45,751 nt of DNA, taken from the NCBI GenBank assembly GCA_947177425.1, contig CAMWUN010000027.1, forward strand, positions 1 through 45,751, given 5' to 3'. The notes beneath the pieces are model-generated. The model was not told the origin of the DNA and ran no database searches. It saw only the letters and a program-made list of their open reading frames with translations. Shown here piece after piece: positions 1 through 45,751 of the stretch. The translations under genes were made by a program, and so were the position numbers. The stretch is from an uncultured bacterium. GTDB taxonomy: Bacteria > Bacillota > Clostridia > Lachnospirales > Lachnospiraceae. Within the stretch, counting starts at the first letter, position 1, and each line of letters opens with the position of its first letter.

Positions 1-16
1 CGAATCACTTTCTTAC

Positions 17-60
17 GACCAGCGCAGTAAATGCGCAGGTCTGTGTGAACAGTAATTCTC
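17..60. repeat. Intergenic hairpin and R2-family repeat at the left edge
   Basis: GACC-A-GCGCA (17-26) can pair with TGCGC-A-GGTC (32-41) around the loop gtaaa. The adjoining bases 42-60, read on the minus strand, give ATTACTGTTCAC, the opening of the R2 repeat also found at 17206, 19616 and 29632. It lies outside any gene and is probably the end of a dispersed palindromic element that continues beyond the window. Confidence 0.5.
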
Positions 61-147
61 AGAATACAGCCCCATCAGTATACCATAGGCAGAATCTAAA
101 GTCTATTTTATAACTTAATGTTTTAAATACCCTCTTGATTTCCCCCC

Positions 148-195
148 TTGACATCCATCCTGTTCCATGCAATAATTAAACCGTAAGTTTAATTA
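148..195 (+). promoter_or_regulatory. TetR operon promoter with overlapping operator palindrome
   Basis: TTGACA at 148-153, a 17-bp spacer and AATAAT at 171-176 form a sigma-A-type promoter. A perfect 9-bp inverted repeat, TAATTAAAC (173-181) and GTTTAATTA (187-195) with a 5-bp centre, covers the -10 box and the start region. TetR-family repressors usually bind such sites next to their own gene, so autorepression of the three-gene operon is inferred. Confidence 0.65.
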
Positions 196-215
196 ATACC
201 CAGCGAGGTAATCAC

Positions 216-863
216 ATGGCACGAAGAAAAAAGGAACCGGGAAGCGTACACCGTTCCAACATCGCTTCCGCTGCACAGGAATTATTTCAGCAAAAAGGCA
301 TTGCATCCGCTTCCATGGATGAAATTGCCCAAAAGGCCGGCTACAGCAAGGCTACTCTATATGTTTATTTTAAAAATAAGGAAGAAATTGTAGGCTTCCT
401 TGTGCTGGAAAGCATGGAAAAATTATATGGGCATATTCTTAAGGCACTGGAATCGGACGGGAATACCAAAACCCGCTACGACAATATCTGTAAGTCCCTG
501 CTGAAATACCAGCAGGAGTTTCCCTTCTATTTCCAGCTTGCCCTAAGCGAAATCAATATCGATTTTTCCCATACGGATTTTCTGCCCGAAGAGCAGGAAA
601 CCTTCCGCATAGGTGAGAAAATTAATGAAAAAGTCAAGCAGTTTATACAGGATGGAATCGCCGCAGGAGATTTACGGAGAGATATACAGATAATGCCCGC
701 CATATTCTCTTTCTGGGGTATGCTGTCGGGTCTGATTCTGACCGCGGAAAATAAAAAAGCTTATATTGCACAGGAGATGGAACTGTCCAGAGAAGAATTC
801 CTGACTTATGGATTTGACACACTCTACCGCGCCATCGCCGGTGCACCTGAAAATCTTCTCTGA
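216..863 (+). CDS. TetR/AcrR family transcriptional regulator
   Basis: This 215-residue protein has the TetR layout. The N-terminal helix-turn-helix spans roughly residues 13-58, with ASMDEIAQKAGYSKATLYVY as the recognition segment and YFKNKEEI after it. The rest is the ligand-binding, dimerising helical domain, which does not reveal the ligand. GAGGT at 205-209 supports the ATG at 216. It is the first gene of an operon with a membrane flavoprotein and a flavodoxin-ferredoxin, and a palindrome over its promoter suggests that it represses the operon. A redox or drug-like inducer is possible but not shown. The family call is secure; the target is inferred. Confidence 0.93.
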   Translation: MARRKKEPGSVHRSNIASAAQELFQQKGIASASMDEIAQKAGYSKATLYVYFKNKEEIVGFLVLESMEKLYGHILKALESDGNTKTRYDNICKSLLKYQQEFPFYFQLALSEINIDFSHTDFLPEEQETFRIGEKINEKVKQFIQDGIAAGDLRRDIQIMPAIFSFWGMLSGLILTAENKKAYIAQEMELSREEFLTYGFDTLYRAIAGAPENLL

Positions 864-879
864 TGGGAGTGTGAGAATT

Positions 880-1545
880 ATGGGAATTATTACCGGATTT
901 CTGTGTCTGTTCTGCTTTGCCGCCCTGACAGCAAAGGCACTGACACGGAAGCTGAATTTATATAATGCAGACCTTATTTTCATGAAACTTCACAAACCTG
1001 CCAGCGGTCTTTTACTGGCAGGCTGTATCGTCCATATTCTGTCCGTCTGGACAGTTTTTAAAATGCGGAACATATTTGTGATGATAACAGGGCTTTTCAT
1101 CTTTGCAGCTTATATCCTGCTCATCATTTTCTGCCACCGCAAAAGGCAGACTGCCGAATACAGACTGCGCTGGCATAGAATTCTGACAGTTGTCATGCTG
1201 CTTTTTATCTCAGCCCATATAATCTTTTATTCTCTGGATTATCTGGACTACAAAAACAGGATTGCATCCATACGCCTTACCGGAATTGACTGTTCCAGAA
1301 TAGCAGACGGAAATTATACAGGAGAATGTGATGCCGGATATATTTATGCCCGGGTGGAAGTCGTAGTTGCAAATGGCTCCATAGCAGGCATACGGATTCT
1401 GGATCACCGCCATGAAAGGGGAACTGCGGCGGAACAGATTGTACATCATATCACCGCCACCGGGCGCACAGACATAGACGCTGTGTCCGGCGCGACAAAT
1501 TCCAGCCTTGTAATACAAAAAGCTGTTGAGAATGCTCTAAAATAA
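880..1545 (+). CDS. Membrane FMN-binding protein with cytochrome b-like four-helix domain
   Basis: The 221-residue protein starts at ATG 880, behind GGGAG at 865-869; an in-frame upstream start would run into tetR. Four hydrophobic helices (about 4-20, 40-60, 65-86, 99-120) precede an FMN_bind domain (about 135-221). AVSGATNSS carries Thr206, the kind of residue to which the flavin transferase ApbE links FMN covalently in NqrC/RnfG-type proteins. Positive loops after helices 1 and 3 put the FMN domain outside the cell. His38/His52 and His99/His113 each form HX13H, the spacing of bis-heme ligands in b-type cytochromes and ferric reductases. A role in moving electrons across the membrane to external flavin is inferred. 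Heme binding is not proven. Confidence 0.82.
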   Translation: MGIITGFLCLFCFAALTAKALTRKLNLYNADLIFMKLHKPASGLLLAGCIVHILSVWTVFKMRNIFVMITGLFIFAAYILLIIFCHRKRQTAEYRLRWHRILTVVMLLFISAHIIFYSLDYLDYKNRIASIRLTGIDCSRIADGNYTGECDAGYIYARVEVVVANGSIAGIRILDHRHERGTAAEQIVHHITATGRTDIDAVSGATNSSLVIQKAVENALK

Positions 1546-1574
1546 CTTAATACCATCGCAAAAGGGAGGAACAT

Positions 1575-2372
1575 ATGACAGGAATCTATTTCAGCGGCAC
1601 CGGTAACACCAGACACTGCATTGAAAAATTTATTCAGGAATTTTCAATCTTAAGCCAGCCCCGGGCATTTTCCGGGAAGCAGTCTGCTTCCTCCAAAAGG
1701 ACGGCACAGACGCCCGTTGTGTCCATAGAAGAATCATCTCCTGCTGCCAAAGCCCTGCAGGATGCACAGGACATTATCGTTCTGGCATACCCTGTCTACT
1801 ACAGCAATCTCCCCAAAATCATGAGAGATTTTATTGTGGAAAATAAAGATGCATGGAAAGGAAAAAAGGTCTACATACTCTGCACCATGGGACTTTTCAG
1901 CGGCGACGGGACAGGGGTATCTGCAAGGCTCCTAAGAAAATACGGTGCATCGGTTATTGGCGGACTTCATCTTATAATGCCCGACAGCATCTGCGATGTT
2001 AAAATCTTAAAGTACCCGCCGGAAAAAAACAGGCAGATAATTGCAAAAGCCGACCGGAAACTGGAAAAAGCCGCCCGCAAGATGGCCGTAGGCTCCCCAA
2101 CCCGGGAGGGGCTGGGATTCTTCAGCCATCTTGCAGGCTTCTTCGGACAGCGGCTTTGGTTTTACCGAAAGACACTGCACTATTCCGACAAATTAAAAAT
2201 CAATCCAGACGCCTGCATCCGGTGCGGCAGATGCGTGGGCCTGTGTCCCATGCATAATCTTTCCTTATCCGGCAATAAAATAACCGCCGGCGGTTCCTGC
2301 ACTATGTGTTACCGCTGTATCAGCCAGTGTCCGGTCAAAGCCATCACACTTATTGGGAAAAAGGTGATTTAA
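1575..2372 (+). CDS. EFR1-family flavodoxin-ferredoxin fusion
   Basis: The 265-residue protein starts behind GGGAGGA (1563-1569). The N-terminus MTGIYFSGTGNTRHC is the phosphate-binding loop of a flavodoxin-like FMN domain (to about residue 170). Near the C-terminus, CIRCGRCVGLCP and CTMCYRCISQCP are two complete CxxCxxCxxxCP motifs for two [4Fe-4S] clusters. This is the EFR1 arrangement, a cytosolic electron carrier common in gut Clostridia. As third gene of the tetR operon, 29 bp after the membrane flavoprotein, it is a plausible donor to it. Its stop lies only 3 bp from the stop of the convergent GH43 gene. Confidence 0.88.
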   Translation: MTGIYFSGTGNTRHCIEKFIQEFSILSQPRAFSGKQSASSKRTAQTPVVSIEESSPAAKALQDAQDIIVLAYPVYYSNLPKIMRDFIVENKDAWKGKKVYILCTMGLFSGDGTGVSARLLRKYGASVIGGLHLIMPDSICDVKILKYPPEKNRQIIAKADRKLEKAARKMAVGSPTREGLGFFSHLAGFFGQRLWFYRKTLHYSDKLKINPDACIRCGRCVGLCPMHNLSLSGNKITAGGSCTMCYRCISQCPVKAITLIGKKVI

Positions 2373-2375
2373 AAG

Positions 2376-4022
2376 TTAATCTACAGGCTTCGTCTCGTCG
2401 GCAATATACTCAAAGAAATCAAAGTCCGCATAATGCTGGTGTTTTACCCTGTCAGCACAGGTAATTCCCACCATAGTGCCTGTAAACTCCCCGTATTTAC
2501 AATACTCATCGGAGAATTTCGTGGTATCGAAAACCCGCCCGATTTTTTCATAGATTTCATTGTCATAACTCCACGCAAACCACGACTTTCTCCCCTCAAT
2601 TGTAAGGCGCAGGTAAATGGGCTTATCTTCCACGGGGATTCTGGTGTTTAAAAACTCCGTCTTTTCCCCATTTTCCAGATGGATAATGGAAATAGCGCTC
2701 TGCCCTAATGTTTCACTGTAATATTTCCGCAGATTAATGTAATTCATATTGTCATAATACAGAATCAGCCCTGCACTGTGCTGATGGACCTGCGGCTGAA
2801 ACTCCATCTTTGTTGTCACCCTTGCGTATACGCTGGTCAGCTTCCGCGCAAGGATACTCACTTTATTTAAAGATGTTCTGGACTCCTGTCCCCGGATTCT
2901 CACATACCCCGGTCTTGCCTTCACATCGGCAAAACGGTCCGGCATGATACGGGGCGCATAGTAATAATTCCCCAACTCTTCCCCGTCAAAATCATCAAAA
3001 TCAGGTATTTTCGGCATAGGCGCTTCGGGAAGGGAGCTTTCCGGCACTTCCATTTTGGCAAGATTACTGCCATCCGCCATGCGCAGCCAGCCGTCCTTTG
3101 TCCACATCATTTTCTGGATGGCTGTTTCCCTTCCAAGGGTACACCGCAGTTCCGGCGCAAAGGGTCTTGCGCAAAGATGCACCAGATATACCTCTCCCGA
3201 AGGAAGCTCCACATAGCTTCCATGCCCGGACTTCTGCAAAGCAGACGCCGGATTATAATATTTCGGTTTCAAATGGTCAGGGTCATGCCGCTCATTGGAT
3301 TCTCCCGGCACGCTGGTGACAATGGGGTTTCTGGGATCTTTTTTATAGGGTCCCCACACATTTTCGGAACGTCCCATAGTAATACAATGGTTATAGCCCG
3401 TGCCTCCTTCTGCACACATAATATAGTAGAAGCCGTCTTTTTTCGTCAGATGGGGGGCTTCAATGCATCCCCGGTCCGTACCTCCCCGCCACATCCTTTT
3501 GGGGAATCCGATAATTTCTTTTTTCTCCGGGGAATACTCCACCATGCAGATTGCCCCCGGCTTTTCGTATCCCTCCCTGGTTTCCCATTCCAGGGAAACC
3601 ACATACTTCTTTCCGTCATCATCATGGAAAATGGATGCATCAAACCCGGAAGAATGGAGATACACGGGACTGCTCCATGGGCCTTTGATATCTTTTGCCG
3701 TAATCAGATAATTATCCACATCAAAATACCTGGCATTCATGGAATTCATAATCCCATATACCACATAAAACAAGTCTTCCTGCTCACAATATGTCAGGCA
3801 GGGCGCCCAGATTCCCTTTGCGCTTGGAAGTTTTTTTAAATCCACTTCCTCATCATCGGTCAGCACATGGGTATACAGTTCCCAGTTTTTCATATCCCTT
3901 GAATGGTACACGGGAATTCCCGGAAACCACTCAAAAGTTGATACGGCTGCGTAATAATCATCCCCTTTTCTGCAGATACAGGGGTCAGGATTAAATCCCG
4001 GAAAAATTGGATTCTTAATCAT
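2376..4022 (-). CDS. GH43 beta-xylosidase / alpha-L-arabinofuranosidase
   Basis: The start is taken at ATG 4022, behind AAGGAGG. A longer frame exists, but the first recognisable family sequence is MIKNPIFPGFNPDPC. The 548-residue length fits two-domain GH43 xylosidases. The five-bladed propeller shows the three expected acidic residues: Asp13 (NPDP, base), Asp128 (SGFDAS, pKa modulator) and Glu188 (GCIEAP, acid). The C-terminal half (about 330-548) is the beta-sandwich, with HQHSAGLILYYDNMNYINLR. No signal peptide is present, so it acts in the cytosol on imported xylo- or arabino-oligosaccharides. Its start overlaps the stop of the GH5 gene by 8 bp, indicating translational coupling. Exact sugar specificity cannot be read. 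Confidence 0.9.
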   Translation of the reverse strand: MIKNPIFPGFNPDPCICRKGDDYYAAVSTFEWFPGIPVYHSRDMKNWELYTHVLTDDEEVDLKKLPSAKGIWAPCLTYCEQEDLFYVVYGIMNSMNARYFDVDNYLITAKDIKGPWSSPVYLHSSGFDASIFHDDDGKKYVVSLEWETREGYEKPGAICMVEYSPEKKEIIGFPKRMWRGGTDRGCIEAPHLTKKDGFYYIMCAEGGTGYNHCITMGRSENVWGPYKKDPRNPIVTSVPGESNERHDPDHLKPKYYNPASALQKSGHGSYVELPSGEVYLVHLCARPFAPELRCTLGRETAIQKMMWTKDGWLRMADGSNLAKMEVPESSLPEAPMPKIPDFDDFDGEELGNYYYAPRIMPDRFADVKARPGYVRIRGQESRTSLNKVSILARKLTSVYARVTTKMEFQPQVHQHSAGLILYYDNMNYINLRKYYSETLGQSAISIIHLENGEKTEFLNTRIPVEDKPIYLRLTIEGRKSWFAWSYDNEIYEKIGRVFDTTKFSDEYCKYGEFTGTMVGITCADRVKHQHYADFDFFEYIADETKPVD

Positions 4023-5211
4023 GGCCTGTTCCTCCTTCCATTTTGCCTGTAGCAGGGAACCAGTCAAAGTCCACACACCTTCCCAGATCCCAGCTATCCC
4101 AGCCAATCCAGCCTTTATCATTTACCGTATCTGTAAGCAGCTTGTAGCTCCAGTAAAAGTATCCGCTTCCTTTATCCCATGCTTCCATCTGGGCCTTTGC
4201 CAGTGTACGGTAGATTTTCCTCTTTTCTTTTGCAGAAAGCTGTTCCTCTTCGCTTCCCTCCACACCGTTTAATACACTCTGTCCGCCTTTAGTGTCACAG
4301 CCGCAGGCAAGGGAATTAAACAGACACCATTCCCCACAGATTACCGGGAAATATTTCTGCATCTCTTCTATATCCTTTTCATAATTTTCCTTAATATAGG
4401 CCAGATAAGACGCCAGATTCTGCTGACAGCCGTCAGACTCAGCCATCATCAGGTACTGATGGGTATCAAGCACCACATTCACATATTTTTCCTCCCGCAT
4501 AAAGTCTTTCCATGCCAGAAGCTCAAACCCGTCATGAATCACCACATACTTATCCCCTGGCAGGAACTTTCGCAGCCTGTCGTATGCCCTGCAGTAAAAA
4601 TCCCTCAAAAATTCCATCGTATTGGGGCCGGATCCTTCCGCCATATCCTTATCTGCCGCGGGATAACGGCTGGGAACATTCATCAGTTTCCACGTCCGCT
4701 CCGTAATAGGCTCATTTAACACCTCGATTCCCCAAAGTCCCTTTCTGCTTCCATATCGCTCCGCCAGTCTTTCCAGAACAGAAAGAACAAATGCAACTTC
4801 CTCCGGGCACTTCGACCATTTACACACGCCGCATATTCCCCCATTGTCAAAACCATTCTGTCCCATAGGCGCCGTGTGAAGGTCAATCAGAATTTCCAGA
4901 CCGTACTTTTCCGCCCAGTTAAATGCCTTATCCAGTTCTTTCACACAGCCTATAAAAGGTTCCCTGTCGCCAAAGATAAAGTAAGGAACAGGAATCCTGA
5001 CCGCTTCCATCCCCATGGCTTTAATTGCCGCAAAATCTCTCTCCGAAATATACTCTGAGCGGTGAATCTGTATTCTGGCCTCATAAACTTCCCGGGAAAG
5101 CTGGCGGGGAAGATAATATTCATCTTCCGCCGTTGTCCCCTCAAATAAAGCCGGACTCATCCACTTTTCCAAAACCAGCCAGTTTCCTAAATTTACGCCT
5201 TTTACCTTCAT
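4015..5211 (-). CDS. GH5-family glycoside hydrolase (glucanase-like)
   Basis: The 398-residue protein begins VKGVNLGNWLVLEKWMSP, typical of the GH5 clan that includes exo-beta-1,3-glucanases. Glu167 in EVLNEP is the expected acid/base and Glu294 in ICGEW the expected nucleophile of a retaining (beta/alpha)8 enzyme. HTAPMGQNG and DTHQY are further GH5 landmarks. No signal peptide or carbohydrate-binding module is visible, so it should cut beta-glucosidic oligosaccharides inside the cell. It lies between the GPH symporter (1-bp gap) and the GH43 gene (8-bp overlap) in one transcript. Family assignment is firm; whether the linkage is beta-1,3 or beta-1,4 is open. Confidence 0.87.
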   Translation of the reverse strand: MKVKGVNLGNWLVLEKWMSPALFEGTTAEDEYYLPRQLSREVYEARIQIHRSEYISERDFAAIKAMGMEAVRIPVPYFIFGDREPFIGCVKELDKAFNWAEKYGLEILIDLHTAPMGQNGFDNGGICGVCKWSKCPEEVAFVLSVLERLAERYGSRKGLWGIEVLNEPITERTWKLMNVPSRYPAADKDMAEGSGPNTMEFLRDFYCRAYDRLRKFLPGDKYVVIHDGFELLAWKDFMREEKYVNVVLDTHQYLMMAESDGCQQNLASYLAYIKENYEKDIEEMQKYFPVICGEWCLFNSLACGCDTKGGQSVLNGVEGSEEEQLSAKEKRKIYRTLAKAQMEAWDKGSGYFYWSYKLLTDTVNDKGWIGWDSWDLGRCVDFDWFPATGKMEGGTGHD

Positions 5212-5212
5212 A

Positions 5213-6592
5213 TTACTCTGCCTCCTTTACTTTTCCGCGCTTCTTCAAATCATCAATAATTCCTGCAAATTCTTCGTCAAGATGATAAAACCTCATAATT
5301 CCCAGACCGATAATATAAACTGCAACCGGAATCCAGACAAAGCATATACGGATGGACGCAAGGGCAGATGCCGTCTGCTGTGCCGCTTCACCTACATATC
5401 CGCCGATTTCCAGAATCAGTCCCAGAAGCGCTGATCCGATTCCATTGCCAATCTTATATCCAAAGCTGCATGCGCTGTTTACCAGTCCTTCTGTGCGCAC
5501 GCCAGTCTTCCACTCTCCGTAATCAATAGTGTCCGAAACCATCGCCCACATAGTAGCGCCGCCGCAGGCATTTCCGATTCCTCTTATGATACTGGATACC
5601 ACGATAAGCCACATGGCGCCGCCGGAGAAGTTCAATACCATCATGCCCACTGTATTCAGTACCAGGCCAATAGCAAATACATTGCGTTTCCCGTACTTTT
5701 TCACCAGCATGGCAATAAAGAACATACCTGCAATCTGCACCACATTGAAAATGCCGTTGATGGTTCCCACCAGATTCCTGTCCCCAAGAATATCCTTTGC
5801 ATAATAAACGGTTGCTCCCCCGTTTACAGAATACATCAGGAAAAACAATGCCAGCATCCCGGTCATCATAATCCAGTACTTATTTTTAAACAGCGCTTTG
5901 ATTCCAACTGTAAAGGGAATATCCTCCGTTTTTCCAGCCTCTGCCCCGGCGGATTTCACCCTTTCCTTTGTGCCAAAGAAATTGATTAGAAATGCCGCAA
6001 CTGCCAGAACCCCAAGGACACAGAATGTTTTTGTCCATGCAGGCGCATTATCTCCAAAATACTCTACCAGCGGAAGGGTACACATATTGATGGTCAGGGT
6101 CCCTGCTGTAGCCAGAAGATTCCTGAAAATACTCAGCACTGACCTTTCATAAGGATCCTGTGTCATCAACGCATTCAATGCGGAATAGGGTACATTGATA
6201 GCTGTATAAATCACTGTAGACACAAGGTTGTATGTAATAAAAACATATACCAGCTTCGGCGTGGCCGCCCAGGATGTAGGAACCGAAAACAAAAGCACGC
6301 CTGAGACGGCAAAGGGAATGCACATACGCAGAAGCCACGGCCTTGCTTTTCCAAATCTGGACTTCGTCCTGTCCACAATAACTCCCATGATAATATCGCT
6401 TACCCCGTCAAAAACACGGGAAAACATCATAATCGTTCCCACCGCAAGGGCGCTGACCCCTGCATAATCCGTGTAATACAGCATCAGAAAAGCCGACATT
6501 GCCGTGTAAATAATGTTACACCCAAAATCACCGCATCCGTAGGAAAATCTCTCTATGACTTTTGATAAGGTTAATTTGCTCTTATTTTCCAT
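5213..6592 (-). CDS. GPH-family sugar:cation symporter (MelB/XynP-like)
   Basis: The 459-residue protein has about twelve hydrophobic helices. It carries GPH (glycoside-pentoside-hexuronide) signatures: an N-terminal RFSYGCGDFGCNIIYT, and DGVSDIIMGVIVDRTKSRFG, the conserved loop between helices 2 and 3, followed by KARPWLLR. The family imports disaccharides and oligosaccharides with Na+ or H+. It is the first gene of the minus-strand operon (symporter-GH5-GH43) and the likely entry route for their substrates. GAGGG sits 9 bp before the start. The promoter lies in 6593-6750, but no convincing -35/-10 pair was identified. AraC control from the divergent neighbour is inferred. Confidence 0.9.
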   Translation of the reverse strand: MENKSKLTLSKVIERFSYGCGDFGCNIIYTAMSAFLMLYYTDYAGVSALAVGTIMMFSRVFDGVSDIIMGVIVDRTKSRFGKARPWLLRMCIPFAVSGVLLFSVPTSWAATPKLVYVFITYNLVSTVIYTAINVPYSALNALMTQDPYERSVLSIFRNLLATAGTLTINMCTLPLVEYFGDNAPAWTKTFCVLGVLAVAAFLINFFGTKERVKSAGAEAGKTEDIPFTVGIKALFKNKYWIMMTGMLALFFLMYSVNGGATVYYAKDILGDRNLVGTINGIFNVVQIAGMFFIAMLVKKYGKRNVFAIGLVLNTVGMMVLNFSGGAMWLIVVSSIIRGIGNACGGATMWAMVSDTIDYGEWKTGVRTEGLVNSACSFGYKIGNGIGSALLGLILEIGGYVGEAAQQTASALASIRICFVWIPVAVYIIGLGIMRFYHLDEEFAGIIDDLKKRGKVKEAE

Positions 6593-6732
6593 GATATATC
6601 CCTCTCTTTTTTCTCTTATTCATCTTCCATGCGCGCCGGATATTCTCTGTTTACAATGATATAGTACCATACACTTAAAATATCCAATAGATTTTATATT
6701 GTCTTAATTATAGGTCGATATTCTCTTTTTTA

Positions 6733-6761
6733 TTGACCTTACCAATCAAATGAGATACTAT
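6733..6761 (+). promoter_or_regulatory. Putative promoter of the AraC regulator
   Basis: TTGACC (6733-6738), a 17-bp spacer and TACTAT (6756-6761) give a reasonable sigma-A promoter. The predicted transcript starts near 6768, which rules out upstream in-frame starts for the regulator and supports ATG 6828. The 235-bp divergent region 6593-6827 otherwise holds AT-rich sequence and presumably the AraC binding sites, which I could not delimit. Confidence 0.5.
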
Positions 6762-6827
6762 TTCCTTAGAAAATTATTGGCTCCTGGGTGTCTGAATCCC
6801 AGAGCTGCTCACAGAAAGGAAATACCC

Positions 6828-7673
6828 ATGGCAGAACATCACTCAGGCCACACCTACGAAATCATACAGGTTCCCAAAACCACCGGCGTCCGCTTTTTTA
6901 CAGAACATGATACCGGAAGCTACCATCCCAATCACTGGCATGACGCAATCGAAATTATCTATATGTTCAGTGGGGAGTTGGATGTCACCGTGGAATCTTC
7001 CAGCTTCCACCTAAAGGAAGGACAAATCTTCCTGATCAACTCCTGTGTCATCCACTCTACCAAATGCACATCCCCCAATACAGGGATTGTCTTTCAGATA
7101 CCTTTTGACTTCATCAGACTTTACGTCCCCGATGTAGCACAATTGCAGTTCGTTCTGGAGGACCCGGGAAGCAGCCCTGTTTACCAGACCAAACTCCGTA
7201 TTTTTAAGGAAACACTTCTACAGATGCAGATTGCGGACGAGATCCGTCCGGAAGGATATATTCTGCGCTTTAACAGCCTTCTTTTCGAAATACTGTTCCA
7301 GCTTTACCACAATTTCAGTGTAAAAGTCTTTCACGCTGACTTAAGCCATAAGGAAAAAGATTTGAACCGCCTGACCCATGTGCTGGACTATACAAACCAG
7401 AATTACAACCGCCCTATATCCATAGAAGAAATCTCCGGGATAGCCTTTCTGGAGGCCGGGTACTTCTGCCGCTTTTTTAAGAAACATATGGGACTTACCT
7501 TTTTAGAATATCAGAATGAAGTCCGTCTGTCCCATATTTACCATGACTTGATCACAACCAAAGACACCTTACAGCATATCCTGGAACGGCATGGGTTTAC
7601 CAATTACAAACTTTTCCGCAGAATGTTTCAGGAACACTTCCATGCAACGCCGTCCCAGATCCGGAACTTTTAA
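6828..7673 (+). CDS. AraC-family regulator of the carbohydrate locus
   Basis: The 281-residue protein starts at ATG 6828 behind AAAGGA; this fits the predicted promoter better than an upstream in-frame ATG at 6750. Residues about 25-95 form a cupin sensor (NHWHDAIEIIYMFSGEL and SCVIHST). The C-terminal 100 residues contain two helix-turn-helix units: ISIEEISGIAFLEAGYFCRF, then the closing RRMFQEHFHATPSQIRNF. Such proteins bind a sugar through the cupin and activate nearby catabolic genes. It is divergent from the symporter operon and 107 bp before the GH95 gene, so it is the likely regulator of both. The inducer is unknown. Confidence 0.9.
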   Translation: MAEHHSGHTYEIIQVPKTTGVRFFTEHDTGSYHPNHWHDAIEIIYMFSGELDVTVESSSFHLKEGQIFLINSCVIHSTKCTSPNTGIVFQIPFDFIRLYVPDVAQLQFVLEDPGSSPVYQTKLRIFKETLLQMQIADEIRPEGYILRFNSLLFEILFQLYHNFSVKVFHADLSHKEKDLNRLTHVLDYTNQNYNRPISIEEISGIAFLEAGYFCRFFKKHMGLTFLEYQNEVRLSHIYHDLITTKDTLQHILERHGFTNYKLFRRMFQEHFHATPSQIRNF

Positions 7674-7780
7674 GAAATAATTGTATTTTCAACATTAGTG
7701 CGGTTTTCTATCCTTGCGGCGCAGAGCAGAATCATATATGTTAAAAGAAACTCTGCGGAAAAAGGAGGCAGTACAAAGAA

Positions 7781-10120
7781 ATGAAGAATCAGACAATATG
7801 GTTCACCTCACCCGCCATAAGCTGGGAGGAGGCCCTGCCCATAGGAAACGGACGTCTGGGGGGTATGGTTTATGGAGACGTTGTCCGGGAACGGATTGAC
7901 TTAAATCTGGATACTCTCTGGTCCGGTACCGGCAGAAACAAAATAAGAAAAGGAAGTGCCGGTTCTCTGCTCAAAGCGCGGGCAGCGGTTCTGGAAGGAA
8001 ACTTTAAGGAGGGGGAGCAGATTCTGGCAAAAGAATTTCTGAATGAGTGGAACGAATCCTATCTGCCTCTGGGAAGCCTGTATATTGAAACAGGGGACGG
8101 AAACGAAATCCGGGAATATGAAAGAAGCCTTAATCTGGAAGAAGGCATCTGCCATGTCTCCTACTCTGACTGGAAAGGCTGGAGAGAAAGGGAAATATAC
8201 TGTTCCCATCCCCATCAGGCAATGATTGTGCAACTGCGGGCACAGGAATGCGGCATGACTGTCCGTATCTGGATGGACAGCCCCATGCCCCACCGTCTGG
8301 AAAAGCCAGAAAAAAACAGGCTGATTCTTTCCGGCCATGCTCCCTGTCTTGTATATCCCAACTATTATGAATGTGAAAAAGCAGTCTTTTATGATGAAAA
8401 GGAACCGGGCATGTCCTTTCTGGCAGCCCTTGCGCTGGAAACGGACGGCATAATTATAAGGGACGGTCAAAAAGCCTATACTATAAGGGAAGCTCACTAT
8501 GTCACTATCTGTCTGACAGGAGAAACCGGATATGACGCCAGTACCAACCGCCCCCTTAATAATAGTGCCCTGCTTTCCGGCATCTGCCTGCAAAGGCTTG
8601 AAAAATGTCTGAAAGACGGAACCGGAGCCATCAAAGAAATGCATAAAAAAGATTTTTGTTCCCTGACCAGGCGGACACAGCTTTCTCTTGGGGAAGAGAA
8701 AAACCTCCCCACCGATATCCGGCTGGAAGAATTCCATAACGGAAGCCCCGACTTAGGTCTTCTGGAACTATGGTTTTATTTGGGCAGATACCTGCTCATC
8801 AGTTCCTCCCGGGAAGACTCTATGGCGGCTAATCTTCAGGGAATATGGAACGGCGATATGCGCCCTGCATGGAGCGGGAATTATACCACTAATATCAACG
8901 TTCAGATGAATTACTGGCTGGCGGAACCAGGGAATCTCTCCCAGTGCCATATGCCTTTGCTGGAACTGATAAAAGGATGTGTAGAAAGCGGACGGGAAAC
9001 GGCAAAGGAACAGTTTGGATGCCGGGGCTGGGTAACGAACCATAATATTGATTTGTGGAAGCAGACCTCCCCTGTAGGAATGTACGCCCAAAGGCCCCCT
9101 GTAAAATACGCTTATTTTCCGGCTGCTTCCGGCTGGCTATGCAGACATATCTGGGAGCATTACCGCTTTACCCTGGATAAAAGCTTCCTGAAAGACTGGT
9201 ATCCGGTGATGCGTGAAGCTGCCCTTTTCTATCTTGACTATCTGATAGAGAAGGACGGCTATTACCTGACTGCCCCCTCCACCTCCCCTGAAAATCTTTT
9301 CTATGACGAAGCAGGCAGGGAGTGTGCGGTATCTGCCGGGACAACCATAGATACTGCCATTATCCGCACTTTATTCAAAGATTGTATAGAAGCGGCCGGA
9401 GTATTGGATATGGATAAAGATCTGGCAGAGAAACTTGCATACGTCTCAGGTAAGATGCTTCCATACCAGACAGGAAAAAATGGCGCCTTAAGAGAGTGGT
9501 GTACAGACTTTCCAGAGGTATATAAAGATCACCGCCACATATCTCATCTATATGGACTTTACCCTGCTGAGGAGATAGATGCCGAAAAGGATCCTGATTT
9601 GGCGGCTGCATGCAAAAAAACATTGGATCGAAGAACCGACGAAGGCCCCGGATGGAGCAAGGCATGGAAAGCATGCCTGTGGGCAAGACTGAAAGACGGA
9701 GAACGGGCTTTCCGGCTGCTACGGGGACTTCTCACCCCAATTGCGGGCACCCGCATGAGCTATACCTGCGGCGGAAGCTATAAAAATTTGCTTTGCGCTC
9801 ATCCCCCATTCCAGATAGATGGAAATTTCGGGGCCTCCTCCGCCATCTGCGAAATGCTGATCCAAAGCCACCGGGGATATGTGGAGCTGCTGCCAGCTCT
9901 CCCGGAAGAATGGCAGAAGGGCTCTGTAAAGGGACTGTGTGCCCGCGGTGGATTTGTGTTTGATTTTGCGTGGGAGCATGGAAAAGTATACGAAATATGG
10001 ATTTATTCAAAGTGTAAAAATATATGTGAAGTCCACTTTCCAAACGGCTCCCACAAGTTCCATTGTATAAAAAATGAAAACATAAAGGTCTATGAAAGAG
10101 AAATTTGTGTTGAATTTTAA
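7781..10120 (+). CDS. GH95 alpha-L-fucosidase
   Basis: The 779-residue protein opens with IWFTSPAISWEEALPIGNGR and LGGMVYG, the GH95 N-terminal beta-domain. The (alpha/alpha)6 barrel holds the inverting-enzyme residues. Asn371 and Asn373 (TTNINVQMNYW) match the asparagines that activate the base, Glu504 (STSPEN) the proposed acid, and Asp680 (QIDGNFG) the base, by comparison with the Bifidobacterium 1,2-alpha-L-fucosidase AfcA as remembered. AAAGGAGG (7761-7768) precedes the start. No signal peptide or wall anchor is seen, so it releases L-fucose (or, in some family members, L-galactose) from imported oligosaccharides. With GH5 and GH43 it fits breakdown of a decorated plant hemicellulose. 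Confidence 0.92.
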   Translation: MKNQTIWFTSPAISWEEALPIGNGRLGGMVYGDVVRERIDLNLDTLWSGTGRNKIRKGSAGSLLKARAAVLEGNFKEGEQILAKEFLNEWNESYLPLGSLYIETGDGNEIREYERSLNLEEGICHVSYSDWKGWREREIYCSHPHQAMIVQLRAQECGMTVRIWMDSPMPHRLEKPEKNRLILSGHAPCLVYPNYYECEKAVFYDEKEPGMSFLAALALETDGIIIRDGQKAYTIREAHYVTICLTGETGYDASTNRPLNNSALLSGICLQRLEKCLKDGTGAIKEMHKKDFCSLTRRTQLSLGEEKNLPTDIRLEEFHNGSPDLGLLELWFYLGRYLLISSSREDSMAANLQGIWNGDMRPAWSGNYTTNINVQMNYWLAEPGNLSQCHMPLLELIKGCVESGRETAKEQFGCRGWVTNHNIDLWKQTSPVGMYAQRPPVKYAYFPAASGWLCRHIWEHYRFTLDKSFLKDWYPVMREAALFYLDYLIEKDGYYLTAPSTSPENLFYDEAGRECAVSAGTTIDTAIIRTLFKDCIEAAGVLDMDKDLAEKLAYVSGKMLPYQTGKNGALREWCTDFPEVYKDHRHISHLYGLYPAEEIDAEKDPDLAAACKKTLDRRTDEGPGWSKAWKACLWARLKDGERAFRLLRGLLTPIAGTRMSYTCGGSYKNLLCAHPPFQIDGNFGASSAICEMLIQSHRGYVELLPALPEEWQKGSVKGLCARGGFVFDFAWEHGKVYEIWIYSKCKNICEVHFPNGSHKFHCIKNENIKVYEREICVEF

Positions 10121-10189
10121 ACAAATGTGCGGATTTACCGCGTTGTTTTTGGAGCATTTTTATAGTAATCTTGGGTTAACAGAAACAAA

Positions 10190-10207
10190 GTATTGTGAAA
10201 ACAATAC
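10190..10207. promoter_or_regulatory. Inverted repeat upstream of the ABC binding-protein gene
   Basis: GTATTGT (10190-10196) and ACAATAC (10201-10207) form a perfect 7-bp inverted repeat around gaaa, 36 bp before the lipoprotein start and just upstream of its AAGGAGG site. It may be an operator or a small 5'-UTR hairpin. It lacks the central CG of a CcpA cre site. The binding factor is unknown. Confidence 0.4.
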
Positions 10208-10243
10208 AATCTACTGGTAATGAGGACTAAGGAGGTATTTGTA

Positions 10244-11341
10244 ATGAAAAAATTACTGGCAATGTTACTAATTACGGGAATATCTGCTGCCAGTCTGGCA
10301 GGGTGTGGAAAAACCGGCACATCCAAAGATGCAGGTTCAGACAGTCAGGCCCAAAACGAGACGTCCGTGGAGGAGCAGGCGACAGCATCGGATAATCAGG
10401 AGGACGCCCCTGCCGGTTCAGACGAACTGGTATTGTACTCTCCGGCGCCAGAAGGACTGCTCAACATGATCATTCAGGAATTCCAAGATGAAACCGGCAT
10501 CAAAGTGGAACTGGTACAGGCTGGATCAGGAGAACTGTTAACAAGAATTCAGTCCGAAAGTGCAAATCCGCTGGCAGATGTCATGTTCGGCGGCGGCGCG
10601 GAATCTATGGAAGCTTATAAGGAATATCTGGAAGCCTATGAATCGCCGGAAGCCGCAAACGTAAATGCGGAATACCGCAGTAGTGAGAACCTGTGGACAG
10701 GCGTATTCGTCTCCCCTACTGTTATCATGTACAATAAGAATCTTGTCCCGGAAGAGGATGTGCCTGCCGGCTGGGCTGCTTTCGCCGATGAAAAATGGAA
10801 AGGCAAACTGGCATTTGCCGACCCCACATCTTCGGGAAGCGCATATACCACCCTTTCTATCCTGCTGGCTTCCATGGACAACGGAGACGGCGGCTGGGAC
10901 TACATCAGAAGCTATGTAAATGCCCTGGACGGCAACATCCTTTCCAGTTCTTCCGCACCTCATAAAGGGGTTTCGGACGGCGAATATTATATGTGCATCA
11001 CCCCTGAGGAATCTGTGCTTCAGTATATTGAAGCAGGAGCGGAAAATATCGGCATCGTATATCCCGAAGAAGGAACCGGTGCAGTTCCTTCAGCCGTAGG
11101 AATCGTGAAAAACGGCCCAAATACCGAAAACGCCAAGCTGTTTGTGGATTTTGTTTTAAGCAGGGAAGTGCAGGGTAAAATTCCCGAATATTTATACCGC
11201 CATGTGCGAAGCGATATAGAAGCTTCCGGCGATTTCAAGCCACTAAATGATATCCTCATGGAAAACTATGATTTCCTTGCTGCATCTGAAAATAAGGAAA
11301 CAAACATAAAACAGTGGAATGATATTGTAATCGGTAAGTAA
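10244..11341 (+). CDS. ABC transporter substrate-binding lipoprotein, AfuA/FbpA-type
   Basis: The start is ATG 10244 behind AAGGAGG; an in-frame start 24 bp upstream would precede that site. The first 21 residues are a lipoprotein signal peptide ending in LAGC, so Cys21 should be lipidated. A Ser/Glu/Asp-rich linker leads into a family-1 type II periplasmic-binding fold (ELVLYSPAPEGLLNMIIQEF; DPTSSGSAYTTLS; NIGIVYPEEGTGAVPSAVGI). Members bind ferric iron, 2-aminoethylphosphonate or hexose phosphates, and sequence alone does not decide. The ATPase and permease follow on the same strand, and a YesMN sensor pair faces the cluster. Homologues work as sugar-phosphate receptors in HptA-type systems, an alternative to iron uptake. 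Confidence 0.87.
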   Translation: MKKLLAMLLITGISAASLAGCGKTGTSKDAGSDSQAQNETSVEEQATASDNQEDAPAGSDELVLYSPAPEGLLNMIIQEFQDETGIKVELVQAGSGELLTRIQSESANPLADVMFGGGAESMEAYKEYLEAYESPEAANVNAEYRSSENLWTGVFVSPTVIMYNKNLVPEEDVPAGWAAFADEKWKGKLAFADPTSSGSAYTTLSILLASMDNGDGGWDYIRSYVNALDGNILSSSSAPHKGVSDGEYYMCITPEESVLQYIEAGAENIGIVYPEEGTGAVPSAVGIVKNGPNTENAKLFVDFVLSREVQGKIPEYLYRHVRSDIEASGDFKPLNDILMENYDFLAASENKETNIKQWNDIVIGK

Positions 11342-11350
11342 AAAAAATAA

Positions 11351-11369
11351 CATGCTTTGCAAACTGTCC
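11351..11369 (-). repeat. R1 repeat copy a, upstream of a terminator
   Basis: CATGCTTTGCAAACTGTCC, followed by TTATGATTAAA, lies between the lipoprotein stop and the terminator stem at 11382. Near-identical copies, also between a gene end and a terminator, are at 22137-22158 and 28341-28362. Confidence 0.6.
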
Positions 11370-11381
11370 TTATGATTAAAG

Positions 11382-11401
11382 CGGGCTGCAGATGCAGCCC
11401 G
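11382..11401 (+). terminator. Hairpin between binding protein and ATPase genes
   Basis: CGGGCTGCA (11382-11390) and TGCAGCCCG (11393-11401) form a perfect 9-bp stem with a 2-nt gap, followed by the weak T tract TTTCATT. It probably acts as a partial terminator or 3'-end stabiliser that lowers ATPase and permease expression relative to the binding protein. The remaining gap (11402-11559) has a second hairpin, GCTTCTGCC with GGCGGAAGC, just before the ATPase ribosome binding site. Confidence 0.55.
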
Positions 11402-11559
11402 TTTCATTGACAGCATGTAAAAAGCACTGGCGGCCCGGAAAAACGCCGGCCTGGACAAATATTCAGAAGAACTGCCGGCTGATAAGCAAAAAAGGGGGCT
11501 TCTGCCGGATATAGGTACTTGTCAGGGCGGAAGCAGAACATAATACAGGAGGATTTAAT

Positions 11560-12666
11560 ATGAGCCGTGATGTACATATTGTAGACGCCGTAAAGACTTA
11601 CGGGGATTTCAATGCGGTAGACCATGTGGATATTGATATACAGGCAGGGGAACTATTTACGCTATTGGGCCCTTCCGGATGTGGAAAGACAACACTGTTA
11701 CGGATGATTGCCGGATTTAATTCCATCGAAGGAGGCACAATCTCCTTTGGGGAAAATGTCATAAATAATATTCCTGCACACAAAAGAAATATCGGCATGG
11801 TATTTCAGAATTATGCTATTTTTCCCCATATGTCCGTATATGACAATGTGGCCTATGGATTAAAAGCCCGGAAATTAAAAAAAGCAGAAATTGAGGAAAG
11901 AGTGACAGAGGCCCTTGCCATGGTACAGATTGAAAACCTGCGTGACAGACAGCCTGCCAACATGTCAGGCGGACAACAGCAGCGTGTGGCTCTGGCAAGG
12001 GCAATCGTCATACACCCCGATATTCTTCTTATGGACGAACCTTTATCCAATCTGGACGCAAAACTGCGTGTACAGATGAGGACAACCATTAAGAAAGTAC
12101 AGAAAAAACTTGGCATAACCACCATATACGTTACCCACGATCAGGAAGAGGCTCTTGCCATTTCCGACCGTATTGCCGTAATGAAAAGCGGAAGGATTCA
12201 GCAGATAGGAAAGCCTAAAGAAATCTATACCCGTCCTTCCAACGAATTTGTAGCAAATTTCATCGGAATTTCCAATATCCTGCAGGGAGAAATCAAAGAA
12301 AATAATGAAGGGAATGCACGAATTTCCCTTATGAATGATGTAAACATCCATATGAAATTAAAGGAAAAGGAGGAGGAAAAGCCAGTAAAGGTTTCCGTAC
12401 GTCCCGAAGAATTCCGCATGGATGACAGTACAAAGCCTGGTATACATGGAAAAATTATACTGAAAACCTTTCTTGGGGATTATATCAGCTATGAAATAGA
12501 ACTGACAAACGGACAGTCTGTGGAAGTAAACCAGTATCTAAAGGAGACAGCCCGGGAGTATGATGCCGGGGATACAGTTTCACTAAATCCCATGGAAAAC
12601 AAAATTAACATTTATGATTTATCAGGAGAGGAGGCGCTTGTGGATGAAAAGAAACAGTATTCATAA
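11560..12666 (+). CDS. ABC transporter ATP-binding protein (Fe3+/polyamine/sugar-phosphate type)
   Basis: The 368-residue ATPase shows, in order, Walker A GPSGCGKTT, Q-loop VFQNYAIFPH, signature MSGGQQQRVALARA, Walker B ILLMDEPLSNLDAKL and H-loop VTHDQEEAL. From about residue 240 a TOBE-type regulatory domain follows (VKVSVRPEEFRM). This is the PotA/FbpC/UgpC class. ACAGGAGG precedes the start. Its stop overlaps the start of the permease by 23 bp, so the two are translationally coupled. It drives import of whatever the upstream lipoprotein binds. Confidence 0.94.
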   Translation: MSRDVHIVDAVKTYGDFNAVDHVDIDIQAGELFTLLGPSGCGKTTLLRMIAGFNSIEGGTISFGENVINNIPAHKRNIGMVFQNYAIFPHMSVYDNVAYGLKARKLKKAEIEERVTEALAMVQIENLRDRQPANMSGGQQQRVALARAIVIHPDILLMDEPLSNLDAKLRVQMRTTIKKVQKKLGITTIYVTHDQEEALAISDRIAVMKSGRIQQIGKPKEIYTRPSNEFVANFIGISNILQGEIKENNEGNARISLMNDVNIHMKLKEKEEEKPVKVSVRPEEFRMDDSTKPGIHGKIILKTFLGDYISYEIELTNGQSVEVNQYLKETAREYDAGDTVSLNPMENKINIYDLSGEEALVDEKKQYS

Positions 12667-14305
12667 AGGCATCCAACTGGATTTCTGGAAAGTGGTTTCC
12701 CTGATACTTATGATAATACTGACAATATTCCTGCTGTATCCTCTGATTACCATTGGATATAAGAGCCTCTTAAATACAGAAGGACAGTTTACATTAAGCA
12801 ATTATAAAGACTTTTTTACACTGAAATATTATACCTCTGCCTTAGGACACAGCTTTCTTGTATGCAGTATCGCAACAGTTTTTGCAACACTTGTAAGCGT
12901 CCCCATTGCCTATCTTTCATCCAGATACAATGTGGCATGGAAAAAAGCGCTGAATATGATAATTATTTTATCTATGATATCCCCGCCTTTTATCGGCGCA
13001 TATTCCTGGATACTGCTCTTTGGCAGAAGCGGCGTAGTCACGTCTTTTCTACAGAAAATTGGCATCAACATGCCCTCCATTTACGGATTTGGCGGAATTA
13101 TACTTGTGTTTACCGTGAAATTTTTCCCCATGATTTACCTTTATGTCAGCGGCGCATTAGGTTCCATGGATGCTTCTTTAGAAGAAGCCGCCGAGAATCT
13201 GGGTATGTCAAAAATCAGGCGAATTATGACTGTGACATTTCCCCTGATACTGCCTACCATATCAGCAGCCATGCTGATGGCTTTCATGGCGGCTTTAGCA
13301 GATTTCGGTACCCCAATGCTGATTGGGGAAGGCTATAAGGTTCTGCCAGTGCTCATCTACCAGCAATATTTAAGTGAGACAGGGGGCGATGCTACTATGG
13401 CAAGTACTTTAAGCGTTATCATCATTCTGTGCGCGCTGCTGGTGCTGATACTGCAGAAATTCATCGTCAACCGCAGGAATTATACTATGAGTATGCTGCG
13501 CCCTCCGGCAGTAGTATGTCTGAAAGGATGGAAAAGATTTTTGGTAACTGCAGTCTGCTATCTGGTAGCTTTTATTGGGATCCTGCCTCAGCTTACCGTC
13601 CTGTTTACCTCTTTCCTTAAGACCAGCGGCCCCCTGTTCGTTAAAGAATTCAGCCTGGACAGCTACAGAAGTATAATCAGCAAACTTGGAAGTTCCATCA
13701 CCCATACCTTTGTCTATTCAACCGTGGCGATTATCATTATGATTGCGGCCGGCCTGCTGATTGCCTATTTATCCGTCCGCAAAAAGAACAAGATCAATAC
13801 CGTGCTGGATGTCCTTGTTATGTTCCCTTATGTTATTCCGGGTGCTGTTCTTGGTATTGCCCTGCTGCTTACTTTTAACCAAAAACCAATCTATCTGACA
13901 GGAACATGGTTTATCCTTGTTTTGGCTTATGTTATCCGAAAGCTGCCCTATACAGTGCGTTCTTCTTCGGCTATCCTGTACCAGATTGACCCGGCCATTG
14001 AGGAAGCTTCCATCAATTTAGGCGTTTCCCCGGCCAAAACCTTCTTTAAGACAACGGCAATTTTAATGATCCCCGGCGTATTTTCCGGGGCAATTATGAG
14101 CTGGATAACCACCATTAATGAGTTGAGTTCCAGTGTCATGCTATACACCTCCAAAACCGCCACTATTTCCGTTTCGGTTTATACTGAAGTCATCCGCGGC
14201 CACTTTGGAACAGCGGCTGCACTGGCAGTTATCCTGTCCATCACCAGCGCCTTGTCCGTACTGCTGTTCACGAAGCTTTCCGGCGGGCGCAGCATCACAT
14301 TGTAA
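12644..14305 (+). CDS. ABC transporter permease, fused two-domain (FbpB-like)
   Basis: The preferred start is ATG 12644, about 10 bp after GGAGAGGAGG and inside the end of the ATPase gene; an upstream in-frame ATG has no such site. The 553-residue protein has about twelve helices arranged as two BPD_transp_1 domains in tandem. Each has an EAA loop that contacts the ATPase: EEAAENLGMSKIRR near residue 183 and EEASINLGVSPAKT near residue 452. This fused layout is typical of ferric-iron and 2-aminoethylphosphonate importers and removes the need for a second permease gene. Confidence 0.92.
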   Translation: MKRNSIHKGIQLDFWKVVSLILMIILTIFLLYPLITIGYKSLLNTEGQFTLSNYKDFFTLKYYTSALGHSFLVCSIATVFATLVSVPIAYLSSRYNVAWKKALNMIIILSMISPPFIGAYSWILLFGRSGVVTSFLQKIGINMPSIYGFGGIILVFTVKFFPMIYLYVSGALGSMDASLEEAAENLGMSKIRRIMTVTFPLILPTISAAMLMAFMAALADFGTPMLIGEGYKVLPVLIYQQYLSETGGDATMASTLSVIIILCALLVLILQKFIVNRRNYTMSMLRPPAVVCLKGWKRFLVTAVCYLVAFIGILPQLTVLFTSFLKTSGPLFVKEFSLDSYRSIISKLGSSITHTFVYSTVAIIIMIAAGLLIAYLSVRKKNKINTVLDVLVMFPYVIPGAVLGIALLLTFNQKPIYLTGTWFILVLAYVIRKLPYTVRSSSAILYQIDPAIEEASINLGVSPAKTFFKTTAILMIPGVFSGAIMSWITTINELSSSVMLYTSKTATISVSVYTEVIRGHFGTAAALAVILSITSALSVLLFTKLSGGRSITL

Positions 14306-14338
14306 AAGCAAAAACCGCTATCGACTCTGAAGAAACAG

Positions 14339-14395
14339 CAGGAGCCTTATCCATAGCCAGAAGACAAACTATCTTTGGCACGGATAAGGCTTCTG
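14339..14395. terminator. Long-stem hairpin between convergent transcripts
   Basis: A 14-bp stem (14339-14352 with 14382-14395, one G-T pair) encloses a second stem of GCCA and TGGC. It follows the permease stop by 33 bp. There is no T tract on either side, so it may be a 3'-end stabiliser rather than a classic intrinsic terminator. The rest of the 258-bp gap up to 14563 shows no gene. Confidence 0.45.
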
Positions 14396-14525
14396 CATAT
14401 CTGCCTTGTGCGATATTTGGTTAAATTCGGTCAATGCAGTCCGCTACATTGAGTTTTATTGACCTGTGCTATCGGGAAAACAGACCAGAATATTTGCACA
14501 AGAAATTTGAGTACAGAGGAAAGCG

Positions 14526-14567
14526 GGGCGTGCAGATTGGGGGAATGAATTTTCAAACACGCTCTAG
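14526..14567. repeat. R3 repeat copy b
   Basis: GGCGTGCAGATTGGGGG, then AATGAATTTTCAAACACGC, matches the segment at 30718-30755 (GGCATGCAGACTGCGG, then AAATGATTTTCAGACACACG) at roughly four bases in five. It abuts the stop of the response-regulator gene. Confidence 0.45.
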
Positions 14568-15355
14568 GAGGACTGTCTCTCCCTGAACTGTCTGGGCGTC
14601 AATCCCACGAATTTCTTGAACAGTACGCTGAAATACCGTTGATCCTTATATCCGACCTGTTCTGCCACCGCGTATATTTTCATGTTTTCATCTTTTAAGA
14701 GTTCACAGGCTTTTTTCATACGGCAGTTGGTCAGGTAATCTACAAAAGAATATCCGGTACATTCCCGGAAAAGCTTCGTCAGGTAACTCTCACTGATAAG
14801 AAGATTTTTACATACATCTCCAACGGTAATATCTTTCTGATAATTCTTCTCAATAAAGGAAACCGCATTAGAAATATATTTGTCTTTTGGCGTGTCGTGA
14901 TTAGAAAGGTATTCCTTAAACAACATAAGATTGCTGTTATTCACAATGTCCACCTTGGGATTTAAGGCAAAATGTTCCTTCTTTTGCAGGATTTTCTTAC
15001 CTGCGTTTACAATGGCAAGATTAAACTCATCTTCATCTATGGGCTTGCAGAGATAATCAGTAACACCCAAATGAATCGCCCGCTTGGCATATGCAAAATC
15101 ATTATACCCTGACATAATAATAAACTCCGGATTACAGATGGAAATCGCCTCCTGAATCAGAGTCAGCCCGTCCAGCGCAGGCATCCGTATATCCGTTATT
15201 ACAAGATCTGGTTTCAGATGCCGGATAAGTTCCAGTGCTTCACCACCGTCCTGGGCTTCACCTATAATTTCACATCCTAAAGCTTTCCAGTCTGTAGCTA
15301 TGACAAGCCCTCTGCGAAGGATTTGTTCATCTTCTGCAATTATACATCTAATCAT
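14564..15355 (-). CDS. YesN-type response regulator (receiver plus AraC HTH)
   Basis: Of 263 residues, 1-120 form a receiver domain with the acidic pocket near Glu8/Asp9 and the phosphoacceptor Asp55 (LVITDIRMP); Lys103 lies in LCKPID. The last 100 residues are an AraC-type DNA-binding domain with two helix-turn-helix units (ITVGDVCKNLLISESYLTKL, and AVAEQVGYKDQRYFSVLFKK). Its ATG overlaps the kinase stop (ATGA), showing coupling. It converges on the ABC importer genes, and YesMN pairs commonly control adjacent importers, so that cluster is its most likely target. Confidence 0.92.
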   Translation of the reverse strand: MIRCIIAEDEQILRRGLVIATDWKALGCEIIGEAQDGGEALELIRHLKPDLVITDIRMPALDGLTLIQEAISICNPEFIIMSGYNDFAYAKRAIHLGVTDYLCKPIDEDEFNLAIVNAGKKILQKKEHFALNPKVDIVNNSNLMLFKEYLSNHDTPKDKYISNAVSFIEKNYQKDITVGDVCKNLLISESYLTKLFRECTGYSFVDYLTNCRMKKACELLKDENMKIYAVAEQVGYKDQRYFSVLFKKFVGLTPRQFRERQSS

Positions 15356-17094
15356 TCTTCCAGGTCCTCCATAAAGGGAAACGTTAGAGTAACAGTACTG
15401 CCCCTGCCAGGCATGCTCTCCACTTTAACGCCATATGCATCCCCATAATACAGCTTAATCCTCTGACTCACATTTTTAAGTCCTATATGCTCTGTCCCGT
15501 CCCTGTCGCTTAAAGAATCAGTCAAAGCCATAAGTTCTGTCTCTTCCATCCCTATACCGTCATCCTGTATCTGAAAGATAAGCCTGCCCTGCTCCACAAA
15601 GCCCCTTATCATAAGCGTACCCTTTCCAGGTTTGGGCTCAAGGCCGTGTATCATGGCATTTTCCACCAACGGCTGCAGAATAAGGGTTGGTATCATATAG
15701 TCCATAATATTTTCTGCAATCTCCGTACGAATAACAAATTTATCCGCAAACCGTATCTGCTGGATTGCGATATATGCTTCCAGACTGCTTAAGCTTTCCC
15801 TTATTGTAACAAATTCACGGGAAACATGTATACTGTTTTTCAGCATATAGCTGAGATTTTTTACCATCGTATAAATTTCCTGCTCATGGTTTATCTTTGC
15901 CAGCCATTTAATGGAATCCAACGTGTTATACAAAAAATGGGGATTAATCTGTGAGTGAAGGTTTTTCACTTCCGCTATCCGTAAAAGTTCCTGCTTTTCA
16001 TGATCCTTTTGAAACAATTCTTTAATTTTTCCGCACATGTCGTTGAACTGACTGGCAAGGTAGCCAAACTCATCATTATCGATAATTTCCGCCCGCTGGT
16101 CAAAATCACCAGATTCCATAAGCTGCATGGCGTGGACAATTTTTTGCAGCGGAAGATTGATATGTCTGGATACAATAAAAGAAACCATAATACAGATTAC
16201 TATGGCAATTAACGCTGTAGCCGCCAGCAAATAGGAGACAATAGACAGATTCCCGGCAATCAAATCAATATTCAGTCCGCCAATCAGAATAAATTTATAA
16301 CCTGAAGAAGGCTGGAAAGTATAAAGCATATTTCTCTGCCCTTCCTTTTCAATCAGATACCCTCTCTCCTGCGTTTCAGAGCGATGCATCCAATTGATAA
16401 ACTGAGTCTGGGCAGGCAGGCCGATATCATTAAAAAGCAAATAATAATTATCAGTCATCAGGGTAAAATTAATGGGAAGTAAATCATTGGTTCCGATAAC
16501 CTGGCTTCGAACAGCCTCCAAAGGAACGTCAAAGGCCACATAGCCTATACAGTCTTCTCCGTCGCGGATCGTTTTGATAACAGAAGCAATCATCTCTGTC
16601 TGCCCCGAAGATGTAAAAAGCGTTGGGTAGACAATAGCCCCGGAAGAACTATTTGCCAAGCGGAAACTTCCCCAATTCTGGTTCCGTTTCAAATCATAAA
16701 TATCAGGCAAATCACGAAGAGACAGATTAAAATCAGAGTCTGCCCCAATAATGTGAATATCGCCGGAAGGATGCAGAAGGGAAAGTGTGGAATACATCTT
16801 CTCATACACCTTCTGGGAAAGAGACTTGTCCCCCTCTCCTGACAAAAGCACCTGCCTGATCAATTCATCCCGGCAAAACTCTTCCAACGTGTCTCCATAC
16901 TTCTCCATCAGCAAATCAATGGACATCATTGCGCTGTCCGTCGTTTTGGCAGATTCACTGATAAGACGGTCCTTCAATATTTTCTCCATCAATATGCTGG
17001 AAATCACACCGATAAACAACGAGGGAATAATGCTTATGACCAGAAAGGTAGAGAGAAGTTTTTTATAAAATTTTCTGCTTTGCTGTGCCTGCAT
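15352..17094 (-). CDS. YesM-type sensor histidine kinase
   Basis: The start is ATG 17094 behind AAGGAG; longer in-frame starts lack a ribosome site. The 580-residue protein has a first helix at about 13-36, a large extracytoplasmic sensor domain (double-CACHE-like, to about 280), a second helix, HAMP, and a His_kinase domain. The H-box is HSQINPHFLYNTLDSIKW (about residue 380), the N-box LILQPLVENAMIHG and the G-box QDDGIGM, all marks of the YesM/LytS class. It should phosphorylate the response regulator that it overlaps by 4 bp. The ligand is unknown; the neighbouring lipoprotein may present it, as HptA does for HptS. Confidence 0.92.
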   Translation of the reverse strand: MQAQQSRKFYKKLLSTFLVISIIPSLFIGVISSILMEKILKDRLISESAKTTDSAMMSIDLLMEKYGDTLEEFCRDELIRQVLLSGEGDKSLSQKVYEKMYSTLSLLHPSGDIHIIGADSDFNLSLRDLPDIYDLKRNQNWGSFRLANSSSGAIVYPTLFTSSGQTEMIASVIKTIRDGEDCIGYVAFDVPLEAVRSQVIGTNDLLPINFTLMTDNYYLLFNDIGLPAQTQFINWMHRSETQERGYLIEKEGQRNMLYTFQPSSGYKFILIGGLNIDLIAGNLSIVSYLLAATALIAIVICIMVSFIVSRHINLPLQKIVHAMQLMESGDFDQRAEIIDNDEFGYLASQFNDMCGKIKELFQKDHEKQELLRIAEVKNLHSQINPHFLYNTLDSIKWLAKINHEQEIYTMVKNLSYMLKNSIHVSREFVTIRESLSSLEAYIAIQQIRFADKFVIRTEIAENIMDYMIPTLILQPLVENAMIHGLEPKPGKGTLMIRGFVEQGRLIFQIQDDGIGMEETELMALTDSLSDRDGTEHIGLKNVSQRIKLYYGDAYGVKVESMPGRGSTVTLTFPFMEDLEE

Positions 17095-17205
17095 GGCGAA
17101 AGGCTCCTTGTTCCTTAATACGCTGATTTTTCTTATATATTTTACCATAAAAGAGCGAGATGGAGTAGCACTTTTCCACTCTGATACATGAATGCAAAAG
17201 TTATG

Positions 17206-17328
17206 GTTACCATTCACGGTCTAAAGACCGCTCATAGCAACGATTCGGGGCGATAATACCCCTCACACCTGAATCATGTTCTCACGGAATGCGCAGCCCG
17301 TGCGCATTCCTAAGCCATAAATAGTAAC
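17206..17328. repeat. 123-bp palindromic element with inverted ends (R2 family)
   Basis: The left end reads GTTACCATTCAC and the right end, on the other strand, GTTACTATTTAT. Inside are the palindrome GGTCTAAAGACC (17219-17230), a GGGG...CCCC hairpin (17246-17261), and a 10-bp stem GGAATGCGCA/TGCGCATTCC (17286-17310). A 32-bp part recurs at 19616-19647 with two mismatches. No ORF is present. It fills most of the 274-bp gap 17095-17368 and looks like a REP- or MITE-like dispersed element. Confidence 0.6.
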
Positions 17329-17368
17329 AAGTTATGTGCTGTTACTGGTTTATTTTCAACCAAACCTT

Positions 17369-18493
17369 TTATGCCCCAAACTGCTGTCGCACAATTTGTA
17401 TGATACGCTTCATATCTTCCTCCGTATTCTTGATATCGCTTGGCAGGCAAAGTCCCCGGTTAAAAATATCCTCACTTACGCTCAATCCTTCTTCCACCTG
17501 GATAAAATCATGATCCTTAAATACAGGCTGCAGATGCATCGGTTTCCATATTGGCCTTGTTTCTATATCTGCCTCAGCCAAAGCATCCATGATCTGCACC
17601 GGGTTCACACGGCTGTCTGGGGAAACAGTTATACAGGAAAGCCAGTTATTGTCTACTCCGTTCACGTTCAATGGATTCATCTCTATTTCGGCTATATCAG
17701 AAAAAGCCTCTTTATATTGATGGTAGATCCTTTGCTTTCTTTCAATATGGTCGTTGATATGCAGCATCTGTCCGCGCCCTATCCCTGCCACAATATTAGA
17801 CATCCTGTAATTGTATCCAATCGTGGAATGCTGGTAATGCCTTGCCGGGTCACGGGCCTGTCTGGACAAGAAGCGCGCTCTCTCCACATCCTCTTCCTTT
17901 TTGGCGACAAGAATCCCTCCTCCTGAAGTTGTAATAATCTTATTCCCATTGAAGGAATAAATCCCATAGTCCCCGAAGGTTCCCGTCATTTTTCCCTTGT
18001 ATGTGGTCCCAAGTGATTCTGCTGCATCTTCAATTAATGGAACCTGATGTTCCTTACAGATACGGCATATCTCATCCATTTCAGCCGATATCCCATACAG
18101 ATGCACAGCCATGACAGCCGCCGGATTCGGATATTTTTCAAAGGCCTTCCGAAGCGCTGCCGGATTCATATTCCAGGTATCACGCTCAGAATCAATAAAA
18201 ACCGGTACAGCCTTTTCATATCTCACCGGGTTCACGCTGGCCGCAAAAGTCAGGGATGGAATAAACACAATATCATTTTCTTTTACGCCCGCTAAAATGG
18301 TGGCCAGATGCAGCGCCGCCGTTCCGGATGAAAGGGCTGCTGCTGCAGATACCCCCGCATAAGACGCAATCTCATTCTCAAACATATCCACATTCGGTCC
18401 CAATGGCGCAATCCAGTTTGTGTCAAACGCCTCCTGGATATACTGCTGTTCTTCTCCGTGCATGGTAGGTGTTGCCAACAGAATCTTTTTCAT
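17369..18493 (-). CDS. DegT/DnrJ/EryC1/StrS sugar aminotransferase, EpsN/PglE-like
   Basis: The 374-residue PLP enzyme begins with TPTMHGEEQQYIQEAFDTNW, then IAPLGP. It shares with Bacillus subtilis EpsN, as remembered, AVPVFIDSERDTWNM, EDAAESLGTTYKGK and FNGNKIITTSGGG. Lys185 in FNGNK should form the Schiff base, and Asp156 in IEDAAES contacts the pyridine nitrogen. Such enzymes aminate keto-sugar nucleotides, for example UDP-4-keto-6-deoxy-GlcNAc to the bacillosamine precursor. No dehydratase, acetyltransferase or glycosyltransferase is nearby, so it is an orphan here. GAGGAGG precedes the start, and a 31-codon leader ORF ends on its ATG. Confidence 0.9.
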   Translation of the reverse strand: MKKILLATPTMHGEEQQYIQEAFDTNWIAPLGPNVDMFENEIASYAGVSAAAALSSGTAALHLATILAGVKENDIVFIPSLTFAASVNPVRYEKAVPVFIDSERDTWNMNPAALRKAFEKYPNPAAVMAVHLYGISAEMDEICRICKEHQVPLIEDAAESLGTTYKGKMTGTFGDYGIYSFNGNKIITTSGGGILVAKKEEDVERARFLSRQARDPARHYQHSTIGYNYRMSNIVAGIGRGQMLHINDHIERKQRIYHQYKEAFSDIAEIEMNPLNVNGVDNNWLSCITVSPDSRVNPVQIMDALAEADIETRPIWKPMHLQPVFKDHDFIQVEEGLSVSEDIFNRGLCLPSDIKNTEEDMKRIIQIVRQQFGA

Positions 18494-18585
18494 AACACAA
18501 CCTCCTCTGTGCCGCTTTCCTGTCCCGGCGCGAATGTGTTGATTTTAAAACAAACAAAAAAATTACCTGTCACATAGCCCGGCAT
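18490..18585 (-). CDS. Possible 31-residue leader peptide coupled to the aminotransferase
   Basis: ATG at 18585 follows AAGGAG by 8 bp. The frame runs 31 codons (MPGYVTGNFFVCFKINTF... ending EEVVL), and its TGA overlaps the aminotransferase ATG as ATGA, the classic coupling arrangement. TATAAT at 18609-18614 would start a transcript only about 15 nt upstream. Codons 4-8 (YVTGN) lie within the downstream arm of a perfect inverted repeat. It resembles no protein I know. Against it, the arm plus T7 also looks like a terminator of the upstream LysR gene, so the frame may be accidental. Confidence 0.4.
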   Translation of the reverse strand: MPGYVTGNFFVCFKINTFAPGQESGTEEVVL

Positions 18586-18640
18586 GATAGCGTCTCCTTC
18601 CATCTGCAATTATACAGTGGAATGTCATGTGACAGGTAAT
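18555..18640 (-). repeat. Perfect 14-bp inverted repeat around a TATAAT box, followed by T7
   Basis: ATTACCTGTCACAT (18562-18575) and ATGTGACAGGTAAT (18627-18640) are exact inverses separated by 51 bp. On the minus strand the second arm runs straight into seven T residues (18561-18555). Read as RNA from lysR, this is a long-loop intrinsic terminator whose loop can fold further (TTCCA with TGGAA). Each arm also carries the near-palindrome TGTSACA, with centres 60 bp apart, as in paired operators. The loop contains TATAAT and AAGGAG, as described for the leader ORF. Confidence 0.6.
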
Positions 18641-18679
18641 ACCAATCATTTATGCTAAAACATAGGATGAACCTATGTT

Positions 18680-19582
18680 TTAATCATCCTGATACTGCTT
18701 TAATGCTTCAATAAAAATCTCTCCTAATTCCGAAAGTTCTCTGTCCCTGTTCAGTATGTAACCTATCCGCATAATTTCGTCCTCACCCAGAGGAATAGAA
18801 ATGATGGAATCACCATGTAAATATTTAGGGAAAATACCGCTTGAAATAGTATAACCGTCTAATCCAATCATAAAATTCACAATAGCGGCACGGTCACTGA
18901 TTTTAATGCTTTTTTCTGCTGCTTCGTTACTGAACAATTCTTCTGCGAAGTTGGAGGATTCATACCTCCCCTGTACAAAACTCAGCCTTGGATATGGTTT
19001 TAAGTCCTCTAACCTGATCTGTTCTCTGTCTGCCAGGGGATGTTCTCTTCTCAAAAATACATGAGGCGGCGCTGAAAATAATTCATGAAATTCCAGATTA
19101 TTCTCTTCAAAAATTTTTCTTAACACACTTTCATTACTTTTACTCAGATACAGAATACCAAGATCACTAAAACGATTTCGCACATCCTCAATGATTTGAT
19201 GTGTTTGTGTCTCATTTAAAATGAATTCATACCTCTCCTGTCCGAAACGCCTTACCAATTCAACAAAAGCATTCGCACCAAATGTATAATGCTGTGTAGA
19301 TACACAAAACCTTTGTTTTACAGGTTCATTGTTAATATATTTTGACTCCAGTAATTCCATTTGCTGCACAACCTGTCTTGCATATCCCAAAAATTCCATC
19401 CCCTCCGTGGTCAGGGCAACGCCAGCCCGACAGCGGTTGAAAATTGTAATTTTCGCTTCCCTTTCCACTTCCTTAATTGCACCGGAAAGACTGGGCTGCG
19501 AAATATACAGCTCTCTCGCAGCTTCCGTAATTGAACCTTTTTCAGCAACTATTATCATATATTTTAACTGTTGTAAAGTCAT
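18680..19582 (-). CDS. LysR-family transcriptional regulator
   Basis: The 300-residue protein starts MTLQQLKYMIIVAEKGSITE, followed by AARELYISQPSLSGAIKEVE, the winged helix-turn-helix of LysR proteins (residues 1-60). A type-2 periplasmic-binding-like effector domain follows (about 90-295). The ribosome binding site is weak (GGGG). It is on the same strand as the flanking genes but separated from DUF2000 by a 96-bp gap carrying an R2 repeat, and from the aminotransferase by an inverted repeat. It is probably a separate transcript. Target and effector are unknown. Confidence 0.9.
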   Translation of the reverse strand: MTLQQLKYMIIVAEKGSITEAARELYISQPSLSGAIKEVEREAKITIFNRCRAGVALTTEGMEFLGYARQVVQQMELLESKYINNEPVKQRFCVSTQHYTFGANAFVELVRRFGQERYEFILNETQTHQIIEDVRNRFSDLGILYLSKSNESVLRKIFEENNLEFHELFSAPPHVFLRREHPLADREQIRLEDLKPYPRLSFVQGRYESSNFAEELFSNEAAEKSIKISDRAAIVNFMIGLDGYTISSGIFPKYLHGDSIISIPLGEDEIMRIGYILNRDRELSELGEIFIEALKQYQDD

Positions 19583-19615
19583 GCGTTACCCCGTTCCATT
19601 CCTGCCAATAATAAA

Positions 19616-19647
19616 GTTACTATTTACGGTCTAAAGACCGCTCATAG
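19616..19647. repeat. R2 repeat, short copy
   Basis: The 32 bp starting GTTACTATTTACGGTCTAAA and ending GCTCATAG match 17206-17237 at 30 of 32 positions. The copy lies between the LysR and DUF2000 genes and contains the palindrome GGTCTAAAGACC. Confidence 0.65.
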
Positions 19648-19678
19648 ATCCCGTTTCATCAGTTCTTGTTTCATCATA

Positions 19679-20101
19679 TTATCGCAGCAACGCCATACTT
19701 CCCGTTAATTTATTGACCTTCTTTTTCGCACCACATATAGCAACCCCGAAATAATTCAGTTCTGCTTCTGAAACGCCCTTCATCTTTTCCATAAACTCAT
19801 CATAGGTCTTGCATCCCTGTGCCAGATCAGAAAAATCTACCACCGCCAAATCTGAAAATTCCGGCTCATACAGCTTTTCGCGGATAGACTTAATCATCTC
19901 CATGTTTCCCTTTAAAATCGGCACTGGAAATTCAATAATCCCCAAATGCCCGTTACCTGTCCTGTCATATACATCCGCACCTACAACCTCCGGCATCTGT
20001 TTTCCGAGCGTGATGCCCATGATGGCCGCTGTGTTTGCAATAATGCCAAGCGGCAGGTTCTCGTCAATCACCATGACACATTTCTCATTCTGTAAATCCA
20101 T
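19679..20101 (-). CDS. DUF2000 domain protein
   Basis: The 140-residue protein begins CVMVIDENLPLGIIANTAAI, the DUF2000 pattern. It continues with LGKQMPEVVGADVYDRTGN, GIIEFPVPILKG and a C-terminal VAICGAKKKVNKLTGSMALL. The fold is reported as similar to peptidyl-tRNA hydrolase-like or unknown proteins; no catalytic role is established and I assign none. GGAGG lies 9 bp before the start. It follows the EamA transporter by 79 bp on the same strand, so the AraC-EamA-DUF2000 set may be co-transcribed. Confidence 0.85.
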   Translation of the reverse strand: MDLQNEKCVMVIDENLPLGIIANTAAIMGITLGKQMPEVVGADVYDRTGNGHLGIIEFPVPILKGNMEMIKSIREKLYEPEFSDLAVVDFSDLAQGCKTYDEFMEKMKGVSEAELNYFGVAICGAKKKVNKLTGSMALLR

Positions 20102-20180
20102 TTTCCGTATCCTCCATTATAAAATTTTTTCGTTTGATAACATTGGTTAATATATTCTCCTGTGAAATCCTGTGGCAGAT

Positions 20181-21080
20181 TCACACATTTTTCTGCTTCT
20201 CCTTTCCGCTGTATTCAGAAAGGAAAAGCCCTGCGACTGCCATAACCGTCCCCAGAATAGAAATCCATGTCACCGGCTCTTTCAGCACCAGAACAGACGT
20301 CACCACTGTTATGACGGGAACCATATAAATATATACGCTGGTCTTAAATGCCCCAAGCGCCTTTACCGCAAGATTCCATGTGACGAAGCAGAGCGCGGAC
20401 GCTCCTAATCCCAGATACAGGATATTGAGCAGATACATCACGTCAGTAAACCGCTCCAGACCGATTTCAAAATCAAAAAAGAATAATGCCGGAACCATAA
20501 AAAGAATACCATAAAAAAATGTCCTCCGTGTGGTAAGGATGACCGGATACCCAAAGCTGCTGATTTTCCTTGTCAGTATGGAATAGCATGCCCAAACAAA
20601 AGCCGCAAGGACTGCCAGCACGTCCCCCGCCGGATTTAATTCCATTCTGGAACCGTTAAAGCTGACCAGCAGGACACCGGACATTGCCACCACGAATCCC
20701 GTGAAAAAATTGGCCCGCAGTTTCTCTTCCGATTTCAGGAATAAACGTGACAGTATTGCTGTAAAAAATGGTGCAACTGATATGATAACTCCCACATTGG
20801 AAGCCATCGTGTATGTAAGGGCGATATTTTCCAGCAGATAATACAGGCATATCCCACACAGTCCCGCCAGCACAAAAGTCATTTCCTGTCTGCGTTCCAC
20901 ACCTTTCATAGGGTGCGGGCAGACCAGGCACAATGCCGCAAAGCCCATAACAAAACGGAAAAACAGGATTTCCATGGGCCTGAAATCCGTAAGCAGGACT
21001 TTGGTGGATATGAATGTCGTCCCCCATATAATGATTGTGAACAGCGCCGCCAGATGCCCGGCTGATTTCCTACTCCCCAT
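20181..21080 (-). CDS. EamA/DMT-superfamily transporter
   Basis: The 299-residue protein has ten predicted helices in two EamA repeats (about 5-138 and 150-290), beginning LAALFTIIIWGTTFISTKVL. The repeat ends are recognisable as GVIISVAPFFTAILSRLFLK and VPVITVVTSVLVLKEPVTW. Members usually export amino acids, nucleosides or other metabolites. Its ATG lies inside the last codons of the AraC gene (11-bp overlap), so the regulator and exporter are coupled, an arrangement typical of a locally controlled exporter. Substrate unknown. Confidence 0.9.
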   Translation of the reverse strand: MGSRKSAGHLAALFTIIIWGTTFISTKVLLTDFRPMEILFFRFVMGFAALCLVCPHPMKGVERRQEMTFVLAGLCGICLYYLLENIALTYTMASNVGVIISVAPFFTAILSRLFLKSEEKLRANFFTGFVVAMSGVLLVSFNGSRMELNPAGDVLAVLAAFVWACYSILTRKISSFGYPVILTTRRTFFYGILFMVPALFFFDFEIGLERFTDVMYLLNILYLGLGASALCFVTWNLAVKALGAFKTSVYIYMVPVITVVTSVLVLKEPVTWISILGTVMAVAGLFLSEYSGKEKQKNV

Positions 21081-21939
21081 TCAAACCCTTACCCCTTTCT
21101 TTCGCCTGCAGACCACCATCCTCCTTTTTTTCTGAAAATATTTCACGGTAAGACCCCGGCGCAAGCCCTATGAACTGATTGAAATAATTTGTAAAATGAC
21201 TCTGGTCTGAAAAACCCGTCCTTATTGCCGCCTCCACAGGGGGAATCCCTTCAGATAACAGTTTTTTTGCTTCATTGATACGGATTGTCTCAAGATAGCG
21301 GTACGGCGTGACTCCTTTTTCTTTCGTAAAGGCCCGCAGCAGTGTTGACTTGCTAAGCCCGGAACAGCGGCAGATCTGATCTAAATAAATGCGCTCCGTG
21401 AAATGTTCCCCCATGTATTCACAGGCCTTTTCAATTTCTTTCCTGCATTCCGGGATACAGCTTTCAAAGGGCTTCCCATAATTCTGAATGAGATGTGAAA
21501 GCAGGAACAGCAGGGATTCCTCCTTCCCAAATTCTCCCGTTCCTTTCATGACCATATCATGCAGCGTGTGCAGATGGCAGGCTGCCTCATCATCATAAAC
21601 AACATTTTCAGAAAATCCCGGAAGCTTTCGTCTCCCTGTAACTTCCTGCGCCAGATTCAGCATAATCTCCCTTGAAATATTAAACCCCCGGTAATCAAAC
21701 GTTCCCTCATCACTCTGTACACAGGCATGGCTGTCACCCGGATTAAAAAGCAATATACTGCCTTCCTCTATGGTATATTCCCTGTCCCTGCAGGAGAGCA
21801 CACGTTCCCCTTTCTCCACAAATCCTATGACATAATGCTCATGGAAATGGCTCGGAAACGGCTGTATAATCCCCTCAAAGCGGTATGCTTCAATCCTCAG
21901 TTCATCATCATATACCACTGTCCTTGTTTCTTTTTTCAT
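21070..21939 (-). CDS. AraC-family regulator (cupin plus HTH), coupled to an EamA exporter
   Basis: ATG 21939 follows AAGGAGG by 8 bp and is preferred to an in-frame start 69 bp upstream. In 289 residues there is an N-terminal AraC cupin (FPSHFHEHYVIGFVEKGER; ILLFNPGDSHAC). The C-terminal double helix-turn-helix contains LDQICRCSGLSKSTLLRAFT and AAIRTGFSDQSHFTNYFNQF. The C-terminal tail is charged and overlaps the exporter start. The cupin suggests a small-molecule effector, most simply the substrate of that exporter. Confidence 0.9.
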   Translation of the reverse strand: MKKETRTVVYDDELRIEAYRFEGIIQPFPSHFHEHYVIGFVEKGERVLSCRDREYTIEEGSILLFNPGDSHACVQSDEGTFDYRGFNISREIMLNLAQEVTGRRKLPGFSENVVYDDEAACHLHTLHDMVMKGTGEFGKEESLLFLLSHLIQNYGKPFESCIPECRKEIEKACEYMGEHFTERIYLDQICRCSGLSKSTLLRAFTKEKGVTPYRYLETIRINEAKKLLSEGIPPVEAAIRTGFSDQSHFTNYFNQFIGLAPGSYREIFSEKKEDGGLQAKERGKGLNGE

Positions 21940-22090
21940 GTGGATTACCTCCTTGTCAAGAGCCATTTTACCTCTTATTTTTTCCTGCGTCTTGTAAAAT
22001 ATCTTCATTTTTAAGATTATTCAGCCCTGTTTCCTGCTGACATCATCTTATGAGATCCTGCTTTATGTATATTGGAGAAAGGCCGCATTT

Positions 22091-22124
22091 AAAAAAAATA
22101 CCCCGTGGCAGGCAGGCGGGGTAT
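22091..22124 (-). terminator. Intrinsic terminator downstream of the chemoreceptor
   Basis: ATACCCCG (22098-22105) and CGGGGTAT (22117-22124) form an 8-bp stem. On the minus strand it is followed by eight T residues, so it ends transcripts coming from the chemoreceptor gene. The CTCTTT on the plus side makes weak two-way action possible. Confidence 0.75.
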
Positions 22125-22136
22125 CTCTTTAACAAC

Positions 22137-22158
22137 GGACAGTTTGCAAAGCGTGCTG
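22137..22158 (-). repeat. R1 repeat copy b, upstream of a terminator
   Basis: GGACAGTTTGCAAAGCGTGC plus TG differs by one base over the shared 22 bp from the copy at 28341-28362. It lies just upstream, in the direction of transcription, of the terminator at 22091-22124. Flanking AACGGACAG and CTGCCCGTT can pair around it. Confidence 0.6.
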
Positions 22159-22186
22159 CCCGTTCTTTCTGTATAGGTGGAATACT

Positions 22187-22348
22187 TCATGAAGCAACCG
22201 GATTTTGTGGACATCCAACCAGTTGACATACTTTTTCTACATACATTTCAGGGTGATTTATGCTTAATTCCCCATGGTGATATCCTTGCATGATTTCCAA
22301 TGAGGAGCCGGAAATGCTCTGATGGATAATCCGGGCAGATTTTTTCAT
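22187..22348 (-). pseudogene. C-terminal remnant of an alpha/beta hydrolase
   Basis: A 53-codon frame reads MKKSARIIHQSISGSSLEIM, then QGYHHGELSINHPEMYVEKV, before a short tail. KSA-I--I-GS-LEI--G--HGE-S-NHPE-YV resembles the last 45 residues of alpha/beta-fold hydrolases, including the catalytic-His segment (HHGELS). Nothing upstream encodes the nucleophile-elbow half, and no ribosome site precedes the ATG. It lies in the 3' region of the chemoreceptor gene. A truncated relic is the simplest reading. The rest of 22009-22463 holds the R1 repeat and terminator, and 22349-22463 shows nothing recognisable. Confidence 0.55.
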
Positions 22349-22463
22349 TATTGTCTAAATAAAATAATATCCGATTGACGCCAGAAAAAAAGAAAACAGT
22401 GCCAATAAGTTAGCGACAAAAATACACGAAGGAGTATGACCCTGGTGGAGATGCTGTACTATC

Positions 22464-24173
22464 TTACCGTCGTTTTGAAGGACTACTCTTTAGCTTAAAC
22501 CTTCCTATAAGACTCTTCATAAGCTGTGACTGGCTGGACAGCTCTTCGCTTGCAGCCGCACTTTCTTCCGCAGTTGCCGAGTTTGTCTGTACAACACTGG
22601 AAATCTGGTCAATTCCCATCATGATCTGAGAGATGGAATAGGCCTGATTGCTGCTGGCCTCTGAAATCTGCCCGATAATGCCTGTCATTTCGTTTACGTC
22701 ATTTACTGCCTGAAGCAGAGACTTAGCGGTCTCGTCTGCAATCTGAGTTCCGTTTTCTACTGCCTTTAATGAATTTTCAATTAAAGCAGCGGTATTCTGA
22801 GATGCCTCCGCGCTTTTGCCTGCCAGGCTGCGGACTTCATCAGCTACTACGGCAAACCCTTTTCCAGCAGTGCCTGCACGGGCGGCTTCTACGGCAGCGT
22901 TAAGCGCAAGAATGTTGGTCTGGAAAGCAATATCTTCAATTGTCTTAATAATCTTGCCAATTTCACTGGAGCAGTTACTGATGTCCCCCATTGCCTGCAT
23001 CATCTGCTGCATTTTTTCATTGCTCACATTCATTTTCGTGCTGACAGAACATGCCGTTTCATTAGCCTGCTGTGCATTATCTGCATTCTGGTTCACCTTG
23101 TTGGAGATTTCATTAATGGTGGCAGCCAGTTCCTGAACTGAACTGGCCTGCTCGGTTGCTCCCTGGGCAAGAGCCTGTGCGCCATTCGATACCTGCTGCG
23201 CTTCACTTGCAACCCGGGAAGAACTTTGGCTGATTTGCAGCATCGTATCATTGAGCTTTTCTGCAATGCCCCGAAAAGAAACAAGAAGTGGATGGAAGCC
23301 GCCTGTATATTCTTCTTCACAGATAGAATCCACCGTAAAATCTCCTTCAGCCATTTTCGCAAGGAATTTATTCTCATCATCTATAATAGCCTGAAGCTTA
23401 TGTATCAATCTGCGTACCTGTGCAGCGAGAACACCCAGTTCATCCTTAGCGGTATAGGAAATCTCTACATCCAGATCACCCTCTGCCATTTTTATAGCGG
23501 CATTCTCGATTTCAGAAATAGGAGTCTTAATCAGGCGTATGATCACAAATGAGAAAATGACTCCCACAAAGATTATTGCAATGATAACCGTTCCCATAAG
23601 GTTGGTGGCTGTTCTGTAAAGGTAAGAACTTTCCTCTGCTGCTTCGTCACTGCCTTCCGTATTGTAGGTAATGATATCATTAAAGGTACTGTATAAAGAA
23701 TTGTAAAGATCTACACATTCACCTTCAAGAATGGCGCGGGCCTCATCAGTGCGGCCCGCCTTGGCTAATGCCATCATTTCTTCATCTGCTTCATTGTACT
23801 GAATCCAGAGATTCATTGAATTATTATAGAAATCTCTTTCTTCTTCGTCAATTAATTCCTCATACGCCGCTAAGAGAGTATTCATATCTTCTTTTTCACT
23901 TTGCAGATACTGAAGGCTGGATTCTTCTACATCATCTGAAATTGCGGTAAGAAACCCTAATTCGTTGAGACGGATATTGGAGAGGGTAGCGCTCAAGTCC
24001 CTCGCTATATCAATGCTGGGAAGCCAGCTTGTTGAAATATCACTTGTCATTTCGTTCATCTCGCCCATGAGATAGAATGAAACACCGCCGATAATAAACA
24101 TGCCAAGCAGCGCGACTCCTAAGAGGATATAAAGTTTTACTCTAATCTTTAAATTTTTCAGACAGTTGATCAT
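22464..24173 (-). CDS. Methyl-accepting chemotaxis protein
   Basis: The start is ATG 24173 behind AAAGGAG, giving 569 residues. Helix 1 (about 12-33) and helix 2 (about 190-212) flank a four-helix-bundle sensor (4HB_MCP, with [17 protein letters not shown]). HAMP follows (about 213-265), then the cytoplasmic coiled-coil. The conserved hairpin tip is [20 protein letters not shown], then [20 protein letters not shown], near residues 412-450. It should relay a chemical signal to CheA/CheW, none of which is in this window. No C-terminal CheR-docking pentapeptide is seen (tail SSPSKRR). It is a single-gene transcript with its own promoter. Confidence 0.94.
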
Positions 24174-24263
24174 GTCCCTGGTCTCCTTTCGTGTTCCATT
24201 GCCCGATGGACTATCATTTAGAAAATGCAATTACTTGATATTAGCAGTCACTAACCCAACTCA

Positions 24264-24293
24264 AATATACTCCATTTCCTCTTCATTTGTCAA
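24264..24293 (-). promoter_or_regulatory. Promoter of the chemoreceptor gene
   Basis: On the minus strand, TTGACA (24288-24293), an 18-bp spacer and TATATT (24264-24269) precede the chemoreceptor start by about 90 bp. It is a near-consensus sigma-A promoter. No sigma-D-type (TAAA / GCCGATAT) flagellar promoter is seen instead. Confidence 0.65.
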
Positions 24294-24407
24294 TGAAAAT
24301 CAGACTCATTTCAATAAATTAAAAATGTCAATTTATCCCCGTCCCAGTCTTAAAATAATACGCTGGCACTTATGTCATAAATTGTCTCCTTTCTGAAATT
24401 TATCTAT

Positions 24408-24444
24408 GAAAAAAGAACGCCTATTTCTAAACGTTCTCTTTTTT
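24408..24444. terminator. Two-way intrinsic terminator after the HicB remnant
   Basis: GAACG (24415-24419) pairs with CGTTC (24432-24436), with flanking A and T runs extending the stem. On the minus strand GGCGTTC is followed by TTTTTT, so it ends transcripts from the FtsX/HicB side. The plus strand also ends in CTCTTTTTT. Confidence 0.65.
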
Positions 24445-24461
24445 CCATCATTTTTTATAGC

Positions 24462-24607
24462 TTAACTCTGTCCAATCTTTTGTAATAGCGCTTCACGTAA
24501 AATTTGTGAGAAATTTAATTCCAGTTTTTCTGCCTCCTCATTCAGCCATTCCGGTAATGTCACGTTTTTCTTTCAATATATTGATTAATTCAGGTACCTT
24601 CAAACAT
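24462..24607 (-). pseudogene. Degraded HicB-like antitoxin (C-terminal DNA-binding part)
   Basis: Codons 24563-24462 read VTLPEWLNEEAEKLELNFSQ, then ILREALLQKIGQS and stop. This is the ribbon-helix-helix tail of HicB-type antitoxins (compare TLTIPEWLNELAE and INFSQVLQEAL). The ATG at 24607 has a good AAAGGAG site (24615-24621) and a promoter, but its frame stops after five codons and is out of phase with the tail. The adjacent phase reads KEKRD just before the junction. An N-terminal deletion plus frameshift of a once-expressed antitoxin fits. No HicA toxin gene is visible nearby. Confidence 0.5.
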
Positions 24608-24643
24608 AGCACAGCTCCTTTCTTGATGTGACTAATTAAATAC

Positions 24644-24672
24644 ATTATATGCGTATCAATGCGCATTATCAA
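24644..24672 (-). promoter_or_regulatory. Near-consensus promoter of the HicB remnant with dyad
   Basis: TTGATA (24667-24672), a 17-bp spacer and TATAAT (24644-24649) lie 37 bp before the remnant's ATG. The spacer contains ATGCGC...ACGCAT, an inverted repeat placed as toxin-antitoxin operators usually are. The promoter is intact although the gene is broken. The rest of 24673-24761 shows nothing. Confidence 0.6.
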
Positions 24673-24761
24673 TATGCTTACATAACTTTTTAATAATGCT
24701 TTTTTTAATCCTAAAGCCACTGGGAGCCAACTATCCAACCTGCCCGTAAGTGAAATTGCCA

Positions 24762-27092
24762 TTATAATTCATTGATTGTTGCGGTAATTGCCATGTTGCA
24801 TATCCGCTTAGATGGCGTATGAACTGCAATTACGATAGAAATAAAGCTAAATATAATAATAATGACAAGTAACACTATCGGCAAACTCCATGACATTCCA
24901 AAATATCGAGTGAGCAATTTGGTATACAGGAAACGGCTAAGAGGTATTCCAATACCACAACCAACAACAAGACCAGAAATAGCATAGGTAAAGGCTTCTG
25001 CGGCAACCATCCGCATAAGCTGCCTGCCGTCCATACCAACAGCCCGCATAGCTCCGTATTGTTTGATTCTTGCTGACACACTCATTGACATACTGTTGAT
25101 CATGTTAAATATTGTAATCATTGCAATGACTGCCAAAAAGCTATATAAAACAACCTGCATCGCCAAATATGTGCTTGCGTCGCTCTGATTACTTTCGCGC
25201 AAATCCCCCAAAATTACATCATTCCCAATCAGACTACTGATTTGCTGTACGGCTATATCGGCGGCATTTTCGCTTAACTGTATACCAATCAGACTGTAGT
25301 TTTGTTCCCCTGTCAGCCATTCAAAGGTTTCATCAGAGCAAATTACGCCGTATTCGCTGGGCCACACACCACTGGACACAGCGCAGGTGATTTGAATTTC
25401 TTTCCCCGCAATCTGGAATGTATCCCCGACTTTCAACGGATTATCTTTATTGCTGATTGTCATAACCTGATTGCTTTTTCCGTAAATTGCCGACAGTTCT
25501 CCTTCAGTCACGCTATCCTCTGAACAATCCAGCAAGAAGTCACTGTAAGAAATTAGGTTTACATGGTCAATTTCCTCTCCCGATGAAACTGCAGAAACAT
25601 TATCCATGTATGAAGTGCCATAAATATTCTCCACTCCTGAAACCGCTCCGATTTCATCAAATAAATTCCGGTCGAGTACAAGCGCGTTAGCATAGCCGTT
25701 TAGTGTAATATCCGGCTGCCATGACCGCAAAGACGGTAGCAATTCACGGGCAAAATCCAGTCCCACAGAAAAGCACAGGAGCAAAATAATACTCAGCGAA
25801 AAACTTGCGGTCATTAAAAACCAGTTTTTCTTAGACACTGTCGCATGATGAAATCCCAATGTCTGCTCAACACCACCCAAATATAATTTCGCAGCGTGCT
25901 TTTTGGAAGCAACAGTTGCCACGTTGCCAGAAACCGCAGCCACAGGTGAAACTTTGGCGGCACGTTTTGCAGGAGATTGTGCTGCCAGCAAAACAGTGGC
26001 AATTCCAACTACCGCACCACAAATAAGTCCAACAGGACTAAGTGCAAATACCGGCATGGCCGCAAACTCACCCCCAATACCATAATGCAGTGATGCGCAA
26101 ATGCCCCAGCTGATTGCTGTTCCCCAAATCAGTCCAACAGGAACTGCCATCTTGCACCAATTAACCGCTTCCAGCCGCACAAACCGGATAATCTGCTGCC
26201 GACTTGCGCCAATACAGCGCATCATACCAAAAAATTTCATCCGCTGCGTCACATTACTGTTCATGCTGCCGGAAATCATCAATACCCCGGCTAAAAGCAC
26301 CAGGACAAACAAAATAGCCGCTATTTGATAAAAGCCGCTTACAGATCTATTACTGCTTTGCCCTGCAATACCCATAATAGCGGTATTTTCGGAGATACTT
26401 CCCTCTGGCAGATCATATTGTTCCTGAATTTCTGATATTGCCCTTGACGCTTTTGATGCATTTTTAAACTGCACATAACAGACAGGACTGATTGTGATAT
26501 TATTTTTTTCCATAATTGCATCAAAAGCTGATTGTGTCATGGAAACGGCAACTAAATACGTTTGTCCCTGATAATAATCTTTATCATCAGAGCCAAAGCC
26601 GGACACAGTGAAATCAGTATCTCCAGCAGGTGTATGCAGGGTTACTCTATCGCCAATCTGCACTTTCAATGCAAGTTTTGCATTAGAGCTAAGGACTATT
26701 TCATCATCGTTTTGAGGATATTTTCCTTCTTCAATACCGTTCACAAGACAGGACAGATATATTTCATCAGCACTATACAGCGCAGCTTTTTTCTCATTGA
26801 TGTAGTATGACTGGTCTGCATTGAAATTGAAAACTTCCGACCAGCCAACAGCCGTAACGTCTGAACGCTGGCCGATCTCCTCAGCAATATTCCGGGATAT
26901 ATTTTCCAATTGAATATGCCAGCTTCCATGGCTGTCCTGGAAATGAGCATTTTCTGCCCGGATTGACATATCCGCCACACTGAAAATTGTTGTCACAAGC
27001 AACACGGAAATGATAATACATAGGATTGTCATATGATTTTGACGTTTTCTTACTTTTGCGGAAATAGAAATAAGACTCAAATAGCTTTTCAT
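24762..27092 (-). CDS. FtsX-type ABC transporter permease without a visible ATPase
   Basis: The 776-residue protein starts behind GGGAGG with 8-bp spacing. Layout: helix at about 18-40; a MacB_PCD-like external domain (about 45-235, with VTAVGWSEVFNFN); three helices forming the first FtsX domain (about 250-370, with FFGMMRCIGASRQQIIRFVR); a single helix at about 420-440; a second external domain (about 455-640); and a second FtsX domain (YGAMRAVGMDGRQLMRMVAA; last helices 730-765). This resembles peptide-antibiotic or lipoprotein-export permeases, which need a separate ATPase. None adjoins it. The 54-codon frame and 16-codon ORF upstream do not encode one. Confidence 0.88.
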   Translation of the reverse strand: MKSYLSLISISAKVRKRQNHMTILCIIISVLLVTTIFSVADMSIRAENAHFQDSHGSWHIQLENISRNIAEEIGQRSDVTAVGWSEVFNFNADQSYYINEKKAALYSADEIYLSCLVNGIEEGKYPQNDDEIVLSSNAKLALKVQIGDRVTLHTPAGDTDFTVSGFGSDDKDYYQGQTYLVAVSMTQSAFDAIMEKNNITISPVCYVQFKNASKASRAISEIQEQYDLPEGSISENTAIMGIAGQSSNRSVSGFYQIAAILFVLVLLAGVLMISGSMNSNVTQRMKFFGMMRCIGASRQQIIRFVRLEAVNWCKMAVPVGLIWGTAISWGICASLHYGIGGEFAAMPVFALSPVGLICGAVVGIATVLLAAQSPAKRAAKVSPVAAVSGNVATVASKKHAAKLYLGGVEQTLGFHHATVSKKNWFLMTASFSLSIILLLCFSVGLDFARELLPSLRSWQPDITLNGYANALVLDRNLFDEIGAVSGVENIYGTSYMDNVSAVSSGEEIDHVNLISYSDFLLDCSEDSVTEGELSAIYGKSNQVMTISNKDNPLKVGDTFQIAGKEIQITCAVSSGVWPSEYGVICSDETFEWLTGEQNYSLIGIQLSENAADIAVQQISSLIGNDVILGDLRESNQSDASTYLAMQVVLYSFLAVIAMITIFNMINSMSMSVSARIKQYGAMRAVGMDGRQLMRMVAAEAFTYAISGLVVGCGIGIPLSRFLYTKLLTRYFGMSWSLPIVLLVIIIIFSFISIVIAVHTPSKRICNMAITATINEL

Positions 27093-27139
27093 TCACAGCA
27101 CCTCCCTAAATCAGTCAGCATACCGTTCGATAAATTCAT
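27089..27139 (-). CDS. Possible 16-codon ORF coupled to the FtsX permease
   Basis: GAGGTG (27148-27153) precedes ATG 27139 by 8 bp. The frame MNLSNGMLTDLGRCCE ends in a TGA overlapping the permease ATG. It may be a leader that couples translation, or the C-terminal scrap of a deleted ATPase, since ATPase ends often read like SNGMLTDLG. Neither can be shown here. Confidence 0.3.
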   Translation of the reverse strand: MNLSNGMLTDLGRCCE

Positions 27140-27167
27140 TGTGTAAACACCTCTTTCTGTTTTGATA

Positions 27168-27201
27168 ACACCAATATAACAGAAGAATCCTACACCAATA
27201 T
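27168..27201. promoter_or_regulatory. Direct repeat upstream of the FtsX permease
   Basis: ACACCAATAT occurs at 27168-27177 and again at 27192-27201, a 24-bp period, with TACAATTTTGTA nearby (27213-27224). Tandem sites like this are common for response regulators that control peptide-responsive permeases. No -35 box with good spacing was found. No regulator gene is next to it. Confidence 0.35.
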
Positions 27202-27232
27202 TACAATTCCCCTACAATTTTGTAAGAATCAG

Positions 27233-27272
27233 AAAAACATGGTGAATGCTTATAAAATTTCACCATGTTTTT
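27233..27272. terminator. Two-way intrinsic terminator between acetyltransferase and FtsX genes
   Basis: AAAAACATGGTGAA (27233-27246) and TTCACCATGTTTTT (27259-27272) form a perfect 14-bp stem with a 12-nt loop and T runs on both sides. It separates the FtsX gene from the acetyltransferase and from the promoter at 27375. Confidence 0.75.
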
Positions 27273-27374
27273 CCTATAAGGATTATCTACGTACACCGGA
27301 TTTCCAAAAGACTCAATATCTAAGGCGTTCTTGTCACCAAAATTGCACAGAAATCGGTACTGCTTATGCTATGT

Positions 27375-27405
27375 AATATACTTCAACGCAATGCAACATT
27401 GTCAA
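27375..27405 (-). promoter_or_regulatory. Promoter-like site with 19-bp spacer and dyad, no gene after it
   Basis: On the minus strand TTGACA (27400-27405) and TATATT (27375-27380) are separated by 19 bp. The spacer is centred on TGCA, and ACTT...AAGT flank it symmetrically. Nineteen-bp spacers with a central dyad are the hallmark of MerR-controlled promoters. The predicted transcript runs about 135 nt to the terminator at 27233 without a clear start codon and ribosome site. The remainder of 27140-27449 holds the direct repeat and terminator listed separately. Confidence 0.4.
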
Positions 27406-27449
27406 GTGATGAGTTTAATTTTTTGCAAAATCTCCCGATAAACTTAAAG

Positions 27450-27902
27450 TTATCTATGTATATACATTCTTGCCATATCTGGTTCATTATCTCCTTGCAC
27501 CAAGCATAAAAACTCCCAACTATATCTTTCGTAAAACCCCACATGATCTGTCACTAAATATATGGGTGAAATGCCTTTATTTTTCATATCTTCTACAACC
27601 ATATTTAATAATTTTCCAGCTATTCCTTTACAGCGATACTGTTCCTCTGTATAGACCGCACACACATTTGGTGCAAGGTCTTTTCTGTCATGAAAATCAT
27701 TTTCTATTACTCCCATGCCAGCTATAATTTTTCCTTCATCAAGGCATAAATACCAACCATATTCCGTCTCATGATTCAAGTACGCATTCATACATTCCAT
27801 GTATGCTTCTGTAGGAACACCCCATTTTCTATGAAACCAAGATGCAGCCTCGTCCTTTAATGTTGGTTCTTCTCTCAGTGTAATATATCTATATTCCTTC
27901 AT
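27450..27902 (-). CDS. GNAT-family N-acetyltransferase
   Basis: The start is ATG 27902 behind GGGAGAGG; a 31-codon in-frame extension would cover an intergenic R4 repeat and is rejected. In 150 residues the GNAT core is visible: WYLCLDEGKIIAGMGVIEN (beta 2-4), VCAVYTEEQYRCKGIAGKLL (motif A, acetyl-CoA pyrophosphate loop RCKGIAG), and IYLVTDHVGFYERYSWEFLC (motif B). The acceptor cannot be deduced. The N-terminal PTLKDEAASWFHRKWGVP segment recurs in a subgroup of clostridial GNATs. It appears monocistronic. Confidence 0.88.
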   Translation of the reverse strand: MKEYRYITLREEPTLKDEAASWFHRKWGVPTEAYMECMNAYLNHETEYGWYLCLDEGKIIAGMGVIENDFHDRKDLAPNVCAVYTEEQYRCKGIAGKLLNMVVEDMKNKGISPIYLVTDHVGFYERYSWEFLCLVQGDNEPDMARMYIHR

Positions 27903-27920
27903 TACCTCTCCCTTATTGCC

Positions 27921-27941
27921 ACAAACGCTGCCACGCTTCGC
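27921..27941. repeat. R4 repeat copy a
   Basis: ACAAACGCTGCCACGCTTCG plus C matches 41957-41977 at 20 of 21 positions. It lies just upstream of the acetyltransferase start. Confidence 0.5.
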
Positions 27942-28034
27942 TGGCCGTCTGATTGTTACAATAAGCTGAAATTTTTTATCCAGCTTATCATTCACTTAAA
28001 TTGCAAAAAACAGAAACTGTCTTGAATCTTCTGC

Positions 28035-28160
28035 CTACGGCCGGTTGCTTTCCTGTTCCTTTTCCATTGTGTCCATCAGCTTCAGGAAACGCTTTTCCGT
28101 AAGCATGCCTTTTCTAAACAGGCAGGACACTTCTATCTCTGAAAATGCCTTGTCTGTCAT
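28035..28160 (-). pseudogene. Small orphan frame of 41 codons, probable gene relic
   Basis: ATG 28160 opens MTDKAFSEIEVSCLFRKGML, then TEKRFLKLMDTMEKEQESNR and P. No ribosome binding site precedes it. Just upstream (28161-28290) another phase reads KLQEKFNNEQRELSGQLS before two stops. Both pieces resemble the coiled, Glu/Lys-rich C-terminal region of large serine recombinases or small SHOCT-like proteins, but the match is too weak to name. The stretch 27903-28399 otherwise holds an R4 repeat, a terminator and an R1 repeat. A decayed mobile-element gene is possible. Confidence 0.3.
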
Positions 28161-28294
28161 ACAGTTTTATTAAGACAACTGTCCTGAAAGTTCTCTCTGT
28201 TCATTATTGAACTTTTCCTGCAATTTCGGAGAATTTATATTTTGGCATCGCACATTTTTGCAAGGTTCTCTATGCCGAGCCAGCTTATTGTATT

Positions 28295-28329
28295 AAAAGG
28301 GCCCCGGGGAAATCTCCGGCACCCTTTTT
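28295..28329 (-). terminator. Intrinsic terminator of the NlpC/P60 gene
   Basis: AAAAGGG-CC-CCGG (28295-28307) pairs with CCGG-CA-CCCTTTT (28316-28328). On the minus strand the stem ends in TTTT, about 70 bp after the hydrolase stop, with an R1 repeat in between. Confidence 0.7.
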
Positions 28330-28340
28330 ATTTAACATAA

Positions 28341-28362
28341 GGACAGTTCGCAAAGCGTGCTG
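28341..28362 (-). repeat. R1 repeat copy c, upstream of a terminator
   Basis: GGACAGTTCGCAAAGCGTGC plus TG lies between the hydrolase stop and its terminator. GGACAG and CTGTCT flank the core CGCAAAGCG and can form a hairpin. Confidence 0.6.
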
Positions 28363-28399
28363 TCTGCTATTTACTGAGTAAAAATCAGATTCTTATTAT

Positions 28400-29515
28400 C
28401 TAATCATGAAGTATCCTTACCATCTTATGGGGCGTTCTGTAATTATAGGAAGAAATCTTGATCCCCGTCTTGGGACTGCTGGCATGGATGACCTGTCCGC
28501 CGCCAATATAGAGGGCCACATGATTGACTACGCCTCCCTTTGCATAAAAGACCAGATCCCCCGGCTGGAGCTGGGACGCATTGATGCTTGTTCCCATATT
28601 GGACTGGGCTCTTGAAGAATGAGGCAGGGAAACGCCATATTTGGCAAATACACTAAGTACAAAGCCGGAACAGTCTGCGCCTTTGGTGAGACTGGTGCCT
28701 CCCCATACATAAGGATTGCCTAAAAACTGCTTTGCGTACTGGCAGATATCCACCCTCACATCGGAAACGCCCTGTCCGTACATAAGTTCCGTCATGGTGA
28801 TTGCTGTTTCCAAATCAGATTTCACTTCCACATAGTCAGCGGATACAAACACTTCTTCATCGTCCAGATAGACCTTAATCCACCCGTCATCCTGTATCTC
28901 CACAATATCCAGACTTTCCCCGGAAGCCACCTGAGTCACCACTTCCGCATCGAGACTGGGCATCTCACGGATATTCAACACATTTGCCGTGGACACAGCA
29001 ATAGCTGTAGCCAGTTCCTCCCCTTTCATTTTGGCATCAAAACCTGTGAGAAGATATTCCTCCTTCACATATCCTTCAACCTTGCCGGAAGCAATATACG
29101 CCCAGCCATTCTCACTGCTCTTAATTTCACAGGCTGCATTCTTGGGAAGTTTCCCTACCAGCTTCGCATCCTCATTTGGCTCCTGCCTGATATTTAAATT
29201 GTTTTCCTGCACGTTACAGATTCCTAAATGGGTGTACCCCCACAAAGCGCCCTCAGCCTTTTTGGCAATTTCCACATATTCCACTTTTGACAAAGGAGAG
29301 TGAAACAAATCTCCCACCCCTGCCGTCAGCATGTCCTCTGTACTGTCAGTATCTTCCTCTGATGCCATACTTGTGGCTGTGCTGTCTGCCGCTGCATTAT
29401 TTATACTGTTTGATGAATTCATGTCCTTGATTTCTGATGCCTGTGCAGAAAGCGGCTCCATAAAAAGCATACAGGATGAAAGAACACAAATCATGCCTAT
29501 CGTACGTTTTTTCAA
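28400..29515 (-). CDS. Secreted SH3-domain NlpC/P60 peptidoglycan hydrolase
   Basis: The 371-residue protein starts at TTG 29515, 7 bp after GGAGG; no ATG suits. A signal peptide (about 1-26, ending SAQASE) is followed by a Ser/Asp-rich linker (30-65), two bacterial SH3 domains (about 98-158 and 168-232) and an NlpC/P60 domain (about 252-371). Cys282 (GADCSGFV), His332 (VNHVALYIGGG) and His344 (VIHASS) form the expected catalytic set. Such enzymes cut the gamma-D-Glu to diamino-acid bond in wall peptides. It is monocistronic, with a perfect consensus promoter and its own terminator, suggesting strong expression. Confidence 0.93.
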   Translation of the reverse strand: MKKRTIGMICVLSSCMLFMEPLSAQASEIKDMNSSNSINNAAADSTATSMASEEDTDSTEDMLTAGVGDLFHSPLSKVEYVEIAKKAEGALWGYTHLGICNVQENNLNIRQEPNEDAKLVGKLPKNAACEIKSSENGWAYIASGKVEGYVKEEYLLTGFDAKMKGEELATAIAVSTANVLNIREMPSLDAEVVTQVASGESLDIVEIQDDGWIKVYLDDEEVFVSADYVEVKSDLETAITMTELMYGQGVSDVRVDICQYAKQFLGNPYVWGGTSLTKGADCSGFVLSVFAKYGVSLPHSSRAQSNMGTSINASQLQPGDLVFYAKGGVVNHVALYIGGGQVIHASSPKTGIKISSYNYRTPHKMVRILHD

Positions 29516-29563
29516 AACAAACCTCCAAAGTTATTACAAATTTGTTACAAATCCAACATGGAC

Positions 29564-29592
29564 ATTATAACAAGTAAACTCCGGGCTGTCAA
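29564..29592 (-). promoter_or_regulatory. Perfect consensus promoter of the NlpC/P60 gene
   Basis: TTGACA (29587-29592), a 17-bp spacer and TATAAT (29564-29569) on the minus strand match the sigma-A consensus exactly. The predicted start is near 29557, and the 5' UTR contains ACAAATTTGT within a TTACAAAT direct repeat. Confidence 0.8.
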
Positions 29593-29631
29593 ATCCCTAT
29601 GCATATTTTTTTCAGGAAAATCCATCCAAAT

Positions 29632-29652
29632 ATTACTGTTCACTCCGTGACC
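29632..29652. repeat. R2-family repeat between ribF and the hydrolase
   Basis: ATTACTGTTCACTCCGTGAC plus C shares the RTTACYRTTYAC opening with the R2 copies. It folds as ACTG-TCAC with GTGA-CAGT. No T tract follows, so it is not an obvious terminator for ribF. Confidence 0.45.
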
Positions 29653-29710
29653 AGTACTAAGTTTTATGCTTTAACTGATGGCTAACGCCTGTAAAAGAAC
29701 GTCCAAATTA

Positions 29711-30637
29711 CTATTTCAGACCCCGGTGGAACTCTCTCCCCTGGGCAATATCTTTTTCCATCTGTCGCTTTAGCTGTGCAACATCCCCGAATTTCTGTTC
29801 CGGCCTTTTAAATTGTAACAATTCTGTTACAATTTCTTTACCATACATATCTCTGTCAAAATCATACAGATACGTCTCCACACTTATCATATCGTCCTCA
29901 TTTACGGTAGGCTTATTACCGATATTGGTGATGCCTGGATAAGTGCAGTTTTCATAAAAAACCCTGGAATAGTATACCCCTTTCGGGGGTAACAGTTTTT
30001 CCGAAAGAGGATAAAGGTTTAAAGTGGGCATCCCCAGTTTTCTTCCCAGTCTGTTGCCTTCTTTCACTTTTCCTTCAAAACTGTAGTATCTGCCCAAAAG
30101 ACTGCGCACCACAGCCATATGGCCCTTTTCCACTTCCTCCCTTACAAAGGTGGAACTGATTTCACGATTTTCGTAGAACACCTTCTGGATAATCTGAACC
30201 TCATAACCACAGCTTTCTGACAGTTTTAAAAGAAGTTCTTTATTTCCCATTCCCTTATAGCCGAAAGAAAGATCCTCCCCCGCCGCAATGTACGACGCGT
30301 TCATCTGTGCCACAAGTATCCGCCTGATGAATTCCTCCGGCATGGTTGCCGCCGTTTCTTTGTTTAGGGGAAACTCAATCAGTATGTCAATACCCATTTT
30401 TTCAAACAGCTTTCTTTTCTCCAGCCGCGTTGTCAGTTCCATGGAAGAAGCCTGTCCGAAAAATACTGCCGCAGAGGGATGGAAAGTAAAGACTACCGCC
30501 AGCCTTCCTTTTTCCTTCTGTTTTAAGATATGGGAAAGAAGCCTGATATGTCCTGTGTGGACGCCGTCAAACTTCCCGATTGCAACGGCTGTTTCCTGCC
30601 CTATATGAAATTCCGTTGTATCATAAATTATTTCCAT
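29711..30637 (-). CDS. ribF: Bifunctional riboflavin kinase / FAD synthetase
   Basis: ATG 30637 is preferred to an in-frame GTG three codons upstream because GGAAGG then has normal spacing; this gives 308 residues. The N-terminal FMN adenylyltransferase domain shows IGKFDGVHTGHIRLL (HxGH-type nucleotide site), AGEDLSFGYKGMGN and STFVREEVEKG. The C-terminal flavokinase domain shows RLGRKLGMPTLNLYP, GVYYSR and GITNIGNKPTV. It converts riboflavin to FMN and FAD, and so could feed the flavoproteins at the left of the window. It is the last gene of the rimP-ribF operon and has no FMN riboswitch directly upstream. Confidence 0.96.
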   Translation of the reverse strand: MEIIYDTTEFHIGQETAVAIGKFDGVHTGHIRLLSHILKQKEKGRLAVVFTFHPSAAVFFGQASSMELTTRLEKRKLFEKMGIDILIEFPLNKETAATMPEEFIRRILVAQMNASYIAAGEDLSFGYKGMGNKELLLKLSESCGYEVQIIQKVFYENREISSTFVREEVEKGHMAVVRSLLGRYYSFEGKVKEGNRLGRKLGMPTLNLYPLSEKLLPPKGVYYSRVFYENCTYPGITNIGNKPTVNEDDMISVETYLYDFDRDMYGKEIVTELLQFKRPEQKFGDVAQLKRQMEKDIAQGREFHRGLK

Positions 30638-30653
30638 CCAAACCACCTTCCAG

Positions 30654-30782
30654 CTAACTTACACACACTGACATCTCTGCCGCCATGTCAAAATACTTCC
30701 GTTCAGACACAAACCAGGCATGCAGACTGCGGAAATGATTTTCAGACACACGCCAGGCGTAAACATGTATTTGAAAATTCAT
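30654..30782 (-). other. truB-ribF gap: 42-codon frame built on an R3 repeat
   Basis: An ATG overlapping the truB stop (ATGA) opens 42 codons: MNFQIHVYAWRVSENHFRSL, then HAWFVSERKYFDMAAEMSVC and VS. TTCAGACACAAACCAGGC (30702-30719) and TTCAGACACACGCCAGGC (30741-30758) are direct repeats 39 bp apart, hence AW-VSE twice in the peptide. Bases 30718-30755 also match the non-coding R3 copy at 14526. The frame is therefore more likely a repeat insertion than a gene, though coupling to truB would let it be translated. Confidence 0.35.
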
Positions 30783-31741
30783 TCACCCAAAAACATTTTC
30801 ACAGGTGCAAACACTCTGCGTTCATCCACATACTGGTAAATACCGCAGAAAACTCCCAGCGGACTGTAAACCCTGTACTGGTTTTCCACTTCCCCAGCAT
30901 TTGCAGTCCTGTCATCAGTCGTGTCCTGCCTTTTCTCCGCCGCTTCCGCCGTTTTTTTACATAAATCGGTAAAATCTTCTTTTTTTAGCTGATTGCCATT
31001 CTGGAGCAGCTTAAAAGCCCTTTCCTTTACAACCAGCGCTGGAAGATTTTTAAACATCTTTTCCACGGGAACCACTACAGAAGAAAGTTCCCCCTTCCCG
31101 GCCAGTTCTTCCAGTTCATTTATCCGATATGCTTCCGCCGCCTTAAATTCCCCTACTCTGGTTCTTTCAAGGCTCACCATGGCGGCGCCGTCCCCCAGCT
31201 TCCGGCCTATATCATGGCAGAGGGTTCTGATATATGTTCCCTTAGAACACTCTGCCCTGAACACATATTCCGGGTGTTCTTCCTTTAGGACTTCAATGGA
31301 ATAGATAGTGACGGGCCTTGGTGTCCGCTCCACTTCCTTTCCCGCTCTGGCAAGTTCGTAAAGCTTTCTGCCGTCCACCTTAAGGGCCGAATACATGGGT
31401 GGAATCTGCATGGAATCCCCCTGAAAAGACATAATTGTCTCTCTTACCCTAAAAGGTTCTGAAAGCACTTCTCTCTCTTCCAGCGTCTTCCCTGAAATAT
31501 CCTGCGTATCTGTCACAAGCCCAAGACGCATACGGGCGATGTATTCCTTATGCCTGTCCGTCAGCATGTCACACAGACGGGTCCCGTTTCCCAGACAGAC
31601 AGGAAGAACCCCCACCGCGTCCGGATCAAGGGTTCCTGTGTGTCCAATCTTTTTCTGTTTAAAAATACCCCGGAGTCTGGCTACCACGTCATGGGACGTA
31701 TAGCCTGCCTCCTTATATACATTGACAATTCCATGGTACAT
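30779..31741 (-). CDS. truB: tRNA pseudouridine-55 synthase
   Basis: The 320-residue protein starts MYHGIVNVYKEAGYTSHDVV. It contains KIGHTGTLDPDAVGVLPVCL, in which Asp39 is the catalytic aspartate of the TruB family. PPMYSALKVDGRKLYELAR and YIRTLCHDIG are the other conserved blocks, and a PUA-like segment closes the protein. It makes pseudouridine 55 in the T-loop of tRNAs. It follows nrnA by 3 bp and precedes ribF, the usual order in Lachnospiraceae. A 28-residue Lys/Thr-rich stretch (about 258-285) looks like a loop insertion. Confidence 0.96.
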   Translation of the reverse strand: MYHGIVNVYKEAGYTSHDVVARLRGIFKQKKIGHTGTLDPDAVGVLPVCLGNGTRLCDMLTDRHKEYIARMRLGLVTDTQDISGKTLEEREVLSEPFRVRETIMSFQGDSMQIPPMYSALKVDGRKLYELARAGKEVERTPRPVTIYSIEVLKEEHPEYVFRAECSKGTYIRTLCHDIGRKLGDGAAMVSLERTRVGEFKAAEAYRINELEELAGKGELSSVVVPVEKMFKNLPALVVKERAFKLLQNGNQLKKEDFTDLCKKTAEAAEKRQDTTDDRTANAGEVENQYRVYSPLGVFCGIYQYVDERRVFAPVKMFLGE

Positions 31742-31744
31742 CTT

Positions 31745-32716
31745 TTACACCTTAGTTCTTTCTATGTCCTTTAGCTGGGCGTCAATCCGGGCGGAAAGAT
31801 TGTTGGTAATGTCATGGAAAGTGCCCCGCATGGTAGCCCCTGCAGCCCTTACATGTCCGCCGCCGCCAAAAAATACTGCTATTTTGGAGACATCCACAAG
31901 CCCGTTTGACCTAAGGCTGACTTTATATTCCAATGTGTCGGTCTGGTACATGAAAATGGCACATTCCACCCCTTTGATATTCCGAAGGTGGTTTACAATT
32001 CCCTCCAGATCATGAGGCTCGGCCCGGTAAAAGCCCATGGTCTTTTTGTCCACCATGCTTACCACACATTTACCGTCCATGAACAGAATGCTCTCCAGAA
32101 GCGCTCTTCCCAATATCTGGTTCTGGACATAGGTCTTTTCATAAAAAGTTTCATCAATAAGTTTTGAAAAATCAAATCCGTAGGCAATCAGTTCCGCCGC
32201 CGCCTTAAAGGTGGAAGGGGATGTATTGGAATACTGGAATACCCCTGTGTCATGGATGATTCCCACATAAATTGCCTTGGCAATTTCCTCGTCCATAAAA
32301 GACTTATCTTCCATTACATGATAAATCAGTTCGCTTGTGGAACTTGCCTCCGGCACAATATAATTCACATCCCCGCATCCGCTGTTGCTGACATGATGGT
32401 CGATATTGATTGTTTTCTTTGCCCCGTCAAAATATTTTTCAGCTTCCCCCAGCCGGTCTTTTGAAGTGTCCACCGCAATGAACACGTCAAAACACGCCAC
32501 GTTTGTATGGAAATCTGTATGTATTTCACCAATTCCCCTGATGCAGGAAAATACCTCCGCCGGCTTTTCCAGCATCACCTGCACGTCTGCCGCAGGACAT
32601 GCTTTTTTCAGATATAAATAAAGTCCCAAAGCTGCACCAATGCAGTCACCGTCGGGCCTTATGTGACCACTGATGCCAATGGTCACGGCCCCTTTCACCT
32701 CTTCATAAATATTCAT
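31745..32716 (-). CDS. nrnA: DHH-family oligoribonuclease / pAp phosphatase
   Basis: The start is ATG 32716; the GAGGAG that serves it lies within an upstream in-frame ATG codon run, so that earlier start is rejected. The 323 residues show GHIRPDGDCIGAALG (motif I), FIAVDTS (motif II), INIDHHVSNSG (DHH motif III) and FQYSNTS, with the C-terminal DHHA1 signature FFGGGGHVRAAGAT. NrnA removes nucleotides from very short RNAs and dephosphorylates pAp. It lies between rbfA and truB in the operon. Confidence 0.93.
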   Translation of the reverse strand: MNIYEEVKGAVTIGISGHIRPDGDCIGAALGLYLYLKKACPAADVQVMLEKPAEVFSCIRGIGEIHTDFHTNVACFDVFIAVDTSKDRLGEAEKYFDGAKKTINIDHHVSNSGCGDVNYIVPEASSTSELIYHVMEDKSFMDEEIAKAIYVGIIHDTGVFQYSNTSPSTFKAAAELIAYGFDFSKLIDETFYEKTYVQNQILGRALLESILFMDGKCVVSMVDKKTMGFYRAEPHDLEGIVNHLRNIKGVECAIFMYQTDTLEYKVSLRSNGLVDVSKIAVFFGGGGHVRAAGATMRGTFHDITNNLSARIDAQLKDIERTKV

Positions 32717-32747
32717 AATACTCCTCATTCTGCTTATATACGCTCTC

Positions 32748-33107
32748 TTACTGCTGATTGTTGTTTACTTCATCAATCAATCTGGACATCCTTACACCAT
32801 AAGCAATGGACTGATCCACAATAAAGCGGATTTCAGGGGTATTGCGCAGATTCACCCTTCTTGCCAGTTCCTTGCGGATATAGCCTTCTGCGCTTTTTAA
32901 CCCTTCCAATGTGTCTTTCTGCACATCTTCTTCCCCGTACACACTGATCCATGCCTTACAGGTCTTCAAATCGGGTGCAACCTCCACGGCAACCACGGAG
33001 GTAAGAGAACTGACTCTCGGATCTTTTATGTCTCCTCTTATTATCTCAGCCAGAACTCTCTGCACCTCCCCGTTGATCCGGGTATTTTTCATACTGTTCT
33101 TTCTCAC
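32748..33107 (-). CDS. rbfA: 30S ribosome-binding factor A
   Basis: The start is GTG 33107, 7 bp after GGAGG and overlapping the infB stop as GTGA; the internal ATG 33092 has no such site. The 119-residue protein shows [43 protein letters not shown] and [18 protein letters not shown], the type II KH fold of RbfA. It helps mature the 5' end of 16S rRNA and is needed for growth in the cold. Confidence 0.95.
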
Positions 33108-36100
33108 CTGGGAACCTCCACCATAATATACGCTTCTACAATGTCAAGTTCCTGCATCTGGTCAAAGCCTTCAAATACAAGGCCGCACTCAAAGCCTGCC
33201 TTTACCTCTTTCACGTCGTCCTTGAAGCGTTTTAAGGATGCAAGGGCGCCCTCATAAATCTGGTTTCCTTCCCTGGTAATCCGCACCTTACACTCTCTCT
33301 GGAATACACCGTCAAGAATGTAGGAACCTGCAATGTTACCAACTGCAGATGCTTTGAATATCTGCCTTACCTCTGCATGGCCAATTACTTTTTCCTCAAA
33401 TACAGGGTCCAGCATACCCTTCATGGCAGCTTCGATATCTTCAATTGCCTGGTAAATAACCTTGTAGAGCCTGATATCAACGCCTTCCCTCTCTGCAATG
33501 GTCTTTGCCATGGCGTCAGGACGGACATTGAAGCCTATAATAATCGCCGATGATGCAGAAGCTAAGGACACATCTGACTCATTGATAGCGCCTACGCCGC
33601 CATGGATGCATTTCACAACTACTTCCTCATTGGACAGCTTCATAAGGCTCTGCTTAACTGCTTCCACACTTCCCTGTACATCAGCCTTTACAATAATGTT
33701 CAGTTCCTTTAAGTTGCCGGCCTGAATCTGGGTAAAGAGATCGTCTAAGGACATCTTCGCCTTGGTTTCTTCCAGCATCTTCTCCTTATTCTGGGCAAGA
33801 TAAGTTTCCGCATAGGATTTTGCCGTCTTGTCATTTTCATGGGCGATAAATACTTCCCCGGCGCTGGGCACATCTGAAAGTCCAAGAATTTCAACCGGTG
33901 TGGAAGGAAGCGCTTCCTTTACCCTTCTTCCCTTGTCATCTATCATAGCCCTTACCTTGCCGTGGCTTGCCCCGGCAGATATGAAATCACCCACATGGAG
34001 GGTACCTTTCTGTACCAGCACGGTAGCAACCGGCCCCCGTCCTTTGTCCAGTTCGGCCTCAATTACCAGACCTCTTGCGCGTCTGTCAGGATTTGCCTTT
34101 AATTCCAGAATCTCCGCTGTCAGCAGAATCGTCTCAAGAAGATTTTCAATCCCTTCCCCTGATTTGGCGGAAACGGGAACAAACTCTGTGGTTCCGCCCC
34201 AGTCTACAGGTATCAGCTCATATTCGGTCATTTCCTGTTTTACCCTGTCAATATTGGCGCCCGGTTTGTCAATCTTGTTCACTGCCACAATAATTTCAAT
34301 TCCCGCTGCCTTTGCATGGTTGATTGCCTCCACAGTCTGGGGCATAACGCCGTCGTCCGCCGCAATCACGAGGATTGCAATATCCGTGGAATTGGCGCCC
34401 CTCATACGCATTGCCGTGAATGCTTCATGTCCCGGCGTATCCAGGAAGGTGATGGACTGATCATTAATATTTACAGTATACGCACCTATGTGCTGTGTAA
34501 TACCTCCCGCTTCCTTATCCGTCACATTTGTTTTACGGATGGCATCCAGAAGGGAAGTTTTTCCGTGGTCAACATGCCCCATGACACAGATAACCGGAGG
34601 TCTGTTCTCTAATTTCTCCTCGGCTTCTTCGTCCTCTTTCAGAAGTTCCTCTATGACATCCACCTTTTCTTCTTTTTCACAGATGATCTCATATTCTATG
34701 GCAATATTTTCCGCATCTTCATAAGAGATTTCAGAGTTTACCGTCACAATCTGTCCCTGCAGGAATAACTTCTTGATAATAACGGAAGGCTGCAGTTTCA
34801 TCTTATCGGCCAGTTCTTTTATAGTAAGGGAATCAGGGATGGTTATAACCTTAATCTGTTCCTCCACCACTTCCGCCGCTTTCTTTTCAGGCTTTATGAA
34901 CCGCCCGGCTTTGTTCTTGTTCTTTACCGCTGCATCATCATCTTCATAAATAAAGTCTTTCCTTGATTTCTTATCTCTCTCCTGACCGATTCTGCGTTTT
35001 TCTTCATCTCTGCGCTTATCGTCCTTAACCGGGGCTTCCGGAACGAAACTCTTACCCGGCTTTTCGGGCCGCTTAAATCGATTGTCCTGCCCCTGAGCGC
35101 CTCTTTCGTTGCGGTTATTATTGTTTCCAGGTCTGTTATTATTCCGATCAGGGCCATTACCCCTGAAATCACTCCTGCCGCCCTGATTACCTGTACGATT
35201 AGCGCTTTCAGGTCTGCGGGCGTCGTGCCTGCCATTCCTTTCTCCCTGATTGTTTCCAGTGCCTGCCTGAGTTCTTTCATTTCTTTGACGCCTTTCATCC
35301 CTTGGAGCCTGTCTTGGTGTGCCTGTATAATTTTCTCTTACCTGGCCTGCCGGTTTTTCCACACGTTCAGCAGCCTTTTGCTGGGCTGCTTTCTCCTGGG
35401 CTGCCTTTTCGGCCTTTTCCGCCTTTTCTTTTTCTGCTTTCTCCTGTGCCGCCTTCTCCTGGGCTGCAATCTGGGCGTTTTTCGCAGCTATCCTTTCATT
35501 TTCCAGCCTTCTGGCATTTTGCTTGAAGTCAACCTGCATACTCTCCGGAACAGACGGGGCTGTAAGAGGACGAATAATCTTGTGGGGCGTCTCATGCCTT
35601 GGAGTTCCCTGCCTGTTTCCGCCGCCGGATTTATTCCCGTTCCCATTCCCGTTTCTGTTCTGCCCGGAGGGTTTGTTTGCCTGTGTCTGCTTTCTCTCAC
35701 CCTGGGGGCGCTGCCCCGGAATATTGCTGTTGTGGGGATTGCTCACAAATATGATTTTCTTTTTCTTTTTGGGCTGATCCCCTGTACCCTGGGCGGGTCT
35801 GCCGTCCCTGCCTTTTGCCTCCGCCGTCTGCTTTGCTTCCGGCTTCGGGTTCTTTTCCGCATTTGCTTTATTTTCCGGCACAGTCTTTTCTGCCGCCGGC
35901 ACAGCCTTTTCCGCCGGTTTTGCAGCCGCCGGCGTCTTTACAGCATCGCTTTTGGATCCAAATGCCTTTCTGACCATTTCCGCCGTATCCTCCTCAATAA
36001 CACTCTGGGGGGCCTTTACTTCAACTCCTTTATTCTGCAGAAAAGCAATGATTTCTTTACTCTGCTTTTCCAATTCCTTAGCTATTTCATGCACTTTAAT

Positions 36101-36109
36101 TTTGGCCAT
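33104..36109 (-). CDS. infB: Translation initiation factor IF-2
   Basis: The 1001-residue protein starts [20 protein letters not shown]. Residues about 55-400 are a long disordered Lys/Ala/Glu and Asn/Gly/Arg-rich region with AQEKAEKEK-type repeats, larger than in many Firmicutes. An IF2_N segment ([20 protein letters not shown]) precedes the GTPase domain: G1 GHVDHGKTS (about 508), G3 [17 protein letters not shown]4 NKIDKPG and G5 [12 protein letters not shown]. Domains II-IV end in [10 protein letters not shown]. It places initiator tRNA on the 30S subunit. It overlaps rbfA by 4 bp and follows rplGA by 4 bp. Confidence 0.97.
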
Positions 36110-36113
36110 TCCA

Positions 36114-36437
36114 CTACCTCCGTCCTGCTTCCTGTGATTCTTCCAAATGTCTGATTATGCCTGCTGCCAGCCCCTGGTTCGTAACCGCCACAGACGCCCG
36201 CATTTCCCTTCCGATTGCTTTCCCCAGAGTTTCCTTATCCGAATAAAAATAAATAGGCGTTTTATAAAATGTGCACATGTTGGTAAACATTTTCCTGGTA
36301 TTGCCAGATGCGTCTCCGCTGACAATGACCAGGGCTGCTCTGCCTTCTTTTACTGCTTTTTCTGTGGAAAACTCGCCGCTTACCAGATTTCTTCCCCTTG
36401 CGGCCAGCCCTAAAAGGGATAATACTTTATCATTCAT
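36114..36437 (-). CDS. rplGA: L7Ae/L30e-family ribosome-associated protein (YlxQ-like)
   Basis: The chosen start is ATG 36437, inside the end of rnpM (8-bp overlap) with AAGGAG 13 bp upstream; an in-frame TTG at 36449 is too close to that site. The 107 residues read [35 protein letters not shown] and [15 protein letters not shown], the L7Ae fold that binds kink-turn RNA. Bacillus YlxQ occupies the same operon position between ylxR and infB. Its precise role is unsettled. Confidence 0.88.
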
Positions 36438-36699
36438 GTAAAGCTTCAAACTCCTTTTCTAGTTTGTCATAAACTTCATTTGGAATACTCATTTTGAAAG
36501 ACCGTTCCAATCCTTTACTCTTATGTGCCTTTGCAAGACATTCCCTCTCTTTACAAAGATACGCGCCTCTTCCATTCTTTTTTCCTGTAATATCCAGTAT
36601 AATTTCATCCTCAGGCGTTTTGAGAATACGTATCATTTCCTTCTTACTCTTCATCTCTCCGCATCCGATGCACTGCCGCATGGGGATTTTCTTTGCCAT
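36430..36699 (-). CDS. rnpM: YlxR-family RNA-binding protein (RNase P modulator)
   Basis: The 89-residue protein starts MAKKIPMRQCIGCGEMKSKK, followed by GRGAYLCKERECLAKA, the YlxR/DUF448 signature with four conserved cysteines (CIGC and CKEREC). GGAGGAG overlaps the nusA end, so it is coupled to nusA. Bacillus YlxR has been reported to bind and inhibit RNase P (RnpM), with an older proposal as a nucleoid-associated regulator. The operon position is the standard one. Confidence 0.92.
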   Translation of the reverse strand: MAKKIPMRQCIGCGEMKSKKEMIRILKTPEDEIILDITGKKNGRGAYLCKERECLAKAHKSKGLERSFKMSIPNEVYDKLEKEFEALHE

Positions 36700-36701
36700 C
36701 C

Positions 36702-38009
36702 TTACTCCTCCTCATACTTTTCCGTTTCCGGCACTGCTTCGCCATATTCTTCTGCGTATTCCTCACTTCCTTCTTCTACATATTCTTCCGCCGGCTCCTC
36801 CTCATACTCCTCTACAGGCTCCTGCGTATACTCCTCTCTGGACTCTTCTCCATACTCTTCTCCAGATTCTCCCTCATACTCCTCTCCGGGTTCTCCCTCA
36901 TACTCCTCTTCATATTCATCATATTCATCGTACTCATCCATATAGTCTTCATAGCGGAATCCGGGAGCATCCTTGGCCTGTGTCTCGCTCTTGATGTCTA
37001 TCTTATATCCTGTCAGTCTTGCCGCCAGCCTTGCGTTCTGCCCTTCCTTGCCGATTGCAAGAGAAAGCTGGTAATCCGGTACAACTACCTTGGCTGTCTT
37101 CTCGTCCGGATCGGCAAACACTGCAACAATTTTCGCAGGGGAAAGTGCATTCTGAATCAGATTGCCCGGATTTTCATCCCAGTTGATAATGTCGATTTTT
37201 TCCCCCCGCAGTTCCTCCACAATGGAATTTACACGGGCGCCGTTAATTCCCACGCAGGCTCCCACGGCATCCACGTTCAGGTTGTTGGATCTTACCGCCA
37301 TCTTAGTCCTGCTTCCGGCCTCTCTGGCAATGCTCATGATTTCAACAGTGCCGTCTTTAATCTCCGTAACCTCCGCTTCAAAGAGACGTTTGACAAGCTC
37401 CGGGTGGGTCCGGCTGACTAAAATTCTCGGTCCCTTGGGTGTGTTCTTTACTTCCAGGATGTACACCTTAATCCTCTCGGTGGGCTTGAATATCTCCCCC
37501 TTTACCTGCTCGCTTTCATTTAAAATCCCATCAGCCTTTCCAAGATTAATGCTGATATTCTTACCTATATAGCGCTGTACAATACCTGTAATGATATCCT
37601 TTTCCTTCTCGAAATACTGGTTGTAAATTACGCTGCGCTCTTCTTCACGTATCTTTTGCAGGATGACGTTCTTTGCATTCTGGGTGGCAATACGTCCGAA
37701 TTCCTTAGATTTTATTTCCACATGAATAATATCCCCAAGCTGTGCATTAGATTTGATTTCCCGGGCATTTTCAAGGGAAATCTGCAGGCAGTCATCTTCT
37801 AACTCTTCTTCCTCCACCACTTCCTTTTCCGCATAACAAAGGAAATCACAGGTATCCCGGTCGATTTCCACCTTAATATTGTCAGATTTTCCGAAATGGT
37901 TCTTGCAGGCTGTAATCAGAGAGTTTTCAATGGCTTCAAAAAGTGTGTCCTTGCTGATTTCCTTCTCCTTCTCCAAAATATCCAGTGCTTCCATTAATTC
38001 CTTGTTCAT
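36702..38009 (-). CDS. nusA: Transcription termination/antitermination factor NusA
   Basis: The 435 residues comprise NusA_N (1-125, [20 protein letters not shown]), S1 (about 135-200, [20 protein letters not shown]) and KH domains (about 230-345, with [20 protein letters not shown] and [20 protein letters not shown]). After about residue 353 comes an 80-residue tail made almost wholly of Glu and Tyr, with EEY recurring about every eight residues. This replaces the short tail of Bacillus NusA. NusA binds RNA polymerase and promotes pausing and intrinsic termination. The terminator in the leader of its own operon offers a route for feedback. Confidence 0.96.
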
Positions 38010-38046
38010 TTTTACCTTATCCCTTTCTGCCCGTCATTTTCCCGGA

Positions 38047-38523
38047 CTAAAAATCTAATGTCAGTTTAATCGTTGCAATATCTTTCCTGTCAAATACAAT
38101 ATCTTCTATATCATTTTCCAGTGCCGCCCCCAGCGTAACTGTGTCTTCACTAAAAGCTTTCAAAATTCCTGTAAAATCCTTTGTGCCGTTAATCGGTTTG
38201 TAGGTCTTAATATCCACTTCCTGCAAAAGGCTTTTCTCCAGATGCTTATCCTTTTTTAGCGTTCTTCCAAGTCCGGGAGAACTTACCTCCAGAATATAGG
38301 CGTCTTCAATAAAATCTTCCCTGTCCAGTTCATCCGAAAGCGCCCTGCTGACATTTTCGCAGTCGTTTATACTGACGCCTCCCTCCTTGTCAATATAACA
38401 GCGCAGGTACCAGTCGCTCCCTTCCTTAACGTATTCCACATCATAAATCTCTACATGATTCGCATCTGCGACGGGCTTTAAAAGTTCTTCTGTCCTGGCC
38501 TGGTAATTCTCTTTTCTTGACAT
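38047..38523 (-). CDS. rimP: Ribosome maturation factor RimP
   Basis: The 158-residue protein shows ELLKPVADANHVEIYDVEYV, SDWYLRCYIDKEGGVSINDC and ILEVSSPGLGRTLKKDKHLE, the RimP N-terminal and linker signatures, then the C-terminal SH3-like barrel (TYKPINGTKDFTGILK). It supports 30S assembly. It is the first gene of the operon that runs to ribF, 73 nt after the predicted transcription start, with a terminator hairpin in that leader. Confidence 0.95.
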   Translation of the reverse strand: MSRKENYQARTEELLKPVADANHVEIYDVEYVKEGSDWYLRCYIDKEGGVSINDCENVSRALSDELDREDFIEDAYILEVSSPGLGRTLKKDKHLEKSLLQEVDIKTYKPINGTKDFTGILKAFSEDTVTLGAALENDIEDIVFDRKDIATIKLTLDF

Positions 38524-38545
38524 GCATCCACCTCTTTAAATCCTT

Positions 38546-38574
38546 AAAAAAGAGTGGACCGCCAAGTCCACTCT
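38546..38574 (-). terminator. Intrinsic terminator in the rimP-nusA leader (putative attenuator)
   Basis: AGAGTGGAC (38551-38559) and GTCCACTCT (38566-38574) form a perfect 9-bp stem with a 6-nt loop, followed on the minus strand by TTTTTT. It lies between the rimP promoter (-10 at 38603) and ATG 38523, so it acts inside the leader. It also ends read-through from cotH. In Bacillus subtilis the equivalent leader terminator is NusA-dependent and gives autoregulation. Confidence 0.75.
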
Positions 38575-38602
38575 AGTTAGTAATTATTATTTAATCTATT
38601 GC

Positions 38603-38631
38603 ATTATAGCACTCTGCCCTGTAAAAAGCAA
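38603..38631 (-). promoter_or_regulatory. Extended -10 promoter of the rimP-nusA-infB operon
   Basis: TTGCTT (38626-38631), a 17-bp spacer ending in the extended element TGC, and TATAAT (38603-38608) on the minus strand. The start is predicted near 38596, giving a leader of about 73 nt that includes the terminator hairpin. Confidence 0.75.
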
Positions 38632-38716
38632 CAGAAATCATTGATTTTTTTGTTTTTTCATTTGTCTTTTCATAAAAACTGTTCTGTGAACGCACATCAA
38701 AATCAGAATCATAACC

Positions 38717-40435
38717 TTAATATCTGTGCTGTCCAGGCCGGGAGGAATCGTTCCCTGCCATATCCATTCCCCCCATATCAGATATATTAATACCAGACGC
38801 GTCAATCAAAGATGCGCTATCCTGCGCCTGTCCCTGAGATGTGGAAGGGATTTCACCGTCAAGCTGCCCCCGTATACTTTCCGCCCGCAGCAGACAGAAC
38901 TCTTTCAGGGTATCCGCCCCTGTCAGGAATTCCTCATAGGTACAGAATTTTGTAATATCTTTTTCTACATATGGCGCTATCAATTCCTTTACATTGTCAA
39001 TCATTTCTGTGAAATATCCGCTTTCAAAGTACGTGGCTATAAATTCTGAAAAATATTCATGATACAATTCTGTATATTCTGCGCTGCTGAAAATCCAGCT
39101 AAGCATCGGCCTGGATTCTATGGTATCCCCCGAGACGGGCGAATCAATCGGATAGTTGACAAGAGATGAAGCATCCCCTGCCCTCTGAAAGCCCCCGAAA
39201 GCCAGATTGTAATCCCATGGTATCATGGATAACTGTCCGTCTTTTTCATAAAGATAATAATTATGAATTAGATTTCCTGTATAACTGTCAAAATTGCAGA
39301 CAAAATTATGTACCACAAAATACCGGATGACCTCCTCCACATTGACTACATCCTCAATGTTTACGCCTTCATTCAATTGCTTAAGGGATGCAATCAGACG
39401 GTCTTTATCGGCATTGGTAACAGTTGTTTTGGCATTTTCAAAAATATTTTTATAACTGTCATATGCATCATCTGAATAGACAAGAGCCACATCACTGCTC
39501 CCCATACTCTGTCCCATTCCTCCTCTGTCCGGTTTTTCGCCGCCGGCAAAACCGTTGCCGTCCGCAGGTACCCGTGACCTGTCATCATCTGACGGCTCTT
39601 CCTTTGGCCATCCGCCGTCCGCAGGCATCTGCGGTCTGCCTCCCGCAAAATCTCCATCGCCAGACATTTGCTTCCTGTCTCCCTCCGGCCAGCCGCCCTC
39701 TCCGGGCATCTGCGGTCCACTGCCTAGCCTGTCTCCCTCTTCAGGCATTGGAAGCCTTTCTTCCCCGTCAAAATCCTCCATATTAAAGTCCTTACCATGT
39801 CCCCGGCCTCCGCCCATGTCCATGCTGTCAGGCTTATACAGTTTACCGTAATCTCTTCCATAGTTCCGCTCAAGAAAAGCTTCTTCCACGCTTTCTACCG
39901 CCAGATACAGTCCCCATTCCTTACCGTTTACAGTTATATTTACGTAACTGCAAAGAGGTGCGTCCACACCGGCCTTCCGCATCATCTGATAGGTCAGATA
40001 GTCTTTCATATATGTATTGTCCTGTATAATATTGTTCAGACTGATTTTATCAAGTCCATAATAACTTTTTCCGCTTTCATAATGGTCAAATTCAATTTTA
40101 AAGCTGTAACGGTCATTGCCATAGCGTTCCACCTGGGTCAGTGACGTATTTCCCTTTGCGCGTATTCCCACATTTTTGTATGTCTCATTGTCAATCACAA
40201 CAGAACACAGGGAATATTCCTCACTGGTACAGGTATCAATAAAGCCATCCCAATCCTCCATTATTATGTCAATACTGTGAACCATGGAGGTATCGAAAAG
40301 ATGGAATCCATAATCTTCTACCCTGGCTGCTTCCACAACGCCCAATGCCTTTGCATTCATAAAAAGGACTGTAATTATCATGGAAAGCACAAGAACGGCA
40401 CAGCAGACCTTATCAATATGCTTGTGGGTCGACAT
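38717..40435 (-). CDS. CotH-family secreted or membrane-anchored protein kinase
   Basis: The 572-residue protein has an uncleaved-looking N-terminal helix (about 9-31) and a CotH domain split by an insert. Conserved blocks are NVGIRAKGNTSL (90-99), YSFKIEFD, GLDKISLNN (127-135), YVNITVNGKEWGLYLAVESV, then NLIHNYYLYEKDGQLSMIPW with DYNLAFG. Asp408 lies in PWDYN, where CotH kinases bind metal and ATP. Residues 203-316 are a Gly/Asp/Pro/Met-rich insert with repeats such as PQMPGEGGW and GDFAGG. CotH of Bacillus phosphorylates spore-coat proteins, but the target here is unknown. It is the last gene of the VTC-DUF4956-cotH operon, 14 bp after DUF4956. Confidence 0.9.
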   Translation of the reverse strand: MSTHKHIDKVCCAVLVLSMIITVLFMNAKALGVVEAARVEDYGFHLFDTSMVHSIDIIMEDWDGFIDTCTSEEYSLCSVVIDNETYKNVGIRAKGNTSLTQVERYGNDRYSFKIEFDHYESGKSYYGLDKISLNNIIQDNTYMKDYLTYQMMRKAGVDAPLCSYVNITVNGKEWGLYLAVESVEEAFLERNYGRDYGKLYKPDSMDMGGGRGHGKDFNMEDFDGEERLPMPEEGDRLGSGPQMPGEGGWPEGDRKQMSGDGDFAGGRPQMPADGGWPKEEPSDDDRSRVPADGNGFAGGEKPDRGGMGQSMGSSDVALVYSDDAYDSYKNIFENAKTTVTNADKDRLIASLKQLNEGVNIEDVVNVEEVIRYFVVHNFVCNFDSYTGNLIHNYYLYEKDGQLSMIPWDYNLAFGGFQRAGDASSLVNYPIDSPVSGDTIESRPMLSWIFSSAEYTELYHEYFSEFIATYFESGYFTEMIDNVKELIAPYVEKDITKFCTYEEFLTGADTLKEFCLLRAESIRGQLDGEIPSTSQGQAQDSASLIDASGINISDMGGMDMAGNDSSRPGQHRY

Positions 40436-40449
40436 GCATTTCCTCCTTC

Positions 40450-41121
40450 TTATCCCATATATTCGCCGTTATAGCTTACCAGAACCGCGCTTTTTACCCC
40501 ATCCATCTCTGCAAGGGTATTGATAAAATCCGCATCATCTTCTTTCATACGTATCTCAACATTCAGTTCCACAAGTCCTTTTTGCGCAGTCTTGCTTTTC
40601 ATCACGCACCGTCTGGTCTGTTCCCTCAAAAGCTCCATTGCCATTTTTTCACTGTCGTGATCCTCACAGCGGATGACCACCATGTAAGGGTTCATGTGCG
40701 TTTTCCTGTTGACTAATGCCAGAAGGACAATACCGATTGCGGCGCTTCCAAATATCGCAAGGGGAATCAGGCCTGCCGCCAGTACAATGCCCGCCCCGAT
40801 CGACCAGAACAGAAACGTAATATCAAGCGGTTCTTTGACAGCCGTGCGGAACCGGACAATGGACAACGCGCCCACCATCCCTAAAGAAAGCACCACATTG
40901 GAGGTAACTGCCAGAATAACCAGGGTGGTAATCATGGTAAGCGCCACAATCGTAACGCCAAAGGATGAGGAATACATCACTCCGGAAAAAGTCTTTTTGT
41001 AGACCAGAAAAATAAACATGCCGACGGCAAATGCAAGCAACAGCGCAAGGGCCATATCCAATATAGTTACACTGGAGATATTCTCCAGAAATCCCGATTT
41101 GAAAATATCATTAAATGTCAT
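40450..41121 (-). CDS. DUF4956 membrane protein
   Basis: The 223-residue protein has four or five helices in residues 18-140. The conserved centre SLGMVGALSIVRFRTAVKEP, then LDITFLFWSIGAGIV, is the DUF4956 signature. A cytosolic C-terminal domain (about 145-223) has a ferredoxin-like pattern (PYMVVIRCEDHDS; LNVEIRMKEDDADFINTLAE). No function has been established for the family. Its repeated partners are VTC-type polyphosphate polymerases and CotH proteins, as here. AAAGGAG lies 10 bp upstream, and VTC ends 75 bp before it. Confidence 0.88.
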   Translation of the reverse strand: MTFNDIFKSGFLENISSVTILDMALALLLAFAVGMFIFLVYKKTFSGVMYSSSFGVTIVALTMITTLVILAVTSNVVLSLGMVGALSIVRFRTAVKEPLDITFLFWSIGAGIVLAAGLIPLAIFGSAAIGIVLLALVNRKTHMNPYMVVIRCEDHDSEKMAMELLREQTRRCVMKSKTAQKGLVELNVEIRMKEDDADFINTLAEMDGVKSAVLVSYNGEYMG

Positions 41122-41196
41122 TTTATAAGTACTCCTTTCATATAAACCAGTCTGTGCATCTTAGCCAGTTGTCCAATTAACGTTTTATACATGCGC

Positions 41197-41868
41197 TTAA
41201 CCAAAAATCCTGCAGGCAGCATATTTGGAAAAAGCTGTGCTCTGTCTGCCCCTTAGCTGGACAATATCCCGGATAACCGAGGGCAGAAATTCATCCCATT
41301 TTACCTCAAGGATAACCGGCGCATATCCTGTGGGAATGGTAATACAGTCTGCGTCCAGGAATTCTGTCCCAAAAAGTCCCGTCCGTATATTATAATCCAG
41401 CGTTACCCGCACATTGCCGGGGGCATAAACAAATGCCTCTCTTGTATAGTCCACAATGGTTTTGGGGTTCAGCCCCTGTGACTGCATTTTAAAGCATAAC
41501 TCCTGCAGCAAAGGCTTATCCTCTGCCTGAATCCAATTGGATTTGCGGCTGATAACCGCCTGTACTTCCTCTAAAGACAGACGCACCTGCTCTTTCTGGC
41601 AAAGGCCGTTTATTTTACTTTTCTTTTCCAGCAGAATAAACGATGTATTGCTATTGTAATAGCGGAGCCGGAATTTTTCCCGTAAATTGATGCCGTTTAT
41701 TTTTTCCAGCAGAGCTTTGTCCTGCAAATTGTCAAAGTACAGACTGCGTACCTCATACTTACCATCTATGGCATGTGCATCCAGCTCCATAGCAGCGCAA
41801 AGCCGCGGCCGGAGAATGGATATATCGCTTTCATTGATTTCATGTTTCCATTCATGCCGGAATTTCAT
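41197..41868 (-). CDS. VTC-domain polyphosphate polymerase-like protein
   Basis: ATG 41868 follows AAAGGAG by 8 bp; a longer in-frame start is rejected. In 223 residues the VTC/CYTH tunnel fold is recognisable: FRHEWKHEIN, YEVRSLYFDN, LREKFRLRYYN, ILLEKKSKINGLCQKEQVRL, NVRVTLDYNIRTG and VILEVKWDEFLP. These basic and acidic strands line the tunnel where yeast Vtc4 makes polyphosphate from ATP. There is no SPX domain or membrane helix of its own, so DUF4956 may anchor it. It is the first gene of the operon with DUF4956 and cotH. Polymerase activity is inferred from the fold only. Confidence 0.87.
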   Translation of the reverse strand: MKFRHEWKHEINESDISILRPRLCAAMELDAHAIDGKYEVRSLYFDNLQDKALLEKINGINLREKFRLRYYNSNTSFILLEKKSKINGLCQKEQVRLSLEEVQAVISRKSNWIQAEDKPLLQELCFKMQSQGLNPKTIVDYTREAFVYAPGNVRVTLDYNIRTGLFGTEFLDADCITIPTGYAPVILEVKWDEFLPSVIRDIVQLRGRQSTAFSKYAACRIFG

Positions 41869-41900
41869 GGCGCCCACTCCTTTCTTCCTTATCTGCATGT

Positions 41901-41906
41901 ATTATA
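41901..41906 (-). promoter_or_regulatory. Possible -10 box of the VTC operon
   Basis: TATAAT at 41901-41906 on the minus strand lies 33 bp before the VTC start. At 17 bp spacing the -35 sequence (AGTTTC) is poor, so activation by a regulator would be needed if this is the promoter. Confidence 0.35.
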
Positions 41907-41956
41907 ACCGGACAACCTTAGCTGAAACTTAAAAAATCACCGCTTGGCAGCGAACA

Positions 41957-41977
41957 ACAAACGCTGTCACGCTTCGC
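41957..41977. repeat. R4 repeat copy b
   Basis: ACAAACGCTGTCACGCTTCG plus C matches 27921-27941 at 20 of 21 positions. It lies between the VTC operon and the sensor-kinase terminator, with GCAGCG/CGCTG potential pairing. Confidence 0.5.
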
Positions 41978-42046
41978 AAAGCAGCTTATTATAATATGAG
42001 TATGCTGCGCATTCTCCCTCAATGGTTTACGCTTTCGCAATTTCAA

Positions 42047-42093
42047 TAAAAAAGACTGCCATCACAGAAATGTAAACTGTGAAACAGCAGTCT
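42047..42093 (-). terminator. Intrinsic terminator of the flhB-like/yraN/pgeF/two-component operon
   Basis: AGACTGC (42053-42059) pairs with GCAGTCT (42087-42093), and inside it TCACAG (42062-42067) pairs with CTGTGA (42077-42082). The minus strand then has TTTTTT. It lies 15 bp after the histidine-kinase stop and separates this operon from the VTC genes. Confidence 0.75.
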
Positions 42094-42108
42094 ATAAAAA
42101 TATTCTGT

Positions 42109-43350
42109 TTAAAAAGTAACCGTAAACAAAACCATATCCGTCCCTTCATACCTGGCAGTAATACTGCCCTTATTTGCCTGGGCAATACTATGTGCCAGAG
42201 ACAGGCCAATTCCATAGCCCCCCGATTTCTGTGTGCGGGCCGCATCTCCCCGGTAAAAACGGTCAAACAATTTACCGGGCGGCGCATCCGGCAGGCTTTC
42301 ACAGTTATTTTTCATTTGCAGCAGGATGTCCTTTTCCTTTCTTTTCAGACTGACGTACACCATGCCGCCTTCCTTTGTGTACTTTGCGGCATTATCAAAA
42401 AGTATGGAAATAAGCTGCCTTATCTGCTCTTTGTCCGCTCTTATCACAATACCGGACTGGATTTCCAATTGAAGCCTTATCCCTTTTTGTTCCAGCAATT
42501 CGGCAAACGACTGTGCCATTTCGCCAAGCAGTTCATCCAGCAAAAACTCCACAGCCTCCGCCTGTGCCGCAGCCTCATCCATTCTCGCAAGAAGTAACAG
42601 GCTGTTCATCAGCCCATTCAGCCTTACAGTCTGTGTACGGATATTTTGCGTCCACTTGTTTTCACCGTTATAAAGCTCCATGGCCTCCGTGTTTGCAAGA
42701 ATTATGGCAAGAGGCGTCTTTATCTCATGTCCCGCATTTGTGACAAACTGTTTTTGCTTTTCAAAATTCATGGCAATAGGCCGGATTGCCCTTTTTGACA
42801 AAAAGATAACCAGCGCCAGCATAAACAGCCAGCAGACAAGGCCGATTCCCACAGAAAGAAACAGGACTCTCACATAGGATAGAATCTCCTCAGAAGTGTC
42901 GAGGAACACAATCACCATACCTTTTCCTGTCCGGGCGCTTTTTATCTGGTATCTGTATTTTCCCGCTTTTCCTGCCCTCTGCCCGCTGTGATATGCTTCC
43001 AAAGCAAGTTCCTTTGCCTTTTCCTCGTCCACGGAAGGCACACGGCTTACATCGGTATGCACGGCCTGGCCCCTTTCATTAAACCACACCATAAAAAAAT
43101 TGGAGGATAAAAATTTATCCCTTTCATCCTTTGGCCTGACCCGGAAGTCATGAGGCGGCGCAGAATCAGGGGGCGCAGGAATATGCCCCATCTCCCCTTC
43201 TGTCTCCGCCAGCATGGAAAGAGTTTTGTCCACTTCTTTTCCTACAATTGCAATATTTACCACATTGATTGTGCCAAGAAGAAAAAGCAACAGTACAGTA
43301 ACAGCGGCCATTGCTGTAACAACAAACTTTTTCTGGAGCATCCTTATCAT
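42109..43350 (-). CDS. Sensor histidine kinase (HisKA/HATPase)
   Basis: The 413-residue kinase has helices at about 10-35 and 162-185. They flank a 125-residue external domain containing a His/Pro/Asp-rich stretch (GHIPAPPDSAPPHDF) that could bind metal. No clear HAMP domain follows. His208 (TNAGHEIKTPL) is the phosphorylated residue; the N-box is LISILFDNAAKYT and the G-box GGYGIGLSLAHSIA. Its ATG overlaps the response-regulator stop by 4 bp. Stimulus and target genes are not evident. Confidence 0.93.
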   Translation of the reverse strand: MIRMLQKKFVVTAMAAVTVLLLFLLGTINVVNIAIVGKEVDKTLSMLAETEGEMGHIPAPPDSAPPHDFRVRPKDERDKFLSSNFFMVWFNERGQAVHTDVSRVPSVDEEKAKELALEAYHSGQRAGKAGKYRYQIKSARTGKGMVIVFLDTSEEILSYVRVLFLSVGIGLVCWLFMLALVIFLSKRAIRPIAMNFEKQKQFVTNAGHEIKTPLAIILANTEAMELYNGENKWTQNIRTQTVRLNGLMNSLLLLARMDEAAAQAEAVEFLLDELLGEMAQSFAELLEQKGIRLQLEIQSGIVIRADKEQIRQLISILFDNAAKYTKEGGMVYVSLKRKEKDILLQMKNNCESLPDAPPGKLFDRFYRGDAARTQKSGGYGIGLSLAHSIAQANKGSITARYEGTDMVLFTVTF

Positions 43351-44021
43351 TTTTCCGCCTCCAGTTTATAGCCGATATTCCGCTTCGCCTGTATTGTAAC
43401 ATTCCCATCCAGCTTAGCCAGTTTCTTGCGCAGACAGGAAATATATACCCAGACCGTACCAAGTTCCACCTCTGTTTCATATCCCCACACCTTCGTAAGC
43501 AAGTCTTCGCTGGAAAGAAAGTTTCCTCTGTTCAGCATTAAAAGTTCCATCAGTTTATATTCCTGCTTTGGAAGCAGAAAAGACCGCCCGTTTCCGCTTA
43601 ATTCATAACTTTGCCTGTTAAGGGAAATTCCTCCGGCTTTCAGAATGTCGGGCGTAAAATTTTCTTTCCGCCGCAGCATGGCGCGGACACGGGCCAGCAG
43701 TTCCCCCATGGCAAAAGGCTTAGGCAGGTAATCGTCGGCCCCCAGATCCAGTCCCTGTATTCTGTCTTCCACTTCTGTCTTCGCCGTCAGCAAAAGGATT
43801 GGCGTGTTATTTCCGCTTTTGCGCAATCTCCTTAACACCTCAAGCCCGTCCAGCCGGGGCATCATGATATCCAGGATGATACCGTCATACTGCTCCCCTT
43901 CCGCGTACGCCAGGGCATCCACGCCGTTGTATACAGCATCTACTGTGTACTTGTGATAGGTCAGTATATCGACCACCGCATCAGACATACCGGTTTCATC
44001 CTCGGCATACAATAACTTCAC
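43347..44021 (-). CDS. OmpR/PhoB-family response regulator
   Basis: GTG 44021, 7 bp after GGAGG, is preferred; the longer open frame would run back through the end of pgeF. In 224 residues the receiver has Glu8/Asp9 (AEDE), phosphoacceptor Asp51 (ILDIMMPRLDG), Thr79 (LLLTAK) and Lys101 (LPKPFA). The C-terminal winged helix contains LPKQEYKLMELLMLNRGNFL, TVWVYISCLRKKL and NIGYKLE. It lies 4 bp after pgeF and is coupled to the kinase. Confidence 0.94.
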   Translation of the reverse strand: MKLLYAEDETGMSDAVVDILTYHKYTVDAVYNGVDALAYAEGEQYDGIILDIMMPRLDGLEVLRRLRKSGNNTPILLLTAKTEVEDRIQGLDLGADDYLPKPFAMGELLARVRAMLRRKENFTPDILKAGGISLNRQSYELSGNGRSFLLPKQEYKLMELLMLNRGNFLSSEDLLTKVWGYETEVELGTVWVYISCLRKKLAKLDGNVTIQAKRNIGYKLEAEK

Positions 44022-44025
44022 ACAT

Positions 44026-44874
44026 TCACCTCCGTAATTCCAGAAAGGCCGCCAGATTCCCCCTTTGGCCATTGCTGGCTCTATGTGAAAACAAAACACT
44101 GCTGTTACAGCAAGTGCACAAATCCGTCATAGCCAGCCGCTCCGGCTTTATCCCTGCCTGCAGGAGAATCCTGCGGTTTGCCTCCCACAGGTCAAGCTGG
44201 TATTTTCCTTCCTCTTTTCCGTCCTTCAAAAGCGCTTCCCACTCTCTGGGAAAGCCTTCCTTTACCTTCCGGGCAACATCCTCCCCTACTTCATAACAGT
44301 CCTGACAGATACAGGGGCCGATAGCCGCCGCCATGTCCTCCGGCCTGCTGCCAAAAGAAGCGCCCATGGCTTCCACCATGACTTTCCCCATTCTGCTGAC
44401 CGTTCCCCTCCATCCTGAATGGGCAAGCCCTATGGCCCGATTCTTTTCGTCAACAAAATAAAGCGGCACGCAGTCTGCAAAAGAGGTACAGAGCACAATC
44501 CCCGGCACATTGGTAATCAGCCCGTCTATGTCCTCATAATCTGCCGGGTAAACCACCCCTTTTCCGCAGTCCTTATCTGTTACCAGACGAACATTGATGG
44601 TATGGGTCTGCCGGGAACAGACAATTTTATCCGGCGTAGTCTCAAAGATTTCCGCTATCCTCCTGAAATTTTCATCCACCGCCTCTTTCCTGTCCCCACG
44701 CTGGTAACTGAAATTCATGGTGGCATAAATCCCCTCACTGACGCCGCCGATTCTGGTGGTAAACAGATGACGGATACTTTTTACCTCATCCAAAAGCGGG
44801 AAAGTCAGATACTCTGCCTCTTTATATTTTCGCACCTTCATAGGCGCATTGCTTTCTTTACGGGTTAACTCCAT
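44026..44874 (-). CDS. pgeF: Laccase-domain peptidoglycan editing factor PgeF (YfiH/DUF152)
   Basis: The start is ATG 44874 behind AGGAGGG; 58 extra in-frame codons would extend into yraN and are rejected. The 282 residues show CSRQTHTINVRLV, VLCTSFADCVPLYFVD, GLAHSGWRGTVSRMG, AAIGPCICQDCYEVG and the C-terminal CTCCNSSVLFSHR. His and Cys residues in these blocks form the metal site of the family. E. coli YfiH hydrolyses wrongly built UDP-MurNAc-L-Ser (or Gly) intermediates, and related enzymes act on purine nucleosides. It lies between yraN and the two-component genes, 4 bp before the latter. Confidence 0.9.
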   Translation of the reverse strand: MELTRKESNAPMKVRKYKEAEYLTFPLLDEVKSIRHLFTTRIGGVSEGIYATMNFSYQRGDRKEAVDENFRRIAEIFETTPDKIVCSRQTHTINVRLVTDKDCGKGVVYPADYEDIDGLITNVPGIVLCTSFADCVPLYFVDEKNRAIGLAHSGWRGTVSRMGKVMVEAMGASFGSRPEDMAAAIGPCICQDCYEVGEDVARKVKEGFPREWEALLKDGKEEGKYQLDLWEANRRILLQAGIKPERLAMTDLCTCCNSSVLFSHRASNGQRGNLAAFLELRR

Positions 44875-44941
44875 TTTCCCTCCTATTCTGTTCCAATGCC
44901 GCTTCTGTCCTTCCGGCACTAATATAAGCGGCCGGATACTT

Positions 44942-45316
44942 TTACCACCCATATCCACGCCCTTTGCTGATATAGGGGAATGCATTCCGGTACCAGACAA
45001 TGCCCTCTTTGCATATGGCAACCACGTCATACCGCACCTGTCTTGCACGCTCCTTTGGGTGGGTCAGCCTGTAATAATCTGAAACCATGCATATCCTGGC
45101 CTGTTTCTTTATGTCCACCGCCTCCTCCGGCATCCCGCTTTTCGCATTTTTCCTGTATTTTACCTCTGCAAAAACCAGACATTCCTCATGGATCCCTATT
45201 AAATCCACCTCACCCTGCCTGCACCTGAAATTCCTCTCAAGCAGAACAAACCCCCGCGTAATCAGATATGCGGCGGCATGTTCTTCATATTTCATCCCTG
45301 TTTCCCTTTTATTCAA
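44942..45316 (-). CDS. yraN: YraN/UPF0102 nuclease-fold protein
   Basis: The 124-residue protein starts at TTG 45316, directly after the upstream TGA and 6 bp after GGAGG. The resulting MNKRETGMKYEEHAAAYL is the usual family N-terminus, which favours it over ATG 45295. RQGEVDLIGIHEECLVFAEV then KYR carries the E-x-D...E-x-K pattern of the PD-(D/E)XK endonuclease fold. The cellular role is not established; links to DNA uptake or repair are proposed for relatives. Confidence 0.9.
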   Translation of the reverse strand: MNKRETGMKYEEHAAAYLITRGFVLLERNFRCRQGEVDLIGIHEECLVFAEVKYRKNAKSGMPEEAVDIKKQARICMVSDYYRLTHPKERARQVRYDVVAICKEGIVWYRNAFPYISKGRGYGW

Positions 45317-45619
45317 TCAGTCCCTCCCCGACTTGTCGAGTTTCGCTTTAATTTTGTCCATGGCATCCACGAAGACCAGAATCTCCGCCACCACTTCATA
45401 AAGTTCCGGCGGAATCATATCCCCGATATCCAGCCGGGATAAGGTATCAGCCAGCTTATCGTCCTGATGTACTGGCACATCCGCTTCCTTTGCCCTCTCT
45501 ATAATACGCTCCGCCAGCGCGCCCCTGCCGCTTGCAATGACTCTGGGAGCCTCGTCGTCAGGGTCATAGGACAGGGCAATCGCCTGTTTGGGTTTGCTTT
45601 TATCTTCCGCCATATCCAT
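45317..45619 (-). CDS. Stand-alone FlhB/EscU C-terminal domain-like protein (YlqH-like)
   Basis: The 100-residue protein matches the cytosolic part of the flagellar/type III export switch FlhB: IALSYDPDDEAPRVIASGRG, ALAERIIERAKEADVPVHQD, and IPPELYEVVAEILVFVDAMD. It lacks membrane helices. The self-cleaving NPTH of FlhB is replaced by YDPDDEAP. The Bacillus homologue YlqH has no clear role. ATG 45619 is used, though ATG 45613 is almost as good. It is the first gene of the operon in this window. Confidence 0.88.
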   Translation of the reverse strand: MDMAEDKSKPKQAIALSYDPDDEAPRVIASGRGALAERIIERAKEADVPVHQDDKLADTLSRLDIGDMIPPELYEVVAEILVFVDAMDKIKAKLDKSGRD

Positions 45620-45643
45620 CCCCGCCTTTCATACTTACAATCC

Positions 45644-45750
45644 GGAGAATGCCCGTACTTAGGGCATTCTCCTGTGTGAGAAAGGTTTGCTCTGCAAACC
45701 GTAGAAGTTCTTGGCGTCCCGTCCTATGGCGGGACGTCTTTAGAACTTCT
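45644..45750. repeat. Triple-hairpin intergenic element at the right edge
   Basis: Three stems follow one another: GGAGAATGCCC (45644-45654) with GGGCATTCTCC (45662-45672), loop 7; GGTTTGC (45684-45690) with GCAAACC (45694-45700); and AGAAGTTCT-CGTCCCG with CGGGACG-AGAACTTCT (about 45703-45750). There is no T tract and no ORF. It resembles the palindromic elements elsewhere in the window. Confidence 0.55.
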
Positions 45751-45751
45751 T

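Follow-up and report, generated by a model that had tools for sequence, protein, structure and literature searches.

The 45,751 nucleotides of DNA analysed here (the window) raise the question of what a gene for a polyphosphate polymerase-like VTC protein does beside genes for a DUF4956 membrane protein and a CotH-family kinase. As originally observed, the three genes lie on one strand, separated by intervals of 75 and 14 bp and with a terminator-like stem on either side (Table 1); the stems are consensus matches only, of which 9 were found in the scanned region when 5.8 were expected from shuffles. All three products exceeded the curated Pfam cut-offs (VTC 3.6e-39, DUF4956 1.1e-10, CotH 9.7e-65). 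An ATG with an AGGAG ribosome site gives the VTC protein 223 residues, and the mechanical open reading frame from 41898 gives 233. The trio is a free-standing set next to rimP-nusA, a two-component system of its own (42109-44099) lies directly upstream, and the same genome carries three further VTC-DUF4956 pairs.

Table 1. Positions of the trio and of adjoining features in the window
Feature	Position	Strand	Size or domains
VTC-domain (triphosphate-tunnel) polyphosphate polymerase-like gene	41197..41868	-	223 aa; Pfam PF09359
DUF4956 membrane protein gene	40450..41121	-	223 aa; Pfam PF16316
CotH-family kinase gene, predicted membrane-anchored	38717..40435	-	572 aa; Pfam PF08757
Sensor histidine kinase gene	42109..43350	-	HisKA, HATPase_c
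Response regulator gene	43347..44099	-	receiver, Trans_reg_C
Terminator-like stem past cotH, ahead of rimP	38551..38574	-	10 pairs
Terminator-like stem between the histidine kinase and VTC genes	41937..41953	-	7 pairs

To characterise the VTC protein, we compared its sequence and predicted structure with those of known proteins. It scored 135 bits against PF09359, for which the cut-off is 23, and its structural model (pLDDT 87.4) matched yeast Vtc4 (PDB 3g3r) in Foldseek with an E-value of 1e-14 and a TM-score of 0.74, the top 13 PDB matches being eukaryotic VTC structures without exception. By predicted structure and Foldseek comparison, the protein thus has the tunnel fold of the VTC family. 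A search of PDB sequences with the single protein gave no match, and one with a VTC profile did. The tunnel residues proved to be conserved, as had been anticipated: in an alignment of 203 rows (the window and 202 others, one per locus and each of at least 205 residues, 82 of them less than 35% identical to the window protein and about 80 from close relatives) 18 positions were conserved at 1.00, including K75, R77, R79, E91, K93, K102, R153, R164, D168, E198, K200, S224 and K225 in the numbering of the 233-residue frame. R77 and R79 correspond to R264 and R266 of yeast Vtc4 in a profile-search alignment against the PDB, with positions counted by hand; the equivalence of E198 to E426 is by motif only, as that region lies outside the alignment. 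Replacement of R264, R266 and E426 inactivates Vtc4, according to PMC9911596. Judged from these residues, the polymerase site looks intact, and we infer that its product is polyphosphate.

The DUF4956 protein is predicted to consist of helices followed by a ferredoxin/ACT-like C-terminal domain at residues 142-220, the fold search for this domain having covered those residues; the predicted structure is weak (pLDDT 66.7). Arg90 (0.98) and Arg92 (1.00) are conserved. No PDB sequence matched the single protein, and a DUF4956 profile gave chance-level PDB matches only. The NCBIfam model of MgtC matched at 3.5e-7 and 30 bits, far under its cut-off of 214, and Pfam MgtC left the window protein unmatched at an E-value of 1 and matched 12 of 16 family members, at best at 0.0024. 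At the sequence level DUF4956 is therefore remotely MgtC-like; it would share with the MgtC/SapB family a membrane part and an ACT-like tail, with weak profile similarity, and differs from that family in being the partner of VTC.

A different account of these two proteins, in which no polymer is exported, is that VTC is a tunnel-enzyme phosphatase or a sensor of nucleotides or short polyphosphate, with DUF4956 regulating membrane energy or phosphate status in the manner of MgtC. The VTC model does also resemble tripolyphosphate-bound tunnel enzymes, and the faint MgtC similarity points the same way; however, the former resemblance is weaker (best E-value 1.6e-9) than that to the VTC structures which fill the top 13 places, and the residues aligned with R264 and R266 of Vtc4 are conserved throughout. 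We consider this account quite improbable.

In eukaryotes, VTC makes polyphosphate and moves it across a membrane. The window VTC protein has in common with the eukaryotic complex (yeast Vtc1/Vtc3/Vtc4; PDB 3g3q, 3g3r, 8i6v and 7ytj) the tunnel-domain fold, the conserved basic residues and a close pairing with a membrane partner. It differs in that the VTC domain is alone in its 223-233 residues, Pfam having detected neither an SPX nor a membrane domain, and in that the partner is DUF4956, with its ACT-like tail, rather than the three-helix VTC membrane domain.

How constant is the pairing? Among 196 genomes of the class, VTC was present in 101, DUF4956 in 100 and both in 98 (Fisher 1.5e-49, a value that, like the other Fisher value below, takes no account of kinship between genomes). 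In a set of 119 genomes both families occurred in the same 14, with 22 copies of each, and among 14 control genomes both matched in the same three (Bacteroides, Corynebacterium and Methanosarcina). Co-occurrence well above chance, on which the original prediction depended, was thus observed. DUF4956 adjoined VTC at 97 of 100 class loci, which were chosen by the analyst from 130 VTC matches, nearly all one per genome; the remaining three were L250, L272, where a gene intervenes, and L308, where VTC is a fragment. L250 belongs to genome G153, in which the VTC match is on one contig and DUF4956 on another without VTC nearby. Copy numbers were unequal in 8 of the 98 genomes; in G213 a third DUF4956 copy adjoins a Cthe_2159 gene, with no VTC in 13 kb. 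DUF4956 directly followed VTC in 79 of 80 close relatives, with a third gene after it in 75 (median gaps 28 bp and 11 bp). Of the other five, L020 and L036 break off within DUF4956, L042 and L025 end 168 and 380 bp past it with no third gene, and L028 lacks both DUF4956 and a third gene. We conclude that the basic unit is the VTC-DUF4956 pair. Such tight pairing fits the proposed anchoring of VTC by DUF4956, and it also fits a regulatory partner that carries out no transport.

Another idea considered was that VTC takes the place of PPK1, the ordinary polyphosphate kinase. PPK1 was found in 43 of the 101 genomes with VTC, the window's genome among them, and in 25 of the 95 others (odds 2.1, p 0.024); there is no avoidance, and VTC is therefore not simply a stand-in for PPK1.

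The third gene behaves differently. In the window it encodes a CotH protein that begins with a tip and an anchor (about residues 1-34) and has a CotH domain and an insert at about 205-315 rich in Gly, Met, Pro and Asp. Its predicted catalytic residues Asp383 and Asp408 correspond by alignment and spacing to D228 and D251 of 5jd9, and were present in 54 and 67 of 68 rows respectively, figures that are not for CotH alone, since 13 rows are Cthe_2159. It would thus have the kinase domain and both catalytic Asp positions in common with the Bacillus CotH spore-coat kinases (PDB 5jd9/5jda; PMC7821199) and differ from them in being membrane-anchored and facing outwards. The predicted outward-facing, membrane-anchored placement held up more widely, a hydrophobic segment being found near the N-terminus of 111 of 112 linked CotH proteins and 48 of 50 linked Cthe_2159 proteins (complete proteins in each case); the two Cthe_2159 proteins without it look like lipoproteins.

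The third gene encoded CotH in 62 of 75 close relatives and a Cthe_2159 beta-helix protein in 13, and all 13 of the latter retain an N-terminal anchor of the CotH type. The anchors of the two kinds of partner have a median identity of 0.50, compared with 0.09 for shuffled anchors, and share the consensus MSTHK-ID-IC...T-FMNGE-LGI. At least two CotH/Cthe_2159 switches were supported in a tree of the close relatives, which takes in 77 of the 80 loci (L028, L020 and L036, the latter two with DUF4956 cut, are left out, as is the window) and in which the bootstrap is unsettled. With profile HMMs built for this analysis and a range of 4 kb, Cthe_2159 was the partner at 31 of 100 class loci, and neither family was found at 30, an upper bound because some loci end before 4 kb; Pfam confirmed Cthe_2159 for 7 proteins. 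The third gene is therefore optional and its outer domain exchangeable, and the claim that a surface kinase is a fixed part of the system did not survive. As CotH can be replaced or missing, no one pathway linking polyphosphate to a kinase accounts for every form, and the idea of a fixed VTC-kinase pathway was dropped.

Does CotH in turn need VTC? VTC was present in 74 of 80 CotH genomes of the class sample (Fisher 1.8e-23) and 12 of 14 of the phylum sample. The six class genomes with CotH and no VTC were G121, G136, G144, G181, G225 and G261, G144 and G181 having weak matches. The CotH proteins of the two of these that were examined (G136 and G225), and of G068 in the phylum sample, look anchored or secreted in genomes with no VTC match; CotH therefore does not need VTC, and a strict rule that surface CotH requires it was rejected. 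Short CotH proteins of G114 (no VTC) and G062 (contig 3, unlinked) have no N-terminal anchor and look cytoplasmic.

Could the three genes be merely co-transcribed, with no joint function? A third gene that is variable or absent would fit this, but synteny is kept while flanking genes turn over, VTC and DUF4956 are present or absent together, and the anchor is retained across the change of outer domain. The persistent synteny and co-occurrence largely refute mere co-transcription, to which we give next to no credence.

The grouping itself is not new, having been in print since 2020: the relevant part of PMC7112168 lists cotH, polyphosphate polymerase and DUF4956 among the accessory genes that go with the pel clusters of Gram-positive bacteria. 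That group (with DUF4832) has the same three families side by side, whereas the window copy lies by rimP-nusA with its two-component system and no match to PelF or PelG, and the CotH/Cthe_2159 exchange is not mentioned in that part of the paper. A DUF4832 query matched neither the window's genome nor any of the 14 control genomes. In PMC2879425 the gene order printed for a C. perfringens locus is VTC / 'tubulin' / resolvase / VTC / 'tubulin' / CotH; from their length and the order in Planococcus, we infer that the 'tubulin' genes are DUF4956. We found no paper describing a mechanism for the trio in one open-access library, which covers few subscription papers and no preprints.

An extension of the proposal in the cited part of PMC7112168 is that the module acts on surface polysaccharide, by modifying or regulating it: CotH would phosphorylate a glycan, of the Pel type or another, or else a protein of its synthase, and VTC-DUF4956 would supply or sense phosphate for this. 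Several loci speak for it. L165 has PelG (Pfam) and a DUF3492 glycosyltransferase taken for PelF, followed by two CotH genes, VTC and DUF4956; the other three pairs of the window's genome lie among putative glycosyltransferases, acyltransferases and a flippase (named by eye only); there are plasmid loci with glycosyltransferases; and the gene inside the L272 pair encodes SLH and polysaccharide deacetylase domains. Cthe_2159 proteins bind cellulose and polygalacturonate, according to PMC6712302. Against this, ten polysaccharide-type query proteins found such genes near just 6 of 100 class loci; among the 80 close relatives there were 2 with such a neighbour, and in the window there was none. 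Polysaccharide synthesis as a general role was dropped on these counts, and we regard the modifying or regulating role as rather unlikely.

Beyond the trio, the commonest neighbours in the close relatives were histidine kinases (41 of 80; 42 linked genes counted) and response regulators (38 of 80), the next family reaching 8 of 80. A two-component system thus lies beside about half of the close relatives, and two-component genes (any relatives at an E-value of 1e-15) lie near 39 of 100 class loci. Expression of the trio is probably set by the adjoining system.

The computation established a VTC fold with its polymerase residues, paired with DUF4956, next to an anchored partner whose ectodomain is exchanged and a regulator that recurs. 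Our preferred reading, to which we give a probability of about 0.5, is that VTC and DUF4956 form a bacterial two-protein polyphosphate machine, docked at the membrane, with a tethered and exchangeable outer domain. VTC would be a cytoplasmic polymerase consuming ATP and docking on DUF4956, and the chain might be delivered outside through or beside DUF4956, much as the yeast complex works, though the membrane subunit is unrelated. The third protein would be tethered to the complex by its short conserved cytoplasmic tip and single membrane helix, and its outer domain, the CotH kinase in the window or the Cthe_2159 beta-helix in some relatives, would handle the product; the two-component system next door would set expression. 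A bolder version, which we hold to be unlikely, makes the pair a polyphosphate synthase-exporter with a plug-in ectodomain acting on the emerging chain, such that polyphosphate would serve CotH as phosphoryl donor where there is no ATP and Cthe_2159 would bind the chain or its metal salt at the surface. The source of ATP for phosphorylation by spore-coat CotH is called an unanswered question in PMC7821199.

Beyond the 2020 grouping, this analysis adds the VTC-DUF4956 unit, the intact-looking polymerase site, the exchangeable third gene and the recurrent two-component system. The exchangeable ectodomain makes the driver of extracellular kinases directly testable. If the preferred reading is true, DUF4956 gains a function and, among the 196 genomes sampled from the class, 98 carry a counterpart of VTC whose membrane subunit is different; bacteria may then possess a polymer-making machine of their own, akin to that of yeast.

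The trio predicted to form an operon was borne out on the minus strand; 75 and 14 bp separate the genes, and all three families are recognised by Pfam. A good ribosome site precedes each of the three starts, and for VTC the start at 41868 that had been chosen originally was preferred over a longer ORF by its ribosome site. The flanking terminators were also recovered, as terminator-like stems on both sides that are consensus matches only. Downstream lie rimP, nusA and infB, an ordinary housekeeping cluster; the encoded NusA (36702-38009, minus strand) has a long repetitive Glu/Tyr-rich C-terminal tail beyond its KH domains.

Positions of the trio and its upstream neighbour in the window
Feature	Position	Strand	Remark
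VTC	41197-41868	-	Pfam above curated cut-off
DUF4956	40450-41121	-	Pfam above curated cut-off
CotH	38717-40435	-	Pfam above curated cut-off
Two-component system	42109-44099	same strand as trio	upstream neighbour

The core of the system is the VTC-DUF4956 pair. A phylum-wide sample of 119 genomes had VTC in 14 and DUF4956 in those same 14, every genome carrying as many copies of one as of the other (22 of each in total), and 21 of the 22 pairs were less than 1 kb apart, judged from their listed places; in the remaining pair (genome G058) each gene lies near a contig end. Among 196 genomes of the class, VTC was found in 101, DUF4956 in 100 and both in 98, with equal copy numbers in 90 of these 98. 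The five one-sided genomes comprised two with VTC fragments (G234 and G271), one whose DUF4956 is incomplete, at the end of a contig (G209), and two with matches under the Pfam cut-off (G216 and G222). DUF4956 adjoined VTC at 97/100 fetched class loci. There were two real exceptions: no VTC was present in the 11 kb read around DUF4956 in G153, or in 13 kb around the third DUF4956 of G213 (L313, C13:43000-56000), which directly follows a Cthe_2159 gene. At L272:6912-8666 a gene for a secreted SLH and polysaccharide deacetylase protein lies between VTC and DUF4956.

Co-occurrence of CotH was looser (80/196 class genomes, of which 74 had VTC). The window's own genome has four VTC-DUF4956 pairs and six CotH genes, five of which adjoin a pair; the sixth (C1:95356-96471) is distant from every pair. 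Two of its pairs, with 8 kb between them, share the region C16:38000-57900 with three CotH genes, and MBOAT acyltransferase-, SGNH-, radical SAM-, UDP-galactopyranose mutase- and glycosyltransferase-like neighbours were noted there by eye.

Loss of the VTC tunnel residues, which the original prediction had named as grounds for refutation, was checked in an alignment of 203 rows reaching down to 19% identity to the window protein. The residues are conserved, so this test does not refute the prediction. Conservation was printed as 1.00 at eighteen positions, of which fifteen hold a charged residue or serine. Window R77 and R79 (233-aa ORF) aligned with R264 and R266 of the yeast polymerase subunit Vtc4, by our own count (5iiq chain index = published number + 3); both belong to the set of three residues whose replacement was used to inactivate Vtc4 (PMC9911596). 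Window E198 is probably Vtc4 E426, by motif only. AlphaFold models the protein with confidence (pLDDT 87.4) as a tunnel-type barrel, and eukaryotic VTC structures take the first 13 places among its PDB matches (best E 1e-14, TM 0.74).

The DUF4956 model is weak in its membrane half (overall pLDDT 66.7), with an ACT/ferredoxin-like domain at residues 142-220. Similarity to MgtC was weak with both NCBIfam (3.5e-7, far under the model's cut-off) and Pfam (12/16 members, best 0.0024). Across 198 rows R92 was conserved at 1.00 and R90 at 0.98; basic side chains placed at the membrane would fit a polyanion, which is suggestive only.

Close relatives were taken as the best 80 of 197 loci from a scan of species-representative genomes, with VTC 58-76% identical to that of the window. 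At 79 of these 80 loci DUF4956 lay 3' of VTC on the same strand, and 75 had a third gene encoding the same N-terminus. Only at L028 did VTC stand alone, with no DUF4956 or third gene found next to it. Because the flanks differ except for a histidine kinase (41/80) and a response regulator (38/80), on the same strand or divergent, with the next commonest family at only 8/80, the trio sits, often with its own regulator, in unrelated surroundings.

The third gene acts as a plug-in: the anchor is kept and the outer domain swapped. In 13/75 relatives the third protein is a Cthe_2159 beta-helix protein, not a CotH kinase (two of the thirteen confirmed by Pfam), with the N-terminal tip and helix retained. 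CotH-type and Cthe_2159-type anchors had a median identity of 50%, compared with 9% after shuffling. Over the rest of the proteins, BLAST between the types gave 17 matches that passed E 1e-3, the best three spanning only 21-74 residues, which we take to be low-complexity repeats in common. Mapping the Cthe_2159 label onto the VTC+DUF4956 tree takes three changes, of which well-supported branches force at least two, and three CotH loci are nested within the Cthe_2159 group. Within 4 kb, the 100 class loci had CotH at 39, Cthe_2159 at 31 and neither at 30; in the phylum sample, mostly lipoprotein-like Cthe_2159 proteins stood beside the pair at L157, L159, L166, L168 and L172. Nearly all complete linked partners start with a membrane segment or lipobox, and the conserved cytoplasmic tip suggests that they may dock on VTC or DUF4956. 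By eye, third proteins of both types (L007-L086, e.g. L018, L044 and L012) carry Gly/Met/Pro/Asp-rich repeats of very different lengths, and some have a second, C-terminal hydrophobic helix.

A 2020 paper (PMC7112168) described cotH, DUF4956, DUF4832 and a gene for a polyphosphate polymerase as accessory genes beside pelDEADAFG in streptococci and clostridia; it also listed a related set for bifidobacteria and suggested that CotH may regulate Pel through phosphorylation. A pel-type arrangement with cotH, VTC and DUF4956 is present at L165; Pel genes, or any of the other polysaccharide genes tested for, turned up nearby at only 6/100 class loci and 2/80 close relatives. The open-access text searched yielded no description of the near-obligate pair, of a stand-alone trio with a two-component system or of ectodomain exchange on one anchor. 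The window VTC protein is accordingly placed in the VTC family and the window CotH protein in the CotH family.

Most likely, a cytoplasmic VTC polymerase docked on DUF4956 would produce polyphosphate and pass it outward, where the tethered outer domain would work on or next to it. For the CotH form, polyphosphate as extracellular phosphoryl donor is an attractive possibility, although anchored or secreted CotHs without VTC in genomes G136, G225 and G068, and the existence of a non-kinase partner, speak against a strict version. Cellulose and polygalacturonic acid are reported ligands of Cthe_2159 proteins (PMC6712302), so the system may also have a role at a surface polymer.
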